Assembly: GCF_001507335.1 (NCBI RefSeq)
Contig: NZ_LMAH01000003.1
Coordinates: 496,001-560,000, forward strand
DNA from: Chryseobacterium sp. JAH
GTDB lineage: Bacteria > Bacteroidota > Bacteroidia > Flavobacteriales > Weeksellaceae
Direction of reading: 5' to 3'
Length of the DNA stretch: 64,000 nt
Part shown: positions 1 through 64,000 of the stretch, piece after piece
Position numbering within the stretch: position 1 is the first letter of the stretch
How the letters are laid out: each line of letters starts with the position of its first letter
The notes under the pieces: generated by a model
Seen by the model: the letters and a program-made list of their open reading frames with translations, nothing else
Told to the model about the DNA's origin: nothing
Databases searched by the model: none
Position numbers and translations under genes: made by a program

Positions 1-337
1 TGGCGACAGAGATCATTCCAAGAGACCTGAAATGGGAAATATTGCCTCAAAGAAATCGACTTTGGCAATTATCACTTCAGACAATCCGAGAACAGAAGAC
101 CCGAATCAGATTATAAAAGAAATTGAAGCAGGCGTTGAACCTCAAAACTTCAGCAAATACACTTCAATTCCAGACCGAAGAGAAGCAATCAAAATGGCGA
201 TAAAGTTTGCCGAACCAAAAGATATTATTCTCGTAGCCGGAAAGGGGCACGAAAATTATCAGGAAATCAATGGTGTGAAACATCATTTTGATGATAAAGA
301 GGTGATTGATGAGCTTTGGAAATTGATGTCGAAGTAA
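1..337 (+). CDS. murE: MurE, UDP-MurNAc-tripeptide ligase (3' end only)
   Basis: Only the last 111 or so residues are in the window; the reading frame is open to the left edge (first full codon at base 2). MurE adds the third amino acid, usually meso-diaminopimelate in this group, to UDP-MurNAc-L-Ala-D-Glu in the cytoplasm. The fragment starts with GDRDHSKRPEMG, the conserved C-domain stretch of MurE, followed by SDNPRTEDP, which matches the DNPR motif that binds diaminopimelate in the family. It is followed after 16 bases by a small unknown gene and then mraY, so it belongs to the dcw cluster. The methionine at base 32 lies inside the domain and is not a start. Confidence 0.95.
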   Translation, partial: GDRDHSKRPEMGNIASKKSTLAIITSDNPRTEDPNQIIKEIEAGVEPQNFSKYTSIPDRREAIKMAIKFAEPKDIILVAGKGHENYQEINGVKHHFDDKEVIDELWKLMSK

Positions 338-353
338 TTAAAAGACTTAAATT

Positions 354-713
354 ATGAGAACATCTAAAATGGTATTAATAATCTCACTAATTTTTGGTTT
401 AGGAATATTGATAGTTTTTCTTTTAAAAGATAATTCAAAAAAGGAAATTAAGATTTTAGATTGTAAAGTATCTTACACAGTAGAAGAATTACAGCCTGGG
501 TTTATAGATTTTGCGGAGTCAAATGCTAAAAAGGAAGTAGGTATCTGTTTGTGTGAAAAATATTTAAGTAATAGAGAGCAAAAATATAAAGTAGAGATTT
601 TAAAGCTATATAATAACGTTGGAATTATATATCCAAGTTTTGAAAAAGGAAACAAAATAGATTCAGTTTGCAATAATAGAACATATGTCTTTTTCAAACA
701 GTTTAATCTTTAA
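354..713 (+). CDS. small single-pass membrane protein of unknown function
   Basis: A 119-residue protein that I do not recognise. It begins MRTSKMVLIISLIFGLGILIVF, a short basic stretch and a hydrophobic helix at about residues 6-24, so it is probably an N-terminally anchored protein facing the periplasm. The rest is polar, with five cysteines (DCKVS, GICLCEK, SVCNN) that could form disulfides. It sits between murE and mraY with gaps of 16 and 18 bases, so it is co-transcribed with the cell-wall genes, but this slot is normally empty in dcw clusters. Its DNA looks more AT-rich than its neighbours, which fits a late insertion. A link to peptidoglycan synthesis is only suggested by position. 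Confidence 0.7.
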   Translation: MRTSKMVLIISLIFGLGILIVFLLKDNSKKEIKILDCKVSYTVEELQPGFIDFAESNAKKEVGICLCEKYLSNREQKYKVEILKLYNNVGIIYPSFEKGNKIDSVCNNRTYVFFKQFNL

Positions 714-731
714 AACTAAAATTAATAAAAA

Positions 732-1973
732 ATGTTATACTATTTATACGAATATTTAACGAGCCAAGGCATTCACATTCCGGGAATGGGAATGATGAGA
801 TACATCTCTTTCCGTGCGGGGATGGCGGTTTTGTTGTCGTTGACAATAGCGCTTATCTACGGAAAAAGTATCATCAATTACCTTCGTGGAAAACAGATGG
901 GTGAACTGGTTCGTGATCTTGGATTAGACGGACAAAAACAAAAAGAAGGCACGCCTACAATGGGAGGTTTCATCATCATCATTGCGACGTTAATTCCTGT
1001 CTTGCTGTTTACGAGAATTACCAATGTCTATATCGTTCTTTTGATTGTGACTGTCGTTTGGATGGGAGCGATTGGTTTTATAGATGATTATTTAAAGAAA
1101 ATCAAAAAAAATAAAGACGGATTAAGCGGGAAATTTAAAATTGTAGGGCAGGTCGGATTAGGGCTAATTATCGGAGTTACAATGTATTTCCATCCTGATA
1201 TTACGGTTAAAAGGAAATATGCAGATACGAAAGTGGTCAACAGAAACAATGTAGAGCAAAACTTTATGCCTGCTGAGAAAATCACTGTTTCTACGGTTCC
1301 ATTTGCTAAAAATAATGAGTTTGATTACAGCGGAGTTTTATTTTGGATGAGTGATGAAGATGCTCACGAATGGGCATGGATTGTTTTTATCCCAATTGTC
1401 ATTTTCATCGTAACTGCAGTTTCAAACGGAGCCAATATAACCGACGGAATTGATGGTCTTGCTGCTGGAACAAGTACGGTAATTTTATTGACGCTGGCGT
1501 TTTTTACCTATGTATCCGGGAATATCATTTTTGCAGATTATCTTAACATTATGTTCCTACCGAATATGGGTGAAACAACAATTTTTGTCGTTGCCATGGT
1601 TGGAGCCGTCATCGGATTCTTTTGGTACAATACTTATCCTGCTCAGGTTTTCATGGGAGATACCGGAAGTTTGATGTTGGGGGGTGTGATTGCTGTTTTG
1701 GCGGTTATTTTAAGAAAAGAATTAATGATTCCTGTACTTTGCGGAATTTTCTTGATAGAAAATGTTTCAGTGATGCTGCAGGTAGTTGTTTTTAAGTACA
1801 GAAAAAGAAAATTTGGGTTAGAATATGCCCAAAATAATAGATTGTTTAAAATGTCCCCATTACATCATCATTACCAAAAAGATGGCTTTCACGAAAGTAA
1901 GATCGTCAACAGAATGATTATTATTGGAGTTATGTTAGCAATTGTATGTCTTATTACATTGAAAATGAGATAA
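732..1973 (+). CDS. mraY: MraY, phospho-N-acetylmuramoyl-pentapeptide transferase
   Basis: Integral membrane enzyme that transfers phospho-MurNAc-pentapeptide from UDP to undecaprenyl phosphate, giving lipid I. The aspartate pair sits in [11 protein letters not shown] (D118, D119), the signature [16 protein letters not shown] at about residues 231-246, and the histidine motif [11 protein letters not shown] near the C-terminus. At 413 residues it is about 50 longer than the E. coli enzyme; the extra length is a polar segment at about residues 155-212 between membrane helices, a feature I know from Bacteroidota MraY proteins. It lies between the unknown gene at 354 and murD, in the usual dcw order. 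Confidence 0.97.
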
Positions 1974-2045
1974 GATTAATTTAAAAATTGAAAGATTCAA
2001 ATCATTTAGTTATTAAATTTTTCAATCATTAAATCAAGCAAGATT

Positions 2046-3392
2046 ATGAAAATAGTTGTTTTAGGAGGTGGAGAAAGCGGTTGTGGTGCTGCTTATTTGG
2101 CTAAAAAGAAAGGTTTGGAAGTGTTTCTTTCAGATAAAGGAGCCATTAAGGATAACTACAAACAGTTTCTGGCAGAAAATGAAATTGAATTTGAGGAAGG
2201 AAACCACGACGAAGAAAGAATCTTAAGCGCAGAATGGATCGTAAAAAGCCCGGGAATCCCGAAAAAGGCAGAAATGATTCAGAAAATTCATGAGAAGGGA
2301 ATCAGAATTTCTTCGGAAATAGAATTCGCTTCAGAGTTTACCAATGCCAAGATTATCGCAATCACAGGAAGCAACGGAAAAACAACGACAACCTCATTAA
2401 TCTATTACATTCTAAAAAGTGACGGAATGAATGTAGGTTTAGGCGGAAACATCGGATACAGCTTTGCCAAACAGGTTGCCGATGAAAATCATGAATATTA
2501 TGTTTTGGAGGTAAGCTCTTTCCAGTTGGATGATATTCAGAATTTCAGACCTTATATTTCGCTGTTGTTGAATCTGTCTAAAGACCATTTGGATCAGTAC
2601 AATTACAACTACGAAGAATATGCCTTGGCAAAATTCAGAATTGCTGAAAATCAGGAGAATGATAATTTTTTCATCTACAATAAAGATGACGAAATGAGTA
2701 AAAATATTCTTGAAAAGTTTGAAATAAAAGCGAAAATGATTCCTTTCTCAACCAAAGAGAAACTGAATGAGGGAGGTTTTATTGATGATGAGGAATTGAT
2801 TGTTAAATTAAAAGATAAGTTCTCGATGAAAATTGAAGAACTGTCTTTAATGGGAAATCATAATGTAGCCAACAGTTTAGCTGCTTCTATTGCGGGTAAA
2901 ATATTGGAAATCAATAATGAAAGTATCAGGAATTCACTAATGACGTTTCAGGCAGTTGAGCACAGACTTGAGTTAGTAACTGAAATTGATGGTGTAAAAT
3001 TTATCAACGACAGTAAGGCTACCAACGTCAACGCAACTTATTACGCTTTAGAAAGTATGAAAACACCAACGGTTTGGATCGTTGGCGGACAGGATAAAGG
3101 AAATGATTACTCAGAAATTGAGAATTTAGTCAAAAGAAAAGTTAAAGCAATTGTTTGCTTAGGGATTGATAATCAAAAAATTATAAACTACTTTAAAGAT
3201 AAAAAAGAGTTTATTTACGATACTTCCAGCATGGAGGAAGCGGTGAAAATCTCAAGCTCATTGGCCAAAAGCGGCGATACAGTTTTATTGTCACCATGTT
3301 GCGCAAGCTTCGATTTATTTAAGAATTATGAAGACCGTGGCAATCAGTTTAAAGAACAGGTTTTAAAAGCAACAGCTAATAGCAACAGCTAA
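2046..3392 (+). CDS. murD: MurD, UDP-MurNAc-L-alanine--D-glutamate ligase
   Basis: Cytoplasmic ATP-dependent ligase that adds D-glutamate to UDP-MurNAc-L-Ala. The 448-residue protein has the N-terminal Rossmann start KIVVLGGGESG, the ATP-binding loop GSNGKTTT at residues 108-115, and the C-domain stretch KFINDSKATNVNATYYAL typical of MurD, followed by IVGGQDKGNDY. The last residues (ATANSNS) and the stop codon are made by two copies of the 11-mer AGCAACAGCTA, a simple repeat that seems to have extended the C-terminus. ftsW follows 11 bases later, so translation is probably coupled. Confidence 0.97.
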   Translation: MKIVVLGGGESGCGAAYLAKKKGLEVFLSDKGAIKDNYKQFLAENEIEFEEGNHDEERILSAEWIVKSPGIPKKAEMIQKIHEKGIRISSEIEFASEFTNAKIIAITGSNGKTTTTSLIYYILKSDGMNVGLGGNIGYSFAKQVADENHEYYVLEVSSFQLDDIQNFRPYISLLLNLSKDHLDQYNYNYEEYALAKFRIAENQENDNFFIYNKDDEMSKNILEKFEIKAKMIPFSTKEKLNEGGFIDDEELIVKLKDKFSMKIEELSLMGNHNVANSLAASIAGKILEINNESIRNSLMTFQAVEHRLELVTEIDGVKFINDSKATNVNATYYALESMKTPTVWIVGGQDKGNDYSEIENLVKRKVKAIVCLGIDNQKIINYFKDKKEFIYDTSSMEEAVKISSSLAKSGDTVLLSPCCASFDLFKNYEDRGNQFKEQVLKATANSNS

Positions 3393-3403
3393 AAGCAAAG
3401 AAT

Positions 3404-4642
3404 ATGAACGATCAGTACACAGAAAACAAATTTGAATATCTAAAGGGCGATAAAGTACTTTGGATGGTCATTATTGTGATCTCCATTTTCTCCATTTTCC
3501 CGGTGTATTCTGCAAGTTCGAATTTGGAATACATTGTCAACAACGGAACCACAACAGGTCACGTTATGAAGCATATGTTTTTTGTGGTTTTGGGATTGGT
3601 TATCATGAGATTCGTTGGTGTAGTTAAATACGAGTACATCGGTAAGCTCAGTAGTATTTTGTTGGGTTTAATGATTCTCTTATTAGTAGTAACGATGTTT
3701 ACCGGGCAAACAATCGATGGGGCAAGTGCCTCTAGATGGTTGAAAATTCCGGGAACACCTATTTCATTTCAGCCATCTTCATTTGCTTTCCTAATGCTGA
3801 TTATCTATCTCTGCAGATATTTAACCAAGAAAATAACAAGGGAGAGAACGGTTTGGGAAAACATTGGCTTTATTTTCGGACCGATTTTATTGGTTTTTGT
3901 TCTTGTGGCAAAAGATAACGGTTCTACGGCATTAATGATTTTAATGGTTTCGGTTATCGTATTGGTTATCGGACAGTTACATTGGAAGTATATCGCAGGA
4001 TTTATTTCGTCGGCATTTATAGCAATTGTTCTGTTTCTATTGATTGCCTTAAATACGAATATGATTGGTGGAAACCGTGTGCATACGTGGATGAGCCGTA
4101 TTGAAACATTTACTTCAAGCAAAGCCAAAACAGCTGATGTAGATGATGAGAGCGTAAAGGCAAAGAACTATCAGGTCATGCAGGCAAAAGCGGCCATCGT
4201 TCATGGTGGAATTACAGGAATGGGACCAGGGAAAAGTGCATTAAAACAAATGCTTCCACAGTCTGCATCCGATTTTATTTTCGCAGTAATTGTTGAGGAA
4301 TACGGTGCGATAGGAGCAGCTTTCCTGATCAGTATGTATCTTATTATGATTATCAGAATTGTGATGATAGCGAGTAAGATGCCAGCGTTTTTCGGTTCGT
4401 TGCTCGTCCTCAGTTTAGGGGTGATGATTTTTATACAGTTAGCGGTAAATATTGCCGTTGCCGTGAATCTGATTCCTGTGACAGGACAGCCATTGCCGTT
4501 AATCAGTTACGGAGGAACATCCATGTTGGTGACCTACATGCAGTTAGGAATTATATTAAATGTAAGCTCAAGAATCCAGATATATGATGAAGAGGGAATG
4601 GGCAAAAAACAAAGCATCGTCGAAATCAACGATATTGCTTAA
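3404..4642 (+). CDS. ftsW: FtsW/RodA/SpoVE-family septal peptidoglycan glycosyltransferase
   Basis: Polytopic membrane protein of 412 residues with about ten hydrophobic helices. SEDS proteins polymerise lipid II at the septum together with a class B penicillin-binding protein. Family marks are visible: the arginine after a short loop in GASASRWLKIPG (near residue 110), AKDNGSTALMIL, and the C-terminal signature LPLISYGGTSMLVTY. Position between murD and murG identifies it as FtsW rather than RodA. It is followed by a short palindrome of the GTCCC type and then murG. Confidence 0.94.
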   Translation: MNDQYTENKFEYLKGDKVLWMVIIVISIFSIFPVYSASSNLEYIVNNGTTTGHVMKHMFFVVLGLVIMRFVGVVKYEYIGKLSSILLGLMILLLVVTMFTGQTIDGASASRWLKIPGTPISFQPSSFAFLMLIIYLCRYLTKKITRERTVWENIGFIFGPILLVFVLVAKDNGSTALMILMVSVIVLVIGQLHWKYIAGFISSAFIAIVLFLLIALNTNMIGGNRVHTWMSRIETFTSSKAKTADVDDESVKAKNYQVMQAKAAIVHGGITGMGPGKSALKQMLPQSASDFIFAVIVEEYGAIGAAFLISMYLIMIIRIVMIASKMPAFFGSLLVLSLGVMIFIQLAVNIAVAVNLIPVTGQPLPLISYGGTSMLVTYMQLGIILNVSSRIQIYDEEGMGKKQSIVEINDIA

Positions 4643-4644
4643 AC

Positions 4645-4659
4645 AGTCCCGAAAGGGAT
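4645..4659 (+). repeat. short GTCCC palindrome between ftsW and murG
   Basis: AGTCCCGAAAGGGAT: a five-base stem (GTCCC/GGGAT with one wobble) around a GAAA loop, just after the ftsW stop codon. A related palindrome, GTCCCTAAGGGAC, follows ftsQ at 8435. There is no T-run behind it, so it is not a good terminator. It looks like a short member of a dispersed palindromic repeat family. Confidence 0.5.
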
Positions 4660-4721
4660 GAATAAGTAAGATGGTAAGTTTAATACTATCAAAAGAAAAG
4701 AATCAATTAATTGATAATAAA

Positions 4722-5852
4722 ATGAACAATCAATCAGCAATCAGCAATCAGCCAAAAGCCATTCGTGTACTATTATCCGGTGGTGGAACAGGAGGACATA
4801 TCTTCCCGGCAATTGCAATTGCAGACGAAATCAAAAAAAGATTTCCTGATGCAGAATTTTTGTTCATTGGTGCCAACGGAAAAATGGAAATGGAAAAAGT
4901 TCCGCAGGCAGGTTACAAAATCGAAGGAATTGACATTGCCGGAATTGATAGAGGAAACATATTATCCAATTTAGGTTTGCCTTGCAAAATATTGAAAAGT
5001 TTATCTAAATCTAAAAGAATAATTAGAAGTTTCGCTCCTGATTTTGCAGTAGGAACAGGCGGTTTCGCAAGTGGTCCGGCTTTGTATGAGGCGAGCAAAA
5101 TTGGAATTCCGATTTTTATTCAGGAACAGAACGCACATGCAGGAGTGACGAATAAAATTTTAAGTAAAAAAGCAAAAGCCGTTTTTACAGCTTATCCAAA
5201 AGTGGAAGGTTTTCCGGTTGAAAAAATAAAGTTCTTGGGAAATCCGATTCGTGAAAATATTGTTTCAGGAATGCAGGAAACTTCTCAGGCAAAAGAAAAG
5301 ATGGGTTTAGATAAAAATAAACTCACGATTCTGTCGGTTGGTGGTTCTTTAGGTTCGAGAACATTAAATAACGGATGGAAAGACCATTTAGATCAATTAA
5401 AAGAAAAAGGGTATCAGTTAATCTGGCAAACAGGAAAATTGGATTACAGTGAATTGAGTAATGATTCTCAAATCTCAAATCTCGAATCTCAAATCCAATT
5501 GAAGGAATTCATCAAAGATATGGAAACTGCGTATTCAGCAGCCGATGTCATTGTTTCAAGAGCGGGTGCAATTGCCATTTCAGAGTTGGCAGTAGCACAG
5601 AAACCGGTTTTATTGGTTCCGTTTCCATTTGCTGCGGAGGATCATCAAACCAAAAATGCAATGAATCTGGTTGAAAAAAACGCTGCTAAAATGGTAAAAG
5701 ACTCTGAAATGCAGGAAAAGTTTTGGAGCACATTATCAGAAATCTGCGAAAACGAAAATGTAAGAAAAGAAATGTCAGACAATTTGAAATATTTTGCTAA
5801 ACCCAATGCGGCGAAAGAGATTGTGGATGAGATATTTAAGATAATAGGTTAA
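4722..5852 (+). CDS. murG: MurG, lipid II synthase (GlcNAc transferase)
   Basis: Peripheral membrane GT28 enzyme that moves GlcNAc from UDP-GlcNAc onto lipid I. The N-domain loop VLLSGGGTGGHIFPAIAIA follows the start closely, and the C-domain has SVGGSLGSRTLN and the donor-binding region SRAGAIAISELA with PFPFAAEDHQTKNA. I choose ATG 4722 (376 residues) because the frame upstream to 4671 encodes 17 unconserved residues. Two simple repeats lie inside the gene: three ATCAGCA units right behind the start (4727-4752), and four 7-mers of the TCTCAAA type at 5466-5493 coding a polar loop. murC follows after a gap that holds a REP-like element. Confidence 0.95.
   Translation: MNNQSAISNQPKAIRVLLSGGGTGGHIFPAIAIADEIKKRFPDAEFLFIGANGKMEMEKVPQAGYKIEGIDIAGIDRGNILSNLGLPCKILKSLSKSKRIIRSFAPDFAVGTGGFASGPALYEASKIGIPIFIQEQNAHAGVTNKILSKKAKAVFTAYPKVEGFPVEKIKFLGNPIRENIVSGMQETSQAKEKMGLDKNKLTILSVGGSLGSRTLNNGWKDHLDQLKEKGYQLIWQTGKLDYSELSNDSQISNLESQIQLKEFIKDMETAYSAADVIVSRAGAIAISELAVAQKPVLLVPFPFAAEDHQTKNAMNLVEKNAAKMVKDSEMQEKFWSTLSEICENENVRKEMSDNLKYFAKPNAAKEIVDEIFKIIG
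4727..4752 (+). repeat. ATCAGCA tandem repeat inside the murG 5' end
   Basis: CAATCAATCAGCAATCAGCA and onward: a 7-base unit ATCAGCA repeated about three times. It codes part of the unconserved N-terminal tail of MurG (NQSAISNQ), directly before the GGGTGG core. Polar, low-complexity, and probably tolerated because it lies outside the fold. Confidence 0.7.
5466..5493 (+). repeat. four-copy 7-mer TCTCAAA repeat inside murG
   Basis: Four back-to-back copies of TCTCAAA, the third reading TCTCGAA. It codes the loop SQISNLESQ in the C-domain of MurG between the GGSLGS region and the donor-binding motif. A related unit (GTCTGAAATCTG) is found in the intergenic DNA at 7419, so a repeat that is normally intergenic appears to have become part of the protein. 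Confidence 0.75.
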
Positions 5853-5857
5853 GAAAA

Positions 5858-5934
5858 GGCTTCGACAGGCTCAGCCTGACAGAAAAAATAAAAGCAGTCA
5901 GTATTAGAGATGTCACCCTGAGCTTGTCGAAGGG
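5858..5934. repeat. REP-like inverted repeat between murG and murC
   Basis: CTTCGACAGGCTCAGCCTGA at 5860 faces its near-perfect reverse complement at 5911-5932 (TGTCACCCTGAGCTTGTCGA and onward), with about 30 bases between them. The arm matches the GACAGGCTCAG...CTGAGCCTGTC palindromic family that I know from many Bacteroidota genomes. It may stabilise or partly end the mRNA between murG and murC, or be a transposase-mobilised REP element; the sequence alone cannot say which. Confidence 0.85.
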
Positions 5935-6028
5935 TTATTGAAACAAAAACGATTGTATGTAATGATACTCAAATAGTGTTTTACATAATATTAATAAGAT
6001 TGTTTTAGAAGAAAATAGGATAATTAAA

Positions 6029-7387
6029 ATGAACAATTTAGAAACATATCAAAATTTTTACTTCGTCGGAATCGGAGGTATCGGGATGAGTGCTTTGGCG
6101 CGTTATTTCCATGCTTCGGGCAAGAAAGTTTTGGGCTACGATAAAACCAATACCAAATTGACGACAGCTTTGATAAGCGAGGGAATTGATATTGTTTTTG
6201 AAGATGTGATTGGTGATAAAATCACATCACTTCAGAAAGAAAATACATTGGTTATCTATACTCCAGCAATTAAAAAGTTGGGGATTTTAGATTATTTTAA
6301 TGAAAATAGCTTTGAAGTTTTAAAACGCGCAAAAGTTTTAGGTTTAATTACCGAAAGTACAGATTGTATCGCAGTTGCAGGAACTCATGGAAAAACTACT
6401 ACGTCTACTTTAGTTTCACATCTGTGTAAGGAAGCAGATTTGCCTTTCTCATGTTTCTTAGGTGGGATTTCTGAGAATTTTAAATCGAACTTCCTGTTCA
6501 ACGGAACAGAATTTTCTGTGGTAGAGGCTGATGAATACGACAGAAGTTTCCTAAACCTTTCTCCAAACTGGGCCGTGATTACTTCGACAGATGCGGATCA
6601 TTTGGATATTTATGGCGATAAAAATACGATTGAAGAAGGTTTCAGACAGTTTGCAGCTTTAGTTCCTGAAGATCAACAGCTTTTTGTAAGAAAAGGAATT
6701 GAAATCGGAAGAGCGCATAAAACCTACGCAGTGAATGAAGTTGCAGATTATTATTCAGATAATCTTCGCATGGATTATGATAAAATCTACTTCGATTTTC
6801 ATACTCCGACCGAAACGGTTAAAGATTTTGTCTGGGATATTCCTGGAATTCACAATGTAGAAAATGCGACGGTTGCGTTGGCAATTTTAAGCAATCTTGG
6901 AGTTGATTTTGAAACGTTGAAAAAAGCCATTGCCAATTTTAAAGGCATTAAAAGAAGATATACAAAACATATTTATCCAAGCGGTAAAATTTATATTGAC
7001 GACTACGCGCACCATCCGACGGAGATCAATGCAGTCGTAGGTTCAATCAAAACTTTTTATCCTGATAAAAAGTTATTGGTGGTTTTCCAGCCGCATTTAT
7101 TCAGCAGAACAAGAGATTTTGTTGATGGATTTGCTGAAAGTCTAAGCAATTCTGAAGAGTTGATTTTGCTTGATATTTATCCTGCAAGAGAACTTCAGGA
7201 AAATTTTGAAGGTATCTCTTCAGATTGGTTGCTGGAAAAAGTGACTTTAGATAAAAAAGAAATTTCGAGTTTGTCTGAAGCTTTTGATAAAATTAAAGAG
7301 AAAGAATTCGACATTTTGCTAACGGTCGGTGCAGGAAATATTGATACACTGTACGACTCGATTTGTGAGTGGTTAGGAAACAATTAA
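6029..7387 (+). CDS. murC: MurC, UDP-N-acetylmuramate--L-alanine ligase
   Basis: First of the ATP-dependent Mur ligases; adds L-alanine to UDP-MurNAc in the cytoplasm. The 452-residue protein has the Rossmann start FVGIGGIGMSALA (UDP binding), the ATP loop AGTHGKTTTSTLV near residue 120, the EADEYDRSFL stretch that binds metal and substrate, and the C-domain DDYAHHPTEI. Gene order (murG, murC, ftsQ) is the usual one, with no ddl between murC and ftsQ. The gap before it is 176 bases and holds the REP-like repeat at 5858. Confidence 0.97.
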   Translation: MNNLETYQNFYFVGIGGIGMSALARYFHASGKKVLGYDKTNTKLTTALISEGIDIVFEDVIGDKITSLQKENTLVIYTPAIKKLGILDYFNENSFEVLKRAKVLGLITESTDCIAVAGTHGKTTTSTLVSHLCKEADLPFSCFLGGISENFKSNFLFNGTEFSVVEADEYDRSFLNLSPNWAVITSTDADHLDIYGDKNTIEEGFRQFAALVPEDQQLFVRKGIEIGRAHKTYAVNEVADYYSDNLRMDYDKIYFDFHTPTETVKDFVWDIPGIHNVENATVALAILSNLGVDFETLKKAIANFKGIKRRYTKHIYPSGKIYIDDYAHHPTEINAVVGSIKTFYPDKKLLVVFQPHLFSRTRDFVDGFAESLSNSEELILLDIYPARELQENFEGISSDWLLEKVTLDKKEISSLSEAFDKIKEKEFDILLTVGAGNIDTLYDSICEWLGNN

Positions 7388-7418
7388 AAATAAATAAAAT
7401 TTTAAAACAATTTTAAAT

Positions 7419-7444
7419 GTCTGAAATCTGACGTCTAAAATCTG
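7419..7444 (+). repeat. 12-mer direct repeat before ftsQ
   Basis: GTCTGAAATCTG and GTCTAAAATCTG, two 12-mers differing at one base with a period of 14. It fills most of the gap between murC and ftsQ and resembles the TCTCAAA repeat inside murG. No promoter box is visible in it. Confidence 0.6.
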
Positions 7445-7457
7445 TCACCTTAAAACA

Positions 7458-8429
7458 ATGAAAAACAAATACAGAATTTTAAAAATTGCCATCACAGTGA
7501 TCATTCTTGGTTTCCTGCTGAGTTTCTCTTTGAAGAAATTCAGTGGTCAGAAGATTACAGATGAGAAAATTTCTGTAAAAATGAATGAGAAAACACCGGT
7601 TTATTTTATTGATGAAAAAGATATCAAGCAAATCGTCATCAAAGAAAACCCGTCAGGGAAAGTGGGAGATTTGAATATTCCGGAATTAGAGAAGAAAATC
7701 AATGCACTTCCTGCCGTAGACAGCGCCAATGTGTATTTAAATTTAAATGGAAAGCTAAACTTAGACATTAAACAGAGAGTTCCGGTTTTCAGATTAAATT
7801 ATAGTGGAAAAGACTTCTATGTAGACGAAAAAGGAACGGAATTTCCTATTTCAAAAACCTATTCTCATCCTTGTATGTTGGTAACAGGCGATGTGAAGAA
7901 AGATGAATATTCAAAACTGGCTGAACTGGTTGATAAAATTGATAAAGATGATTTCAGTAAAAAATATTTCATCGGAATTTCAAAATATAAAGACAGCTAC
8001 AATCTTCTTACAAGCGAAGGAAATTATAAGGTTGAGATTGGCGATTTAGATAATATTGAATTAAAAGTAAAGGGTTTTAAAACGTTTGTTGAGAAATATC
8101 TTGTTTTTCAGGATCCGCAAAAGTACAGCATGGTTTCTGTGAAATATCAGAATCAAATTGTTACGACATTGAATCCTTATTTTAAAGAAAACGACAGTAT
8201 TCTGGAAGCAGGACATAAAGATCTGGCTAAAACACCGGTTGCTACGGCAGCAGTAATAAAGTCTGCAGTTAATATTAAACCTACAGTGAAAAAGGCGAGG
8301 GCAACACCATTAAAACCTAAGTTGAATTCAAAGCCAAAGGCAGTTGTGAAACCGATAGAGAAGAAAAAAGCGCCAGAAAAGAAACCGGTCACAAAACCAA
8401 AGACCAAAGCAAAAGTCAGAATAGAATAA
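7458..8429 (+). CDS. ftsQ: FtsQ/DivIB-like cell division protein
   Basis: Single-pass membrane protein of 323 residues that, in the family, links FtsB/FtsL and the septal synthase in the periplasm. A short basic start is followed by a membrane helix at about residues 8-27 (IAITVIILGFLLSFSL). A POTRA-like region follows (ISVKMNEKTPVYFIDEKDIKQIV) and then the FtsQ stretch with SANVYLNLNGKLNLDIKQR and YVDEKGTEFPIS. The last 50 or so residues are a lysine- and proline-rich tail (KPKLNSKPKAVVKPIEKKK) not found in proteobacterial FtsQ. Sequence similarity is weak in this family, but position before ftsA supports the call. Confidence 0.88.
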   Translation: MKNKYRILKIAITVIILGFLLSFSLKKFSGQKITDEKISVKMNEKTPVYFIDEKDIKQIVIKENPSGKVGDLNIPELEKKINALPAVDSANVYLNLNGKLNLDIKQRVPVFRLNYSGKDFYVDEKGTEFPISKTYSHPCMLVTGDVKKDEYSKLAELVDKIDKDDFSKKYFIGISKYKDSYNLLTSEGNYKVEIGDLDNIELKVKGFKTFVEKYLVFQDPQKYSMVSVKYQNQIVTTLNPYFKENDSILEAGHKDLAKTPVATAAVIKSAVNIKPTVKKARATPLKPKLNSKPKAVVKPIEKKKAPEKKPVTKPKTKAKVRIE

Positions 8430-8434
8430 GCAAA

Positions 8435-8500
8435 GTCCCTAAGGGACACTTAATAAAAGATAGGATAAAATCCTGCCAGATCAAAAAAATGGGCTTGCCT
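8435..8500. repeat. GTCCCTAAGGGAC palindromic repeat between ftsQ and ftsA
   Basis: A perfect 13-base palindrome (GTCCCT-A-AGGGAC) at 8435-8447 is followed by ATAGGATAAAATCCTGCC, a second small hairpin. This layout resembles a dispersed Bacteroidota intergenic repeat that starts GTCCC-x-GGGAC. A shorter relative lies at 4645. No T-run follows, so read-through to ftsA is expected. Confidence 0.6.
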
Positions 8501-8541
8501 ATTAAATTAAATAAGTAATTAAATCAAATCGATATAAAACA

Positions 8542-9927
8542 ATGGAAAATCAAGAGTATTCAGTAGGTCTTGACATCGGGACAACCAAGATTGTCGCCAT
8601 TGTCGGAAGGAGGAATGCACACGGGAAAATAGAAATTCTCGGTGTTGGTAAGGCCAAAAGTCTTGGAGTTCATAAAGGGATTGTGAATAATATTTCACAA
8701 ACCATCAACTCCATCAAAGCAGCTGTGGCAGAAGCACAGTCGAGTGCAGGTGTACCTATACACAAGGTCACGGTAGGTATTGCGGGGAAACACATCCGTT
8801 CACTGCAGCATTCAGATTACATTATGCGTGAGAATCCGGACAGATTCATCACTGATGATGACATCGAAGCGTTAAAAGACCAGGTAAAAAAACTGGTGAT
8901 GTTACCAGGTGAAGAGATTATTCATGTACTTCCACAGGAATATAAGGTTGATTCTGAAGGAGAAATTCAGGAACCTGTCGGAATGCACGGAAAACGTCTT
9001 GAAGCCAATTTCCATGTTGTCGTAGGACAAATGGGGAGCATCAGAAACATCGCAAGATGCGTAAGAGAAGCCGGTTTAGAGATGGAGGCACTCACTTTGG
9101 AGCCTTTGGCATCTTCTGAAGCTGTTCTTACGAAAGAAGAGAAAGAAGCAGGAGTAGCAATTGTAGATATCGGTGGTGGTACTACAGATATTGCTATTTT
9201 TAAAGATAACATCATCCGTCATACTTGCGTCATCCCTTACGGAGGCGGAATTATCACGGAAGATATCAAAGAAGGTTGTTCAATTATTGAAAAGCACGCT
9301 GAGCAATTAAAGGTGAAGTTCGGTTCTGCAGTTCCTGAGTTGGAAAAAGACAGCACATTTGTTACCATTCCGGGACTTCACGGAAGACCGGATAAAGAAA
9401 TTTCTCTTAAAACTTTAGCACAGATCATTAATGCGAGAGTTGAAGAAATTTTGGAAATGGTCAACACCGAATTAAAGGCTTACGGAGCATTTGAGCAGAA
9501 GAAAAAGCTGATTGCAGGAATTGTTTTGACGGGTGGTGGATCAAACCTGAAGCATCTTCGTCAGCTGGCCAATTATACCACAGGTTTCGATAGTAGAATT
9601 GGTTTTGCAAATGAATATATTGCCAATGATAAAAACCAGTATCTGAAAGGACCAGAATTTGCAACATCTATCGGTTTACTGATGGAAAGTTTAAAAATCA
9701 GAGATAAAAAAACGGTTGCCGTAGAGGAAATTGTTGAAACTAAAGTTGAGACTAAAATCGAGCAGACTCAAAGCACTGAATCTGCAAACACAGAAGTTCA
9801 GTCGACGGTAGTTCAGCAGACTGTTCAGGAAGCACAGGTTCCGGCACAGACTGCAAGACCTTCGAAACCGACATTCGGACAGTCTCTGATGGAAAAGGTA
9901 AAAAAATTCTTTGAAGAAGTAGAATAA
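8542..9927 (+). CDS. ftsA: FtsA, actin-like membrane tether for FtsZ
   Basis: Cytoplasmic ATP-binding protein that anchors FtsZ to the membrane and recruits later division proteins. The actin-fold phosphate loops are seen in VGLDIGTTKIVAIVG at the N-terminus and VAIVDIGGGTTDIAIF near residue 210, with VLTGGGSNLKHL near residue 330. The C-terminus GQSLMEKVKKFFEEVE can form the amphipathic helix that binds the membrane. Between core and helix is a linker rich in E, Q, T and V (about residues 395-440), which makes the protein longer (461 residues) than E. coli FtsA. Followed by ftsZ. Confidence 0.96.
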   Translation: MENQEYSVGLDIGTTKIVAIVGRRNAHGKIEILGVGKAKSLGVHKGIVNNISQTINSIKAAVAEAQSSAGVPIHKVTVGIAGKHIRSLQHSDYIMRENPDRFITDDDIEALKDQVKKLVMLPGEEIIHVLPQEYKVDSEGEIQEPVGMHGKRLEANFHVVVGQMGSIRNIARCVREAGLEMEALTLEPLASSEAVLTKEEKEAGVAIVDIGGGTTDIAIFKDNIIRHTCVIPYGGGIITEDIKEGCSIIEKHAEQLKVKFGSAVPELEKDSTFVTIPGLHGRPDKEISLKTLAQIINARVEEILEMVNTELKAYGAFEQKKKLIAGIVLTGGGSNLKHLRQLANYTTGFDSRIGFANEYIANDKNQYLKGPEFATSIGLLMESLKIRDKKTVAVEEIVETKVETKIEQTQSTESANTEVQSTVVQQTVQEAQVPAQTARPSKPTFGQSLMEKVKKFFEEVE

Positions 9928-9937
9928 ACAAATATAA

Positions 9938-9998
9938 ATGATGAATGATAAGCGATGAAAGATATGCTCATCAGCTATCATAGTCGGTTATCAATTAT
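9938..9998. repeat. imperfect inverted repeat between ftsA and ftsZ
   Basis: ATGATGAATGATAAGCGATG faces TCATCAGCTATCATAGTCGG and TTATCA about ten bases later, forming an imperfect inverted repeat of ATGATAA-type units. It is AT-rich and different in sequence from the repeats in the other dcw gaps. Confidence 0.5.
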
Positions 9999-10012
9999 AA
10001 AAAAATATAAGT

Positions 10013-11920
10013 ATGGAAAATATAGGCACACAGGGATTTTCATTTGATCTGCCAAAAGGAAATTCTTCGATCATTAAAGTTATTGGTGTTGGTGGCGGTG
10101 GAAACAATGCCCTGAAGCACATGTACGAAAAAGGTATTCACGGGGTAGATTTCGTGATTTGTAATACTGATGCGCAGACTTTAGATAACAACCCGGTTTC
10201 CAATAAAGTTCAGTTGGGGGTAACCATTACTGAAGGCCTTGGAGCGGGAGCTGATCCTGAAGTAGGTGAAAAAGCAGCGATCGAAAGTATTGAAGAGATC
10301 AAAGCAGCAATGGGACAAAATACCAAAATGGTTTTCATTACTGCAGGAATGGGTGGTGGTACCGGAACCGGTGCGGCTCCTGTTATTGCTAAAGTGGCTA
10401 AAGATATGGGTATTCTTACGGTTGGTATTGTTACCGTTCCTTTCAGCTTTGAAGGAAAAAGAAGACTCGATCAGGCAGAATTAGGATTAGATAAATTAAG
10501 AAATAATGTTGATTCATTAATCGTAATCAACAACGATAAATTAAGACAGCAATTCGGAAATCTTGGTTTCAAACAAGGGTTCTCAAAAGCCGATGAAGTT
10601 TTAACCAACGCCGCAAAAGGGATGGCAGAGGTTATTACCGGTTACTTTGATGTCAACATTGACTTTAGAGATGCTAAATCTGTGCTTCAGAATTCTGGTA
10701 CGGCATTAATGTCTACAGGTACGGCTTCAGGTGAAAACAAAGCTGAAGAAGCGGTAAGAAAAGCATTAGACTCGCCATTGTTGAACGACAACAAAATTAC
10801 AGGTGCAAGAAACGTGTTGTTGTTGATCAGAAGTGGTGTGGAAGAAGCTACCATGGACGAAATCGGTATCATCATGGATTACATTCAAAAAGAAGCTGGT
10901 CACACAGCAGATATTATTTTTGGAGTTGGAGCTGACGAAGAATTAGGTGATGCAGTAAGTGTATTGGTGATTGCTACAGGTTTTTCTAATGATAACCAAA
11001 AGTTTTCAGGGCCAACTGAGAAAATCAGAATTGGTTTAAATGACGCTTTGGAAACTCCTAAAGCTTCTCCTTTCAAAACAAGAGATGAGAGAGAGGTTTC
11101 TCCAGAGCAAGGTTATGATTTTGGTGGGAAAAATCTTTTCAGACTTGATGATGAAGAGCAGGACACGCCACAGTTTAAGATGTCGTCTTCTGAAAAAAAA
11201 ATGATTATCGAGGATGAGGATGTGAAAACGGAAATAAAATTCTCTGATAGAGAGGAAGATACATTAGAAAGCCCGATTCAGAGCTGGAGAAACGAAGAGT
11301 CAATCGCTGAAGACGATGTTAACCTGTTTTCTTTCGACGACGATCCCAATGATTTGGAAATTGAGTCATTCTCTTTCGATTTTGAAAATAAAAAAGAAGA
11401 GTCAACAGACAATTCTTTCAGCAATAGTTTTTCAAACGAAAAGCCAATTGAGTTTAATTTTACAGTCAATGAGCCGATCGTTGAACCTAAATATGATTTC
11501 GGTCAGCCCAAAAACGAGGTTGAAACTTCTGCGGTAATTGAAAGAGTAGAAGAAACGACTCATAAAGTGGAAACATTCTATCAGACCCAAGAGCAGCCAA
11601 AAGCGGAAGATAAACCTGTTGTAGAAAAAAGAGTAGAGATAGAAACTACGAGACATACAGAATCTGAATTCACTTTTGTAAACAAACCTGCAGATCAGGA
11701 AAGAGTGGTTGAAAGAAGAAACAAACTGAAAGAATTCAATTCTCGTTACCAGAATTTTGATCACGTGAATGAGTTTGAATCTGTACCGGCTTTCAAAAGA
11801 AAAAATATTTCAATTGACGGTTCCAATGCATCAGACCAGAATATCAACACGTATTTGTCTGACAATAACGGAAACGTGCAGATCAGAGAAAACAGATTTT
11901 TAAATAAAGATGTAGATTAA
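10013..11920 (+). CDS. ftsZ: FtsZ, tubulin-like division ring protein
   Basis: GTPase that polymerises into the Z-ring. The tubulin signature GGGTGTG is at residues 114-120, preceded by VIGVGGGGNNAL (residues 23-34) and followed by TVPFSFEGKRR and the T7 loop DVNIDFRD that completes the GTPase site. The conserved core ends near residue 330; the remaining 300 residues are an acidic, low-complexity linker, so the protein (635 residues) is far longer than the 383 of E. coli. The usual C-terminal FtsA-binding peptide appears as VPAFKRKN at residues 591-598 but is not terminal: 37 more residues follow. Long FtsZ tails of this type are known in Flavobacteriia. Confidence 0.97.
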   Translation: MENIGTQGFSFDLPKGNSSIIKVIGVGGGGNNALKHMYEKGIHGVDFVICNTDAQTLDNNPVSNKVQLGVTITEGLGAGADPEVGEKAAIESIEEIKAAMGQNTKMVFITAGMGGGTGTGAAPVIAKVAKDMGILTVGIVTVPFSFEGKRRLDQAELGLDKLRNNVDSLIVINNDKLRQQFGNLGFKQGFSKADEVLTNAAKGMAEVITGYFDVNIDFRDAKSVLQNSGTALMSTGTASGENKAEEAVRKALDSPLLNDNKITGARNVLLLIRSGVEEATMDEIGIIMDYIQKEAGHTADIIFGVGADEELGDAVSVLVIATGFSNDNQKFSGPTEKIRIGLNDALETPKASPFKTRDEREVSPEQGYDFGGKNLFRLDDEEQDTPQFKMSSSEKKMIIEDEDVKTEIKFSDREEDTLESPIQSWRNEESIAEDDVNLFSFDDDPNDLEIESFSFDFENKKEESTDNSFSNSFSNEKPIEFNFTVNEPIVEPKYDFGQPKNEVETSAVIERVEETTHKVETFYQTQEQPKAEDKPVVEKRVEIETTRHTESEFTFVNKPADQERVVERRNKLKEFNSRYQNFDHVNEFESVPAFKRKNISIDGSNASDQNINTYLSDNNGNVQIRENRFLNKDVD

Positions 11921-12078
11921 ATTAATTTGAAAATGGGGCAATTTGAGAATTTAAAAATTTTTTAGCGACAATGAATTTTAGATAGAAGTTATTGGATTTC
12001 TGATAATCGTACTAAAAAAATCATAGTTGAATTAATCATTTTCAAATTAACCCATTTTCAAATTTTCAAATTAATTAA
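11921..12078. repeat. long inverted repeat between ftsZ and the yqeY-like gene
   Basis: The left arm ATTAATTTGAAAATGGG (11921-11937, continuing with GCAATTTGA) faces a right arm at about 12037-12078 made of CATTTTCAAATTAACCCATT and TTCAAATTTTCAAATTAATT. The arms pair over about 30 bases with mismatches, across roughly 100 bases of AT-rich DNA. The unit AATTTGAAAATGGGTTAATT is a dispersed intergenic repeat type in flavobacteria as far as I recall. Confidence 0.65.
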
Positions 12079-12079
12079 T

Positions 12080-12526
12080 ATGAGTTTAGAACTTACCATA
12101 AGCGAAGCAATAAAAACGGCGATGAGAGCCAAAGACAGAGTGGCTTTAGATTCTCTCCGTGCAGTAAAATCTCAGATATTATTGCTGAAAACTGAGGCTC
12201 TGGGAGCGGAAGTTTCTTCTGAGCAGGAAATTGCAATTTTGCAACGTATGATTAAGCAGCGTAAAGATTCTTACGAGCAGTTTACCGCTCAGGGAAGAAA
12301 CGATTTGGCAGAAGTGGAAGAAGCTCAGATGAAAGTCATTGAGAAGTTTTTACCAGCCCAATTGTCTTCTGAAGAACTGGAAGCTGAAATCAAGCAGATC
12401 ATTTCAGAAACTGGCGCTGAATCTATTAAAGATTTAGGAAAAGTAATGGGATTGGCTTCAAAAAACTTAGCCGGAAAATCTGACGGAAAAAGTATTTCCG
12501 AGATGGCTAAAAAACTACTATCGTAG
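12080..12526 (+). CDS. YqeY-like GatB/YqeY domain protein
   Basis: A 148-residue helical protein of the GatB/YqeY (DUF1732-free, GatB tail-like) family: SLELTISEAIKTAMRAKDRVALDSLRAVKSQI at the start and ISETGAESIKDLGKVMG then KLAGKSDGK-like residues at the end (here NLAGKSDGKSISEMAKKLLS). The domain also forms the tRNA-binding tail of GatB, so a role near tRNA is possible but unproven for the stand-alone form. It is the last gene of the dcw transcript, separated from ftsZ by the inverted repeat at 11921 and followed by the terminator at 12636. Free-standing yqeY behind ftsZ is a common flavobacterial arrangement, to my knowledge. Confidence 0.9.
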   Translation: MSLELTISEAIKTAMRAKDRVALDSLRAVKSQILLLKTEALGAEVSSEQEIAILQRMIKQRKDSYEQFTAQGRNDLAEVEEAQMKVIEKFLPAQLSSEELEAEIKQIISETGAESIKDLGKVMGLASKNLAGKSDGKSISEMAKKLLS

Positions 12527-12635
12527 TTGGGTGTTGAAAGTTTTGGTTGGTAGATTTTAATACGATGCACTAACAACTAAAGCCCAACAAGTCTTACACA
12601 CGGATATTCAACCTTTGCATATCGATTTGATTAAC

Positions 12636-12664
12636 GAAGCCCGGAACTTTATGTTCTGGGCTTC
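12636..12664 (+). terminator. terminator closing the dcw transcript
   Basis: GAAGCCCGGAAC and GTTCTGGGCTTC form a 12-pair stem with one G-U pair around a five-base loop (TTTAT), followed by the T-rich ATTTATT. It is the first convincing terminator on the plus strand since the left edge. Confidence 0.8.
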
Positions 12665-12960
12665 ATTTATTAAAATCTTTTTAAAATTACCGCTTAAATT
12701 ATTCTAAAAACTGATGTATGGGCAATAATTAAAAAGATGGGGAACTACATTTCATAACCTATTAAAATTTGATAGGTCTCGGAAATTTTATGTATAATTT
12801 TTTTTTCATGGAAGTTCGTTTTTAGAATCATTTCAAAGTTAATGAAAAATTATCAGATATTAACTAAATTGTTTTAATGATAATTAATATTTAATAAAAT
12901 ATTCACATGTTGTTCCTTTATTTAATTTTGTTTTACGAATTCTTCTATAGTTTTTATTAA

Positions 12961-12991
12961 TTGAGATAAATTTAGAAATGTTGTAAATTTG
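12961..12991 (+). promoter_or_regulatory. Bacteroidota-type promoter for the bacilliredoxin gene
   Basis: TTG at 12961-12963, a 20-base spacer, and TAAATTTG at 12984-12991, a full match to the TAnnTTTG -7 box of the group's main sigma factor. Transcription would begin about 20 bases before the ATG at 13015. Confidence 0.65.
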
Positions 12992-13014
12992 TATACAATT
13001 TAAAATTACAAGAA

Positions 13015-13425
13015 ATGTATCCATCAGATTTAGTAATGCCGATGAAGGCTGAACTTACAGATAAAGGTTTTCAGGATTTAGAAACTCCTGCACAGGTAGA
13101 AGATGCTTTGAAGCAGTCTGGAACCACTCTTTTAGTTATCAACTCAGTGTGCGGATGTGCAGCGGGTGCTGCAAGACCGGGAGTTGTGTATTCTTTGACT
13201 GGCGAGAAAAAGCCAGATCATTTAACGACAGTATTTGCAGGTTTTGATAAAGACGCCGTAGATGCTGCTAGAAAGCATTTAGCACCATTCCCGCCAAGCT
13301 CACCATGTGTAGCTCTTTTCAAAGACGGAGAGTTGGTTCACATGTTAGAAAGACATCATATTGAAGGAAATCCTGCAGGAGCAATCGCTGCCAATCTTCA
13401 GGCTGCTTACGACGAATATTGCTAA
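13015..13425 (+). CDS. BrxA/BrxB-family bacilliredoxin (YphP/YqiW type)
   Basis: A 136-residue thioredoxin-fold protein of the UPF0403 family. The active motif is CGC at residues 46-48 in INSVCGCAAGAARPG, and a further conserved stretch FPPSSPCVALFKDGELVHMLERHHIEG is in the second half. In Firmicutes these proteins remove bacillithiol from proteins after oxidative stress; Bacteroidota also carry the family, though which thiol it serves in this organism is an inference. It is a single-gene unit with a promoter at 12961 and a terminator at 13452. Confidence 0.92.
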   Translation: MYPSDLVMPMKAELTDKGFQDLETPAQVEDALKQSGTTLLVINSVCGCAAGAARPGVVYSLTGEKKPDHLTTVFAGFDKDAVDAARKHLAPFPPSSPCVALFKDGELVHMLERHHIEGNPAGAIAANLQAAYDEYC

Positions 13426-13451
13426 TAAGGAGTAATTAAAGCTCAATACAG

Positions 13452-13478
13452 AAACCGTTACAAAATTTGTGACGGTTT
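13452..13478 (+). terminator. terminator after the bacilliredoxin gene
   Basis: AAACCGTTAC and GTGACGGTTT pair over ten bases with one wobble around AAAATTT, followed by TTTTATTT. A classical intrinsic terminator. Confidence 0.85.
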
Positions 13479-13514
13479 TTTATTTAAATCATTCCGAGGA
13501 AATTCAAATATGAT

Positions 13515-13522
13515 TATATTTG
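13515..13522 (+). promoter_or_regulatory. -7 box just before the GH3 start
   Basis: TATATTTG matches TAnnTTTG and ends five bases before ATG 13528. If used, the mRNA would be nearly leaderless and the upstream ATG at 13510 would not be transcribed. No good -33 box is seen at the right distance. Confidence 0.4.
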
Positions 13523-13527
13523 TTGAA

Positions 13528-15045
13528 ATGGCAACGAAAGCACTTTTCAATACGGTAGTCAATTGGTTTATCCGCCAAAGGATAGATCAGATACAGAATT
13601 TTATGGATCATCCTATCGAAACGCAGAACGGAATTCTGTTTTCTCAGCTGTTTCATGCAGAGGATACGGAGTACGGCAAGAGATATGGCTTTAATACCAT
13701 CTCAAGCTATCAGGATTTTAAAAATAAAGTTCCGGTAGTTACCTACGAAGATTTTGAACCGTATATCGAAAGGGCAAGGCAAGGTCATAAAGACGTAAGT
13801 TGGCCGGGTTACATTAAGCATTTTGCTAAATCTTCCGGAACGACCAATGCTAAGAGCAAATTCATTCCTATTTCCGCAGAAAGCCTTGAATATTGCCACA
13901 TGAAAGCCGGCAAAGACATGGTTTCTATTTATGCAAATAATCATCCGGAAAATCAACTTTTCACCAATAAAAATTTACGTCTGGGCGGTAGCTCTGAGCT
14001 GTATGCCGATTTTAACACCAAATTTGGAGATCTTTCAGCGATCTTAATTGACAATCTTCCATTTTGGGTAGAAATTACCACCACGCCGAGCAAAAAAGTT
14101 TCTTTAATGGGTGAATGGGAAAGTAAATTAAAAGCCATTACTTCTGAAGTAAAGAATGAGGATGTAGGAAGTATTTTGGGGGTGCCAAGTTGGATGATGG
14201 TGCTTTTGCAGAGGGTTTTAAAAGAAACTGAGGTTAAAAGTATTTCTGAACTGTGGCCAAACCTTGAAGTCTTTTTTCACGGTGGAATCAGTTTTAAACC
14301 TTACAAAGATCAGTTTAAACAACTGATCGGAAAAAATATCAATTACTACGAAATTTACAACGCTTCCGAAGGTTTCTTTGGAATTCAGGATAGACCAAAC
14401 AGTGACGAAATGTTGCTGATGCTGGATTACGGTATTTTCTATGAATTTATTCCGATGGATCAGTTTCATTGTTCAAACAGGAAAGTGGTTAGCTTAGAAG
14501 AAGTGGAAATTGGAAAGAATTATGCAATGGTCATCACGACCAACGGCGGTTTATGGAGATATTTGATAGGTGATACAGTTGTTTTCACCTCTGTCAGCCC
14601 ATTCAGAATAAAAATTACGGGAAGAACGAAACATTACATCAATGCATTTGGTGAAGAATTGATGATCACCAACGTAGAATCTGCTTTAGCGAAAGCCTGC
14701 GAAGTCACAAAGTCAGCTGTTACGGATTTTACTGGGGCTCCTATTTTTATGAAAGAAAATGAAAGCGGTGCCCATGAATGGATTTTCGAGTTCAGCGAAA
14801 AACCTCATAGTTTAGAAGAATTTACCGATGTTTTTGATCAGCATCTTAAAGCTATCAATTCTGATTATGAAGCTAAACGATACAACAATATCACGCTGAA
14901 AAAGCCGGTGATACATATTGCACGTCCTAATCTCTTCTACTGTTGGCTTGAGTCCAAAGGAAAATTGGGAGGACAGAATAAAGTGCCGCGTTTGAGCAAC
15001 GACAGAGAATATATCGATCCTTTGCTGGAGATGAATCAGTCATAA
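13528..15045 (+). CDS. GH3 auxin-responsive-promoter family protein
   Basis: A 505-residue protein of the GH3 family, whose plant members join amino acids to plant hormones through an acyl-adenylate. Seen here: the ATP-binding stretch HFAKSSGTTNAKSKFIPIS near residue 110, YNASEGFFGIQDR (residue about 280), and TTNGGLWRYLIGDTVVFTS with ITGRTKHYINAFGEELM, all typical of the adenylating core. Stand-alone GH3 proteins are common in Bacteroidota but their substrate is not known to me. I take ATG 13528 (MATKALFNTVVN) rather than 13510 because of the -7 box between them. It ends at a terminator shared with the convergent lipoprotein gene. Confidence 0.9.
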   Translation: MATKALFNTVVNWFIRQRIDQIQNFMDHPIETQNGILFSQLFHAEDTEYGKRYGFNTISSYQDFKNKVPVVTYEDFEPYIERARQGHKDVSWPGYIKHFAKSSGTTNAKSKFIPISAESLEYCHMKAGKDMVSIYANNHPENQLFTNKNLRLGGSSELYADFNTKFGDLSAILIDNLPFWVEITTTPSKKVSLMGEWESKLKAITSEVKNEDVGSILGVPSWMMVLLQRVLKETEVKSISELWPNLEVFFHGGISFKPYKDQFKQLIGKNINYYEIYNASEGFFGIQDRPNSDEMLLMLDYGIFYEFIPMDQFHCSNRKVVSLEEVEIGKNYAMVITTNGGLWRYLIGDTVVFTSVSPFRIKITGRTKHYINAFGEELMITNVESALAKACEVTKSAVTDFTGAPIFMKENESGAHEWIFEFSEKPHSLEEFTDVFDQHLKAINSDYEAKRYNNITLKKPVIHIARPNLFYCWLESKGKLGGQNKVPRLSNDREYIDPLLEMNQS

Positions 15046-15047
15046 AA

Positions 15048-15073
15048 AAATCCGCAGAAGATTCTGCGGATTT
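15048..15073. terminator. bidirectional terminator between GH3 gene and lipoprotein genes
   Basis: AAATCCGCAGAA and TTCTGCGGATTT pair over 12 bases around a tiny loop, with A-run on the left and T-run on the right, so it can stop transcripts from both sides of the convergent genes. Confidence 0.9.
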
Positions 15074-15077
15074 TTGT

Positions 15078-15449
15078 TTATTTCTTTAGATCCTCTTTCA
15101 ATTTCTTTGCAGCATCTTCCACTTTTTGAGCTCCCTGTGCAGCAGTGTTCTTAATATCCTTGCTTACTTCTTGCGCTCCGGTTTTGATGTCTTTTCCTAC
15201 CTCAGATGCTTCGGACTTAATGTCTTTCCCGGCCTCATTGATCTTTTCTCCGGTCTTACTGACTGTAATTTTAACATCAGATTTAGCTTTGTCAATTTTA
15301 GCAGTATCTACGAAACCTGTTCGACTTTCAGTGGTTGTTGTTGTTACGGTTCCGTCTGGATTTTCTATTTTTTCAGTTTTTGTTGTAGATTGTGTACAGC
15401 TTACGACCAGTGCCGAAACAGCAAAAGCTACAATAATTTGTTTTTTCAT
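15078..15449 (-). CDS. small lipoprotein with LEA-like helical repeats
   Basis: A 123-residue protein with a lipoprotein signal: basic start, hydrophobic stretch and lipobox LVVSC (Cys 18). A threonine-rich linker follows (TVTTTTTESR) and then about 70 residues of amphipathic helix with 11-residue periodicity (GEKINEAGKDIKSEASEVGK, then DIKTGAQEVSKDIKNTA), as in LEA or YtxH-like proteins. Probably anchored in the outer or inner membrane with the helix in the periplasm. Function unknown; LEA-like proteins are often linked to stress. It follows the next lipoprotein gene by 20 bases and ends at the terminator at 15048. Confidence 0.8.
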   Translation of the reverse strand: MKKQIIVAFAVSALVVSCTQSTTKTEKIENPDGTVTTTTTESRTGFVDTAKIDKAKSDVKITVSKTGEKINEAGKDIKSEASEVGKDIKTGAQEVSKDIKNTAAQGAQKVEDAAKKLKEDLKK

Positions 15450-15469
15450 TGTTTATATTTTAAATTTAA

Positions 15470-15811
15470 TTATTCTGGTGAAGGTGTAGAAACTGTCGCA
15501 TTTTCCTTTGCTTTTTCTTTCTTTTCCTCTTCCTGTTTTTTCTTGGTTTCTTTTTCTAATTCTGCTTCGATTCGTTTTTCTTCCTGCTCAAGTTTCATCG
15601 CTTCTTTTAAAGAATCCTGATATTTTTGTGATGACATTCTTATTTGACGGACGATATCCACTGTAGTTGCACCTGCAGAAAATGAATCAATTGCTGTAGT
15701 GTCATAATGAGGTTGTAAAGCCTGAGTTTGATCGGTATTGGCAGCTTCCTGCTTTGAACATGCGATCAAAAAAACAAAACTTACAGCTCCTGCTGCCCAT
15801 ACTTTTTTCAT
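15470..15811 (-). CDS. small lipoprotein with charged coiled-coil tail
   Basis: A 113-residue protein with signal peptide and lipobox LIAC (Cys 18). Residues 20-60 are polar, and about residues 70-105 form a run of E and K (KLEQEEKRIEAELEKETKKK) that should make a coiled coil. I do not recognise a family. It lies only four bases after the stop of the phosphatase-family gene upstream and 20 bases before the next lipoprotein gene, so the four genes from 17867 down to 15078 may be one transcript. Confidence 0.75.
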   Translation of the reverse strand: MKKVWAAGAVSFVFLIACSKQEAANTDQTQALQPHYDTTAIDSFSAGATTVDIVRQIRMSSQKYQDSLKEAMKLEQEEKRIEAELEKETKKKQEEEKKEKAKENATVSTPSPE

Positions 15812-15815
15812 GGAA

Positions 15816-16799
15816 CTAATTTAGCAGAAATTCTGCAATTACAGGATAATGATCTGATAATTTTACAGAATAGTCGACCTTATAATTTAATGGTTTAATA
15901 CTTTTTGAAGTAAAAATATAATCTATTCTTAAAGGAAATTTATAGTCGTGAAAACTTGTTGAGCTTCCGTTGCCTACTTTCATAAACGCATCATCAAGAT
16001 CTTTCCCGAGGTTGTAATATTCCCAGGAGTTGGGAACAGAATTGAAATCTCCAGCTAAAATGACAGGGTAGGGCGATTTGTCGACCGCTTTTCTGATTTT
16101 TTTCACCTGATTTTCATGGGTTTTAAAGGTAGGGATGAGTCTAGAAAAAAGAGCCGCCATTTTGTTCTTCTCTTGTTTTTTAGAATTTTCATCATCTATT
16201 CCAAGCATATTTTTATTTAGCTTAAATGGTTCCAGGTAAACATTGATTACTCTGATGATTCTTCCGCTAATTTCAATATCTGCATAAAAAGAGTTTCCTT
16301 TAGAATCATCATTTAATAAATTACCCTGACGCAGAATTTTATGTTTTGTTTTTAAAATCACAGAAGGATATTTTACTAAATCTTTCCTCAACGCAGTACT
16401 GGTGTCTTTTTCTTGTACTAGAATAATATCTGCATTTTGATCATTTATATATTTTTTTACTGTTGGCCAACCGAAGCTTCCGTATTTTACATTATAGGTT
16501 AGCACTTTAATGTTTTTCTGACCAAATTGAACGATTTGCTGCGGCCGGAAATTCACCCATCTTCTTACAGGATTATAAAAAAATAAGGTAACCATCAAAA
16601 AAACGACTGCCATCTTCCTTTGTTTGAAAAACCAAATAACTGTAAATAAAAGATGAAGTATAAATAAATAAGGAAAAGCCAGGGAGAGTAAATTGAGCTT
16701 ACTGAAATAGTGTGGAGGGATCCAGGCATTTGCAAAGGTGCTTAGTAAGACGACAATCAATAAGATATGAATAATTAAAAATACATGTACCTGCTTCAT
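15816..16799 (-). CDS. membrane endonuclease/exonuclease/phosphatase-family protein (copy 2)
   Basis: A 327-residue protein with three membrane helices in the first 90 residues (HVFLIIHILLIVVLLSTFA and two more), then an EEP domain. EEP marks: LTYNVKYG, ILVQEKD with the metal-binding glutamate, ILAGDFNSVPNSWEYY with the catalytic Asp-Asn pair, RIDYIFTS and the final LSDHYPVIAEF with Asp-His. The domain cuts phosphodiesters or phosphomonoesters; the substrate here is unknown. It is very similar to the gene upstream (16875-17867), sharing long stretches such as ETFKTH-type IPTFKTHENQV and SPYPVILAGD. Confidence 0.88.
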   Translation of the reverse strand: MKQVHVFLIIHILLIVVLLSTFANAWIPPHYFSKLNLLSLAFPYLFILHLLFTVIWFFKQRKMAVVFLMVTLFFYNPVRRWVNFRPQQIVQFGQKNIKVLTYNVKYGSFGWPTVKKYINDQNADIILVQEKDTSTALRKDLVKYPSVILKTKHKILRQGNLLNDDSKGNSFYADIEISGRIIRVINVYLEPFKLNKNMLGIDDENSKKQEKNKMAALFSRLIPTFKTHENQVKKIRKAVDKSPYPVILAGDFNSVPNSWEYYNLGKDLDDAFMKVGNGSSTSFHDYKFPLRIDYIFTSKSIKPLNYKVDYSVKLSDHYPVIAEFLLN

Positions 16800-16874
16800 G
16801 AAAAACTCTGATATTCAGATACCACAACAAAAACAGCGCCACGATCATTCTTGAAATCATAAATTATTAGATGT

Positions 16875-17867
16875 CTAATCCAATTTGAATGTGGCAATTA
16901 CAGGAAAATGATCAGAAAGTTTTACCGAGCGGTCTACATGGTACGTTATCGGTGTTATAGAAGGGGATGTGAAAATATAATCTATACGTAAAGGATATTT
17001 ATAATCATGAAAACTGGTGCCGCTTCCTTTTCCAACTTCAAAAAAAACATCATTTAAACCTTTTCCCAAGTGGTAATATTCGTAAGAATTGGGAACAGAA
17101 TTTAAATCTCCTGCTAAAATTACAGGATATGGTGATTCGTCGATGCTTTTTCGGATCATCTCCACTTGCACTTGATGCGTTTTAAAAGTAGGAATAAGTC
17201 GTTTAACAATATTTTTTACTTTTTCTTCGTCATCTTTGCTCTCACCATTCAATTTCACCATGCTTTTAACAAATCCGAAAGATCCTAAGTGTGCATTGAT
17301 AACACGGTAAGTTTTGCTTTTAATCTCCAAGTCAATTACTTCGCACTGGGCTGTAATGTCTTCATTATTAAGGTTTTCAAAAATATTTTTACGGCTCAGA
17401 ATTTTATATTTTGAATAAAAAGCTAAAACAGGAAGAGTATTGTTTCCTCTTAGATTTTTAAATTGCAATTCTTGATATGAGTTCTCCTGAAGGAGGACCA
17501 TATCAGGATTTTGCTGATCGATGTATTCTTGTATCTTATCATAACCTAATTTTCCACCCATCATGTTGTAGGTGATAATCTTAAGATTGGGCGTGTCTTT
17601 TTTATCCGCAGAATAATTAACCCACCTTTTAACTGGATTCAGGAAAAACAATCCCAAAAACATAAAGACAAAAGCTCTTTTTTTCCAGGAAAAAATCCAG
17701 AAAAATGTGAGAAGAACATATCCGATCATTAATAAAGGAAATCCTAAAGACAAAAGATTAAACCAAGGAAAAACTTTTGGCGGAATATACGCATTCAGTA
17801 AAACACCAAGCAACATTCCTAATATGGCCAAGTGAATAAGTAAAATAATGAGGCGGAAAATTTTCAC
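16875..17867 (-). CDS. membrane endonuclease/exonuclease/phosphatase-family protein (copy 1)
   Basis: Paralogue of the gene downstream, 330 residues, with the same plan: three membrane helices (about residues 4-27, 36-57, 64-80) and a catalytic EEP domain (ITYNMMGG, VLLQENS, ILAGDLNSVPNSYEYYHLG, RIDYIFTSPS, LSDHFPVIATF). In this copy the catalytic loop reads GDLNS instead of GDFNS, a conservative change. The active domain is predicted outside or inside depending on helix count; three helices with a basic start would place it in the periplasm. The rhomboid gene lies nine bases upstream on the same strand, so they are probably co-transcribed. Confidence 0.88.
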   Translation of the reverse strand: MKIFRLIILLIHLAILGMLLGVLLNAYIPPKVFPWFNLLSLGFPLLMIGYVLLTFFWIFSWKKRAFVFMFLGLFFLNPVKRWVNYSADKKDTPNLKIITYNMMGGKLGYDKIQEYIDQQNPDMVLLQENSYQELQFKNLRGNNTLPVLAFYSKYKILSRKNIFENLNNEDITAQCEVIDLEIKSKTYRVINAHLGSFGFVKSMVKLNGESKDDEEKVKNIVKRLIPTFKTHQVQVEMIRKSIDESPYPVILAGDLNSVPNSYEYYHLGKGLNDVFFEVGKGSGTSFHDYKYPLRIDYIFTSPSITPITYHVDRSVKLSDHFPVIATFKLD

Positions 17868-17876
17868 AGATGTATT

Positions 17877-18611
17877 TTAATTAAATCGATATAAATGTTT
17901 TCTCCAAATTCTAGCTAAAATAAATCCTACAATTGCACCTCCAACATGAGCGAGATGCGCAATATTTCCGCCCTCTCCGAAAACCCCCAAGTATATCGAA
18001 CCTACGACAATAATTGGCAACACATATTTTACCTTTACGGGAATAGGGATAAACATAATGCCAATTTTGGCATCTGGATACAAGGTTGCGAATGCTGCGA
18101 TAACTCCGAAGATAGCTCCCGATGCTCCAACCATAGGAGTTCTGAGAGCGATATATAATTTTTGCGAAAGTTCCTGACCTTCTACAGTTGTTGCGTTGAT
18201 TTTTAAATCTCCAACATAATTAATATCTGCTTTTCTGAAGATTTCTGAAGGATTGAGACCTAAAGTTTGCATGTCACTTATGATTTTTTGAACTTCCACA
18301 AAATTCCATAAATTAAAAAGAAAAAAAGCACCTAAGCCACTTAAAAAGTAGAGAATTAAATATTTCTTATCTCCTAAAGATTGCTCCAAAATTGGTCCGA
18401 AACTGAATAAAGTAAACATATTAAAAAGAATATGCATAATGCTTCCATGCATAAACATATGAGTAATAATCTGCCACGATTTAAAGTTGGGAGAAAAAGG
18501 ATAATAAGCTGCAAATATATCGTTAAGTTGTGGTAATAGGAATGAAGCTATAAAAACAACAACATTAATTATAATTAAATTTCGTGTAATCGGCGGTATA
18601 TTATTAAACAT
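17877..18611 (-). CDS. rhomboid-family intramembrane serine protease
   Basis: A 244-residue polytopic protein that cuts transmembrane helices within the bilayer. The catalytic serine is S164 in VGASGAIFGV and the partner histidine H222 in AHLAHVGGAIVGF; the first-helix motif HMFMHGSIMHILFNM (residues 51-65) is also typical. Residues 104-157 form an unusual polar insert between helices (ADINYVGDLKINATTVEGQE) that is absent from GlpG, and might recognise substrates. It sits five bases after mutL, so it is probably co-transcribed with it, without an obvious functional link. Confidence 0.93.
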   Translation of the reverse strand: MFNNIPPITRNLIIINVVVFIASFLLPQLNDIFAAYYPFSPNFKSWQIITHMFMHGSIMHILFNMFTLFSFGPILEQSLGDKKYLILYFLSGLGAFFLFNLWNFVEVQKIISDMQTLGLNPSEIFRKADINYVGDLKINATTVEGQELSQKLYIALRTPMVGASGAIFGVIAAFATLYPDAKIGIMFIPIPVKVKYVLPIIVVGSIYLGVFGEGGNIAHLAHVGGAIVGFILARIWRKHLYRFN

Positions 18612-18616
18612 CTGCT

Positions 18617-20398
18617 TTAAAATTTATTTTTTAAATCATTAAACGGAACTTCATAAAAACATCGTTTTCCGGTGGGTAAAAATTCCGGGAAGCCTAATGC
18701 GGTGAAGTCTTTGATTACCTGCTCAGCATCTGCTTTATAAATAAAATCAAACCTCGATTTCGACTGCATTTTGGCCCATTGATTATGATAAAACTGCATA
18801 AATTCTTCTTCAGTTTTGTATTCCAAAATATCAAAAAGATTCTCGAGAAACTTCATCACCTGAGTTTCTTTTAATCCTTCAGGAACAGTGTCGATTCTGA
18901 GCACATTCTCATGTGCAATTTTCATGTCAAACCCGAGTTCCGGCAGAAATTTTTTAATGGATTTGTATTTATTTTTCTCAATTTCGTTCATGTGATACTC
19001 CAGAGAGAACAATAAAGCATGACTTACATTGCCTTTTTTTACCTTTTTGTTGTTTTCAGCAACCAATAGTCGGTGCATTCTGCCCAAATCGAGCATCAGA
19101 GTTCTGTCGCCTTTGTTGAACAGCCAATAACCGTTCGGAAGCCGCATCAAATCTTCATCAAAATCTTCATCTTCAAAAAGATTAATCTTAGAAGGCTCTG
19201 CAGAAATGTTCTGGTGATACATCTCCGTAAGATTATGGATTTCGGTTTTAGAAGTTTCTCTTTCCTCTAAAAAAGGATTGTAATCACGGTCTACAATAAT
19301 CTCGGGCATTTTTAAGCTTCCTCCTGAATGATTGCTTTTGCTTGGAAAACTTTTCTGCATCATCTCGTCAAGCTGTGGATCTCTTTCAAAATCTAAGCTT
19401 GGTGCAATATTGTAAATACCTAGTGACCTTTTAATGGTAGAACGAATCAAAGCAAAAATCAGATGTTCATCTTCAAATTTCACCTCTGTTTTTTGCGGAT
19501 GAATATTGACATCAATTTTCTCAGGATCTAATTCCAGAAATAGAAAAAACGTTGGAATGTATCCCGGTAAAAGGAGTCCCTCAAAAGCTTCCTGAACCGC
19601 CTTGTTGAAATACGGACTTTTGAAAAATCTTCCGTTGACGAAAAGAAACTGCTCGCCACGGGTTTTCTTTGCTCCTTCAGGTTTGGCAACAAATCCGTGG
19701 AGTTTACACCAAAGGATATCTTCTTTAATAGGAATCAGTTGCGGATGTAGTTTTCTTCCGAAAACATCTACAATTCTCTGCATCTGTGTTCCCTTTCTCA
19801 ACCTGAAAACAGGATCGTCATCATGAAACATAGAGAACTCTAAATTTTCATGAGCTAGAGCCACACGCTGAAATTCATCAATAACGTGTCTGAATTCTAT
19901 ATTGTTGTTTTTCAGGAATTTTCTTCTTGCGGGAACGTTGTAGAAAAGATTTTTGACCAAAAAGTTAGAGCCTTCTGCAGTCTGTACGGGCTCCTGAAAC
20001 TGAAAAGTTCCACCTTCAATATAAATATTGGTTCCTAATGGTGATTCTGCTTGTTTTGTTTTCAGCTCCACTTGTGACACCGCAGCAATAGAAGCCAAAG
20101 CTTCGCCACGAAAACCTTTTGTAGAGATTTTAAATATGTCGTCGGTCGCTCTGATCTTTGATGTCGCGTGTCTTTCGAATGCCATTCTTGCATCGGTTTC
20201 AGACATCCCTTTACCGTCGTCAACCACCTGGATAAGATTTTTTCCGGCATCTCTTATGATCAGTTCAATTTTTGTAGCTCCAGCATCAATGGCGTTTTCC
20301 AAAAGTTCTTTCACGATGGATGCAGGCCGCTGCACCACTTCACCTGCTGCAATTTGGTTGGCTACATGATCGGGTAAAAGCTGAATGATATCTGACAT
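18617..20398 (-). CDS. mutL: MutL DNA mismatch repair protein
   Basis: GHKL ATPase that couples MutS to downstream repair steps. Seen: AAGEVVQRPASIVKELLENAIDAGA (residues 18-42), VVDDGKGM (58-65), STKGFRGEALASIA (92-105) and the N-domain ending in IDVNIHPQKTEVKF (295-308). The C-terminal domain lacks the DQHA(X)2E(X)4E endonuclease motif: the equivalent place reads LMLDLGRMHRLL at about 434-445, and no CPHGRP-like motif is found near the C-terminus (LPTGKRCFYEVPFN). So it looks like a MutL without its own nuclease, as in E. coli. Length of 593 is normal. The rhomboid gene follows directly. Confidence 0.96.
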   Translation of the reverse strand: MSDIIQLLPDHVANQIAAGEVVQRPASIVKELLENAIDAGATKIELIIRDAGKNLIQVVDDGKGMSETDARMAFERHATSKIRATDDIFKISTKGFRGEALASIAAVSQVELKTKQAESPLGTNIYIEGGTFQFQEPVQTAEGSNFLVKNLFYNVPARRKFLKNNNIEFRHVIDEFQRVALAHENLEFSMFHDDDPVFRLRKGTQMQRIVDVFGRKLHPQLIPIKEDILWCKLHGFVAKPEGAKKTRGEQFLFVNGRFFKSPYFNKAVQEAFEGLLLPGYIPTFFLFLELDPEKIDVNIHPQKTEVKFEDEHLIFALIRSTIKRSLGIYNIAPSLDFERDPQLDEMMQKSFPSKSNHSGGSLKMPEIIVDRDYNPFLEERETSKTEIHNLTEMYHQNISAEPSKINLFEDEDFDEDLMRLPNGYWLFNKGDRTLMLDLGRMHRLLVAENNKKVKKGNVSHALLFSLEYHMNEIEKNKYKSIKKFLPELGFDMKIAHENVLRIDTVPEGLKETQVMKFLENLFDILEYKTEEEFMQFYHNQWAKMQSKSRFDFIYKADAEQVIKDFTALGFPEFLPTGKRCFYEVPFNDLKNKF

Positions 20399-20529
20399 AA
20401 AAAGGTAAATGAACTTACAAAAATAGTCAAAGGAAATAAGAATTAAAATAAATAAGAGATGAATTAAAAATTAAGTCAACCGCAAAATGCGATTTCGAAA
20501 ACTTAAAAAAATATTTAATCCAAATAAAA

Positions 20530-20558
20530 AGCCCCCATTTGCGATACAAACAGAGGCT
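20530..20558 (-). terminator. terminator after the DUF1275 gene
   Basis: On the minus strand AGCCTCTGTTTG pairs with CAAATGGGGGCT through 12 positions including three wobbles, loop TATCG, followed by TTTTTATTT. It lies between the DUF1275 gene and mutL. Confidence 0.65.
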
Positions 20559-20602
20559 ACAAAAACTAAGTATATAAGATTTGCGCTATCAATGATGATG
20601 TT

Positions 20603-21451
20603 TTAGGTCTCTTCTAAGACAAGCTTAGATTTTTCTTTTTTACTTGTGTTGATAACTACTTCGCCACTACCATGGATTTTATCATACATGAATGCCATAA
20701 AATTTGGCTTATTGTAAATCTTCGCATAACGGTAATTGGTTCTGAAGTGTCTGATGTTAATTTTGTAGAAATCATAACCGATTACGACCAATAAACATAA
20801 ACTTATAATATAAAAAACGCTGAATTCTAACGAGTAATAAACCAGTCCTGAGAAAATGGCTCCTAAAACGTAGGCAAACATAATGCTCGATAACAGTTTT
20901 GCTCTAGCGATCAGTTCAGGGTTTTTTCTATATTTTTTATGGGTAAACATAGACATCAGAATTCCTAAGTCGGTGGTCGTACCCGTAAGGTGGGTTGTTT
21001 TTACCAAAAAGTTTGATATACTTGCCGTCAGACCATTCTGCAAACCTGTTGCGAAAAGCATTAAGGCCACCAAAAATTCAGCTTCTTCCAGAGTTTTTCG
21101 GTAATAAAACTGTCCGTAAAAACCTACTCCCACAAGACATAGAATCTCTAAAATAAGTGGCATTGCGTGCGCAAAGTATTTGCTTTTCTTATTAAAATTG
21201 ATCACAAAGAAATTGGCTGTGAAACTTCCGAAAAAGAAAAGGAAAATCCATGCGCCAACAACCGCAACCTGCGACCAGTTTCCTTTGCTGATCTCAGCGG
21301 CGAATACTGCGTAGTGTCCCGTTACATTTGAAGTAAAGGAAAGAAATATCAATAGAGATGCAATATTTATAGTTCCTGCCGTAAAGGCAGTCAGCGTCCC
21401 CAGTCTTATGTTGTCTCCCAATGTCCTGCTGTTACTATAATTCCTTAACAT
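20603..21451 (-). CDS. DUF1275 (YoaK-like) membrane protein
   Basis: A 282-residue polytopic protein with six or more helices. The start LGTLTAFTAGTINIASLLIFLSFTSNVTGHYAVFA is characteristic of DUF1275/YoaK, and FLVALMLFATGLQNGLTASISNFLVKTTHLTGTTTDLGILM is the second conserved block (written here around residues 128-168). The family is widespread and often called a membrane or permease protein, but the transported substrate is not known to me. The C-terminal 45 residues are cytoplasmic and basic. The Usp-like gene lies 30 bases upstream on the same strand. Confidence 0.88.
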   Translation of the reverse strand: MLRNYSNSRTLGDNIRLGTLTAFTAGTINIASLLIFLSFTSNVTGHYAVFAAEISKGNWSQVAVVGAWIFLFFFGSFTANFFVINFNKKSKYFAHAMPLILEILCLVGVGFYGQFYYRKTLEEAEFLVALMLFATGLQNGLTASISNFLVKTTHLTGTTTDLGILMSMFTHKKYRKNPELIARAKLLSSIMFAYVLGAIFSGLVYYSLEFSVFYIISLCLLVVIGYDFYKINIRHFRTNYRYAKIYNKPNFMAFMYDKIHGSGEVVINTSKKEKSKLVLEET

Positions 21452-21481
21452 TTTTTAAATTTTAAATAGTTATTATTTAAT

Positions 21482-21979
21482 TTAAACTTCAACAAAAACT
21501 TCTGCAAGTCTTCCTCTTTCAGGCATAAATTCCGGAGCCTCAAGCGTTATTTCTTTCACCTGAATATCTTTCGCCTTTTTGATGTAAGGAGCCACGTCAA
21601 ATTTTCCTTTGGTATTCTTATCTTTTAGATTCGCTGAATAATATGCTTCTTCGATATTTTCAGCTTTCAGATAATTGTTGAAAGCTCTCTGGAAACTTCC
21701 GGTGAAAATGTCGCAAACAATTTTGTTTACCAAGTGTGGATATTTGTTTTTGATGATGCTGTATGCATCGCAGAATTCTTTTGATCTGATTTTGTTGAAT
21801 ACCGTTGCTTTGGTGTTGAATAGAAGATCTCTGATAGAGTCTCCCGTGTCATAACCAGAAACAAGTAGAATGTTGTATTGCGTGTTTTCTTCCGTAACAT
21901 TTTTCTCTTTTAAAACTTTCTTTAATATGTTTAAAGATTCAAGAGAATAGTCTGTTGCAATTAAGATGGTCTTGATCAT
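21482..21979 (-). CDS. universal-stress-protein-like protein
   Basis: A 165-residue protein whose start MIKTILIATDYSLESLNILK matches the first strand and helix of UspA domains (I-x-I-A-x-D-x-S). The typical ATP-binding C-terminal motif GxxGxxG is not visible, so this is a short or diverged Usp-like protein. It may sense or respond to stress, but no residue points to a reaction. It is 30 bases upstream of the DUF1275 gene on the same strand and faces the same way as the two-component genes. A -7-like box (CAAAACTA on the plus strand, 22016-22023) lies 37 bases before the start. Confidence 0.6.
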   Translation of the reverse strand: MIKTILIATDYSLESLNILKKVLKEKNVTEENTQYNILLVSGYDTGDSIRDLLFNTKATVFNKIRSKEFCDAYSIIKNKYPHLVNKIVCDIFTGSFQRAFNNYLKAENIEEAYYSANLKDKNTKGKFDVAPYIKKAKDIQVKEITLEAPEFMPERGRLAEVFVEV

Positions 21980-22109
21980 ATCTTTTAGATTTAGTGATTA
22001 CCGATTTTGATAATACAAAACTATATCTGTAAGATTAGAAGACCTTTGGAACGAAATTAAAATGTAATTAAAGAGATTAAAATGAGATTAGAATTTCATC
22101 TTGAAAAAT

Positions 22110-22124
22110 GCTTCTTTTTGAAGC
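22110..22124 (-). terminator. short terminator after the histidine kinase gene
   Basis: On the minus strand GCTTC-AAAAA-GAAGC is followed by ATTTTT. The five-pair stem is short but overlaps only the last base of the stop codon and has a T-run, so it may end the two-component operon. Confidence 0.5.
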
Positions 22125-23533
22125 TAAGATTGTTTTTCTTCCTGCTGAGCTGCATAAATAGTAGGAAAACGCATTTGTACTGTCGTTCCCTGATTCTCGT
22201 GTGAACTCACAATCAATTCACCATTATGCATTCTAACAATATTTCTTGCAAGTGGAAGTCCGATACCGTAACCTTCATAATTTTTGGTGTTGGAGGCTCG
22301 GAAGAAAGGATCATAAATTTTATCCATTTCAGATTCAGGAATACCAATTCCTGTGTCTTTGATGATGATGTACACATCTGTGTCTGTAGCACCCAACGAA
22401 ACTTTAACCTGCTGGAAGTTAGAATATTTACAACCATTGTTGACAATATTGGCAACCGCAAGATGAAGAAGCTGCTCGTTCCCCTGAACTTTTAGTTTCT
22501 TAGGGTTGTCTGGCAACATGCTGATATCGAGGTAGATATTGTTTCTTGAATCAATTTTTCTGATGGTTTCTATCACATCCCAGAGCAACTGATCAATTCT
22601 GACTTTATCAATCTTCTGAATTTTTCCGTCAAAACCGGTTTGAGCAATGATCAATAATGCTTTGATCTTTTTATCTAGTTTTTCAGCTTCATCGAGGATG
22701 ATTTCTAAAGTTTCTTTGTATTCATCAGCGGTTCGGTTAATAGAAAGTGCTACATCCGCCTCCCCCATAATTGAAGTGAGCGGTGTTCTTAATTCATGAG
22801 AAACATTTCCGATGAGGTGATTTTGTGTTTCAAAAGAAGTTTCAATTCTTGTCAGCATCGTGTTGAATGTGTCAACCAATTCGTTTAATTCTCTGTTGTC
22901 AGGTTGAGATTCCAATCTTAAATGAAGGTTTTCAGAGCTGATCTGTTTTACCTTGCCTGTAATTTTAAGGATGGGTCTAAATAAAGTTTTAGACAAATAG
23001 AAAGAGAAAATCATGCTGAAGAAAATTGAGAGAACCATGCATGTAATAATTGTTCTCTTCAAGAATCCGAGATAATAAACAACATAATGGTTCTTTGCAG
23101 ACGCAATGGCTATGTATTCTTTCTGATTAAATTTAAAAGACTGACCGATATAATAAAATTCCTTGTCATTATAATTGGCTTCACCTTTTCGGATAATATT
23201 TTTAAAAAAAGTGTCCGGAATGTGTACTTCTTTGGAAATGCTTTTAAAATTTGAATCTGAAGGAACTGCAAAAACATAATCACGTTCCATTGGGAGCTCT
23301 TCATCGTTCAGGCTATTGAGAATATAGTTTTCAGGTAGGTCAAGCTGCTGTTTGCTTTTCTCAATCTGAACGATCGTTGTGGTACGGATTTTTAATAATT
23401 CATAAAACCGTTGATGTGAAAAATTAACAATTGAAAAATAAACCAAACCTCCGAAAAGCGAAATGACGGTTATAAAAACAACCATCAAAAGCACCATCGT
23501 TTTGGTTTGATTTGTAATCATTTTGTTAGACAT
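22124..23533 (-). CDS. HAMP-domain sensor histidine kinase
   Basis: A 469-residue membrane kinase. Helix 1 at about residues 13-36, a periplasmic sensor of about 120 residues, helix 2 at about 160-182, HAMP (FRPILKITGKVKQISSENLH, around 185-235), then HisKA with the phosphorylated H246 in GNVSHELRTPLTSIMGEAD. The ATPase domain shows NNGCKY (N box), DTGIGIP (G1), and GYGIGLPLARNIV (G2). The family passes phosphate to an OmpR-type regulator; the partner is the gene directly upstream (gap of three bases). The ligand is unknown. The DHp sequence is of the CusS/ArlS type, but that does not fix the signal. Confidence 0.95.
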   Translation of the reverse strand: MSNKMITNQTKTMVLLMVVFITVISLFGGLVYFSIVNFSHQRFYELLKIRTTTIVQIEKSKQQLDLPENYILNSLNDEELPMERDYVFAVPSDSNFKSISKEVHIPDTFFKNIIRKGEANYNDKEFYYIGQSFKFNQKEYIAIASAKNHYVVYYLGFLKRTIITCMVLSIFFSMIFSFYLSKTLFRPILKITGKVKQISSENLHLRLESQPDNRELNELVDTFNTMLTRIETSFETQNHLIGNVSHELRTPLTSIMGEADVALSINRTADEYKETLEIILDEAEKLDKKIKALLIIAQTGFDGKIQKIDKVRIDQLLWDVIETIRKIDSRNNIYLDISMLPDNPKKLKVQGNEQLLHLAVANIVNNGCKYSNFQQVKVSLGATDTDVYIIIKDTGIGIPESEMDKIYDPFFRASNTKNYEGYGIGLPLARNIVRMHNGELIVSSHENQGTTVQMRFPTIYAAQQEEKQS

Positions 23534-23536
23534 CTT

Positions 23537-24244
23537 CTATGGTTTTTTTAAAACATAACCCATTCCGATCACGGTATGAATGAGTTTTTTGTCGTCTTGA
23601 TTATCTATTTTTTTTCTTAAATAATTAACGTAAACATCTACTACATTCGTTCCAAGTTCGTAATTCACTCCCCAAACGGAATCGAGAATTTCTGCTCTTG
23701 AGATTACTTTTTCTGGATTGTTAAGGAAATACATGAGCAGTTTGTATTCTGTGGTTGTAAGCGAAATTTCTTCTCCTGCACGCGTCACTTTTTTCGTATA
23801 ATCATTCACTTTAAGATCTGAAAACTGAAAAAGGTATTCATTGAATGTCTCATCTTCAGTGATTTCTGGGGTTGTGATGGGGACACTTCTTCTCAGTAAT
23901 GACTTAACCCTGGCAACTAATTCTATAAATTTGAAAGGCTTCACCAAATAGTCATCACCACCACTTTCCAAACCTAGAACAATGTTTTCTGAACTTCCCA
24001 AGGCTGTTAAGAAAAGAATAGGAACGTGTTTGTTGGTTTTCCTGATTTCTTTGCATACATCTAATCCGTTCATTTCCGGAAGCATGATATCTAAGATGAC
24101 TAAATCGAAATCATTTTCCTGCACCAGACTTACACCGGTTAAACCATCAAAAGCCACGGAAACTTCATATCCTTTCTCCTGAAGTCCCTTTTTGATAAAA
24201 GAAACGACGCTGGTTTCATCTTCGATCAGAACAATTTTTTTCAT
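23537..24244 (-). CDS. OmpR-family response regulator
   Basis: A 235-residue DNA-binding regulator: receiver domain at residues 1-120 with phosphorylated D52 in LVILDIMLPEMNG, acidic pair at E8/D9, conserved lysine in YLVKPFKF, and a winged-helix domain at about 130-233 (TTTEYKLLMYFLNNPEKVIS, then VYVNYLRKKID). It is read together with the kinase gene three bases downstream. A -7 box CAAAAATA (minus-strand TATTTTTG) at 24261-24268 lies 16 bases before the start, so the leader would be very short. Regulated genes are not evident; msrA and the Usp-like gene are nearby candidates only. Confidence 0.95.
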   Translation of the reverse strand: MKKIVLIEDETSVVSFIKKGLQEKGYEVSVAFDGLTGVSLVQENDFDLVILDIMLPEMNGLDVCKEIRKTNKHVPILFLTALGSSENIVLGLESGGDDYLVKPFKFIELVARVKSLLRRSVPITTPEITEDETFNEYLFQFSDLKVNDYTKKVTRAGEEISLTTTEYKLLMYFLNNPEKVISRAEILDSVWGVNYELGTNVVDVYVNYLRKKIDNQDDKKLIHTVIGMGYVLKKP

Positions 24245-24260
24245 ATAGTAACGAATTTCA

Positions 24261-24268
24261 CAAAAATA
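24261..24268 (-). promoter_or_regulatory. -7 box for the two-component genes
   Basis: Minus-strand TATTTTTG matches TAnnTTTG and lies 16 bases before the response regulator ATG. No clear -33 box at the usual distance. Confidence 0.4.
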
Positions 24269-24320
24269 GGGAAAAGATTACAAATGATCTGAATCGGTTT
24301 GCAAATAGAATTGTAAGAGA

Positions 24321-24346
24321 AAAGGCGAAAACTTCTTTCCGCCTTT
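24321..24346. terminator. hairpin with T-runs on both strands
   Basis: AAAGGCG and CGCCTTT pair over seven bases around a 12-base loop, with a T-run of eight to the right on the plus strand and TTTTC on the minus strand. It lies upstream of the regulator gene with no known gene ending there, which suggests an unannotated transcript in this gap. Confidence 0.5.
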
Positions 24347-24862
24347 TTTTTCATCAAATTAGTTTTTACCCGGCTCTTTTTAGACCATTAATCAACAACA
24401 AACTAATCAATTTGTTGTATTTTAAATTCGCTAAACATTGGGTAAATATATTCACTATTTTTGAAATTATTTCACTTTGTAGTAGATTTTTTTAAAATAA
24501 TTATTAAATATTAACAGAAAGCAATAAAACAGCCGTTCCTGTTAACTCTTTATGAATTTTTTGATAGGGTAAGTCTTTTTTCGACTTTACTTAAACTTTC
24601 AGAACTTATATCTTTAGACTTAATGCATAAGGGAGATAGCATTTTTCTCTGTCTATTTCTTGTTTTCAATATTAAAATCTGTCGAAGACTTTTATGAAGT
24701 TCACCGGATTTTGGAGACTAGTTTAATGAGTTTTATTGTTTTTTATTCCGATTCTTTTAATGATTGTTGCCAATTTTCTTCGTTCGGTTTTGTGTACGCA
24801 CTATCAATTATTGAATATTTTGTATGCTATAGGTTTAGCATCAGAGAATAGTTGAGAACAAA

Positions 24863-24889
24863 TAAGCCCTTGAATTTTTCAAGGGCTTA
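24863..24889 (-). terminator. terminator after msrA
   Basis: TAAGCCCTTGAA and TTCAAGGGCTTA pair perfectly over 12 bases with a TTT loop; on the minus strand the sequence continues TTTGTTC. It lies seven bases past the msrA stop. Confidence 0.8.
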
Positions 24890-24896
24890 ACTGATG

Positions 24897-25454
24897 TTAT
24901 TCTGAATCTCTCAACATTCCGAGTTCTCCAAAATGTTTTTTAAATTTTTGAATTTTAGGACCTACCACAGCACTGCAGTAAGGTTGGTTAGGATTGACGT
25001 GATAATATCCCTGATGGTATTGTTCTGCTGCCCAGAATTTTTCAAATGGTGCCAGTTCTGTTACATATTTACCTGACCATTTGCCCGTTGCTTCAGATTC
25101 TCTGATTGCATTTTCTGCTCTTTGTTTCTCGGCGTCATCTGTATAGAAAATTACTGATCGGTATTGTGTTCCAATGTCATTTCCCTGTCTGTTAAGTTGG
25201 GTAGGATCATGAAGGAAGAAAAATACATCCATCAGTTGATCATAAGAAATAATTGCCGGATTGTAGGTGATTTGTACAACTTCAGCGTGACCGGTTTCTC
25301 CGGTGCAAATTTCTTCATATGTCGGATTGGCTTTATGGCCACCAGAGTATCCTGAAATTGCAGATTCTACACCTTTCAACATATTAAAACAGCTTTCTAC
25401 ACACCAAAAACATCCACCTCCGAACGTGATCTGCTGTAAATTGTTTTTATCCAT
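24897..25454 (-). CDS. msrA: MsrA, peptide methionine sulfoxide reductase
   Basis: Repairs the S-form of oxidised methionine in proteins with thioredoxin as donor. The 185-residue protein carries the active motif GGGCFWCVE with catalytic C15 near the N-terminus, and the family stretches SGYSGGHKANPTYEEIC, TGETGHAEVVQ and GNDIGTQYRSVIFY. The C-terminal recycling cysteine is in NQPYCSAVVGPK. No msrB domain is fused. A -7-like box (minus-strand TATTTTTG at 25519-25526) lies about 65 bases before the start; a terminator follows at 24863, so it is probably a single-gene unit. Confidence 0.96.
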   Translation of the reverse strand: MDKNNLQQITFGGGCFWCVESCFNMLKGVESAISGYSGGHKANPTYEEICTGETGHAEVVQITYNPAIISYDQLMDVFFFLHDPTQLNRQGNDIGTQYRSVIFYTDDAEKQRAENAIRESEATGKWSGKYVTELAPFEKFWAAEQYHQGYYHVNPNQPYCSAVVGPKIQKFKKHFGELGMLRDSE

Positions 25455-25634
25455 TTTTTATTGATTTTTTATTTAAATTGTGTCTTTTATGACCATTAAA
25501 GAGGAATGAAAAACTCATCAAAAATAAGAAAAAATGAATCAAAATTTGGTCAAACAAATCTGTAAACTCAAATTACAACGATAGATTTCACAAATAACTA
25601 TACAGGACAAAACACTTAATATTAAAAAAGAAAA

Positions 25635-25654
25635 AGCATTCTCAAAAGAATGCT
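25635..25654 (-). terminator. terminator after the ROK kinase gene
   Basis: On the minus strand AGCATTCT and AGAATGCT pair perfectly over eight bases around a four-base loop and are followed by TTTTCTTTTTT. Confidence 0.8.
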
Positions 25655-25679
25655 CAATATGTTTTATTTGTCCTACATT

Positions 25680-26648
25680 TTATTTTTCCCAAACCAAGGC
25701 ACTTGCTCCTAAAATTGCAGCATCGGCTTCATCCAGTTCACTGAAAACCAGTCGTACTTTGTTTCTGAAAATAGGTAAAAGGTTTCTTTCCATGTGAAGT
25801 TTAGCAGGTTTTAAAATGAAATCGCCCGCTTTAATAACGCCTCCGAATAAAAGAATTGCTTCAGGTGAAGAGAACATCACAAAATTGGCTAAAGCTTCTC
25901 CCAATTTCTGACCAGTATATCTGAAAACTTCTATTGCTACAGGATCTCCCTTTATAGCACACTCATGAACTGTTTTTGAGTTGATAGTATCTTCAGGATA
26001 TTGATTCAACATAGAGTCTGGAAATTCTGCTCTCATTTTTTTTGCAGTAATGGCAATTCCTGTTGCTGATGCATACGCTTCAAGGCTTCCTTCAGAGCCC
26101 GTGCTCCAGTGTTTTCTTCCGCCAGGTTTTACAATGGTATGACCTAATTCTCCTGCAAAACCGTCGTGACCGTAGATTAAATGACCACTAGAAACAATTC
26201 CGCTTCCAACACCTGTTCCCAAAGTAATCATGATAAAATCTTTCATGCCTCTTGCAGCACCGTACATCATTTCACCTAAAGCTGCAGCATTTGCGTCGTT
26301 GGTCATTTTGCAAGGCTGTCCGAATTTTTCTTTCATCAGATCAGCAAAGTGGATCACACCTTTCCATGGAAGATTGGGCGCCTGCTCAATAGTTCCTCTG
26401 TAATAATTTGCATTGGGAGCACCTACACCAATTCCGTCCATCATTTTTCCTACAGCATGCTCATCAATTAATGGCTGTATTTTTTCGTGTAAAGCATCGA
26501 TAAACTCTTCCGGCGTATCATATTGATCGGTAGGAAGCGAACCTTTTGCTAAAATCTGGCCTCTGTGATTTACTAAACCAAATTTAGTATTGGTTCCACC
26601 GATATCGATACCTAATGCAACCTGTTTTGACAAATCTATTACTGACAT
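25680..26648 (-). CDS. ROK-family sugar kinase (glucokinase-like)
   Basis: Cytoplasmic ATP-dependent kinase of 322 residues. The ATP loops read ALGIDIGGTNTKFG (residues 11-24) and MITLGTGVGSGIV (140-152); the sugar-binding stretch is MTNDANAAALGE (115-126) with ELGH at 167-170. The zinc motif of ROK proteins, CxCGxxGCxE, is missing: the place reads KHWSTGSEGSLEAYAS at 179-194 with no cysteine, so it probably folds without zinc. Length and motifs fit glucokinase, but mannose or another hexose is possible. It is a single gene with terminator at 25635. Confidence 0.88.
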   Translation of the reverse strand: MSVIDLSKQVALGIDIGGTNTKFGLVNHRGQILAKGSLPTDQYDTPEEFIDALHEKIQPLIDEHAVGKMMDGIGVGAPNANYYRGTIEQAPNLPWKGVIHFADLMKEKFGQPCKMTNDANAAALGEMMYGAARGMKDFIMITLGTGVGSGIVSSGHLIYGHDGFAGELGHTIVKPGGRKHWSTGSEGSLEAYASATGIAITAKKMRAEFPDSMLNQYPEDTINSKTVHECAIKGDPVAIEVFRYTGQKLGEALANFVMFSSPEAILLFGGVIKAGDFILKPAKLHMERNLLPIFRNKVRLVFSELDEADAAILGASALVWEK

Positions 26649-26727
26649 TTTCTTATTGTATAATTTCGAGGCAATAAATTTATAAAAAAGATTGTATTAA
26701 TATTGATTAAACGGATATTTATTTGAA

Positions 26728-27936
26728 TCAGATGACTTTTTTTGTCTTCTTTCTTCTTCCCCACCATACCAAAAATCCTGTTACGGGAAGCGAAGCACAA
26801 ATTAAGCTGACAATAAATGCGATAATTTTGGTAGGTAAACCTAAAATTGAACCTACATGAATATCATAATTGGCTCCCACAGTCTTTTCGCCGAAATTTT
26901 TGTCTTTCATATCATGCGTGTGAAGTAAGGCTCCTGAGTTCTCGTCAAAAATCAAACTGCTGCTTTTGTGGTAAGAGTAGGAGAGGTGTTTTACATAGAC
27001 CTCAAAATTAGGATGCTCATGATCATCCATGTGAGGATGGCCAAGATCTAGTGAAAAACCATATGAATCGGGATATTTTTCTTTTACTGTATTGCTGATG
27101 ATGTCTAAGGTTCCTTCTGTCCTCAACTCAGTCGGAGCTTTTGTTTTAATGGACGAAAAATCCGGATAGACAGTTTCTCCTCCCGAAAAGACAAAGTAAA
27201 ATGCTGCCTGAACAACAAAAAACGCATAAAATAATCCTGTAAGTGAAAAGATTAAAGCAAATATAGATGCGTAAAAACCTAAGACATTATGGAGATCGTA
27301 GTTTTTTCTTTTCCAGTTTTTTACGTTCTGCCATTTGAATGAAAAACGTTGTTTTCTCGCTGCTTTATTTTTGGGCCACCAAAGAATAATTCCCGAAATC
27401 AGCATGATCACAAAGATGATTACCGGAATTCCCACCACATAGGTTCCCCATTCCTGTTTCAGCAAATAGCTCCAATGAATCATTTTTACAATCTGGAAAA
27501 AACCGTTTTTCTCATCGTAAGTCTGTAAAACTTTTCCGTTGTATGGGTTGACGTAAGCTACTTTGTAAATAGGAAATTCGTCAAAATAATTCCACCCGTC
27601 CGGATTGTGCTCATACCAATAGAAAAGGTAAGACATCTTTTTATCAATCGGAATATTCACCCAATGTATAGGATATTTTTCTTTTACCTGATCATTTACT
27701 GATTTTTCCAAAACCCTGATCGGCAGGATCTGTTTGTGATCAATATTTGGCTCATTATGATAAATGACATCTTTTCTGGTAAAGTTTTCTACCTCGTCTT
27801 TGAATACGTACAAAGCACCAGTAATAGAGATAATAAAAATCAAAAATCCGATGCCCAATCCGAACCATAAATGTAATTTCCCTGTCCATTTTTTAAATTG
27901 ACTCGGTTTCTTTTTGTGGTGATGTTTTTTCCTCAT
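26728..27936 (-). CDS. PepSY-associated TM-helix protein (copy A)
   Basis: A 402-residue protein of the PepSY_TM family, four membrane helices with two periplasmic domains. The start MRKKHHHKKKPSQFKKWTGK is histidine- and lysine-rich, followed by helix 1 (LWFGLGIGFLIFIISITGALYVF), IPVIIFVIMLISGIILWWP, the helix after NYDLHNVLGF, and a C-terminal helix ending in SLPVTGFLVWWGRRKK. Conserved histidines at HLWFG, HWSYLL, YDLHNVL and YDIHVGS suggest heme or metal ligands. Such proteins lie beside TonB receptors and are thought to reduce ferric siderophores. Gene follows the receptor at 27988 by 51 bases. A -7 box is at 27954. Confidence 0.88.
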   Translation of the reverse strand: MRKKHHHKKKPSQFKKWTGKLHLWFGLGIGFLIFIISITGALYVFKDEVENFTRKDVIYHNEPNIDHKQILPIRVLEKSVNDQVKEKYPIHWVNIPIDKKMSYLFYWYEHNPDGWNYFDEFPIYKVAYVNPYNGKVLQTYDEKNGFFQIVKMIHWSYLLKQEWGTYVVGIPVIIFVIMLISGIILWWPKNKAARKQRFSFKWQNVKNWKRKNYDLHNVLGFYASIFALIFSLTGLFYAFFVVQAAFYFVFSGGETVYPDFSSIKTKAPTELRTEGTLDIISNTVKEKYPDSYGFSLDLGHPHMDDHEHPNFEVYVKHLSYSYHKSSSLIFDENSGALLHTHDMKDKNFGEKTVGANYDIHVGSILGLPTKIIAFIVSLICASLPVTGFLVWWGRRKKTKKVI

Positions 27937-27953
27937 GAATTTCTAAAGTTGTG

Positions 27954-27961
27954 CAAATATA
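27954..27961 (-). promoter_or_regulatory. -7 box before PepSY copy A
   Basis: Minus-strand TATATTTG matches TAnnTTTG and lies 17 bases before the ATG at 27936. It could drive this gene separately from the receptor upstream; no -33 box is obvious. Confidence 0.4.
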
Positions 27962-27987
27962 GGATTTTCTGTTTTTATTTAGATTAA

Positions 27988-30105
27988 TTAAAATCTGTAT
28001 TCAATCATAAGTGTTCCTCTCATTCCTAATGAGTTGGTGAAATCAGCGTCCCTTGCCGCCCACCATGAGATTGCCGGCTGATACATTTTGTTGAAAACAT
28101 TTTCTACTCCTAAAGAAAATTTCCAGTTTTGATTAACATCATAGCTCGATTTAAAATTAAAAACCGTGTAGCCTGGAACTCTACCTTCACCATAAACAAA
28201 CAATCCTGTTTTTGCATTCGGGTCAAATCTGTCCTGTTTAAAGGCATTGAGCATGTCCACTCCAACAGATAATTTTTCAATAGGTCTTACCTGAACATAT
28301 GCCAGAACTTTCGGTGCAGAAATCCTACTGTTGTTGATTTTTGTTGAATAATCTCCGTCATCTTTTACAGAAGTTATTCCTTCCATCCAACTGTAGCTTC
28401 CTCCGAAATTGATCCATTTTGCAGGGGTGACGTGTAAAAATCCTTCCACACCATACACCACTTCGGGTGATCTTTGGATTGTTAACGCTCTGTCCGGACT
28501 TTGGATGAATGTAGCTCCTAATTTTGAAGTACTCACGTAAGAAGTCACTTCATAATTTAGCCATTTTGTGACTTGGCCTGTTGCTCCCAATTCGTAATTG
28601 TTGACGATGATAGGTTTGGTTTCAAGGTTGGTGATGGTATCAGAAGTCGAGGTTCTTAAAATTCTTCCCAACTCGTTAATTGAATATGCCTGTGAAAAAC
28701 TTCCAAAAAGGTTGATCATCGGGTTGATGTTGTAACGAAGCCCAAGATTTGCTACTAATGCATTGTATTCCAGTTCGCCGCCGGTCACAAAAATACTTTT
28801 GGTAAAAGTTCCATCGGCTTTTAGTGATGAAAGAGTGTTAAAATCACCTACTTTTACTTTCATGTTTTCGTAGCGAAGCCCTCCTTTGATGGTCAATTTC
28901 TTTAGTAAATCAATTTTCACCAATAGAAAAGGGGCAATGTTGGTCATGTCCATATCCGGAGTCCAATAACGGCCATCTTCGAGCTTCTGAACGGTTTGGT
29001 CATTCAGGATATCTACTCCATAAATTACTTCTCCCTGAGAATTTTTAGCATTCCATAATTGGGTATCCAAATTAAGTCTTGCTCCTTTTTTATTTGAAAT
29101 CACATTCGACTGGCCTCCGTTTAAGAAAGTGTCGCTATATCCGTAAACGGTTCTGAAATCTTGCAGATAGAGGTCTAAATTGAGTGAAGTGTTCCAAAAT
29201 AAATTTTGATTGTCGTAGCTGATTTTAAAATTGTGATTTCTTGGTGTTCCCTGCGGTGTTGTTTCTAAGTTTTTGCCTTCGCCTTCACCGATCGTAGGGA
29301 TTGAGCCATATTTTCCTGTTTTTAAACCTAAATTAAGGTCAGATTTTGAAGCATAACCAATGTAAGATGCTTCAATTCTTTGATTTTCATTAAAATTATA
29401 GCCTAATTTCAACATTCCGTTGTAGTTGTCCATTTTTGCAGGACTGTACGTGGGACTTAAATTGATGCCATCTGCATCTTTCATATAACCTGTTCTTTCG
29501 TAAGCGAAAGAAGCCACATAATCGAATTTATCTATGATTTTTCCAGATAAAAACTGACTGGCTCTCACCCCAAGAGTTCCTCCGTAAGGCTGCCCTGTAA
29601 TTCCAACTTGGGAAATCCCTGAAATCTTTTTATCTGATTTGCTTTTTCTAGTAATGTAATTGATAATTCCACCGTCTGCACCGTTTCCGTAGATTGATGA
29701 AGAACCTTTAATCACTTCAATTCTTTCAATAACGGTCGGGTCAATTACTCGTAGGTCTCTCGCTCCGTTTCGAAGCGGTGTAGATTGTGGAATGCCATCA
29801 ATTAATACCAAAACCTGACGTCCCCTCAATGTTTGTCCCGTATTTGAAGTTTGTCCAGAACTAGTAGCCAAACTCGGAACGGTATATTGTAAAATACTTG
29901 TAATATCTGAGTTGACCGTTAGTTGCGATTGAACCTGCTTTTCCCCGACAATAGTTACTGAACTTGGTATTTCTTTGATATTTTCGCTTTTTCTGGAAGC
30001 TGTCATGACCACCTCGTCTACGTCTTTAACCTGTAAAGAATCTTTTTGTTGAGCAAATGTTGTGATTGTAGCTAACGATGCTACAGATAAAATGATTTTC
30101 TTCAT
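27988..30105 (-). CDS. TonB-dependent outer-membrane receptor (copy 1)
   Basis: A 705-residue receptor. After a signal peptide (MKKIILSVASLATITTFAQQ) comes a TonB box-like VDEVVMTASRKSENIKE, a plug domain (IPSSVTIVG, DGIPQST, IERIEVIKGSSSIYGNGADGGIINYITRK) and a 22-strand barrel ending with an aromatic residue (MIEYRF). It moves an iron complex or a similar ligand across the outer membrane with TonB energy. The plug is closest in look to siderophore or catecholate receptors, but the ligand cannot be read. The PepSY gene upstream ends two bases before it, and PepSY copy A follows. Confidence 0.92.
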   Translation of the reverse strand: MKKIILSVASLATITTFAQQKDSLQVKDVDEVVMTASRKSENIKEIPSSVTIVGEKQVQSQLTVNSDITSILQYTVPSLATSSGQTSNTGQTLRGRQVLVLIDGIPQSTPLRNGARDLRVIDPTVIERIEVIKGSSSIYGNGADGGIINYITRKSKSDKKISGISQVGITGQPYGGTLGVRASQFLSGKIIDKFDYVASFAYERTGYMKDADGINLSPTYSPAKMDNYNGMLKLGYNFNENQRIEASYIGYASKSDLNLGLKTGKYGSIPTIGEGEGKNLETTPQGTPRNHNFKISYDNQNLFWNTSLNLDLYLQDFRTVYGYSDTFLNGGQSNVISNKKGARLNLDTQLWNAKNSQGEVIYGVDILNDQTVQKLEDGRYWTPDMDMTNIAPFLLVKIDLLKKLTIKGGLRYENMKVKVGDFNTLSSLKADGTFTKSIFVTGGELEYNALVANLGLRYNINPMINLFGSFSQAYSINELGRILRTSTSDTITNLETKPIIVNNYELGATGQVTKWLNYEVTSYVSTSKLGATFIQSPDRALTIQRSPEVVYGVEGFLHVTPAKWINFGGSYSWMEGITSVKDDGDYSTKINNSRISAPKVLAYVQVRPIEKLSVGVDMLNAFKQDRFDPNAKTGLFVYGEGRVPGYTVFNFKSSYDVNQNWKFSLGVENVFNKMYQPAISWWAARDADFTNSLGMRGTLMIEYRF

Positions 30106-30107
30106 GA

Positions 30108-31310
30108 TTACGCTTTAATTCCTTTTTTCTTCTGTTTCCCCAGCCATATTAAAAATCCTGTTACGGGTAATGATGTGCAGATCAGCCCTGCAATAAACCA
30201 AATAATCTTTCCTATCATTCCGAAATAGGATCCTGTGTGAATGTCATAATTGGCATAGGCATATTTTTCTGCAGTATTAAGTTCACGATGACGTTTATTA
30301 GACAGTAGTTTTCCTGAGTATTTATCAAATGCTAACTGATTTCTGATGGCAAATTTTCCTTCTTCACCATAGACGGTCACCGGAATGTTTTTTAAATCTT
30401 TTCCCTTTTTATTTTTCCCGTTTAATGGAACTCTGAAACTTGACGAGCTTGAATATAATTTCCTGGTCTCTTTTGCTGTAAGGTCAAAAACTGAACTGTT
30501 TTTTGCTAAAAGTGAATCCGGAGATTTAGATTCCTTTTCTTTAGGCAAATCAATCGTTCCGGATAACGTAAAATTGAATGCATTTTTCACCCATGGATAT
30601 GCGAAATAAATTCCTGAAAGGCTCATGATTAAGGCAATAAATGAAACGTAGAATCCTAAAACACGATGAAGGTCATAGTTTTTACGCTTCCATGTTTTTA
30701 CGTCTTTCCAGTCGAATGAAAAACGTCCTTTTCTCATTTTTTTATTTTTGGGCCACCAGAGAATGATTCCCGTGATGAGCATAATGATAAAGACAACAAC
30801 CGGAACTCCTACTGCATATTTCCCCCAATCAGCTTTTAATAATAAACTCCAGTGTATGGATTTTAAAATAGGGAAGAGATCATATTTTTCGTTGTAAATC
30901 CCCAGAATGTCTCCGGTATACTGGTTCACATAAACCAATTTGTTAATTTTCACTTCGTCAAAATAATTCCAGGCTTTTTTGTCTTTTTCATAGTAGAGAA
31001 ATTCATAAGATTTGTTTTTATCTAAAGGAATCTCCACAGAGCTAATCGGATATTTTTCATTGACCTCTAACGAAACTTTCTCACGAAGCACTTCAATAGA
31101 CATAGGCTCTGCAATGATAGATTCTTTCTTTACATAGAGCGCATCTTTCCTAAGCTGATTTTGAATCTCATCTTTAAAAACATAGATCGTCCCGGTCAAA
31201 GAAACGATGAATACGATCATTCCAACAGATAAACCAAACCACAAATGCAGTTTGGCAGACCATTTTTTAATAAATGTAGGTTTCTTTTTATGATGATGTT
31301 TCTTCTTCAT
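30108..31310 (-). CDS. PepSY-associated TM-helix protein (copy B)
   Basis: Paralogue of copy A, 400 residues from ATG 31310. The longer frame starting at 31328 reads through the terminator hairpin at 31316-31340, so the start is almost certainly MKKKHHHKKKPTFIKK, matching the start of copy A. Same plan: histidine-rich start, helix 1 (LWFGLSVGMIVFIVSLTG), VVVFIIMLITGIILWWP, the helix after NYDLHRVLGF, and SLPVTGFLIWLGKQKKKG. Conserved histidines (HLWFG, IHWSLLL, YDLHRVL, YDIHTGS) may bind heme or metal. Its stop lies two bases before the receptor at 30105, so the two are translationally linked. Confidence 0.88.
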   Translation of the reverse strand: MKKKHHHKKKPTFIKKWSAKLHLWFGLSVGMIVFIVSLTGTIYVFKDEIQNQLRKDALYVKKESIIAEPMSIEVLREKVSLEVNEKYPISSVEIPLDKNKSYEFLYYEKDKKAWNYFDEVKINKLVYVNQYTGDILGIYNEKYDLFPILKSIHWSLLLKADWGKYAVGVPVVVFIIMLITGIILWWPKNKKMRKGRFSFDWKDVKTWKRKNYDLHRVLGFYVSFIALIMSLSGIYFAYPWVKNAFNFTLSGTIDLPKEKESKSPDSLLAKNSSVFDLTAKETRKLYSSSSSFRVPLNGKNKKGKDLKNIPVTVYGEEGKFAIRNQLAFDKYSGKLLSNKRHRELNTAEKYAYANYDIHTGSYFGMIGKIIWFIAGLICTSLPVTGFLIWLGKQKKKGIKA

Positions 31311-31315
31311 ATAAA

Positions 31316-31340
31316 AAAAGCTAGCCATTGGCTAGCTTTT
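31316..31340 (-). terminator. terminator after TonB receptor copy 2
   Basis: AAAAGCTAGCC and GGCTAGCTTTT pair perfectly over 11 bases around ATT; on the minus strand a run of seven T follows. It ends the receptor gene at 31351 and overlaps the apparent ATG at 31328 of the next frame. Confidence 0.9.
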
Positions 31341-31350
31341 AAATATTTTA

Positions 31351-33480
31351 TTAAAATTTATAGTTTAAACTAAGGGATAAGGTTCTTAATCTCTGAGGAG
31401 TTACCGTTGACCATCCTGAATAGTATTTCTTATTGGCGACGTTATCTAGTTTTAGGATCACACTATATTTTTCTTCATTATAAGAAAGTGCAGTATTAAA
31501 AATTGCATAACTTGGAATGGTAAATGTTCCGATTCCTGCTCTGTTTAATGTATAAAGATTACTTGCAGAATTTGCTCCGAAACCTATACCGACGTTTCTT
31601 AATGCACCATCCTGAACTTTATAATTTGCCCAGAAATTGAATATATTTCGTGGACCTGCTTCTTCAGGGCGATACCCTACATATGTTGGATCTCCTACAG
31701 TAACTTCACTGATGTTTTGGCTGAAACCTGCGATTACATTTAATCCTGCAACAGGACTTCCTACCACGCTAATTTCAAAACCTTTACTTTCTACTTCTCC
31801 TCCCTGAATACTTGCCAAAGGATTGGTAGGATCTGCCATTACCTTATCTTTTACCAAGATATTGTAATAACTTGCGGTAACTGATAATTTATCTTTAATT
31901 AAACTTGCTTTCGTTCCGACTTCCCACTGATTTGCGTGTTCCGGATCGAAGTATGCAAATGATTTGTTTCCACTAAGATCCGTGTTTTGTACTGGCTCAA
32001 CATTTTGGAAACCATTCATATAATTGGCAAATATGGAAAGTTTGTCTTTAATTGGCTGGTAAACTAAACCTAATTTTGGAGAAAATGTTGTTGTGTTTTT
32101 AGATTTTTCTACTGCATAGGCTGTTGGATTTCCTGTAAAGTGATCCATTCTAAGGCTTAACATTGCAGATAAATTAGGAAGAATGTTTACAACATCTGAA
32201 ACATATGCACTGTAGATTTTGGTTTCCATGCTTCCAATTGCTTGAGCACTTCCTGCCAAAGCATTGTCAACAGCTGATTTAGTTAAAAGTCCAGCATTGG
32301 TGTCTGACTGATTAACCAATGAGATTGTTCCAAAACCGGCCCATCCAGTTCCACCAATCAAAAATTCTCTCTGAAAGTAATCTAAACCAAATAAAAGTTT
32401 ATTTTTTACATTTCCAATATTAAAGGTTCCTACAAAATTTTGCTGAATAGCAGTTGTATTTGTTTCTCCTCCTAATTTTGAAATAAATCTTGTAAACTCA
32501 TTTCCATTAGATGAATCCCACAAATAATGATTATAGCCATCAGTTTTCGTATTTCCTCTTGAAACGATAGTACTTGACATCCAATTATCTGAAATTTTAT
32601 ATTGTGCCTGAGCTTGGATGTTGAATGAAGAATTCTTAATGCTTAAATCATTTGAAGTGTAAGAATTTTTATAATTCTGCTCAAACAAGTCTATTGAATT
32701 AAAAGAAAGTGGACTGTATCTGCTTAAGAAAATCATTGGTGCATTTGCTGCATCAGATTTCTTAATTTCAGTATTTACGAAAAAGGTCAATCTGTTATTA
32801 ACTACATATTTAATAGATGGGTTAACATAGATAGATTCGCTGTAACCTGCATCCTGAAATGAGTTTTGCTTTTGATATGCTGCGTTTACTCTTGCATACA
32901 TATTTTTTCCTACTGGAGTGTTTACATCTGCTGTTACCCTGTTTAGACCGTAGCTTCCAGTAACATATCCTACTTCACCTCCGAAATGATTGTATGGTTT
33001 TTTGGTTACAACATTTAGTAATCCTCCGTAAGAAATTACGCTACCTCCGTAAAGTGTTCCAGAAGGACCTTTGATCGCTTCAATTACTTCGATTCCTGCA
33101 GGATCTAAAGTTCCGTTGTTGAATGCAGGCATTCCGTTGATAAGATTAGGCTGTAAAGAGAAACCTCTCATTGAATAATATTCACCACCGTCATTTCCTC
33201 TTCCGGTAGACTCCCATAATCTTGCAATACCTGTAATATTTTTTAGAGCATCATTAAAGTTCGTAACAACTTGTTCTTTAATGACATTTTTATTTACTGT
33301 ATTATAGACCTGGGGATTTTCAATATCTTTAAGTGGCATTTTGTTTGCCGATTGACTGTCTTTGGTTAAATAACCGGTAACTACTACTTCATCAATTTGA
33401 TCAGACTTAATAGTATCATTTTCCTGTGCAAACGATATCATTGAACCCAACAATGATGCACAAACCAATAGTTTTTTCAT
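31351..33480 (-). CDS. TonB-dependent siderophore receptor (copy 2)
   Basis: A 709-residue outer-membrane receptor with signal peptide (MKKLLVCASLLGSMISFAQ), TonB box-like IDEVVVTGYLTKDSQSANK, and a plug of the FhuA/FpvA type: NFNDALKNITGIARLWEST, YYSMRGFSLQPNLINGMPAF, GIEVIEAIKGPSGTLYGG, GLLNVVTKKPY. The barrel ends LSLSLNYKF. The plug looks like that of hydroxamate siderophore receptors, so it probably takes up a ferric siderophore. It has its own -7 box at 33497 and terminator at 31316, so it is read alone, ahead of the PepSY/receptor/PepSY genes. Confidence 0.93.
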   Translation of the reverse strand: MKKLLVCASLLGSMISFAQENDTIKSDQIDEVVVTGYLTKDSQSANKMPLKDIENPQVYNTVNKNVIKEQVVTNFNDALKNITGIARLWESTGRGNDGGEYYSMRGFSLQPNLINGMPAFNNGTLDPAGIEVIEAIKGPSGTLYGGSVISYGGLLNVVTKKPYNHFGGEVGYVTGSYGLNRVTADVNTPVGKNMYARVNAAYQKQNSFQDAGYSESIYVNPSIKYVVNNRLTFFVNTEIKKSDAANAPMIFLSRYSPLSFNSIDLFEQNYKNSYTSNDLSIKNSSFNIQAQAQYKISDNWMSSTIVSRGNTKTDGYNHYLWDSSNGNEFTRFISKLGGETNTTAIQQNFVGTFNIGNVKNKLLFGLDYFQREFLIGGTGWAGFGTISLVNQSDTNAGLLTKSAVDNALAGSAQAIGSMETKIYSAYVSDVVNILPNLSAMLSLRMDHFTGNPTAYAVEKSKNTTTFSPKLGLVYQPIKDKLSIFANYMNGFQNVEPVQNTDLSGNKSFAYFDPEHANQWEVGTKASLIKDKLSVTASYYNILVKDKVMADPTNPLASIQGGEVESKGFEISVVGSPVAGLNVIAGFSQNISEVTVGDPTYVGYRPEEAGPRNIFNFWANYKVQDGALRNVGIGFGANSASNLYTLNRAGIGTFTIPSYAIFNTALSYNEEKYSVILKLDNVANKKYYSGWSTVTPQRLRTLSLSLNYKF

Positions 33481-33496
33481 GAAGCTTATTTTTTTG

Positions 33497-33504
33497 CAAA
33501 TATA
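33497..33504 (-). promoter_or_regulatory. -7 box for TonB receptor copy 2
   Basis: Minus-strand TATATTTG matches TAnnTTTG, 16 bases before the ATG. I saw no convincing Fur-type palindrome around it. Confidence 0.45.
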
Positions 33505-33582
33505 TAGTTTTTAATTATTCTAAATAAACTATCGGATTGATATTTGTCATATTTGTAGTTAAATATTATTTATTGAATAACA

Positions 33583-33612
33583 AAAAAACCGCTTCAATTG
33601 AAGCGGTTTTTT
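33583..33612 (-). terminator. terminator after secA
   Basis: A perfect 30-base palindrome centred on CGCTTCAATTGAAGCG with six A on one side and six T on the other, 20 bases past the secA stop. It can act in both directions and also shields the receptor promoter region. Confidence 0.9.
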
Positions 33613-33632
33613 ATCATATATGTAATTATCTC

Positions 33633-36600
33633 TTATGCTGGAATTTCTCCTCTGTATAAGAATGATATAATTTCTTTGTTCATCTTGTCAACCATTTCGC
33701 TAAACAAGTGGAAAGATTCCTGCTTGTAGATTACCAATGGATCTTTCTGCTCGTAAACAGCTCCCTGAGAAGATTTTCTCAAATCATCCATTTCACGAAG
33801 GTGTAGTTTCCAGTTTTCATCGATGATTGATAAAGTGATATTCTTCTCAAAATCATTGATTAAGCTTTCGCAGTTGGAGTCGTGAGCTTCTTTCAAATCC
33901 GTAACGATGGTTAGCGTTTTCACTCCGTCTGTGAAAGGAACCTGAATCATTTTAAACATTGAACCTTGGTTTTGATACACATTTTCAATGATAGGGAATG
34001 ATTTTTCCTTCAAAAGGTTCAGCTTCATATCATAGTCAGCCTGAGCTGCTTTGAAAAGAAGGTCAGTTAGTTCCGGAATTTGTTTAGATTTAAAATCATT
34101 CTCAGAAACCGGAGATTCCATTGTGAAGTTTTTAATGACTTCAAATTCAAAATCTTTATAGTTTCCAGTTGCTTTTCCTTTCGCTACGATAGAGTTGGCA
34201 ACATCAAAAATCATATTAGTGATATCATACTTCAAGTGATCTCCGAACAATGCGTTCTTTCTTCTCTTGTAGATTACATCACGCTGCTTATTCATTACAT
34301 CATCGTACTCAAGAAGTCTCTTTCTTGTTCCGAAGTTGTTTTCTTCTACTTTCTTCTGAGCTCTTTCGATTGATTTAGAAATCATAGAATGCTGAATAAC
34401 TTCACCATCTTTATGACCCATTCTGTCCATCATTTTAGCAATTCTTTCAGAACCGAATAAACGCATTAGGTTGTCTTCCAAAGAAACATAGAACTGAGAA
34501 CTTCCAGGATCTCCCTGACGTCCTGCTCTACCTCTCAACTGTCTGTCAACACGTCTTGAATCGTGTCTTTCTGTTCCGATAATCGCTAAACCACCTGATT
34601 CTTTTACTTCTTTCGAAAGCTTAATATCGGTACCACGACCCGCCATGTTGGTTGCAATGGTTACAACTCCTGGCTGACCTGCTCCGGCAACGATTTCCGC
34701 CTCTTTCTTGTGAAGTTTCGCATTCAGTACTTGGTGCTGAATTTTTCTTAACTGAAGTGCTTTTGATAGCAATTGTGAAATCTCAACAGAAGTTGTACCC
34801 ACCAATACTGGTCTTCCGGCAGATGTTAAGTTTTCAATCTCTTCAATTACAGCGTTATATTTTTCTCTGTTGGTTTTGAAAACCAAATCCTGTCTGTCAT
34901 GTCTTTGGATCGGACGGTTGGTAGGAATTACCACAACGTCTAATTTGTAAATCTGCCAAAGTTCTCCAGCCTCAGTTTCTGCCGTACCCGTCATCCCCGC
35001 AAGTTTGTTATACATACGGAAGTAGTTCTGAAGAGTAACCGTAGCAAAAGTCTGTGTAGCAGCTTCGATTTTTACGCTTTCCTTAGCTTCAATCGCCTGA
35101 TGAAGTCCGTCAGAATAACGTCTTCCTTCCATGATACGACCTGTCTGCTCATCAACGATTTTTACTTCGCCATCGATCACTACATATTCATCATCTTTTT
35201 CAAACAATGTATATGCTTTCAGCAATTGGCTCATCGTGTGAACACGCTCAGATTTTTCAGCAAAATCAGAGAATAGCTTTTCTTTAGCTTCGAATTCTTC
35301 TTCTTTAGATAAATTTTTAGCTTCCACTTCAGCGATTTCAGTCCCGATGTCAGGAAGAACGAAGAAGTTTGTATCAGAGTTACCCTGAGACATATATTCC
35401 ACACCTTTATCGGTCAAATCAACCTGATTGTTTTTCTCTTCGATAACGAAATAAAGATCTTTATCAACGATTGGCATATCACGGTTGTTGTCAGCCATGT
35501 ACTGAGCTTCCACCTTCTGAAGTAATGCTCTGTTTCCGCTTTCAGATAAAAACTTGATTAACTGTCTGTTTTTCGGCAAACCTCTGTAAGCCTGAAGCAA
35601 TTTAAAACCACCTTCTTTAGTATTTCCGGCAGCAATCAATTTCTTTGCTTCATTAAAAATTGTAGAAACTGTTTTTTTCTGAACTTCTACAATTCTGTCA
35701 ATAGAAGGTTTAAGAACATCAAATTCCTGTCTGTCTCCCTGAGGAACCGGACCCGAAATGATTAAAGGTGTTCTTGCATCATCTACCAATACAGAGTCAA
35801 CTTCATCCACAATGGCAAAGTTTAATTCTCTCTGTACTAATTCTGTAGGTGAAGCCACCATGTTATCTCTCAGGTAATCAAAACCAAATTCGTTATTGGT
35901 TCCGTATGTGATGTCTGAGTTGTATGCTTTTCTTCTTCCGTCTGAGTTGGGTTGGTGATTATCAATACAATCGATAGACATCCCGTGGAATTGGTACAAT
36001 GGTCCCATCCAAGCAGAGTCACGTTTCGCCAAATAGTCATTCACAGTTACCACGTGTACTCCTCTTTCAGGAAGTGCGTTAAGGTAAATAGGAAGTGTTC
36101 CTACCAAAGTTTTACCTTCACCCGTTGCCATTTCTGCAATTTTACCGCTGTGAAGAATCACCCCACCAATAAACTGAGTATCGTAATGTACCATATCCCA
36201 ATTTACAGGTGTACCTGCAGCATCCCATGAGTTTTTCCAAACTGCTTCAGTTCCTTGAATTTCAACGAAATCTTTAGTTGCAGCAAGTTCTTTATCCCAA
36301 TCTGTAGCTGTTACACGGATTTCTCCGTTTTGAGCCCATCTTCTTGATGTTTCTTTGATTAACGCAAAAGCTTCTGGTAGAACCTGTAAAAGAACTTTTT
36401 CTTCAATCTCGTAAGAATCTTTTTTCAAAGCTTCAATTTTCGAGAAAAGAGCCTCTTTTTCATCAACGTTTTTTGAGTTTTTGATTTGCTCTCTGATTTG
36501 CTCTATCTGAGTTGTAATTGTATTGGTAGCCTCTTTAATTTTAGACTTAAATTGAGCCGTTTTCTCTCTCAACCCATCATCTGATAATTCTCCAATGCTA

Positions 36601-36704
36601 GGTTCAACAGCTTTGATTTTTGTTACAACTTTTTTTACTTCTTTCAGGTCCTGCGCTTTTTTGTCTCCCAAAAACCCTTTAAGAACTTTATTTAAAAAAC
36701 TCAT
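33633..36704 (-). CDS. secA: SecA, preprotein translocase ATPase
   Basis: Motor that pushes preproteins through SecYEG at the inner membrane. Seen: Walker A in [15 protein letters not shown] (residues 191-205), [16 protein letters not shown] (Walker B region), [12 protein letters not shown] and [16 protein letters not shown] (motifs V and VI). The protein is 1023 residues against 901 in E. coli; extra length is an N-terminal insert (about 60-165) and inserts in the first ATPase domain, both typical of Bacteroidota. It stops at [10 protein letters not shown] and lacks the C-terminal CxCx8C zinc tail that binds SecB and ribosomes. Single-gene unit with a strong terminator. Confidence 0.96.
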
Positions 36705-36818
36705 AGAATTTGTTTTAAGCTCAAAACCTCAGGTTTTAAGCATATTAAATTACACTCGATGGTGTATGTTATTATTGAAAAAGCTTTAAGCATATTGCCT
36801 AAAGCCTAATGCTTTGTA

Positions 36819-37040
36819 CTAATATTCGTCTTCGTTCCAAAGATAATCTTCGTCCGTAGGATAGTCGCTCCAGATTTCGTCGATTGCATCGTATACCTCA
36901 CCTTCGTCTTCGATTGCCTGTAGGTTTTCTACAACTTCCATGGGTGCACCAGTTCTGATTGCGTAGTCGATAAGTTCTGCCTTTGTCATCGGCCAAGGTG
37001 CGTCGCTTAAGTATGAAGCTAATTCTAATGTCCAGTACAT
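36819..37040 (-). CDS. DUF2795 small acidic protein
   Basis: A 73-residue protein from ATG 37040; the six residues added by the ATG at 37058 (MQKIKI) are not part of the family. MYWTLELASYLSDAPWPMTKAELIDYAIRTGAP is the DUF2795 core (a small helical domain), followed by VVENLQAIEDEGEVYDAIDEIWSDYP and a very acidic tail. The function is unknown. It lies between secA and an epimerase gene on the same strand, but with gaps of over 100 bases on both sides, so it is probably a separate gene. Confidence 0.85.
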   Translation of the reverse strand: MYWTLELASYLSDAPWPMTKAELIDYAIRTGAPMEVVENLQAIEDEGEVYDAIDEIWSDYPTDEDYLWNEDEY

Positions 37041-37177
37041 AATTTTTATTTTTTGCAAAAGTATAAAAATAGGTTATATTATAAACTTTTTTTATGACTT
37101 GATTTTCAATTCTTTTATTAAATTTTGTATATGTTTACTGCAAATCATACTATAAGCATGATAGCAGCAGATTGATG

Positions 37178-38200
37178 TCATTTTCTCAAAAACCATTCCA
37201 CAAATTTTTTTGTGCCATTTTGGAAGTTTGTGGTGGGCTCGTAACCGAGCAGATGTCTTGCTTTTGTAATGTCAGCGTTGGTTTTCTGCACATCGCCCTG
37301 CTGCATTGGCAGTATTTTTTTTGTGGCAATTTTGTCAAGATTTTGTTCAATAACGGACAACATTTCAGAAAGCTTGATGACTTCACTTTCTCCAAGGTTG
37401 ATAATTTCGTATACGTTAATATTGTTTTCTAAATAATTGATAGATTTTACTATTCCGTCGACTACATCGTCGATGTATGTATAGTCTCTTGCTGTGTTTC
37501 CGTCGCCGTAGAATGGTATTTCTTTATTTTCAGAAATAAGTTTTGTGAATTTATAAATCGCCAAATCAGGTCTTTGTCTTGGTCCGTAAACGGTAAAAAA
37601 CCTAAGCTGAATCATATCAATGTGATAAAGACTGTGATAAACATGACCTAAAATTTCACCACATTTTTTTGTGGCCGCGTATGTAGAGATGGGGTGGTCT
37701 ACATTATCGGTTTCTGAAAAAGGAATTTTCTCGTTATTGCCATAAACACTTGATGATGAGGCGCAAACGAATTTTTTAATTTTAAATTCATTGCATAGTT
37801 CCCAGAGATGCATGGTTCCGCGTACATTGACTTCTTCGTATTCTAAAGGTCTTTCGATAGAGGGACGTACTCCAGCAAGGGCAGCCAAATGGATGACTAA
37901 ATCAATTTGATGGTTTTTAAATATCTTTTCTAAACCTTCTTTATCTCTGATATCCTGATAGTATAAAACGTATCGGTCTGATTTTGAAATAGAAATCAAG
38001 CTCGCAATATCATTTTTTTTATCGGAAAATTTAAAATCAATACTTTTTTTGACAGAATCTAAAGTATTTTTAATTTTCATCTTATAATCATAGAAATCAT
38101 CAAAATTGTCAATGTTTATGACAGAATGTCCGTGTTTCAATAATTCTTCTACCAAATGAGAACCAATAAATCCGCTTCCTCCCGTAACGAGATAGGTCAT
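37178..38200 (-). CDS. NAD-dependent nucleotide-sugar epimerase (UDP-glucuronate epimerase-like)
   Basis: Extended short-chain dehydrogenase of about 340 residues. NAD loop TGGSGFIGSHLVEELL at the N-terminus, NIDNFDDFYDYKMKI typical of UDP-glucuronate 4-epimerases, the catalytic YAATKK (Y-x3-K) near residue 180, and RFFTVYGPRQRPDLAIYKF that closes the sugar pocket. It would make a sugar nucleotide for surface polysaccharide; C4-epimerisation of UDP-glucuronate is the best guess. I prefer ATG 38200 (MTYLVTGG) over 38221, because the fold begins at once after it. It faces away from the DUF389 gene, so a divergent promoter region lies between 38201 and 38277. Confidence 0.88.
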   Translation of the reverse strand: MTYLVTGGSGFIGSHLVEELLKHGHSVINIDNFDDFYDYKMKIKNTLDSVKKSIDFKFSDKKNDIASLISISKSDRYVLYYQDIRDKEGLEKIFKNHQIDLVIHLAALAGVRPSIERPLEYEEVNVRGTMHLWELCNEFKIKKFVCASSSSVYGNNEKIPFSETDNVDHPISTYAATKKCGEILGHVYHSLYHIDMIQLRFFTVYGPRQRPDLAIYKFTKLISENKEIPFYGDGNTARDYTYIDDVVDGIVKSINYLENNINVYEIINLGESEVIKLSEMLSVIEQNLDKIATKKILPMQQGDVQKTNADITKARHLLGYEPTTNFQNGTKKFVEWFLRK

Positions 38201-38277
38201 GTGTATTTTTTTAGAAGACAAATTTATTAATAATAGTTGAATGCTCTTTTCTTACTTTTGTTTTTTAAACAGAAGAG

Positions 38278-39336
38278 ATGATTAATTTTCAAAAGCTTTT
38301 TGCTTTACCTAAGGAGGAGGAAGAAGATTTTACCTTTACAGAGATTGAGGAAGGAATTTATTTTCGAGGCCACAATCTCTGGCTTTTGGTCATCTCAATG
38401 GGGATTGCATGTATAGGTCTCAATATCAACAGCCCAGCAGCGGTAATAGGGGCGATGCTGATATCTCCTTTGATGGGGCCTATAGTGGGCGCGGCCTTCG
38501 GTTTTTCGATTGGTAATAGACATTTGATGCGCTTAGGAATCGTAAATTGGGCTTTAATGATTGTCGTTGCACTTTGCTCGTCTGCGTTGTATTTTTTCAT
38601 CACGCCTTTTCATTCTGAAACGGCACAGCTTGAAAGCTTTAAGACTGCCACCATTTTTGACTGTTTTTTAGCACTACTGGGAGGTTTCGCATGGTTTTTG
38701 GGAATTGTTAGAAAAGAAGCCATTAAAGTAATTGCAGGAGTTGCTGTTTCTACAGCATGCATTCCGCCTCTTTGTACGGCTGGATATGGAATTGCAAATG
38801 GAAATTGGGAATATTTTTGGGGAGGATTTTACTTCTATCTTATCAACTGTTTCTTCATCGCCGTCGGAACCTGGATTCTCAGCATTGTATTGGGATATCA
38901 AAAATATTATCTTCAGAAAAATAAGATTAGAAACAAAAAAATGTCACTTTTTATTAGTTTGATTTCTGCTCTTATCCTGATCCCGAGCATTCTTCTGACC
39001 AAGAAAAAATGGGATCGAGAAAAACTCAATGAAAGATCTGAAAGTTATATTAAAACAATTAAAGAAAATCACCCTGAACTAGCCATTATCAGTCACGAAC
39101 TTTATGAGCAAAATGGAAGCAGGTTTTTAAAAATAACATTGTTAAATGACAGCATAACGATTGGCAAAAATAAATTGGAAGAACATAATAATCTTGTAAA
39201 AGACATCCAATTGATTTGGCAATATTCGCCGAAACAGCAAAATTCAGAATCTGAGAAAATAAGAGAAATGCAGGCGCAAATTTCTGAATTAAAGCTGGAA
39301 ATGGAACGAATAAAAACGAAAAAGAATAATAACTGA
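38278..39336 (+). CDS. DUF389 membrane protein
   Basis: A 352-residue protein with about six helices in the first 225 residues. The start FRGHNLWLLVISMGIACIGLNINSPAAVIGAMLISPLMGPIVG and GFSIGNRHLMRLGIVNWALMIV (residues about 32-80) are typical of DUF389, a family of inner-membrane proteins often called hydrophobic domain proteins and of unknown activity. The C-terminal 120 residues are soluble and end in a coiled-coil-like EMQAQISELKLEMERIKTKK. A TACTTTTG -7 box at 38254-38261 lies 16 bases upstream. It is divergent from the epimerase gene. Confidence 0.85.
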   Translation: MINFQKLFALPKEEEEDFTFTEIEEGIYFRGHNLWLLVISMGIACIGLNINSPAAVIGAMLISPLMGPIVGAAFGFSIGNRHLMRLGIVNWALMIVVALCSSALYFFITPFHSETAQLESFKTATIFDCFLALLGGFAWFLGIVRKEAIKVIAGVAVSTACIPPLCTAGYGIANGNWEYFWGGFYFYLINCFFIAVGTWILSIVLGYQKYYLQKNKIRNKKMSLFISLISALILIPSILLTKKKWDREKLNERSESYIKTIKENHPELAIISHELYEQNGSRFLKITLLNDSITIGKNKLEEHNNLVKDIQLIWQYSPKQQNSESEKIREMQAQISELKLEMERIKTKKNNN

Positions 39337-39372
39337 TTCTAAAATTTTATATTTACTTAAAAGTTAACAAAC

Positions 39373-40170
39373 ATGCAGTTTCAAGGGCAAATTTTAAAAA
39401 TGACTAGTTTCAATGACCAACCTATTCAATATTATTTAAATCTTTCAGGGGATTTGATTCATATGAATGAATTGTTGGGGAAAGAATTGAGCATTAAGCA
39501 TACAGGTTTTCAATGTGTAAATTGTGGATTAGATAAAACAATCTACCGCATGGGCTTCTGTAAAAGCTGTTTTTTTGAAAGTCCATATGCGAGCGACACG
39601 ATTATACGTCCGGAGCTTTCAACGGCTCATTTAGGAATTGGAGAACGAGATCTTGATATAGAGAAACAAATCCAATTGCAGCCGCATACCGTATATCTTG
39701 CATATACGGGCGATGTGAAAGTAGGCGTAACGAGAAATACGCAAATTCCCACACGATGGATTGATCAGGGCGCGACATTTGCTCTACCGATTGCGCGAAC
39801 TGAAAACCGCTACGAAGCAGGAATGATAGAAGTTGCCCTTAAAGAACATCTTGCCGACAAAACCAACTGGAGAAAAATGCTGCAGGATGATTTTGAAGAT
39901 GAAGTAGATTTGGCAGATTTCCAGCAGAAAATAAGAGAATATTTCCCTGAGGATTTCCAAAAGTTCTACTCTGAAGGCGAAGATATGTGGAAGTTTGATT
40001 ATCCGTTTTCAAAGCCCGAAAAAGTAAGTTCTTTTACTCTTGACAAGAAACCTGAGTTTATAGGAAGACTTGTTGGAATCAAAGGTCAGTACTTAGCGTT
40101 TGAAGGTGGCAATTTTATGAATGTGAGAGGACATGAAGGTTATGTGATTGAGCTGGAAGTAAAAAATTAA
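39373..40170 (+). CDS. DUF2797 protein with a CxxC zinc site
   Basis: A 265-residue protein of DUF2797, which I know mainly as an unannotated Bacteroidota and actinobacterial family. A zinc ribbon is visible at C48-x2-C51 and C63-x2-C66 (QCVNCGLDKTIYRMGFCKSC). VYLAYTGDVKVGVTRNTQIPTRWIDQGA at about 109-136 resembles GIY-YIG nuclease strands (VGVT, R and W), but the catalytic motif is not complete. Function unknown; nucleic acid binding is a guess. It follows DUF389 by 36 bases and precedes the AsmA-like gene by nine bases, so the three may be one transcript. Confidence 0.82.
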   Translation: MQFQGQILKMTSFNDQPIQYYLNLSGDLIHMNELLGKELSIKHTGFQCVNCGLDKTIYRMGFCKSCFFESPYASDTIIRPELSTAHLGIGERDLDIEKQIQLQPHTVYLAYTGDVKVGVTRNTQIPTRWIDQGATFALPIARTENRYEAGMIEVALKEHLADKTNWRKMLQDDFEDEVDLADFQQKIREYFPEDFQKFYSEGEDMWKFDYPFSKPEKVSSFTLDKKPEFIGRLVGIKGQYLAFEGGNFMNVRGHEGYVIELEVKN

Positions 40171-40179
40171 AATGTTATT

Positions 40180-42858
40180 ATGAAAAAACCCTGGGTTAAA
40201 AAGATTTTAATAGGTCTTGGAATTTTTTTCGGACTTATTCTGATTGCAAATTTTGCGATCAATATCTGGCTCAAAACCCAGCTTCCCGACTATATTAAAA
40301 AAAATACAGATTATAAAGTATCCTATCAATCTTTAGGGGTTGATTTGGGAACCGGAAATATTTTGGCGACTGGAATTACTGTCAATAATAAAAATCCGCA
40401 GAACTTGAATATAATGGGTTTCCAGGGAACGATTGATACCTTGAAAGTAAGTCGTTTCGGAATTTATGATGCGATTTTTAATAAAACCATCAGTTCGAGT
40501 GATCTGCTCTTGGCAAATCCCAATCTGAATATTATTCTGGCAAAACCGAAAGACAAAAAAACTGATAAGAAGACAAATCCAATTAGTTTTGAAAACATCA
40601 GAATAAATAACGGAACGATTCAGGTTTTTAAATATACCAAGCAAAAATTATTGGGCGTTAATGATTTGGATTTGTTTGTAGAAAATCTTGAGTTAAACGA
40701 AGAAACGGTAGAAAATAAACTGCCTTTTACGTTTGATCAGTACAGCATTAAAGGAAAAGATATTTTCTTCCAACCGAATGATATTTATACTTTGAAAATT
40801 GATAAGGTTACCACGACGAATGGTCAGGTTTCGATTGATCAGTTTCAGCTTGCTCCGATGATTGAATTTGAACAATTCAAAAAATTATATCCGAAGAAGA
40901 AGCAACTGATCTCGGCAAATATCCCGAAAATTGATTTTAGAGATGTTGTTTTAAAAGATAATAAAGTTTCTCTGACTAATGCCAGTTTTCAGAATCCCAA
41001 TATTTTAGTTTATACTACGGATGCAATTCCGGATAAGGTAAAAAAACTGCTCAATTTTGAATTAAATCTGGGTGATTTTAAATTAGATAGAGGCATAATT
41101 CAGGTCAATAAGCCAGATGGCAACAAACTGCTATTTGCTAAAGATGTCAGTTTAAAGTTCAAAAACATTGAATATAGCAAAGATATTTCTGAAGAAATGA
41201 TTCCGCTGAGATACAAGGATTTTAGTTTTTCAGGGAAAGATGTTCAGTTTTCCAATCATCAGGATATTAATGTCGGAAGTATTTCTTTAAGTCCGAAAAA
41301 AGGAGATTTCAAAAATATCTCAGTGATTCCGAAACATTTGGGTTCAGGTAAAACAACGATGCATCTTAAAGCCAATCAAATTGTTTTTAATATCAACAAA
41401 TGGGAGATTGTCGACAAAAAACTCAATCTTGATGTAAAAGACGTTTTGGTGAATCAGGTTAATGGAACAGTTACTGCAGGAACCATTAAATCTAATAAAA
41501 AGTCAGAGTTCAACGGAATCCAGTTTCCAATTTTGGTCAGAAATGTCACTTTAAAGAATTCGAATTTAATTTATGATTCAAAAAATCAACCGTTACAATT
41601 CAACAATCTTAATGCAACGATAAAAGATATTGAACTGACAGAGAAACCAAAGAACGGAGGTTTGGCTGTTAAAGTGAAAGATTATGATCTTACAACCAAG
41701 AATTTTGCATACAAAACAAAGTTCTATAATATGACAGTAGGAGCTTTAGCATTGAATAAAAATAAAATCAAGATCGATCAGTTTGCGATGAAGCCTCTTG
41801 TTTCAAGAGCTCAGTTTATCAGAATGATTCCTGTTGAGAGCGATTTGTATGACCTGAAAGCCAATCAGGTGACCGCGGTTGGAAATTGGGATTTATTTTC
41901 AGAGAGTAAATTTCTTCATGCCAACAATGTTACAATTTTGTCCGCAAATGCCAATATTTTCAGAAGTAAAATTCCGGCAGATGATCCGAAAGAAAAGTTA
42001 TTGTATTCCAGATTGTTGAGGACGATCAAAATTCCGATGTTTATTGATCAGCTTCAACTCAAAAATTCGGTTTTAGAATACGAAGAAGATACGCCAAAAA
42101 GCAGCGGGCCGGGGAAACTTACGTTTACCAATTTTAATATGAACGTGAAGAACCTGAATTCCGCAAAGATGAAAGGAAAACCTACTCAGGTTGACATTAA
42201 AATCAATTGTACTTTTATGAAAACATCGTTGCTGTCAGTCAATTGGGGATTTGATACGACAGATCAGGGCGACCGTTTTACGATTGCAGGAAAGCTGAAC
42301 AATATTCCTGCAGAGGCTTTGAATGCTTTTGTTGTTCCTTATATGAGTATTACTGCGACAGGAACGATACAGGAAATGTTATTTAATTTTAAAGGAAATC
42401 CTAAAGGTATTGGCGGAACTTTTAATCTTAAGCATAAAGATTTAAAAGTTTCCATATTAGATAAAGATAGTAAAAAGAAAAAAGGCGTTTTAAGTGCGGT
42501 AGTCAATATTTTCGTAAAATCAGATTCCGGAAAATTTCCTGAGTCTGTCATTGTAGAAGGTGTTGAAAGAGATCCTACGAAGTCATTCTTTAATCTTTTC
42601 TGGAAGGGAATTGAAGACGGTCTTAAGAAAACACTCATCGGGATTGACGTTGATAAAGCTAAACAAACCGTTGAAAAAACCAAAGAATCTGTAAAAGACG
42701 TTAAAAGCACAGTGAAGGAGGTTAAAACTTCAGTAAAAGAAGCAGAAAAAGATATTTCTAAAGCAGTTACAGCTCCAGACAAAGGAGCTGAAAAACCAAA
42801 GGAGAAAGGCTTTTTCAAAAAAGTATTTAAGAAAAAAGAAAAAACCGAGACTCAGTGA
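40180..42858 (+). CDS. large AsmA-like membrane-anchored protein
   Basis: An 892-residue protein with a membrane anchor at residues 8-28 (ILIGLGIFFGLILIANFAIN) and a long beta-rich body, NIWLKTQLPDYIKKNTDYKVSY, as in AsmA/DUF748/TamB-like bridge proteins of the envelope. It probably sits in the inner membrane with the body in the periplasm, and family members help move lipids or shape the outer membrane; this gene is not proven to. The last 80 residues are helical and lysine-rich with repeats (TVEKTKESVKDVKSTVKEVK). The stop codon is inside the terminator that follows at 42841. Confidence 0.72.
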   Translation: MKKPWVKKILIGLGIFFGLILIANFAINIWLKTQLPDYIKKNTDYKVSYQSLGVDLGTGNILATGITVNNKNPQNLNIMGFQGTIDTLKVSRFGIYDAIFNKTISSSDLLLANPNLNIILAKPKDKKTDKKTNPISFENIRINNGTIQVFKYTKQKLLGVNDLDLFVENLELNEETVENKLPFTFDQYSIKGKDIFFQPNDIYTLKIDKVTTTNGQVSIDQFQLAPMIEFEQFKKLYPKKKQLISANIPKIDFRDVVLKDNKVSLTNASFQNPNILVYTTDAIPDKVKKLLNFELNLGDFKLDRGIIQVNKPDGNKLLFAKDVSLKFKNIEYSKDISEEMIPLRYKDFSFSGKDVQFSNHQDINVGSISLSPKKGDFKNISVIPKHLGSGKTTMHLKANQIVFNINKWEIVDKKLNLDVKDVLVNQVNGTVTAGTIKSNKKSEFNGIQFPILVRNVTLKNSNLIYDSKNQPLQFNNLNATIKDIELTEKPKNGGLAVKVKDYDLTTKNFAYKTKFYNMTVGALALNKNKIKIDQFAMKPLVSRAQFIRMIPVESDLYDLKANQVTAVGNWDLFSESKFLHANNVTILSANANIFRSKIPADDPKEKLLYSRLLRTIKIPMFIDQLQLKNSVLEYEEDTPKSSGPGKLTFTNFNMNVKNLNSAKMKGKPTQVDIKINCTFMKTSLLSVNWGFDTTDQGDRFTIAGKLNNIPAEALNAFVVPYMSITATGTIQEMLFNFKGNPKGIGGTFNLKHKDLKVSILDKDSKKKKGVLSAVVNIFVKSDSGKFPESVIVEGVERDPTKSFFNLFWKGIEDGLKKTLIGIDVDKAKQTVEKTKESVKDVKSTVKEVKTSVKEAEKDISKAVTAPDKGAEKPKEKGFFKKVFKKKEKTETQ

Positions 42859-42869
42859 GTTTCGGTTTT
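42841..42869 (+). terminator. terminator overlapping the AsmA-like stop codon
   Basis: AAAACCGA and TCGGTTTT with G-T, ACTC and GAGT inside form a 13-pair stem around a three-base loop, ending in T-rich TTTTTATAG. The TGA stop is within the stem. Confidence 0.75.
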
Positions 42870-42894
42870 TTATAGTTGTAAAGAGAGTTATTAT

Positions 42895-43245
42895 TTAAAA
42901 ATCATACTCATCACTTTCATTAACGGGAATATCTCTAAGGAAAGTATCAAATTCGTGACCGGGATAATTGCTGTCTGCACCATATGAGTCAATGATAATA
43001 CCTTTATTTCCAGAGTTATCCTCAAGTACATACAAAACGGCACTGTCATCCGGATTGCTGTCACCTTCAAAGCGATAGGTTTTCAGAATCGTCAACTCGC
43101 CGGGTTGATAGTTTTTGTCTGAATCTTCGTATTTCATTTCACAAGCTTCGTTCATTCTGAATTCTCGGTGTATGCCCCGCTCTCTAAGCCTTTCCATTAC
43201 CTGACTTAGAGTGGTCATTCTGTCCATGTTGTCCGGATTTTCCAT
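42895..43245 (-). CDS. small acidic protein of the family often named phosphoribosylpyrophosphate synthetase-like
   Basis: A 116-residue protein: MENPDNMDRMTTLSQVMERL, then RERGIHREFRMNEACEMKYE, YQPGELTILKTYRFEGDSNPDDSAVLYVLEDNSGNKGIIIDSYGA. The stretch YRFEGDSNPDDSAVLY is shared with short Bacteroidota proteins that databases often label phosphoribosylpyrophosphate synthetase, but at 116 residues it cannot be that enzyme. Function unknown. It is convergent with the AsmA-like gene; its own upstream region to 43421 has no clear -7 box that I can see. Confidence 0.75.
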   Translation of the reverse strand: MENPDNMDRMTTLSQVMERLRERGIHREFRMNEACEMKYEDSDKNYQPGELTILKTYRFEGDSNPDDSAVLYVLEDNSGNKGIIIDSYGADSNYPGHEFDTFLRDIPVNESDEYDF

Positions 43246-43421
43246 AATATTATTTTTTTTGATTTGTTTCTCATTAAATTACTACAATTTTCAAACCATA
43301 AAAAGCATGGTGAGTTAAATATGCTGTCTCTGCGGACTGTTTAATGTTAACAAAAATTATAATGACAGTGTGTGAAAAAGGTACACTATTTGCTTAATCT
43401 ATTTACAAAATTGTACTAAAT

Positions 43422-43613
43422 ATGAAAAAAGAAGTAGGGGTTTTACTGGCAGGAGGAGTAGGTCTGTTGGCAGTGCTTAGCTTTTTAAGCGTAAAAAAAA
43501 TATTAAGTAAAAAACATAAAAAATACAGCGAATATTACTCTGATCATCACAGGCATTTTGATAAAAATTCTGATGATGAAGATCATGGTATAGAGTATTA
43601 CGCATTCAAGTAA
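43422..43613 (+). CDS. small single-helix membrane protein
   Basis: A 63-residue protein: basic start, one hydrophobic helix at about residues 6-23 (GVLLAGGVGLLAVLSFL) and a charged, histidine-rich tail (SEYYSDHHRHFDKNSDDEDH). I do not recognise it. It is followed by a good terminator at 43644, and a real gene is supported by that and by the plausible start, but no homologue is known to me. Confidence 0.6.
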   Translation: MKKEVGVLLAGGVGLLAVLSFLSVKKILSKKHKKYSEYYSDHHRHFDKNSDDEDHGIEYYAFK

Positions 43614-43643
43614 GAGAAATAGTAACAGATATAAATTTTATAT

Positions 43644-43674
43644 AATCCGCCTCGAAAATTTTTGATGGCGGATT
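43644..43674 (+). terminator. terminator after the small membrane protein gene
   Basis: AATCCGCC and GGCGGATT pair perfectly over eight bases, with further A/T pairing in the loop, followed by a run of seven T. Confidence 0.85.
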
Positions 43675-43743
43675 TTTTTGTGGAAAACTTTTGTGTTAAA
43701 ACTCATTATTTTCAAAACAAACCTTTATAATTTTACATATGAA

Positions 43744-44787
43744 ATGCAGAACGAAAATATCATAAAAGGTCAGGGAGCTCAGCGAAACGTCATCAACCGT
43801 TTCGACAGATTCACCTTTGAGCCAGATGATGAAGATTTCGAGACGACAAAAACTACTTTCACAGAAGTTTTCCCTAAAACTATTGTTAATAAGGTGAAAA
43901 GTGAGGATTTGCCGATGGAATATTCGATGAATCCTTATCAGGGTTGTGAGCACGGGTGCTCGTATTGCTTTGCAAGACCAACACACGAATACTGGGGCTA
44001 TAGCGCAGGAATTGACTTTGAAAGAAAGATCATGGTTAAGAAAAATGCTCCAGAACTACTGGAGAAATTCTTCAAAAAAAGAGGTTACAAACCTGAACCG
44101 ATTTTGCTTTCAGGAAACACAGATTGCTATCAGCCTGCTGAAAGACAGTTTGAGATTACCAGACAGTTACTGAAGGTTTGTCTTGATTATAGACACCCTG
44201 TCAACATTCTTACAAAAAATGCAATGGTTCTTAGAGATTTGGATATCTTGAAACCGATGGCAGAGCAGAATCTCGTTTCTGTCTCATTAAGTATTCCGAC
44301 CATCAATGAAGATCTGCGAAGAAAGATGGAACCCAGAACGAGTTCGTCTAAAAATAAACTGAAAGCAGTAGAAATTCTTTCTCAAAACGGAATTCCACCT
44401 CATGTGATGGTGGCGCCGATTATTCCGGGATTGAACAGTGATGAGCCATTAGCAATTTTAAAAGCAATTTCAGATGCAGGAGCACAGAGTTTTGGCTATA
44501 CTTTGGTGAGGTTAAATGACACCGTGGAACCTGTTTTTGTGAAGTGGATTGAAGATGCTTTTCCTGACAGAGCGCAAAAAGTTTTAAATCTCATTCGCTC
44601 CATGCGTGGCGGAAAACTGGGAGACAAAAGAATTGTTGAAAGAATGAAAGGCGAAGGGAATATTGCAGAAATGATTCACAATACTTTTAAAATCGGCAGA
44701 AAGAAATATTTTGAAGGAAAAGAATTTCCGAAACTTTGTACAGATGGTTTTACAGGGACGAGAGAGCAGCAGTTGAGGTTCTTTTAG
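43744..44787 (+). CDS. PA0069/Rv2578c-family radical SAM protein
   Basis: A 347-residue radical SAM enzyme of the SplB-like group. The iron-sulfur motif is C68-x3-C72-x2-C75 in GCEHGCSYCFARPTHEYWGYSAG, followed by GNTDCYQPAE and NILTKNAMVLRDLDIL. Family members are uncharacterised to my knowledge; they are predicted to cut or modify a substrate through a 5'-deoxyadenosyl radical. I start at ATG 43744 (MQNENIIKGQGAQRNV) because the 22 extra residues from 43678 overlap the terminator region and are not conserved. It is followed by a gap and the terminator at 44857. Confidence 0.9.
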   Translation: MQNENIIKGQGAQRNVINRFDRFTFEPDDEDFETTKTTFTEVFPKTIVNKVKSEDLPMEYSMNPYQGCEHGCSYCFARPTHEYWGYSAGIDFERKIMVKKNAPELLEKFFKKRGYKPEPILLSGNTDCYQPAERQFEITRQLLKVCLDYRHPVNILTKNAMVLRDLDILKPMAEQNLVSVSLSIPTINEDLRRKMEPRTSSSKNKLKAVEILSQNGIPPHVMVAPIIPGLNSDEPLAILKAISDAGAQSFGYTLVRLNDTVEPVFVKWIEDAFPDRAQKVLNLIRSMRGGKLGDKRIVERMKGEGNIAEMIHNTFKIGRKKYFEGKEFPKLCTDGFTGTREQQLRFF

Positions 44788-44856
44788 AATAAAAGTTTAT
44801 CCTACTGACTGCAGAGATTTTCAAAGATTTCCCCAAGATGATGCTGTTGAAAATAA

Positions 44857-44880
44857 AAACCGCTCACTAAAGAGCGGTTT
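44857..44880 (-). terminator. terminator after the 2OG-Fe(II) oxygenase gene
   Basis: AAACCGCTC and GAGCGGTTT pair perfectly over nine bases around ACTAAA, six bases past the oxygenase stop on the minus strand, with TTTTATTT following. Confidence 0.85.
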
Positions 44881-44885
44881 CAAAA

Positions 44886-45836
44886 TTATTTTTTAATCAA
44901 TCCCAATTCAATTAATCTTTCGTGCAAAAACTCACCTGCAGTGGTATCTTCATACAGTTTCGGGTTATTTTCATCTACACAATTTTCTAGAGCATTCAGC
45001 GACATTTCACTCACCGGATGCATAAAGAAAGGGATGGAATATCTTGAAGTTCCCCACAATTCTCTTGGCGGATTGACCACTCTGTGAATCGTAGACTTCA
45101 ACTTATTATTGGTATGCCTAGAAAGCATATCTCCAACGTTAATCATCAATTCATCTGGTTCTGCTATCGCATCAATCCATTCACCTTTATGGTTTTGAAC
45201 CTGAAGTCCTTTCCCTTGAGAACCCATCAAAAGAGTAATCAAATTGATGTCACCATGAGCTGCTGCTCTTACCGCATCATCGGGTTCCTGAGTGATTGGC
45301 GGATAATGAATGGGTCTCAAGATCGAATTACCTTCAGCAATTTTATCATCAAAATAAAATTCATCCAGACCAAGATACAATGCTAAAGCTCTCAAAACGT
45401 ATTTTCCTGTTTTTTCAAGCATTTGGTATGTTTCCTTACCGACCTCGTTGAATTTTGGAAGCTCGTCTACGATCACATTATCAGGATATTGGCTTTTATA
45501 TTTTGAGTCATCCGAAACGTATTGTCCGAAATGCCAAAATTCTTTCAAATCCCCTTTTTTAAATCCTTTTGCGGTCTCTTTTCCGAAACCTACATAACCT
45601 CTTTGTCCACCAATTCCGGGGATCTCATACTTTTGTTTGGTTTCTGTTGGGAGTTCAAAGAAGTTTTTTACTTCTCCATAAAGATTATCTACGAGTTTGT
45701 CATCGAGGAAATGTCCCTTTAAGGCAACAAATCCAATTTCTTCGTAAGCTTTTCCGATTTCATTTACAAATTTCTGTTTGCGTTCCGGGTTGTCCGAAAG
45801 GAAATCACGCAGGTCTACACTAGGTATTTTATCCAT
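44886..45836 (-). CDS. isopenicillin N synthase-like 2OG-Fe(II) oxygenase
   Basis: A 316-residue non-heme iron oxygenase of the isopenicillin N synthase fold. Iron ligands H194, D196 (AAHGDINLITLL) and H251 (STIHRVVN) are in place, and R265-x-S267 (SRYSIPFFMHP) binds the carboxylate of 2-oxoglutarate or substrate. The start KIPSVDLRDFL and GGQRGYVGFGKETAK are typical of this clade. In Bacteroidota these are common and their substrate is unknown. It is divergent from menD and ends at a clean terminator. Confidence 0.92.
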   Translation of the reverse strand: MDKIPSVDLRDFLSDNPERKQKFVNEIGKAYEEIGFVALKGHFLDDKLVDNLYGEVKNFFELPTETKQKYEIPGIGGQRGYVGFGKETAKGFKKGDLKEFWHFGQYVSDDSKYKSQYPDNVIVDELPKFNEVGKETYQMLEKTGKYVLRALALYLGLDEFYFDDKIAEGNSILRPIHYPPITQEPDDAVRAAAHGDINLITLLMGSQGKGLQVQNHKGEWIDAIAEPDELMINVGDMLSRHTNNKLKSTIHRVVNPPRELWGTSRYSIPFFMHPVSEMSLNALENCVDENNPKLYEDTTAGEFLHERLIELGLIKK

Positions 45837-45911
45837 TTTATAGAAATTTTACGTGCGGCTAATTTACAGATTTTTTGACTTAAATGTTTTTACAATTAAT
45901 TATTTATAGAC

Positions 45912-45919
45912 TAAATTTG
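45912..45919 (+). promoter_or_regulatory. -7 box upstream of menD
   Basis: TAAATTTG, a full match to TAnnTTTG, about 95 bases before the menD ATG. No strong -33 box at 19-21 bases; TTTT-rich DNA lies there. Confidence 0.4.
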
Positions 45920-46013
45920 TCTCGTGAAATCGGCGAACACCTAATTGGTAAATAAATGAGGGTGAAATTTAAGACGGTTTTATTTTACCTTCAAAAATCA
46001 ATAGAATTTTCAA

Positions 46014-47690
46014 ATGAAAAAATATTCCTCCAAGAGAAGTATTCAGGTACTTGCCAATCTTTTTCAGCAATATGGTATTTTAGACGTTGTCATATCTCCG
46101 GGATCAAGAAACGCTCCTCTCGCGATTCATTTTTCGGAATTGGATGACTTCAACTGTTTCAGTATCGTTGATGAAAGAAGTGCCGCATTTGTAGCTCTTG
46201 GTATGGCAATAAGCGAAAAAAAACCGGTTGCAATTACCTGCACAAGCGGTTCAGCAGCTGCAAATTATTATCCTGCTGTGACAGAAGCTTTTTATTCAAA
46301 TATTCCACTTTTGATCTTAACGGCTGACCGACCAACGGATTATGTCGACCTTTTTGACGGACAAACCATCCGACAGAAAAATATTTTTCATCAGCATTCT
46401 TACGGAGATTTCGAATTGTTGGAAGACAGCAAGGACAATGCTGAAGACATTAATTCAGAGATCATTAAAAAAGCTATCGAGCTCTGTTTTGAAAAGCAAG
46501 GTCCGGTTCATATCAATATTCCTCTCGAAGAACCATTGTATGACTTGGTCTCAGAGCTGCCGACTTTTCCTGAAGTTGAGAAGACAATCAAGAAAAAAGA
46601 ATATGAAATTCCATCAAATTTAGTAGCCGACTGGAATACTTCACAGCGCATCATGCTTCTTGTAGGGACAAGAGCTTATAGCCCGGAACTTGAAAATCAG
46701 CTGACCCAATTGGTCAAAAATCATTCTGTGGTGGTTTTAAGTGAAGTCAATTCAAATTTGCATCACGATAAGTTTTTCAAACACATCGACCGTTATGTAA
46801 CCCATTTTTCCGAAGAAGATTATAAAACTTATGCCCCGGATTTACTAATTACCATCGGGCAGAACGTGGTTTCGAAAAGGGTGAAGCAGTTTTTAAGAAA
46901 AGCACACCCGAAAGCGCATTGGCATTTGGATGAGGTTTGGCAACCGGATACTTATTTTGCGCTTACACAAAAAGTTGAGGTAAAACCGGAAGTTTTCTTT
47001 TCTAAGTTACTTCATTTTATCAATCTAGAGCCAAAACCTTACTTCAATCTTTGGGATGTTTTGAGGGATAAAAAAGATAAAAAACATTCAGAATTTTTGA
47101 ATCTGATTGAGTTTTCAGATTTCTATTTTTTTAATAAAGCTTCGCAAAGTATTCCCGAAAATTATAATATCCATTTCAGTAACAGTTCGGCGATTCGTTA
47201 TGCTCAGTTATTTGACTTCGGTAAAAGAAAAATTTACTGTAATCGCGGAACCAGCGGAATCGACGGCTCAACTTCTACGGCAATGGGTTTTGCCATCAAA
47301 AATACAAATCCAACATTATTAATAACGGGAGATTTAAGCTTCTTCTACGATATTAACGGGCTTTGGAATCAATATATTCCACCATTTACCAGAATTATAA
47401 TCTTTAATAATGGGGAAGGGAATATTTTCAAAATCATTCCGGGACCGGGAAATGCAAATCCAAATACATTGGATGAATTTATTGCCACCAAGCATCACAA
47501 AAATGCAGAGTTTTTAGCGAAACACTTTGGCTTCACATATACAAAAGTGGAAGATGACGGAACGCTTGATCGTGTCTTGGATAACTTTTATAAGCCAGAT
47601 GTCCAACCAAAAATAATCGAAGTTTTCACACACGGTAAAAATAATGCAGATGTTCTGAAAGCTTATTTTAATTTTTTAAAGGAAAATTAG
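46014..47690 (+). CDS. menD: MenD, SEPHCHC synthase (menaquinone pathway)
   Basis: Thiamine-diphosphate enzyme that joins isochorismate and 2-oxoglutarate, the first committed step to menaquinone. The start YGILDVVISPGSRNAPLAIHF is the isochorismate-binding region, TCTSGSAAANYYPAVTEAFYSNIPLLILTADRP is typical, and the thiamine diphosphate/metal region reads LLITGDLSFFYDINGLWNQ near residue 440. Length of 558 residues is normal. Menaquinone is the respiratory quinone of Flavobacteriia. Other men genes are not in the window. A hairpin follows at 47751. Confidence 0.97.
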   Translation: MKKYSSKRSIQVLANLFQQYGILDVVISPGSRNAPLAIHFSELDDFNCFSIVDERSAAFVALGMAISEKKPVAITCTSGSAAANYYPAVTEAFYSNIPLLILTADRPTDYVDLFDGQTIRQKNIFHQHSYGDFELLEDSKDNAEDINSEIIKKAIELCFEKQGPVHINIPLEEPLYDLVSELPTFPEVEKTIKKKEYEIPSNLVADWNTSQRIMLLVGTRAYSPELENQLTQLVKNHSVVVLSEVNSNLHHDKFFKHIDRYVTHFSEEDYKTYAPDLLITIGQNVVSKRVKQFLRKAHPKAHWHLDEVWQPDTYFALTQKVEVKPEVFFSKLLHFINLEPKPYFNLWDVLRDKKDKKHSEFLNLIEFSDFYFFNKASQSIPENYNIHFSNSSAIRYAQLFDFGKRKIYCNRGTSGIDGSTSTAMGFAIKNTNPTLLITGDLSFFYDINGLWNQYIPPFTRIIIFNNGEGNIFKIIPGPGNANPNTLDEFIATKHHKNAEFLAKHFGFTYTKVEDDGTLDRVLDNFYKPDVQPKIIEVFTHGKNNADVLKAYFNFLKEN

Positions 47691-47750
47691 AAGGGCATAA
47701 ATTCATAAAAATTACTTTCTCCGTCCCTGAAGAGTGTATTTTTATGGAAT

Positions 47751-47800
47751 TCTAAAATAATTTTCTTCCTGTACGGTTAAGGAAAAGAAATTATTTTAGA
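47751..47800. other. long imperfect hairpin between menD and pabC
   Basis: TCTAAAATAATTTTCTTCC and GGAAAAGAAATTATTTTAGA pair over about 19 bases with one bulge around an 11-base loop. It lies between convergent genes and might end both transcripts, or be a remnant of a repeat. No T-run follows on either strand. Confidence 0.6.
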
Positions 47801-47818
47801 ACTTAATAATAAACAATT

Positions 47819-48445
47819 CTAAAGGTTTAAATAATCATCATTCCCGGGAAGATTGGTAATCTTCGAAATAGGATAAATGAACATGTCATCAAAGTCATTC
47901 AGCGCATTAATTAGCTGAAAATGTGAGAACTCCTTGATGTTTTGCAGTGTAATCTCTGCTTCTTTGATCTTCTTTTTCTTCAGAAGATTCTGTCTCTGAA
48001 CTCCGTTGAGCAGATAAGTGGAGGGTGTAAACCATTCCTTGCCTTTTTGAAATAGTATATTGGAAAATGAAGTGTCGGTGATGTGATTGTTTTTAACGAT
48101 AATGATTTCTTCAGCTTTTGATTTCATCTTCATTTTCTCCAGTTCTTTACGGTCTTCAAACTTAAAAGAATAGTCATAAATATTGTTTTCAACCAACTGA
48201 AAATCCTGTATCTCCGGAATCGCGTAAGGAATCATCATGGTTCTGAATTTTTTATCCAGATCATAAGTCAGCCTCAGTTTGTACAGACCATCTTCATCAT
48301 GATTTAGGTTTTTAAAGATTTTTTCCAAATCGATAGAGCCTTCTTTCCCAAAATGGGCAAAAGTATCGTTGACACGTTTTTGGTGAAATTCCAGCAGGAA
48401 TAGTTCCTGATCTTCTACTTTAATGCTTTCAATGAATTGGGACAT
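47819..48445 (-). CDS. pabC: aminodeoxychorismate lyase-like PLP enzyme (PabC)
   Basis: A 208-residue class IV aminotransferase-fold enzyme that would release 4-aminobenzoate from aminodeoxychorismate for folate. Fold IV marks: QELFLLEFHQKRVNDTFAHFG, then EIIIVKNNHITDTSFSNILF, and FTPSTYLLNGVQRQNLL, close to the T/S-P-x-x-x-x-G-V-x-R pattern of the family. It is shorter than the usual 270 residues. It overlaps the end of pabB by 17 bases, so the two are translated together, which supports the assignment. Confidence 0.85.
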   Translation of the reverse strand: MSQFIESIKVEDQELFLLEFHQKRVNDTFAHFGKEGSIDLEKIFKNLNHDEDGLYKLRLTYDLDKKFRTMMIPYAIPEIQDFQLVENNIYDYSFKFEDRKELEKMKMKSKAEEIIIVKNNHITDTSFSNILFQKGKEWFTPSTYLLNGVQRQNLLKKKKIKEAEITLQNIKEFSHFQLINALNDFDDMFIYPISKITNLPGNDDYLNL

Positions 48446-49406
48446 AGATTTTATTTTTCATTTCTTCGTACTCGTCTTCTAACTTGCTCATGTGCGTGAT
48501 TCCGCCGCCGCTTTTAAAATACAGTTGGTCACCTTCTTTTTCGATAAAACGAATCATCACGCAACTGTCTAGATTTTCTCCGTCAAACCAACCGCAAACT
48601 CCGGTGTAAAACCCTCTGTCGAAACCTTCAGCTTCCAAAATGATTTCTAACGTTTTGGGTTTTGGGGCACCTAAGATTGATCCTGCAGGTAAAAGTTTTT
48701 GCATAATGCTTCCCACTTTTCCTTTGTATTCGGCTTTTACATTTCCTGAAATTTCCGAGCTCATCGCAAAAAGATTCTTTTGATGGGTTTTCAGAAAATC
48801 GATGTACTGAAATTTATCTACCGTCACATTATCTGCAACGATACTGAGATCATTTCTAAGCAGATCGACAACGGTATAATGTTCGGCTTTTTCTTTTTTA
48901 TCGTTCTTTAAAACTTCTGCGGCATTCTCCAAAGATGCATCAATCGTGCCTTTCATCGGGTAAGTGAGAATTTTATCACTGATTATTTTAACGAAAGTTT
49001 CGGGAGAAAAAAATACGAAAAAATCTTTATATAAAACCTTGTATTTTGCCTGAGAATGAAAGAAAATTTCTTCTAAAGTCAGATTGGTTTCTATTTTCGT
49101 TTTTCGGGTGTAGTTGGTAAGGTAAGAATTTCCAAGACGGATATTTTGCTGAACGTGATCGAAGCCTTTTTGAAAACTTTCCAATGATTCCGGAAAGGAT
49201 TTCAATTCCGTTTTTCTATCTAAAGCTTCCTGCTTTTCTGTGTTTGAAAATGACTGAAAATCAATTAGTAAACCATTTCTTTCAATTTCGTTTTGCTTGA
49301 AAATTTCTATCTCGTCAACGAGAAAGTCTATCATAAAGAAAAAAGGAACTTTCTGAAGTGAAAGTTCGTCCATTTCAATAAATTTTTGATGATTTGCCGA
49401 AAACAT
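48429..49406 (-). CDS. pabB: PabB, aminodeoxychorismate synthase component I (short form)
   Basis: Chorismate-binding enzyme of 325 residues from ATG 49406. The signature is at the C-terminal half: VDLLRNDLS, GSILGAPKPKTLEIILEAEG, YTGVCGWFDGENLDSCVMIRFIE. The N-terminal domain found in longer PabB or TrpE (450-500 residues) is mostly missing, as in the short PabB of Helicobacter and flavobacteria. ATG 49406 is preferred over 49472, since the longer frame would overlap the divergent gene and the -7 box at 49411-49418. The following pabC overlaps it. The glutaminase partner PabA is not here. Confidence 0.9.
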   Translation of the reverse strand: MFSANHQKFIEMDELSLQKVPFFFMIDFLVDEIEIFKQNEIERNGLLIDFQSFSNTEKQEALDRKTELKSFPESLESFQKGFDHVQQNIRLGNSYLTNYTRKTKIETNLTLEEIFFHSQAKYKVLYKDFFVFFSPETFVKIISDKILTYPMKGTIDASLENAAEVLKNDKKEKAEHYTVVDLLRNDLSIVADNVTVDKFQYIDFLKTHQKNLFAMSSEISGNVKAEYKGKVGSIMQKLLPAGSILGAPKPKTLEIILEAEGFDRGFYTGVCGWFDGENLDSCVMIRFIEKEGDQLYFKSGGGITHMSKLEDEYEEMKNKIYVPIH

Positions 49407-49410
49407 TCCG

Positions 49411-49438
49411 CAAAAGTAGTTATTGATGTTTACTTTTG
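49411..49438. promoter_or_regulatory. divergent -7 boxes between pabB and a membrane protein gene
   Basis: CAAAAGTA (minus-strand TACTTTTG) at 49411-49418 and TACTTTTG at 49431-49438 are mirror images and each match TAnnTTTG. A CAAA at 49441-49444 could serve as the minus-strand -33 box (22-base spacer). The pabB box ends four bases before its ATG, so that mRNA would be leaderless or start further in. Confidence 0.45.
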
Positions 49439-49453
49439 CACAAAATATTTTTA

Positions 49454-50188
49454 ATGCAGGAGAAATATCCACAAAAACCGGGACTCGATTTTATTTTAAA
49501 ACAGGCTTTTTATTACTGGAACAGAACTTTGCTTTATCAGGTGATGTTTTCAATTATCTATTTTGCGATTTTTTTGACAGTTATGTTTTATTTTTCTGAT
49601 AAGTACGGAATTATGGATCAGTTTCTAACAGCAGCTTCCGATTATATGAATACGGGACCTTCTGGTATGGATCAGTATAAAACGAATATTGCCACTATCA
49701 TGGCGACAGAAGGGTTTCAAAATTTTTATCTAGGGATTGTTGCTGTTCAAATTTTTCTATATCCTCTAAATTTAGGATTCTTTCAAATTTTCAGAAAAAT
49801 TGATTTAAAGGAGACGGTGGTTGTCGGAGATTTATTTGCAGGCTACAACGGATTGAATTTTTTCAGATATGTAAGTTATTTTATTTTTTGGTTCTTCTTA
49901 TACACTCTCATTGCTCAGACTATAATACTTCCTGTGGTTTGGGTAATAGCAACAATTTTTGTAGCCCCTCTTATGTTTTTCCAAAATAAAACAATTTTTG
50001 AAGGAATTGCTTTAAACTGGAAAGCGTTGAAACTTCATTTTATCGAGATTTCTGCTTGCGTCATTGTTGCGGTTTTGTTTAAGTACATAGGCTTTGCATT
50101 ATTTTTGGTGGGTGGATTGCTTACTTTGCCTTTCTGGAATGCGATGATTTACTCACTTTACAAAACTTTTTTCAAAGAAGAAGTATAA
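49454..50188 (+). CDS. polytopic membrane protein of unknown function (copy 1)
   Basis: A 244-residue protein from ATG 49454 (MQEKYPQKPGLDFILKQAF), about six helices: VMFSIIYFAIFLTVMFYF, IVAVQIFLYPLNLGFFQIF, YVSYFIFWFFLYTLIAQTII, LPVVWVIATIFVAPLMFF and others. The layout resembles DUF975 and similar integral proteins. The next gene has the same plan (helix pair, loop with FxxGY...N, last helix pair), so the two are probably paralogues. I prefer 49454 over 49436, as the first codons lie next to the promoter. Function not known. Confidence 0.72.
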   Translation: MQEKYPQKPGLDFILKQAFYYWNRTLLYQVMFSIIYFAIFLTVMFYFSDKYGIMDQFLTAASDYMNTGPSGMDQYKTNIATIMATEGFQNFYLGIVAVQIFLYPLNLGFFQIFRKIDLKETVVVGDLFAGYNGLNFFRYVSYFIFWFFLYTLIAQTIILPVVWVIATIFVAPLMFFQNKTIFEGIALNWKALKLHFIEISACVIVAVLFKYIGFALFLVGGLLTLPFWNAMIYSLYKTFFKEEV

Positions 50189-50258
50189 TATTTAACAGAA
50201 TGGTGATGCATTTGTTCTCAAAAAAAATTAAATTTGAGAAACAATAAAAATAAACACC

Positions 50259-50993
50259 ATGTCAGAATTTAACGAATTTGATCAGCAGGGTTCTGCTCCA
50301 AACCGAGATACAGGTTCTATTATTTCGCATGCTTTCGAAATGTATAAAGGCGTAATTCTTTATGCTGTGGTCGCCATGATTATTTACATTATAGGAGATT
50401 CTATTATACAATCGATTTCTGGATTTAATTCTTATGCCAGCTACAGTGATTTTAAAGATTTTGATGCGGATGCCTACCGAGAAATTCTTTTTAATCGACC
50501 GGGGACGACTTTGTACTACTCGTTTACAGGTTTGTTCACTATTCTTTTATCTCCGCTTTTTGTTGGTTTAATCTATATTGCCAATAAATTCAACACGAAA
50601 ATCCCTGTTGAATTTTCAGATTTATTTATTGGTTATCGCCAAAATTTAGGGAATATTTTACTGTACAGTTTAATTTCCAATATTATTTTGTGGATCTCTG
50701 CATTAATGTGTGTGATTCCTGTATTTTTTGTTTTTCCGCTGTTTCTTTTAGGTTATCCGATTCTTTTGTTTGAAAATGCAAATGCAATGGATGCAATTTC
50801 AAAAAGCTATAACATTGCACGGGAAAACTACGGTGTTTTTTTAGGAGCGGGGATTTTAGCGGCACTTATTTCGATCTCTGGACTGTTGCTTTGTTGTATT
50901 GGTATAATTTTTACTTATCCATTTATCTACATTGCCATGTACTCGGCGTACTGCGCATATTTAGGTAAACCAAGACAAATAACGAAGAAATAA
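50259..50993 (+). CDS. polytopic membrane protein of unknown function (copy 2)
   Basis: A 244-residue protein with about six helices and the start MSEFNEFDQQGSAPNRDTGS, then helices such as VILYAVVAMIIYIIGDSII and FLGAGILAALISISGLLL. It shares with copy 1 the pattern of a long loop near FSDLFIGYRQNLGNILLYSLI, matching VGDLFAGYNGLNFFRYVSYF there. No catalytic motif is visible. It overlaps the next gene by one base (TAATG), so it is co-translated with the AI-2E transporter and may share its role, which is an inference from context. Confidence 0.72.
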   Translation: MSEFNEFDQQGSAPNRDTGSIISHAFEMYKGVILYAVVAMIIYIIGDSIIQSISGFNSYASYSDFKDFDADAYREILFNRPGTTLYYSFTGLFTILLSPLFVGLIYIANKFNTKIPVEFSDLFIGYRQNLGNILLYSLISNIILWISALMCVIPVFFVFPLFLLGYPILLFENANAMDAISKSYNIARENYGVFLGAGILAALISISGLLLCCIGIIFTYPFIYIAMYSAYCAYLGKPRQITKK

Positions 50994-52087
50994 TGTCACA
51001 CCACGAAAAACAAATCAGCAGTGTTGTTATCAAGCAAATTGCCCTGCTCGCTATCATCTTGATTTTAGCGGCTTTAATTTGCTTTAACTTAGCACTTTTT
51101 ATCCCTTCTGTATTAGGAGCAATTACGATTTACGTCGTTTGTAGGAAGTATAATTTCTATCTTCAGGAGGAGAAAAAATGGAAACCTTGGGCTTCGGCTT
51201 TGGTTTTAATGCTGGCGAGTTTAGTCATTATCATTCTCCCGATTTATTTCATTGCCGATCTATTAATAGAAAAACTCGGAAATGCACAGGCGTACATGAA
51301 TAAATTCAATGTTTTTATCGATAAAATTCATGATTTTGTTTATTCTAAAACGAGCATTGATCTTTTAAGTAAAGAAAATATGACCAAGCTGAAAGACACC
51401 GCTGGGCGTTTTTCCACCACAGCGTTAAGTGGCACGTTCAACACGTTGACTGTTGTCTTGTCCATGTATTTCATTCTTTACTTTATGTTTGAAAGACCAA
51501 GATTATTCGAAAGAATTTTGGCTTCTGCAGCGCCTTTGAAAAGAGCAAACGTCTCCATGATTGGTGAGAAGATGCGTAAATTGATTATAGCCAATGCGAT
51601 TGGAATTCCTGTAGTAGCTATTGGGCAGGGGATTATTGCTCTAATTGGGTACTTTATTTTTGGGGCACCAAGTCCGATTCTTCTTTTTGCTTTAACGGCA
51701 GCAGCATCTATGATTCCTATTGTGGGAGCAGCCATTATTTATGTTCCGATTTGTATTTTTATGATTGCTGAAGGACAAACCGGTCCTGGTATTGGTCTGG
51801 GAATTTACTGTTTGATTGTTGTAGGTCTTACAGATAATATCCTCCGATTTACTTTATTAAAAAGGCTTGAAGATATCCATCCTTTAAATACTGTTTTCGG
51901 AATCATTATGGGTATGAAGCTCTTTGGATTCATGGGATTGGTATTTGGGCCGATTTTGGTTTCTTTTACCCTTCTTCTGATTCAGGTATACAGAAACGAA
52001 TTTTCAGATGATGACACGCCTGAACTTGAGCTTACGAGTAAAGGAAATAATGACGATCTGGAAAACAAAATCGATTTAATAGTTTAA
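50993..52087 (+). CDS. AI-2E family transporter (YdiK/TqsA/PerM type)
   Basis: A 364-residue permease with about eight helices. Family signatures: IALLAIILILAALICFNLALFIPSVLGAI at the start, then IGIPVVAIGQGIIALIGYFIFG and ALTAAASMIPIVGAAIIYVPI around residues 205-255, and NTVFGIIMGMKLFGFMGLVFGPILV near the end. The family has members that export autoinducer-2 and others that act on ions or are uncharacterised, so the substrate here is open. Its ATG overlaps the stop of the gene before it, and a DUF3820 gene follows after two bases. Confidence 0.9.
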   Translation: MSHHEKQISSVVIKQIALLAIILILAALICFNLALFIPSVLGAITIYVVCRKYNFYLQEEKKWKPWASALVLMLASLVIIILPIYFIADLLIEKLGNAQAYMNKFNVFIDKIHDFVYSKTSIDLLSKENMTKLKDTAGRFSTTALSGTFNTLTVVLSMYFILYFMFERPRLFERILASAAPLKRANVSMIGEKMRKLIIANAIGIPVVAIGQGIIALIGYFIFGAPSPILLFALTAAASMIPIVGAAIIYVPICIFMIAEGQTGPGIGLGIYCLIVVGLTDNILRFTLLKRLEDIHPLNTVFGIIMGMKLFGFMGLVFGPILVSFTLLLIQVYRNEFSDDDTPELELTSKGNNDDLENKIDLIV

Positions 52088-52089
52088 AT

Positions 52090-52356
52090 ATGGAGGAGGG
52101 AATACATCCTGAAATTTTACAGGAGATTTGTGTGGTGAAAATGCCTTTCGGCAAATATCAAAATACTGTTTTGGCTGATTTACCGATCAGTTATCTTGAG
52201 TGGTTTAACCGTCAAGGCATGCCCAAAGGTAAATTAGGAATGCAATTAGCGACGATTTATGAAATTAAACTGAATGGTTTAATGGATTTGCTCACTCCTC
52301 TTCGTGGTGGGAAAGTGGAATATGAGAAACCTAAGACTAAGGTTTATAAGTTCTAA
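52090..52356 (+). CDS. DUF3820 small protein
   Basis: An 88-residue protein with the DUF3820 stretch MPFGKYQNTVLADLPISYLEWFNRQG, then MPKGKLGMQLATIYEIKLNG. The family is a putative quorum-sensing-regulated or nuclease-associated domain (often fused to exonucleases) and is not well defined. It begins two bases behind the transporter stop, so it is part of the same transcript as genes from 50259 on. Confidence 0.85.
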   Translation: MEEGIHPEILQEICVVKMPFGKYQNTVLADLPISYLEWFNRQGMPKGKLGMQLATIYEIKLNGLMDLLTPLRGGKVEYEKPKTKVYKF

Positions 52357-52408
52357 CTTGTGACTCTGAAATCTTTATGTTCCTAGTCCCTGTATCTTAT
52401 GTGTTTTC

Positions 52409-52561
52409 ATGGGTCGTTATTTTTACAATGATGCTTATGAAATTGATGAGATCGAAAAATCAAAAGCAAATAGTAATTTCAAGCGAATAGTTCTAAAGTT
52501 GAATACGCCTTCAAGATCAAAAGTTTTGGGTTTGGACTTATTGCTTTGGGATTCAGTATAA
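52409..52561 (+). CDS. possible small protein, perhaps frameshifted
   Basis: ATG 52409 opens 50 codons (MGRYFYNDAYEIDEIEKSKA, then NSNFKRIVLK). In another frame, right after, a hydrophobic stretch begins (FGFGLIALGFSIIIILLFHL, around 52530-52590) that would make a membrane helix if one base were gained or lost. The combination looks like a small one-helix membrane protein with a frameshift, but it is short and unsupported by homology, and runs into the uvrB terminator region. Confidence 0.3.
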   Translation: MGRYFYNDAYEIDEIEKSKANSNFKRIVLKLNTPSRSKVLGLDLLLWDSV

Positions 52562-52589
52562 TTATAATTTTATTGTTTCATTTATCATT

Positions 52590-52624
52590 CGATTTGAGAG
52601 GTCCCAACGGAACCGCTCAAATCG
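52590..52624. terminator. hairpin after uvrB
   Basis: CGATTTGAGAGGTCC and GGAACCGCTCAAATCG form a stem of about 15 pairs with two mismatches around CAAC. It lies ten bases past the uvrB stop. No T-run follows on the minus strand, so it is a weak terminator or a repeat. Confidence 0.55.
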
Positions 52625-52633
52625 AAATCTTAT

Positions 52634-54625
52634 TTATCCCTTCAAAGCCGCAATCTCATCTCGTAACTGTGCTGCTTTTATAAAATCTAGATTTTTTGCA
52701 GCGCCTTCCATTTCTTTTTGCTTCTGCGTAATTAATTTTTCTACATCTTCTGTTGCGTACGTTGCCTTGACGTCGGCAACTTTCTGCATGATCTGTTTCT
52801 GAGTATATTTTTCGTCCGGGAAATCTTTGCTTCTACCAACGAGATTTTCAGAGATCTTTTTATTTAAAGCCATTGGAACTTTACCATGTTCCGTATTATA
52901 AGCGATTTGTTTTTCGCGACGGTATTCTGTTTCATCAAGAGTTGCCTGCATTGATTTGGTAATCTTATCTGCATATAAAATGGCCCTTCCGTTTAGGTTT
53001 CTTGCTGCACGACCAACCGTCTGAATCATTGATCTTCTGCTTCTTAGCATTCCTTCTTTGTCGGCGTCTAGAATTGCCACAAGCGAAACTTCAGGTAAAT
53101 CTAAACCTTCTCTCAATAAGTTGACCCCAATTAAAACATCAAAAATCCCAAGACGTAAATCCTGCATTATCTGAATACGTTCCAAAGTTTCAACATCAGA
53201 GTGAATGTATCTTGTTCTGATTCCGAATTTTGTGAAATATTTGGTTAATTCTTCCGCCATTTTCTTGGTTAAAGTGGTCACCAATACTCTTTCGTCTATT
53301 TCTGCTCTTTTTCTGATTTCTTCCATTAAATCATCAATCTGATTTAAAGAAGGGCGAATTTCTATAATAGGATCTAAAAGCCCGGTCGGACGGATAATCT
53401 GTTCGATATATTCTCCTCCCGTTTTTTCAAGTTCGTAATCTGCAGGAGTTGCAGAAACGTAAATAACCTGATTTTGAATGGCTTCAAATTCTTCAAATTT
53501 CAAAGGTCGGTTGTCCATCGCCGCTGGAAGTCGGAATCCGTATTCTACCAAAGCTTCTTTACGGCTTCTGTCGCCGCCGTACATGGCATGAACCTGCGGT
53601 ACGGTAACGTGACTTTCGTCAATCACCATCAGATAATCTTTTGGGAAATAATCTAAAAGACAGAAAGGTCTTGAGCCAGGAAGTCTGCCATCAAGATAGC
53701 GCGAATAGTTTTCAATTCCTGAGCAGTAGCCTAACTCTTTAATCATCTCAAGATCAAGCTCTGTTCTTTCCTGAAGTCTTTTTGATTCTAAAGGTTTCCC
53801 GATTTCAGAGAAAAAGTCGACCTGCTTGACCATGTCGTCCTGAATATTTCTGATGGCACCGTTCAAGGTTTCTTTTGACGTCACAAATAGGTTGGCAGGA
53901 TAGATTTGTATCTGGTCAAAATTTCCAGTCGTATTTCCGGAAACGGGATCAAAACTCTGAATTTTTTCAATTTCATCTCCAAAAAACTGAATTCTAACTC
54001 CATTATCTGCATATGCAGGGAAAATATCTACCACATCACCTTTCACACGAAATGTACCTCTTTGGAAATCTGCCAATGTTCTGGAATATAATGCATTAAC
54101 TAAAGAATGAAGTAATGCAGTTCTTGTAGTTTTCTCACCAATTTCTAAGGAGATTAGTGATTTGTGGAATTCAGCAGGGTTTCCGACACCGTAAATACAT
54201 GATACTGAGGCAACAATCAATACATCTCTTCGTCCGGAAAGTAAACTCGCAATTGCTGAAAGTCGTAGTTTCTCTACTTCTTCATTGATGCTCAAATCTT
54301 TTTCAATGTAGGTTCCTGAACTGGCGATGTAAGCTTCAGGCTGATAATAGTCGTAGTAACTCACAAAATATTCCACAGCATTTTCGGGGAAGAATTCTTT
54401 AAATTCCATGAAAAGCTGAGCTGCCAAAGTCTTATTGTGCGCTAGAACTAAAGTAGGTTTTTGGGTATTGTGAACGACATTAGCAACGGTGAACGTTTTC
54501 CCGGAACCTGTCACCCCGAGTAGAGTCTGATATTTTTCACCGATTTCCAATCCTTCAGTCAGTTTTTCAATGGCTGTAGGCTGATCTCCGGTTGGTTTAT
54601 ATTCTGATTGAAGCGTAAATTTCAT
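52634..54625 (-). CDS. uvrB: UvrB, excision nuclease subunit B
   Basis: Helicase-like subunit that verifies DNA damage in the UvrABC pathway. Walker A LLGVTGSGKTFT (residues 35-46), the beta-hairpin FVSYYDYYQPEAYIA that locks onto DNA, DESHVTVPQ, QTVGRAARNLNGRAILYAD (motif VI), and the C-terminal UVR motif (EKLITQKQKEMEGAAKNLDF, residues about 630-660) that binds UvrC. Length of 663 is normal. Single gene on the minus strand, with a long gap upstream to the lipoprotein gene. Confidence 0.97.
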   Translation of the reverse strand: MKFTLQSEYKPTGDQPTAIEKLTEGLEIGEKYQTLLGVTGSGKTFTVANVVHNTQKPTLVLAHNKTLAAQLFMEFKEFFPENAVEYFVSYYDYYQPEAYIASSGTYIEKDLSINEEVEKLRLSAIASLLSGRRDVLIVASVSCIYGVGNPAEFHKSLISLEIGEKTTRTALLHSLVNALYSRTLADFQRGTFRVKGDVVDIFPAYADNGVRIQFFGDEIEKIQSFDPVSGNTTGNFDQIQIYPANLFVTSKETLNGAIRNIQDDMVKQVDFFSEIGKPLESKRLQERTELDLEMIKELGYCSGIENYSRYLDGRLPGSRPFCLLDYFPKDYLMVIDESHVTVPQVHAMYGGDRSRKEALVEYGFRLPAAMDNRPLKFEEFEAIQNQVIYVSATPADYELEKTGGEYIEQIIRPTGLLDPIIEIRPSLNQIDDLMEEIRKRAEIDERVLVTTLTKKMAEELTKYFTKFGIRTRYIHSDVETLERIQIMQDLRLGIFDVLIGVNLLREGLDLPEVSLVAILDADKEGMLRSRRSMIQTVGRAARNLNGRAILYADKITKSMQATLDETEYRREKQIAYNTEHGKVPMALNKKISENLVGRSKDFPDEKYTQKQIMQKVADVKATYATEDVEKLITQKQKEMEGAAKNLDFIKAAQLRDEIAALKG

Positions 54626-54779
54626 TTGAGATATTTATTTTTTACTTGGTCAGATGGAACACCTCACCAACATTGCCTTTCAAAGATAATCTTATCAAGG
54701 CGTTTCATACATCAAATTTATGAAATAAAAAATGTTGGGAAGAGGAGTGTGGTCATAAATTATTTCTATTCTAATTTAT

Positions 54780-55211
54780 TTAAAACAATGTGCTGGGATT
54801 AAAGCCAGCAGCTTTAATAGCTGGAGCTAGTGTATCTGCCAAAAATTCTTTTTCTTCAGTATCCAATTCGTTCCAAGGAAGCTCGTCAACCCTTTGAGAT
54901 ACGAGTCTTAATTTTGTTTCTGAAGATTCATTCGTGATGCATATTTCTTCTAGTTTATCCAAGAATTCATTAGTTGTAGTTCTAAGAAGTAGAATTACGG
55001 GCTTATCTGATGGCATGAGTCCACGAGCTTTCCAATTTTTTGGATTTTCGTAAGTTTCCGAAGTTTTTATAGTAGCAATTGTATTTGCTAAATTGACGTT
55101 ACTCATTTTACTGTGAGTATTTAGGTTTGTAATATTATCTTTATTTTGCTTTTTACTGCAAGAATTCAGAACAATAAAAATTAAAATGGTAGAAATGTAG
55201 ATACTTTTCAT
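54780..55211 (-). CDS. putative lipoprotein
   Basis: A 143-residue protein with a signal peptide (MKSIYISTILIFIVLNSCSK) and lipobox LNSC, lipid-modified Cys 18. A polar linker follows, then a domain of about 100 residues with ARGLMPSDKPVILLLRTTTNEFLDKLEEIC and LVSQRVDELPWNELDTEEKEFLADTLAPAIKAAGF. I do not recognise the family. It probably sits in the outer membrane facing the periplasm. It is alone on this strand between uvrB and the M56 gene. Confidence 0.75.
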   Translation of the reverse strand: MKSIYISTILIFIVLNSCSKKQNKDNITNLNTHSKMSNVNLANTIATIKTSETYENPKNWKARGLMPSDKPVILLLRTTTNEFLDKLEEICITNESSETKLRLVSQRVDELPWNELDTEEKEFLADTLAPAIKAAGFNPSTLF

Positions 55212-55317
55212 TTGCTAGCGTATATTATAAAGAAATTTTACTTCAAATATAATTAAAACCGTTATTAGCTAAGTCAAGTTTTTCAACTGTGTATGCCTTA
55301 TTCTTTTAAATAAAAAA

Positions 55318-55341
55318 ACCGCGAAGCAGTGACTTTACGGT
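55318..55341 (-). terminator. terminator after the M56/TonB gene
   Basis: On the minus strand ACCGTAAAG pairs with CTTCGCGGT (one mismatch, one wobble) around TCACTG and is followed by seven T. It ends the BlaI/M56 operon. Confidence 0.65.
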
Positions 55342-55372
55342 AGGATTTCACATGATTGGTGAAGTTTATAAT

Positions 55373-57219
55373 TTATTGTGTTTTTTTGAATGCTTCAAAA
55401 CTCATAGTCAAAGGAAGTTTAAAAATGTATTTCACAGCGCTTCCATCTTTTGTTGCGGGTTTCCAGCTGATGTTTTCATTGGCTAATTTTACTGATCTAA
55501 TTGCTTCTGTATTAAATATCTCATTATTTCCACTTGCTTTTATGTTGGAAACTTCACCTTTTTCACTAATTGTAAAATTAATATTTGATTTTACTACCCC
55601 TTCATCACCCTTAAAAGCTGCACCGTTAAATGTATTTGAAACCTTCTGTCGCATTGCATTGATTCCGCCTGGATATTCCGGAACAGTAGTAACTTCTTGT
55701 GTAACATTTACTGCCGGAGAAATTGCAAGATCTTGAACCTTACGCTCGCTATTTGAATTGTTATTTGTGGATTTTAGTTCGGAAACTTTAGCTGCTATAT
55801 CTTTCTTGGGAGTGATGGTGTCTTTTTTTGTTTTGCTTTTAGAATCTTCAGAATTTACAGTAAAACTAACAGCAATATTTTTTTGAAGATTAAATTTCTC
55901 AGCATAGTCAGTTGTATAAAGGGACACAGCATAGTCAAACTTTCCGTAGTCTGGGTTTTTCGGCTGGATCTTCAATAGATAAACGTTGTAAAAGTCTGTG
56001 TTTTTGTAGCTCTTTAAAATGATGTTATCTATAATTTCCCCATTAAGAGTGATTTTGTAATCAGAATTTAAGAATTGATTAAGCTGTTTTTGAGTAGGAA
56101 TTTGTTTATTAATTTCTTGATATGAAACCCAAACAGGAATTTTGTTCCAATCTATAACATTTATTTGGTCTCGCAATTCTATAAGTTTTAGCTGCTCATC
56201 TCTTGGAACTTCTTTTTTAAATCTATCAAAATCTCTATCTCTAATAATGTCTGCATATTTATCTGTGATTTCTAAAAATTCTTTGATCGCATCATTAGAA
56301 TAAATTTTATTGACTTTTGTTGGTTGAGTTATACTTAAATAATTGTCAGCAGCTCCTTTGTCATTCGCATAAGTTCTTTCCGCAAAAATAAGAGCCAAAG
56401 CTGTAAATGCAGGAATCACCAAATACTTTTTTGCCTCCGCAAATTTTGAATTTTTTTTGGTCATCATAATAAATCTTTTTTTGGTGTTATTGAAATTGAA
56501 TTGGTGTGTTAATTGTAAATTTTGCTGGGTCAGAACCTCATTCAGAATAAGTTCCTGATAGTTTTTAATGTTTTCATTTTTGATGATAACTTCTTCATCT
56601 GCCAAAAATTCATGATTGGTAATCATCACATTTTTATAGAAGTAAATGAAAGGATTAAACCAAGAAAAAGACTTTACAACTTCGATAAGTAGTACATCGA
56701 ATGAATGCTTTTGTTTTACATGAATTTCCTCGTGAAGAAATATTCTTTCGTCAATTTTTTGATCCTTAAAATACTTTTCAGAAAGATAAATGGTGCTCAA
56801 AAAACTAAACGGCGCAATCTCTTCTTTAAGCAAAATGACATTTCGGTTCTGATAAATAATTTTTCTGCCTTTCAGTGTTTTAATTTTTAGTATTGAATAC
56901 AGCATCTTTGCAATCAATAGTCCGGAGATTACAAAGTAAATGACCAATAATAATTGAGTGTAATCAAACTTTTCCGCCTGCATTGTAGCAGGAGTCTGCA
57001 AAATCTGTTGTGGAATTTCCTGCTCAATCAACAGCACTGGTTTGTCCTTTGCGATCTCTTTGGTTTCAATCGACACAAAAGGAATTGTGTATGAGAAAAT
57101 AAGCCCAACAATAAATAAAAACGGTTGAAGGTCAATGTTTTCTCTTTTGCCAGAAATAAATAGTACAGTCCAAGCACAATTCCTGAACACAGAATTATTT
57201 TTAGAATGATAGTTTCCAT
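55373..57219 (-). pseudogene. M56 (BlaR1-like) metallopeptidase with TonB C-terminal domain, frameshifted
   Basis: The natural start is ATG 57219, three bases after the blaI stop: METIILKIILCSGIVLGLYYLFLAKEK and NRFYLLLGL, a standard M56 start. The frame then runs off at about 57098-57107; continuing one frame over gives IFSYTIPFVSIETKE, which is the expected continuation. One base is missing, and adding it gives 615 residues. The rest is intact: zinc motif H-E-E-I-H (FLHEEIHVKQKH) with the further glutamate in NHEFLADEE, membrane helices, and a C-terminal TonB domain (PEYPGGINAMRQKVSNTF). In the family the protease senses a signal and cleaves BlaI. The frameshift may be real or an assembly error. 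Confidence 0.85.
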
Positions 57220-57221
57220 GG

Positions 57222-57593
57222 CTATTCTTTTATTTCTTTGTCGATAATTTCACGAAGTTCTTTCAACTGCTTTTGACTCAATTTAGTGTTTGAGGTAAAA
57301 AATGAAGCAAACTGTGTCACCGAGCTGTTAAAAAAACGGTCAATCATAGAAGTCATTTCTTCTTTGAAATATTCACTTTTCGCAACTTTTGGAAAGTATT
57401 CACGTGAATTTCCATATAAGGTGTAGCCTACCAAATCTTTATTCTGCATTCTTTTGAGCAAAGTTGCTACCGTTGTTGATGCGGGTTTTGGTTCAGGGTA
57501 AGATTCCAGAATATCTTTCATGAAAAGTTTTTGTTTTTCCCAAAGCATTTCCATAATCACTTCTTCAGAATCTGTCAGTTTTATTTCTTTCAT
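57222..57593 (-). CDS. BlaI/MecI/CopY-family repressor
   Basis: A 123-residue winged-helix repressor. The start LTDSEEVIMEMLWEKQKLFMKDILESYPEPKPASTTVATLLKRMQNKDLVGY is the DNA-binding domain of this family (recognition helix around TTVATLLKRMQ), followed by a dimerisation region. It would bind the palindrome TTCTACAAATGTAGAA in its own promoter and be cut or inactivated by the M56 partner encoded directly downstream. In Bacteroidota such pairs are often not linked to beta-lactamases; what else it controls is unknown. Confidence 0.92.
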   Translation of the reverse strand: MKEIKLTDSEEVIMEMLWEKQKLFMKDILESYPEPKPASTTVATLLKRMQNKDLVGYTLYGNSREYFPKVAKSEYFKEEMTSMIDRFFNSSVTQFASFFTSNTKLSQKQLKELREIIDKEIKE

Positions 57594-57630
57594 GTTCTAC
57601 GTATTCCTATTCTGTTCTACAAATGTAGAA
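57594..57630 (-). promoter_or_regulatory. BlaI-type operator overlapping the -7 box
   Basis: TTCTACAAATGTAGAA at 57615-57630 is a perfect palindrome of the TACA-TGTA type that BlaI/MecI bind. On the minus strand its centre reads TACATTTG, a match to TAnnTTTG, so a bound repressor would cover the promoter. A further half-site GTTCTAC lies at 57594-57600, directly before the ATG. Confidence 0.75.
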
Positions 57631-57737
57631 TAAAAATTTAATTCTGCAATTTTTTATGGCATTATTTTTACACTCAGTTCAGTAATGCTATTTTCTGGCG
57701 TAAAAAAACAGCAATACCATTGTGCAAAATAGTTATT

Positions 57738-57745
57738 TAGGTTTG
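57738..57745 (+). promoter_or_regulatory. -7 box for the PQQ-type dehydrogenase gene
   Basis: TAGGTTTG matches TAnnTTTG, 36 bases before the ATG at 57782. TTG at 57720-57722 is only 15 bases away, shorter than usual. Confidence 0.4.
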
Positions 57746-57781
57746 GCTGTTTTATAATTCTTAAACCAATAAATATTACAT

Positions 57782-58981
57782 ATGAAAAAATTACTCCTAC
57801 CCGTTTTATTAGTCTCGGCAACGATGATAGTATCTTGTCAGGGAAAAGGTAAACGCAGCGAACCTGCAGCTACAGCAGAAAAAGCAAACACCAATTACAA
57901 ACCTGCATTCGAAGGGCAAACCCGAATTGCACCAGTCAAAACAACAACGCCTTATAACGTAGAAGTGCTGAATACTTCATTAGGCAAACCGTGGGGAATG
58001 ATCAATCTACCCGACGGACGTTTTTTAATTACCGAGAAATCAGGTTTCATCAATGTGGTTTCTACAGAAGGAAAAACAATGTCTAAAATCGAAGGCTTTC
58101 CAAAAGTGGACGACAAAGGACAGGGTGGCATGCTTGATGTTGCTTTGGATCCCGATTTCAAAACAAACAACGTGATTTATTTCTGCTATTCTGAACCTTA
58201 CGGAGACGGAAATCATACAGCAGTTGCCAAAGGAAAATTATCTGCTGACCTGAAAAATATTTCAGAAGTAAAAGTAATCTTCAGAGCTACACCAACATAC
58301 GATGGCGACAAACATTACGGAAGCCGTTTGCAGTTTGACAAAGACGGAAATCTTTTTGTAAGTACCGGAGAAAGGTCAGATAAAGAAACGAGAGTTTATG
58401 CTCAGAAAACCGATAATTATTTAGGTAAAATTCTAAAAATTACCAAAGATGGAAAACCTGCAGAGGGAAATCCATTCATCGGAAAAGCCGGTTATAAACC
58501 AGAAATTTATGCTTTCGGAATCAGAAGTCCTCAGGGTTTGGCTCTGGATGAAAAGGGACAGCTTTGGGATATTGAAATGGGACCGAGAGGCGGCGACGAA
58601 ATCAATCTCATCCAGCCCGGAAAAAATTACGGTTGGGGCGATGTAACCTACGGAATTGAATACAACGGAGATAAAATCAATAGTGGTACTACCCAAAAAG
58701 CAGGCACCGAACAGCCGGTTTATTACTGGGATCCGGTAGTTTCACCAAGTGGAGTCACTTTCTACACCGGAAATATTGAAGAATGGAAAAACAATCTTTT
58801 CATCGCCTGTCTGAGTGGACAACACATTAACAGAATTGTTTTAAAGGATAATAAAGTTGTGGGTGAAGAGCGTCTGCTTTTAGACCAGAAAGAAAGATTC
58901 AGAGATGTTTTGAATGGCTCTGACGGAAATCTCTACGGAATTACCGACAGCGGAAAACTGTATAAGATTTCAAAGAAATAA
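57782..58981 (+). CDS. PQQ-dependent sugar (sorbosone) dehydrogenase-like lipoprotein
   Basis: A 399-residue secreted protein with lipobox IVSC (Cys 19). The six-bladed propeller of the GDH/YliI family is visible as FLITEKSGFINVVS, GQGGMLDVALDPDFKTN, SRLQFDKDGNLFVSTGERS, AFGIRSPQGLALDEKGQLWDIEMGPRGGDEINLI, NYGWGDVTYG and YYWDPVVSPSGVTFYTG. Such enzymes oxidise aldoses or similar sugars in the periplasm with PQQ and pass electrons to the respiratory chain. PQQ synthesis genes are not in the window, so the cofactor is assumed. It ends at a strong terminator. Confidence 0.92.
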   Translation: MKKLLLPVLLVSATMIVSCQGKGKRSEPAATAEKANTNYKPAFEGQTRIAPVKTTTPYNVEVLNTSLGKPWGMINLPDGRFLITEKSGFINVVSTEGKTMSKIEGFPKVDDKGQGGMLDVALDPDFKTNNVIYFCYSEPYGDGNHTAVAKGKLSADLKNISEVKVIFRATPTYDGDKHYGSRLQFDKDGNLFVSTGERSDKETRVYAQKTDNYLGKILKITKDGKPAEGNPFIGKAGYKPEIYAFGIRSPQGLALDEKGQLWDIEMGPRGGDEINLIQPGKNYGWGDVTYGIEYNGDKINSGTTQKAGTEQPVYYWDPVVSPSGVTFYTGNIEEWKNNLFIACLSGQHINRIVLKDNKVVGEERLLLDQKERFRDVLNGSDGNLYGITDSGKLYKISKK

Positions 58982-59057
58982 TTAACCAAAGTTGAAGTCC
59001 CGACGTGACGATTTTAACAGAAGATTGAAGATTATCCTTTCAATTATATGCTAATAA

Positions 59058-59096
59058 AAAAGAGGCTGCAAAATCTTAGATTTTGCAGCCTCTTTT
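59058..59096. terminator. strong bidirectional terminator
   Basis: AAAAGAGGCTGCAAAATC and GATTTTGCAGCCTCTTTT pair perfectly over 18 bases around a TTA loop, between the convergent dehydrogenase and aminotransferase genes. It can stop both. Confidence 0.95.
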
Positions 59097-59110
59097 AATG
59101 TAATTTAATT

Positions 59111-60268
59111 TTAAAAACTTTTAATAATCCTATTCAGTCCCTCTTCCAAAATCTCTCTTGAGGTAGAAAAGCAGATTCTGATGTGGCCTTCTGCTCCTTT
59201 TCCAAACCAACGTTCGGAACCGGGAACGACAGCCACTTTTCCTTGCTTTAAAACGTGTTGAGCAAACTGGTCGCTCGACATTCCGTTTTCTATTTTTGGG
59301 AAGATAACAAACGTGGCTTCCGGAAGGTTTGGGGTTAAAATTCCTGTGTTGCTCAGGATGCTGTGCGCCAAATCCCGGTTGTGCTGTAAATGCGTCAGGA
59401 AATCATTAAACCATGGCTTCGCCCTGTCGATAGCTACACTTGCTGCAATTTGTGATAAAGTGGAAACGCCTTCGATGGTAGAATTAAACTGAGATTTTTC
59501 TGTGAAATCATCCAACAGTTCCTGATCATTGCATAAAACGGCACCGATTCTTAAACCAGCAATTCCAAATGATTTTGAGAAACCGAATACGGTAAAACTT
59601 TTCTTTTTTGCCTCTTCCGATACAGATGAATAGGTGTTGAATTCCTTTTTATCATAAACAATATCGCTCCAGATCTCGTCGCTCATCACCCAAAGGTCAT
59701 GTGCAGCAGCGATTTCGGAGATTTTGATTAAAATTTCTTTTGAGTACACACGTCCAACCGGATTGTGAGGGTTGCAGATGCTGATCATTTTGGTTTTAGG
59801 TCCAATTAGCGAAACCAATGTCTCAAAATCGATATCTCCGGTTTTGGAATCTACGGGACATAATTTCAGAATTCCACCCACTGCATCTACGGTTTTTTTA
59901 AATAAAAAATCAACCGGATCAAAGATGATCGCTTCGTCGCCAGGGTTCAAAACATATTTGGCAACCATAAACATTCCCATTGCAGCACTGTTGACTGCCA
60001 AAACATTTTCAGGAGTAAAATTTCCGTTTTTCCCTGTATTGAAATGCTCTGAGACGCTTTTTTTAAACTCAGGCAATCCGGAGAATGGTCCGTAGCTTAA
60101 ATAGCCGTCTTTAATATATTCAATAATGCCCTGCTCGATTTCGGCAGACATTCTGAAATCCGGATCAGCAGCGGTAAGAGGGATGATTCCGTCTTCTAAT
60201 GTTGCCCATCTTCCGTTGTAGGCCTTTTTTTTGAGAGCCTCAAAATTTATATCAGTATTATTAAACAT
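59111..60268 (-). CDS. MalY/PatB-type PLP aminotransferase or C-S lyase
   Basis: A 385-residue class I/II PLP enzyme from ATG 60268 (MFNNTDINFEALKKKAYNGRW). The frame up to 60334 would overlap the gene upstream, so the short start is right; it begins one base behind that stop. Schiff-base lysine K232 in FGFSKSFGIAGLRIG, the NPHNPVGR motif at 167-173 and LWVMSDEIWSDIVY at 192-205 are present. The spacing fits MalY/PatB-type beta C-S lyases as well as aminotransferases. It is the last gene of a tight trio with the flavin monooxygenase and DsbA-like genes; what they make together is unknown. Confidence 0.88.
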   Translation of the reverse strand: MFNNTDINFEALKKKAYNGRWATLEDGIIPLTAADPDFRMSAEIEQGIIEYIKDGYLSYGPFSGLPEFKKSVSEHFNTGKNGNFTPENVLAVNSAAMGMFMVAKYVLNPGDEAIIFDPVDFLFKKTVDAVGGILKLCPVDSKTGDIDFETLVSLIGPKTKMISICNPHNPVGRVYSKEILIKISEIAAAHDLWVMSDEIWSDIVYDKKEFNTYSSVSEEAKKKSFTVFGFSKSFGIAGLRIGAVLCNDQELLDDFTEKSQFNSTIEGVSTLSQIAASVAIDRAKPWFNDFLTHLQHNRDLAHSILSNTGILTPNLPEATFVIFPKIENGMSSDQFAQHVLKQGKVAVVPGSERWFGKGAEGHIRICFSTSREILEEGLNRIIKSF

Positions 60269-60269
60269 A

Positions 60270-61355
60270 TTATTTGTAAGAGATTGGTAAAGAGTCTTTT
60301 GGTTGTTCGCTGACAGGTAATAAAAACTGCTCAAGTAATATTCTGCCGTTTTTGATATGTATTTCTATTTCAGGTTTTCTTTCCTGTTCGTATTTTTCAA
60401 AGGTTTCTTCCAGATCTTTATTTTCCAGTAAAAGCTGAGTCAGAATATAAGAATCTTTTAATGCCGAAGTTACACCCTGACTTGTAAAAGGAATCAGAGG
60501 ATGTGCTGCATCACCTAAAAATGCGATGTTTTTGTGATGAAAAGGATTCAGTTTTTCCAATTCATACACTCTCCAGATATGAGCATTGTCGTAGCTAGAT
60601 TCTTTGACAATTGAAGAAACCAAAGGATTCCAGTCTCCGAAATTGTCAAGCATAAACTGTTTGATGCAGTCTGCCGTATAATCTTCATTAATAAAATAAC
60701 GGGTGATATCAAACTGGCAATACCATAAAATTTTGCTAGGAGAGAGTTTTAAAACTCCGAAAGTTAATCCACCGTTTTCGTGGTGAAATTTATGAAAGTT
60801 GCCTTCAATCTGGCTTGCAATTTCTTCGTTTTCGATGATGTTAACAACTTCATTTTCTCTCACAGCCTTCATCACTTCATCCTGAAAGATTGCTCTTCTG
60901 ATTCTGCTTCTAGAACCGTCTGACGCAATTATAACATCTGCTTGTAGTTTTGCGTTGTCTTCAAACTCCAGTTCTGCTTTTTCTCCAGAAAAACCGGTAA
61001 GATTAAGTGTACTTCTGTAAGAAATTTTATCTGTAGGAATATTTTGGCTTAAAACTTCAATTAAAGTGCTTCTTGAAATAACAAAGACATCATCCAGATC
61101 TTTTTCAGAAAGAATATGACCGTTGTGATCGTAGTGAATGTATTTTTTAAGGAAACTCCCTTTGGTATAAAGTTCATTGATATCGATAATCTCTGAAAGA
61201 CATTCAATTCCTTCTTTTGGCAGAATAAATCCGTGACCTTTGAGGTCGTCTTTTGTCCGTCTTTCGTAAAGATGGTAGTCTAGATTATTTTTTTCTAAAT
61301 AATTGGCCATGCTCAGTCCTGAAACTCCGGCTCCTATAATTGCAACTGTGCTCAT
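60270..61355 (-). CDS. FAD-dependent monooxygenase (PHBH type)
   Basis: A 361-residue flavoprotein hydroxylase. The dinucleotide loop is VAIIGAGVSGLSMANYLEK at residues 4-22, the conserved DG motif reads IIASDGSRSRIRRA near residue 148, and the FAD pocket FLGDAAHPLIPFTSQGVTSALKD near residue 280, as in kynurenine 3-monooxygenase and 4-hydroxybenzoate hydroxylase. Needs NAD(P)H and oxygen. Substrate unknown. It starts one base behind the stop of the DsbA-like gene and ends one base before the aminotransferase, so all three are translated from one mRNA. Confidence 0.9.
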   Translation of the reverse strand: MSTVAIIGAGVSGLSMANYLEKNNLDYHLYERRTKDDLKGHGFILPKEGIECLSEIIDINELYTKGSFLKKYIHYDHNGHILSEKDLDDVFVISRSTLIEVLSQNIPTDKISYRSTLNLTGFSGEKAELEFEDNAKLQADVIIASDGSRSRIRRAIFQDEVMKAVRENEVVNIIENEEIASQIEGNFHKFHHENGGLTFGVLKLSPSKILWYCQFDITRYFINEDYTADCIKQFMLDNFGDWNPLVSSIVKESSYDNAHIWRVYELEKLNPFHHKNIAFLGDAAHPLIPFTSQGVTSALKDSYILTQLLLENKDLEETFEKYEQERKPEIEIHIKNGRILLEQFLLPVSEQPKDSLPISYK

Positions 61356-61356
61356 C

Positions 61357-62286
61357 TTAGTTAGAATTTGATTTCAGAATCCAAAGATCACCATTTTTAA
61401 TCTTCTTGCGCTCCAGTTTATTTTGGGTGCTCAGATTTAATAAAAACTCTTGTGATTTTTCAAACGAAATATTAGAAAGTACTGCAAATTCCTGAGTAGT
61501 AAGTGTAGGATAAACCGCAAATAAATTTTGCCAGTCTGCAGAATATTCTTTTTTCTTAGCTTGCGGATCAATCTTCTTTACTCTTTTCTCAAATTCTTCG
61601 TAAGGTTTAAAACCATACAAAACATCCAGCATTTCATCGTCTTTTACGAAGATTAAAGTAGGAAAGCCTCTTACACCCAATTGTTTTCCAAGATCAAGAT
61701 CTTTTTTAAATTCGATCTGAGCTTTAGATTCATAATCTTCTCTCCATTGGGTAACATCTAATTTTGCCAAAGCCGCAGCTTTTGCCAGATGCTCATCTTT
61801 CGTAATATTTAATTTATCTAAGAAAACCATTTCACGAAGAATTCTTAGAAACACGATCGCTTTCTTTTCATCCTGCATCTGTGCCGCTTTGAATGCAATT
61901 GATGGAGGATATGATGAATTTAAAGGGTCTTCGATCCAAACACTGCCGTCGATTGGCATTTTGTAATAAGGGCTTACTTCTTCCCAGTGTCCTGCTACGT
62001 CGCTCGGCTTACTGATGCCACCGGAATTGTAAATATCCCAAGAAGGTAAAAGTCCCCCCATTCGATAATCGATTTCTACAGCTTCGCCATATTCTAATTT
62101 AAATTTTCTAAGCTGAGCTTCGATTCCCCAGCATGATGAGCAGATAGGGTCTGTATAATAAATGATTTTGATTTTATCGGTTTTTGCTGTTGTAAATTCA
62201 GCAGAAGATGATTCATCAGCAGGTGTTTCAAGAATTTCGCACACACCTTTTTCGTAGTCACAATTAAGAAGGGGATTATTATTCAT
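61357..62286 (-). CDS. DsbA-family thioredoxin-like protein with winged-helix tail (SpxH/FrnE-like)
   Basis: A 309-residue protein with a CSSC redox site (residues 49-52) in YYTDPICSSCWGIEAQLRKF, the same CxxCW form as SpxH/YjbH and FrnE. DsbA-like helical insert, then RGFPTLIFVKDDEML with the cis-proline. The last 60 residues look like a winged helix (LTTQEFAVLSNISFEKSQEF). I choose ATG 62286; the frame to 62355 adds a 23-residue hydrophobic stretch without basic start. It has no signal peptide, so it is probably cytoplasmic. First gene of the trio; a -7 box (CAAATCTA, plus strand) is at 62406-62413. Confidence 0.85.
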   Translation of the reverse strand: MNNNPLLNCDYEKGVCEILETPADESSSAEFTTAKTDKIKIIYYTDPICSSCWGIEAQLRKFKLEYGEAVEIDYRMGGLLPSWDIYNSGGISKPSDVAGHWEEVSPYYKMPIDGSVWIEDPLNSSYPPSIAFKAAQMQDEKKAIVFLRILREMVFLDKLNITKDEHLAKAAALAKLDVTQWREDYESKAQIEFKKDLDLGKQLGVRGFPTLIFVKDDEMLDVLYGFKPYEEFEKRVKKIDPQAKKKEYSADWQNLFAVYPTLTTQEFAVLSNISFEKSQEFLLNLSTQNKLERKKIKNGDLWILKSNSN

Positions 62287-62430
62287 AGTATTAAAATGAT
62301 TAGCATTAAAAAAATTAAGAAGTATAGACAGGGCTGTCATGAGAGCTGTATCCATGGTAAAGTATTTTGATTTAACATAATATTAAAGAAAGAAATGAAC
62401 TCTATCAAATCTATTTATATCATGACCTTT

Positions 62431-63048
62431 TTACTCAGGAGCTTTAAATACGTTGTCGTCAGAATGGAAACCTGCCACACCGCCACTAACTGCAAATTTC
62501 ATTGCTGTAGCCGCCGTCATTCCCACCACGGGTTTGATGTTTTTTTCTTCGGTAATGATTACCCAGCCTGAAATAGCATAGGAATGCGGAAGGTAAACCG
62601 CTACGAAATTATGCTTATGCACATCGGCCATTTCTTTTTGTGTAAGAAAACCAATTCTCCAGATTTCAGGATTTTCATTGGTTTTCACCCAAACAGGGTC
62701 GCTGAATTTTTTCTTATCTCCAACGAAAGAAGACATCACATCTTTGGTAGGAGAATAAATATGTTTGATACCTGGAGTACGTTCAAGAATTCTGTCTATT
62801 GCATCTACAAAAAAACGTCCTACAACGAATTTGTTTCCCAAATATCCGAGTAGCGCAGTCACCAGAATTGTGGAGACAAAAACTAGTCCCGGAATTTCTC
62901 TTGCGACGGATGGAATAATATTGTCAACCGATGAAATTACATACCAAATCACAAAAATCGTCAGCCCGATGGGACCAATGATTAATAATCCCTGAAAGAA
63001 GTTTTTCAGAAAAAAATTGGTGATATTTTCAAAAGTAGGTTTTTTCAA
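62431..63048 (-). CDS. DUF502 membrane protein
   Basis: A 205-residue protein with two membrane helices near the N-terminus (FFQGLLIIGPIGLTIFVIWYVISSV and LVFVSTILVTALLGYLGNKF) and a soluble C-terminal domain. Typical DUF502 stretches: IPGLVFVSTILVTALLGYLGN, ERTPGIKHIYSPTKDVMSSF, VAVYLPHSYAISGWVIITE. Function unknown in bacteria; the plant homologue LCV-type proteins act at membranes. It lies nine bases behind miaE on the same strand, so they share a transcript, and an unlinked gap of 144 bases separates it from the trio. Confidence 0.88.
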   Translation of the reverse strand: MKKPTFENITNFFLKNFFQGLLIIGPIGLTIFVIWYVISSVDNIIPSVAREIPGLVFVSTILVTALLGYLGNKFVVGRFFVDAIDRILERTPGIKHIYSPTKDVMSSFVGDKKKFSDPVWVKTNENPEIWRIGFLTQKEMADVHKHNFVAVYLPHSYAISGWVIITEEKNIKPVVGMTAATAMKFAVSGGVAGFHSDDNVFKAPE

Positions 63049-63057
63049 TTGGATTTT

Positions 63058-63639
63058 TTAACCGTGTATAGTTTCCTTGTTACCGTAAGATTTAATGATT
63101 TTTGCCTCATATTCTAGCCATTCTTCCCATCTTTTGTTCACTTTTTCAGGATCACCTAATTCTCTTGCAAAACCGATAAATGTAGTGTAATGGTTAGCTT
63201 CGGAAATCATCAATTCTTTGTAGAACTTTTTGAGTTCTTCGTCTTTTATGTTTTCTGTTAAAACTTTGAATCGCTCACAGCTTCTCGCTTCAATCATAGC
63301 AGCAAAAAGCATTTTATCAACAATCATCGTATCTCTGTGACCTCCTTTTTGGATGAAATTCACCAATTCATTGACGTAATCATCTTTTCTTGTACGTCCA
63401 AAAGTATAACCGCGCTTCTTGATAATTTCTAGGACCATACCGAAATGTTCAAGTTCTTCCTGAGCAATTGCTAAAAGTTCTGTCACAATATCGGGGCGTT
63501 CCGGAAGCATGGTGATTAATCCGATGGCATTGGTAGCGGCTTTTTGTTCGCACCATGCATGGTCTGTTAAAATTTCCTGGATGTTATCCTCTGCAATATT
63601 TGCCCACCTTGGATCGGTTGGAAGTTTCAACTTAAACAT
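63058..63639 (-). CDS. miaE: MiaE, tRNA-(ms2io6A)-hydroxylase
   Basis: Diiron enzyme that hydroxylates ms2i6A at position 37 of tRNA. The 193-residue protein is a ferritin-like bundle with iron ligands in AIAQEELEHFGMVLEIIKKRG (E-x2-H) and LMISEANHYTTFIGFA (E-x2-H), plus EQKAATNAIGL and IEARSCERF. Length and motifs match the family. Needs oxygen, in line with an aerobic organism. First gene of a two-gene unit with DUF502. Confidence 0.95.
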   Translation of the reverse strand: MFKLKLPTDPRWANIAEDNIQEILTDHAWCEQKAATNAIGLITMLPERPDIVTELLAIAQEELEHFGMVLEIIKKRGYTFGRTRKDDYVNELVNFIQKGGHRDTMIVDKMLFAAMIEARSCERFKVLTENIKDEELKKFYKELMISEANHYTTFIGFARELGDPEKVNKRWEEWLEYEAKIIKSYGNKETIHG

Positions 63640-63714
63640 GATTTAAAAATTTTGGTAAATTTAATTAATAAAATTAACATGCGGTAATGCAAAACTCCTC
63701 ACTTCAAAATTTAT

Positions 63715-63744
63715 TTTGTTGTAATCATCTCTGGCATAGAGTTG
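63715..63744 (+). promoter_or_regulatory. likely promoter for the last gene
   Basis: TTTG at 63715-63718, 18-base spacer, TAGAGTTG at 63737-63744 (one mismatch to TAnnTTTG). The ATG is at 63777. Confidence 0.4.
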
Positions 63745-63776
63745 GATTACCTAAATCAACATTAAAATCTTAAATC

Positions 63777-64000
63777 ATGAATACTACATTAATGACAAAA
63801 AAATTGCAAAAATTTGCCCTTACAATGCTGACTATGTTTTTCAGTATTATTTCGTTTGCCCAGGATACAACACCTGACACACAGGTAAGCACGTCTACGA
63901 AAACTACCACAACTGAACAATGGTACATGGATCCCACTTATCTTATTATTGGTGGAGTAGTTCTTATCGTAGTGATCGCCCTTTTAGTAAGAGGAGGAGG
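63777..64000 (+). CDS. small membrane protein, 5' part only
   Basis: An open frame runs from ATG 63777 off the right edge (74 codons seen). It has a signal-peptide-like start (KLQKFALTMLTMFFSIISFAQ, cleavage after AQ), a threonine-rich linker (DTQVSTSTKTTTTEQ) and a second hydrophobic helix WYMDPTYLIIGGVVLIVVIALLV followed by RGGG. This looks like a small envelope protein with its basic residues inside; I know such short, conserved proteins in Chryseobacterium but no function. Confidence 0.7.
   Translation, partial: MNTTLMTKKLQKFALTMLTMFFSIISFAQDTTPDTQVSTSTKTTTTEQWYMDPTYLIIGGVVLIVVIALLVRGG

What the first reader, a model, noticed from the sequence alone, without database searches (positions are those of the whole stretch)
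57028..57219. Frameshift splits the N-terminus of the BlaR1-like M56 receptor
From ATG 57219 the frame encodes a good M56 start up to NRFYLLLGL, then leaves the frame near 57098-57107. The next frame carries IFSYTIPFVSIETKE, the expected next helix. The open frame starting at 57190 therefore has a false N-terminus (MFRNCAWTVLFISGK). The total length needs exactly one extra base. If real, the receptor would be inactive and BlaI would stay bound, a possible phase-variable switch in an AT-rich spot.
Basis: partly seen in the sequence, partly recalled or inferred. Interest (0 to 1): 0.6.

Follow-up and report, generated by a model that had tools for sequence, protein, structure and literature searches.

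The report
Broken partner receptor of BlaI repressor
In this Chryseobacterium-type genome the gene for a membrane protease that should switch off a small repressor has lost its reading frame near its start; relatives carry intact copies, so it looks like one recently broken (or mis-assembled) gene and not an on/off switch, but the comparison also points to a second gene that the repressor may control.

Summary
The M56 receptor gene behind blaI is a net one base short of an open frame near 57098-57107: ATG 57219 gives a 63-aa dead end, and the frame open from GTG 57190 has a false N-terminus. Of 72 distinct M56 domains held, window included, 70 run in one frame through the first two helices, one is cut by a contig end, and the window is the exception. 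The part after the break shows no decay (dN/dS about 0.16), so the lesion is very recent or an assembly error; the assembly is not indel-rich (2 frame breaks in 409 kb compared). Phase variation is not supported. The protein is no beta-lactam sensor by sequence: M56 protease plus TonB-like C-terminus, no penicillin-binding domain found. Beyond the finding: a BlaI-type palindrome lies before blaI, and the same palindrome lies before a MORN-type lipoprotein gene in 43 of 52 genomes with this BlaI and 0 of 5 without it, a candidate second target. If the break is real, that target would stay repressed in this strain (inference).

The parts
57222..57593 (-). blaI-type repressor gene (Penicillinase_R, PF03965), 123 aa, intact
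   Evidence: found in 126 of 173 genus genomes at E<=1e-45
57615..57630 (-). palindrome TTCTACATTTGTAGAA, predicted BlaI operator; includes a TANNTTTG -7 promoter box; core 57618-57627 ends 24 nt before the blaI start
   Evidence: TACANNTGTA upstream in 68 of 73 distinct M56 loci
57595..57600 (-). conserved half-site GTAGAA just before the blaI start
   Evidence: column counts
57028..57219 (-). true start of the M56 receptor gene: helix 1 and the first half of helix 2 in frame, then out of frame to a stop (63 aa)
57098..57107 (-). place of the frame break (net one base short; exact place ambiguous by alignment)
57188..57190 (-). GTG opening the 605-aa open frame; false N-terminus
55373..57097 (-). 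rest of the M56 receptor in the second frame: rest of helix 2, helix 3, protease, spacer, TonB-like C-terminus; 574 codons open
56720..56734 (-). HEEIH, zinc-protease motif
   Evidence: sequence; motif search; BlaR1 motif in PMC9834060 (passages)
56597..56611 (-). EFLAD, matches the EXXXD motif of BlaR1
   Evidence: sequence; motif search; PMC9834060 (passages)
57782..58981 (+). divergent glucose/sorbosone dehydrogenase-type gene (GSDH, PF07995), conserved neighbour
52634..54625 (-). uvrB (named from sequence), conserved downstream neighbour

Best explanation
A conserved chromosomal blaI-M56 operon in which this genome carries a net one-base shortening at about codon 39 of the M56 gene. I commit to a real, very recent, strain-level loss of function. 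Shown: the frame break, its absence from the relatives held, the intact blaI and its palindrome. Inferred: ribosomes starting at 57219 make a 63-aa stub, the protease is not made as a properly anchored receptor, so it cannot cut BlaI in response to its signal, and BlaI, still made under its own operator, keeps its own operon and a probable second target (a MORN-type lipoprotein gene at G000:C2) repressed. The pair works like BlaI/BlaR1 (repressor plus membrane zinc protease), but the periplasmic part is TonB-like and not a penicillin-binding domain, so the signal is unlikely to be a beta-lactam.
For: Break confirmed. N-terminus in frame in 70 of 72 distinct domains, one cut by a contig end, the window the exception. 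Assembly not indel-rich: 2 breaks in 409 kb compared, against 1 in 245 kb for C. aahli and 13 positions in 64 kb for G153. blaI, palindrome and neighbours conserved.
Against: The rest of the gene looks fully constrained (dN/dS 0.159 in the M56 part against G011; private amino-acid changes 28 against 34 in G011), as an error in an intact gene would also give. Both breaks seen in G000 touch or adjoin a short run of one base, the usual place for sequencing errors as well as slippage. No reads and no second strain were available.
Confidence: 0.55

Rival explanations
1. Assembly or sequencing error: the gene is intact in the living strain.
For: No decay after the break; one isolated break beside a short one-base run; the other break found in G000 is at a run of six; a genus-mate assembly (G153) shows how common such errors can be.
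Against: G000 is near complete in 16 contigs and its break rate (2 in 409 kb) is like that of the C. aahli assembly (1 in 245 kb).
Confidence: 0.37
2. Translation from a start near or after the break (for example GTG 57190) gives a shortened but working receptor.
For: The later frame is open and under purifying selection; GTG 57190 keeps most of helix 2.
Against: The first helix is lost or replaced by out-of-frame residues; the same frame ends in a stop within about 41 codons in the nearest relatives; 70 of 72 domains keep the full N-terminus.
Confidence: 0.04
3. Phase-variable switch by slippage at the site.
For: The lesion is one base and adjoins a short one-base run.
Against: Longest run within about 30 nt is 5; the longer runs of 7 and 8 lie elsewhere in the gene; no relative is off at this place.
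Confidence: 0.03
4. Programmed ribosomal frameshifting makes the full receptor.
For: Two overlapping frames together spell one protein.
Against: Relatives encode the same protein in one frame (70 of 72 domains, one cut), so nothing conserved needs it.
Confidence: 0.01

Closest known systems
BlaI-BlaR1 of Staphylococcus aureus and Bacillus licheniformis
   Same: Penicillinase_R repressor gene next to an M56 membrane protease gene; HEXXH and EXXXD motifs (PMC9834060, passages); TACA/TGTA palindrome before the repressor gene (the motif of BlaI/MecI is recalled).
   Different: No penicillin-binding sensor domain found and far below the BlaR1 model cut-off (24.9 against 400 bits); TonB-like C-terminus; neighbours are a GSDH-type gene and uvrB, not a beta-lactamase gene.
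BlaI regulons of Clostridium thermocellum (PMC8457756, passages)
   Same: Small regulons: the BlaI/BlaR1 operon itself and one or two further genes.
   Different: There the extra genes sit in the same operon or regulon of a Gram-positive; here the predicted second target lies at a separate chromosomal place and encodes a lipoprotein.

Membership tests
Peptidase M56 (PF05569) | Pfam model above its cut-off | tested here: met
   49.1 bits against 31 in the window frame after the break; 46.3 in C. aahli
Peptidase M56 (PF05569) | HEXXH and EXXXD zinc-protease motifs | tested here: met
   HEEIH 56720-56734 and EFLAD 56597-56611 (PMC9834060 passages)
BlaR1 beta-lactam sensor | penicillin-binding (transpeptidase-like) sensor domain | tested here: not met
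   Pfam found only M56 and TonB_C in the window frame (E<=0.001) and in C. aahli (E<=1)
BlaR1 beta-lactam sensor | NCBIfam BlaR1 equivalog above cut-off | tested here: not met
   24.9 bits against 400
BlaR1 beta-lactam sensor | four transmembrane helices carrying the protease | tested here: inconclusive
   helices predicted, but pLDDT under 50 for residues 1-302
BlaI/MecI (Penicillinase_R, PF03965) | Pfam model above its cut-off | tested here: met
   97.3 bits against 22.6
BlaI/MecI (Penicillinase_R, PF03965) | binding to the palindrome | not testable with these tools
   site present and conserved; binding needs a bench test
TonB C-terminal domain | Pfam TonB_C above its cut-off | tested here: not met
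   22.6 bits against 24.6; 22.1 in C. aahli
TonB C-terminal domain | fold of the TonB C-terminus | tested here: met
   model of the C. aahli orthologue: Z 8.6, rmsd 3.2 over 87 residues to 5lw8; Foldseek best hit E 6e-4
Phase-variable gene | repeat tract prone to slippage at the switch point | tested here: not met
   longest run within about 30 nt is 5
Phase-variable gene | both states seen among strains or within a culture | tested here: inconclusive
   no relative is off at this place, but no second strain of the species and no reads were available

The most novel reading that the evidence does not exclude
A BlaI / M56-TonB pair, widespread in Chryseobacterium, is an envelope-sensing proteolytic switch unrelated to beta-lactams; it controls its own operon and one distant gene for a MORN-type lipoprotein, and this strain is locked in the repressed state by a frame break in the receptor.
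Probability: 0.35. Interest if true: 0.55.

Novelty: new variant of a known kind. Interest (0 to 1): 0.3.

Why it matters
The frame break itself is ordinary. What it led to may matter more: BlaI/M56 pairs are easily labelled as beta-lactam resistance regulators, yet this one shows no beta-lactam sensor domain and has a predicted operator before a lipoprotein gene elsewhere in the chromosome. That makes its real role testable. The searches I made for such a system in print found no paper holding BlaR1, BlaI, Bacteroidetes and TonB together or BlaI, MORN and lipoprotein together; the library lacks most subscription journals.

Tried and rejected
Phase variation and programmed frameshifting: rejected for want of a tract and of any relative that needs them. 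G153 as a second natural loss: it breaks further downstream in the same gene, but its assembly shows 13 break positions (listed positions within 10 nt merged) in 64 kb compared, so it is background. Relaxed selection as proof of an older pseudogene: not found. Plasmid or viral location: no match. Sequence search for a solved relative: none at E<=0.1. Structure: the first 302 residues of the model have pLDDT under 50, so nothing is claimed on that half; BlaR1 did not appear among the fold matches, which shows nothing. Genome-wide CTACANNTGTAG: 8 sites against 5 for the control pattern, near chance taken alone; the regulon idea rests on conservation. I picked 20 places from the capped listing that I took for further copies of the 14-mer; two turned out to be blaI loci. 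Of the other 18, 12 lie before the lipoprotein gene, a 13th (L199) has the same leader but no start was listed for it, and five (L197, L203, L204, L208, L210) lie inside open frames. Paper searches were swamped by unrelated words beginning with 'blai'.

Full report
What is there. On the minus strand, blaI (57222-57593) is followed after two bases by ATG 57219 of an M56 receptor gene whose stop is at 55373. The frame from 57219 encodes METIILKIILCSGIVLGLYYLFLAKEKTLTFNRFYLLLGL and then fails; the next frame carries IFSYTIPFVSIETKE and stays open to the end. The span of 1847 nt leaves remainder 2 on division by 3. The open frame from GTG 57190 overlaps the real start in the wrong frame.

Relatives. 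The window lies in G000, 3.87 Mb in 16 contigs, completeness 99.98%. Of 72 distinct M56 domains held, window included, 70 run in one frame from the start through helices 1 and 2; one (L032) is cut by a contig end; the window is the exception. These are the loci I fetched, not every genome of the genus: BlaI was found in 126 of 173 genus genomes. A stricter motif search gave 35 sequences: 32 with the signature, and three without it, namely the window and two paralogues of the same genome (L003, L004), which are in frame but carry YNR in place of FNR. Pairwise alignments with six relatives put one gap in the window, at 57106 or 57099. I do not state which change would restore the frame.

Real or artefact. 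I compared open frames of relatives with 704 kb of G000; 409 kb were covered at 60% identity or more. Two frame breaks appeared: this one, and one near C3:605,914 in a long, probably secreted protein (L177; type judged from its sequence). C. aahli treated the same way gave one break in 245 kb; G153 gave 13 positions in 64 kb. G000 is therefore not indel-rich. Both G000 breaks touch or adjoin a short run of one base. After the break the gene evolves like a working gene: dN/dS 0.159 in the M56 part and 0.166 overall against G011, with 28 private amino-acid changes against 34 in G011, G060 being the outgroup. The lesion is thus very recent or not real. I put a real mutation at 0.55 and an error at 0.37; nothing here separates them further.

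Not a phase switch. The longest one-base run within about 30 nt is 5; runs of 7 and 8 lie elsewhere in the gene; G+C at the site (33%) is that of the gene (32%).

What the protein is. Pfam gives M56 (49.1 bits, above cut-off) and a weak TonB_C (22.6 bits, below cut-off), and no penicillin-binding domain. NCBIfam BlaR1 scores 24.9 against a cut-off of 400. HEEIH and EFLAD match BlaR1's HEXXH and EXXXD (PMC9834060, passages). In a model of the C. aahli orthologue the C-terminus has the TonB fold (Z 8.6, rmsd 3.2 over 87 residues); the first 302 residues are not usable (pLDDT under 50). It works like BlaR1 by inference, but fails the tests for a BlaR1 beta-lactam sensor. In the 23 loci listed (19 genomes) the GSDH-type gene and blaI are found in all 23 and uvrB in 22; the exception, L010, has limited flanks.

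Operator. TTCTACATTTGTAGAA lies at 57615-57630; its TACANNTGTA core ends 24 nt before the blaI start. TACANNTGTA is found upstream in 68 of 73 distinct loci, two of the 68 being paralogues of the same genome; of the five without it, one (L102) is a stretch of G153 that ends too early, and the other stretch of G153 (L083) has it. The palindrome includes the Bacteroidota -7 box TANNTTTG (PMC6847099 and PMC9723704, passages), with a conserved TTG 19 nt before it, so promoter and operator would overlap, and part of the conservation may be the promoter's. The exact 14-mer core occurs once in G000 and in 126 of 173 genus genomes.

A second target. The palindrome recurs before a gene for a lipoprotein-like protein with a MORN_2-like stretch (PF07661, 25.5 bits, below the cut-off of 29.6), in most loci beside a gene that looks like 2-amino-3-ketobutyrate CoA ligase (named from its sequence, not from a call). 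In G000 it is TTCTACAATTGTAGAG, its core beginning 54 nt before the start codon. The lipoprotein was found in 57 of 173 genomes at E<=1e-15, and BlaI in 126 of 173 at E<=1e-45. Over all 57: palindrome in 43 of 52 genomes with BlaI (one of the nine misses, G166, is cut by a contig end) and in 0 of 5 without; a control palindrome in 0 of 57 (Fisher p 0.0005). The genomes are related, and in four of the five without BlaI the sequence before the gene is different altogether, so the p-value overstates the independence. In 17 of the 23 palindromes printed the core is TACAATTG, which is not the -7 box, so promoter conservation alone does not explain them. Binding and regulation are untested.

Literature. 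No paper in the searched library held BlaR1, BlaI, Bacteroidetes and TonB together, or BlaI, MORN and lipoprotein. Two held BlaR1, Bacteroidetes and M56, and seven BlaR1 and Chryseobacterium; of these I saw the listings only. Small BlaI regulons are described for Clostridium thermocellum (PMC8457756, passages).

Noticed in passing
G000:C2:304841-305340 (L142, L215); also L195-L214, L216-L244, L247-L266: The blaI palindrome recurs before a MORN-type lipoprotein gene in 43 of 52 genomes with this BlaI and 0 of 5 without it: a candidate second BlaI target.
   Followed up: partly
L142, L195-L214 between palindrome and lipoprotein start: A conserved inverted repeat (AACAGAATTTC...GAAATTCTGTT) fills the leader between palindrome and start codon; not folded.
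   Followed up: no
55700-56350 (spacer of the M56 gene): The spacer between protease and TonB-like end diverges strongly (window to C. aahli dN 0.75) while the M56 part is close (dN 0.067); window and G011 share a spacer type, C. aahli and G163 another, and orthologues of about 470 aa lack most of it. It looks like an exchangeable sensing module.
   Followed up: partly
L177 near 5914 (G000:C3 about 605,914): A second frame break in this genome, in a long and probably secreted protein, at a run of six identical bases.
   Followed up: partly
L102-L106 (G153): A genus-mate assembly with 13 frame-break positions in 64 kb compared; gene losses read from it should not be trusted.
   Followed up: yes
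54780-55211: A small lipoprotein-like gene between the M56 gene and uvrB, found in the same place only in G011 among the 23 loci compared (69% identity).
   Followed up: no
L140 1501-1512 (G000:C1:120452): CTACAAATGTAG 20 nt upstream of a short-chain reductase gene that looks like fabI (name from sequence); conservation not tested.
   Followed up: no
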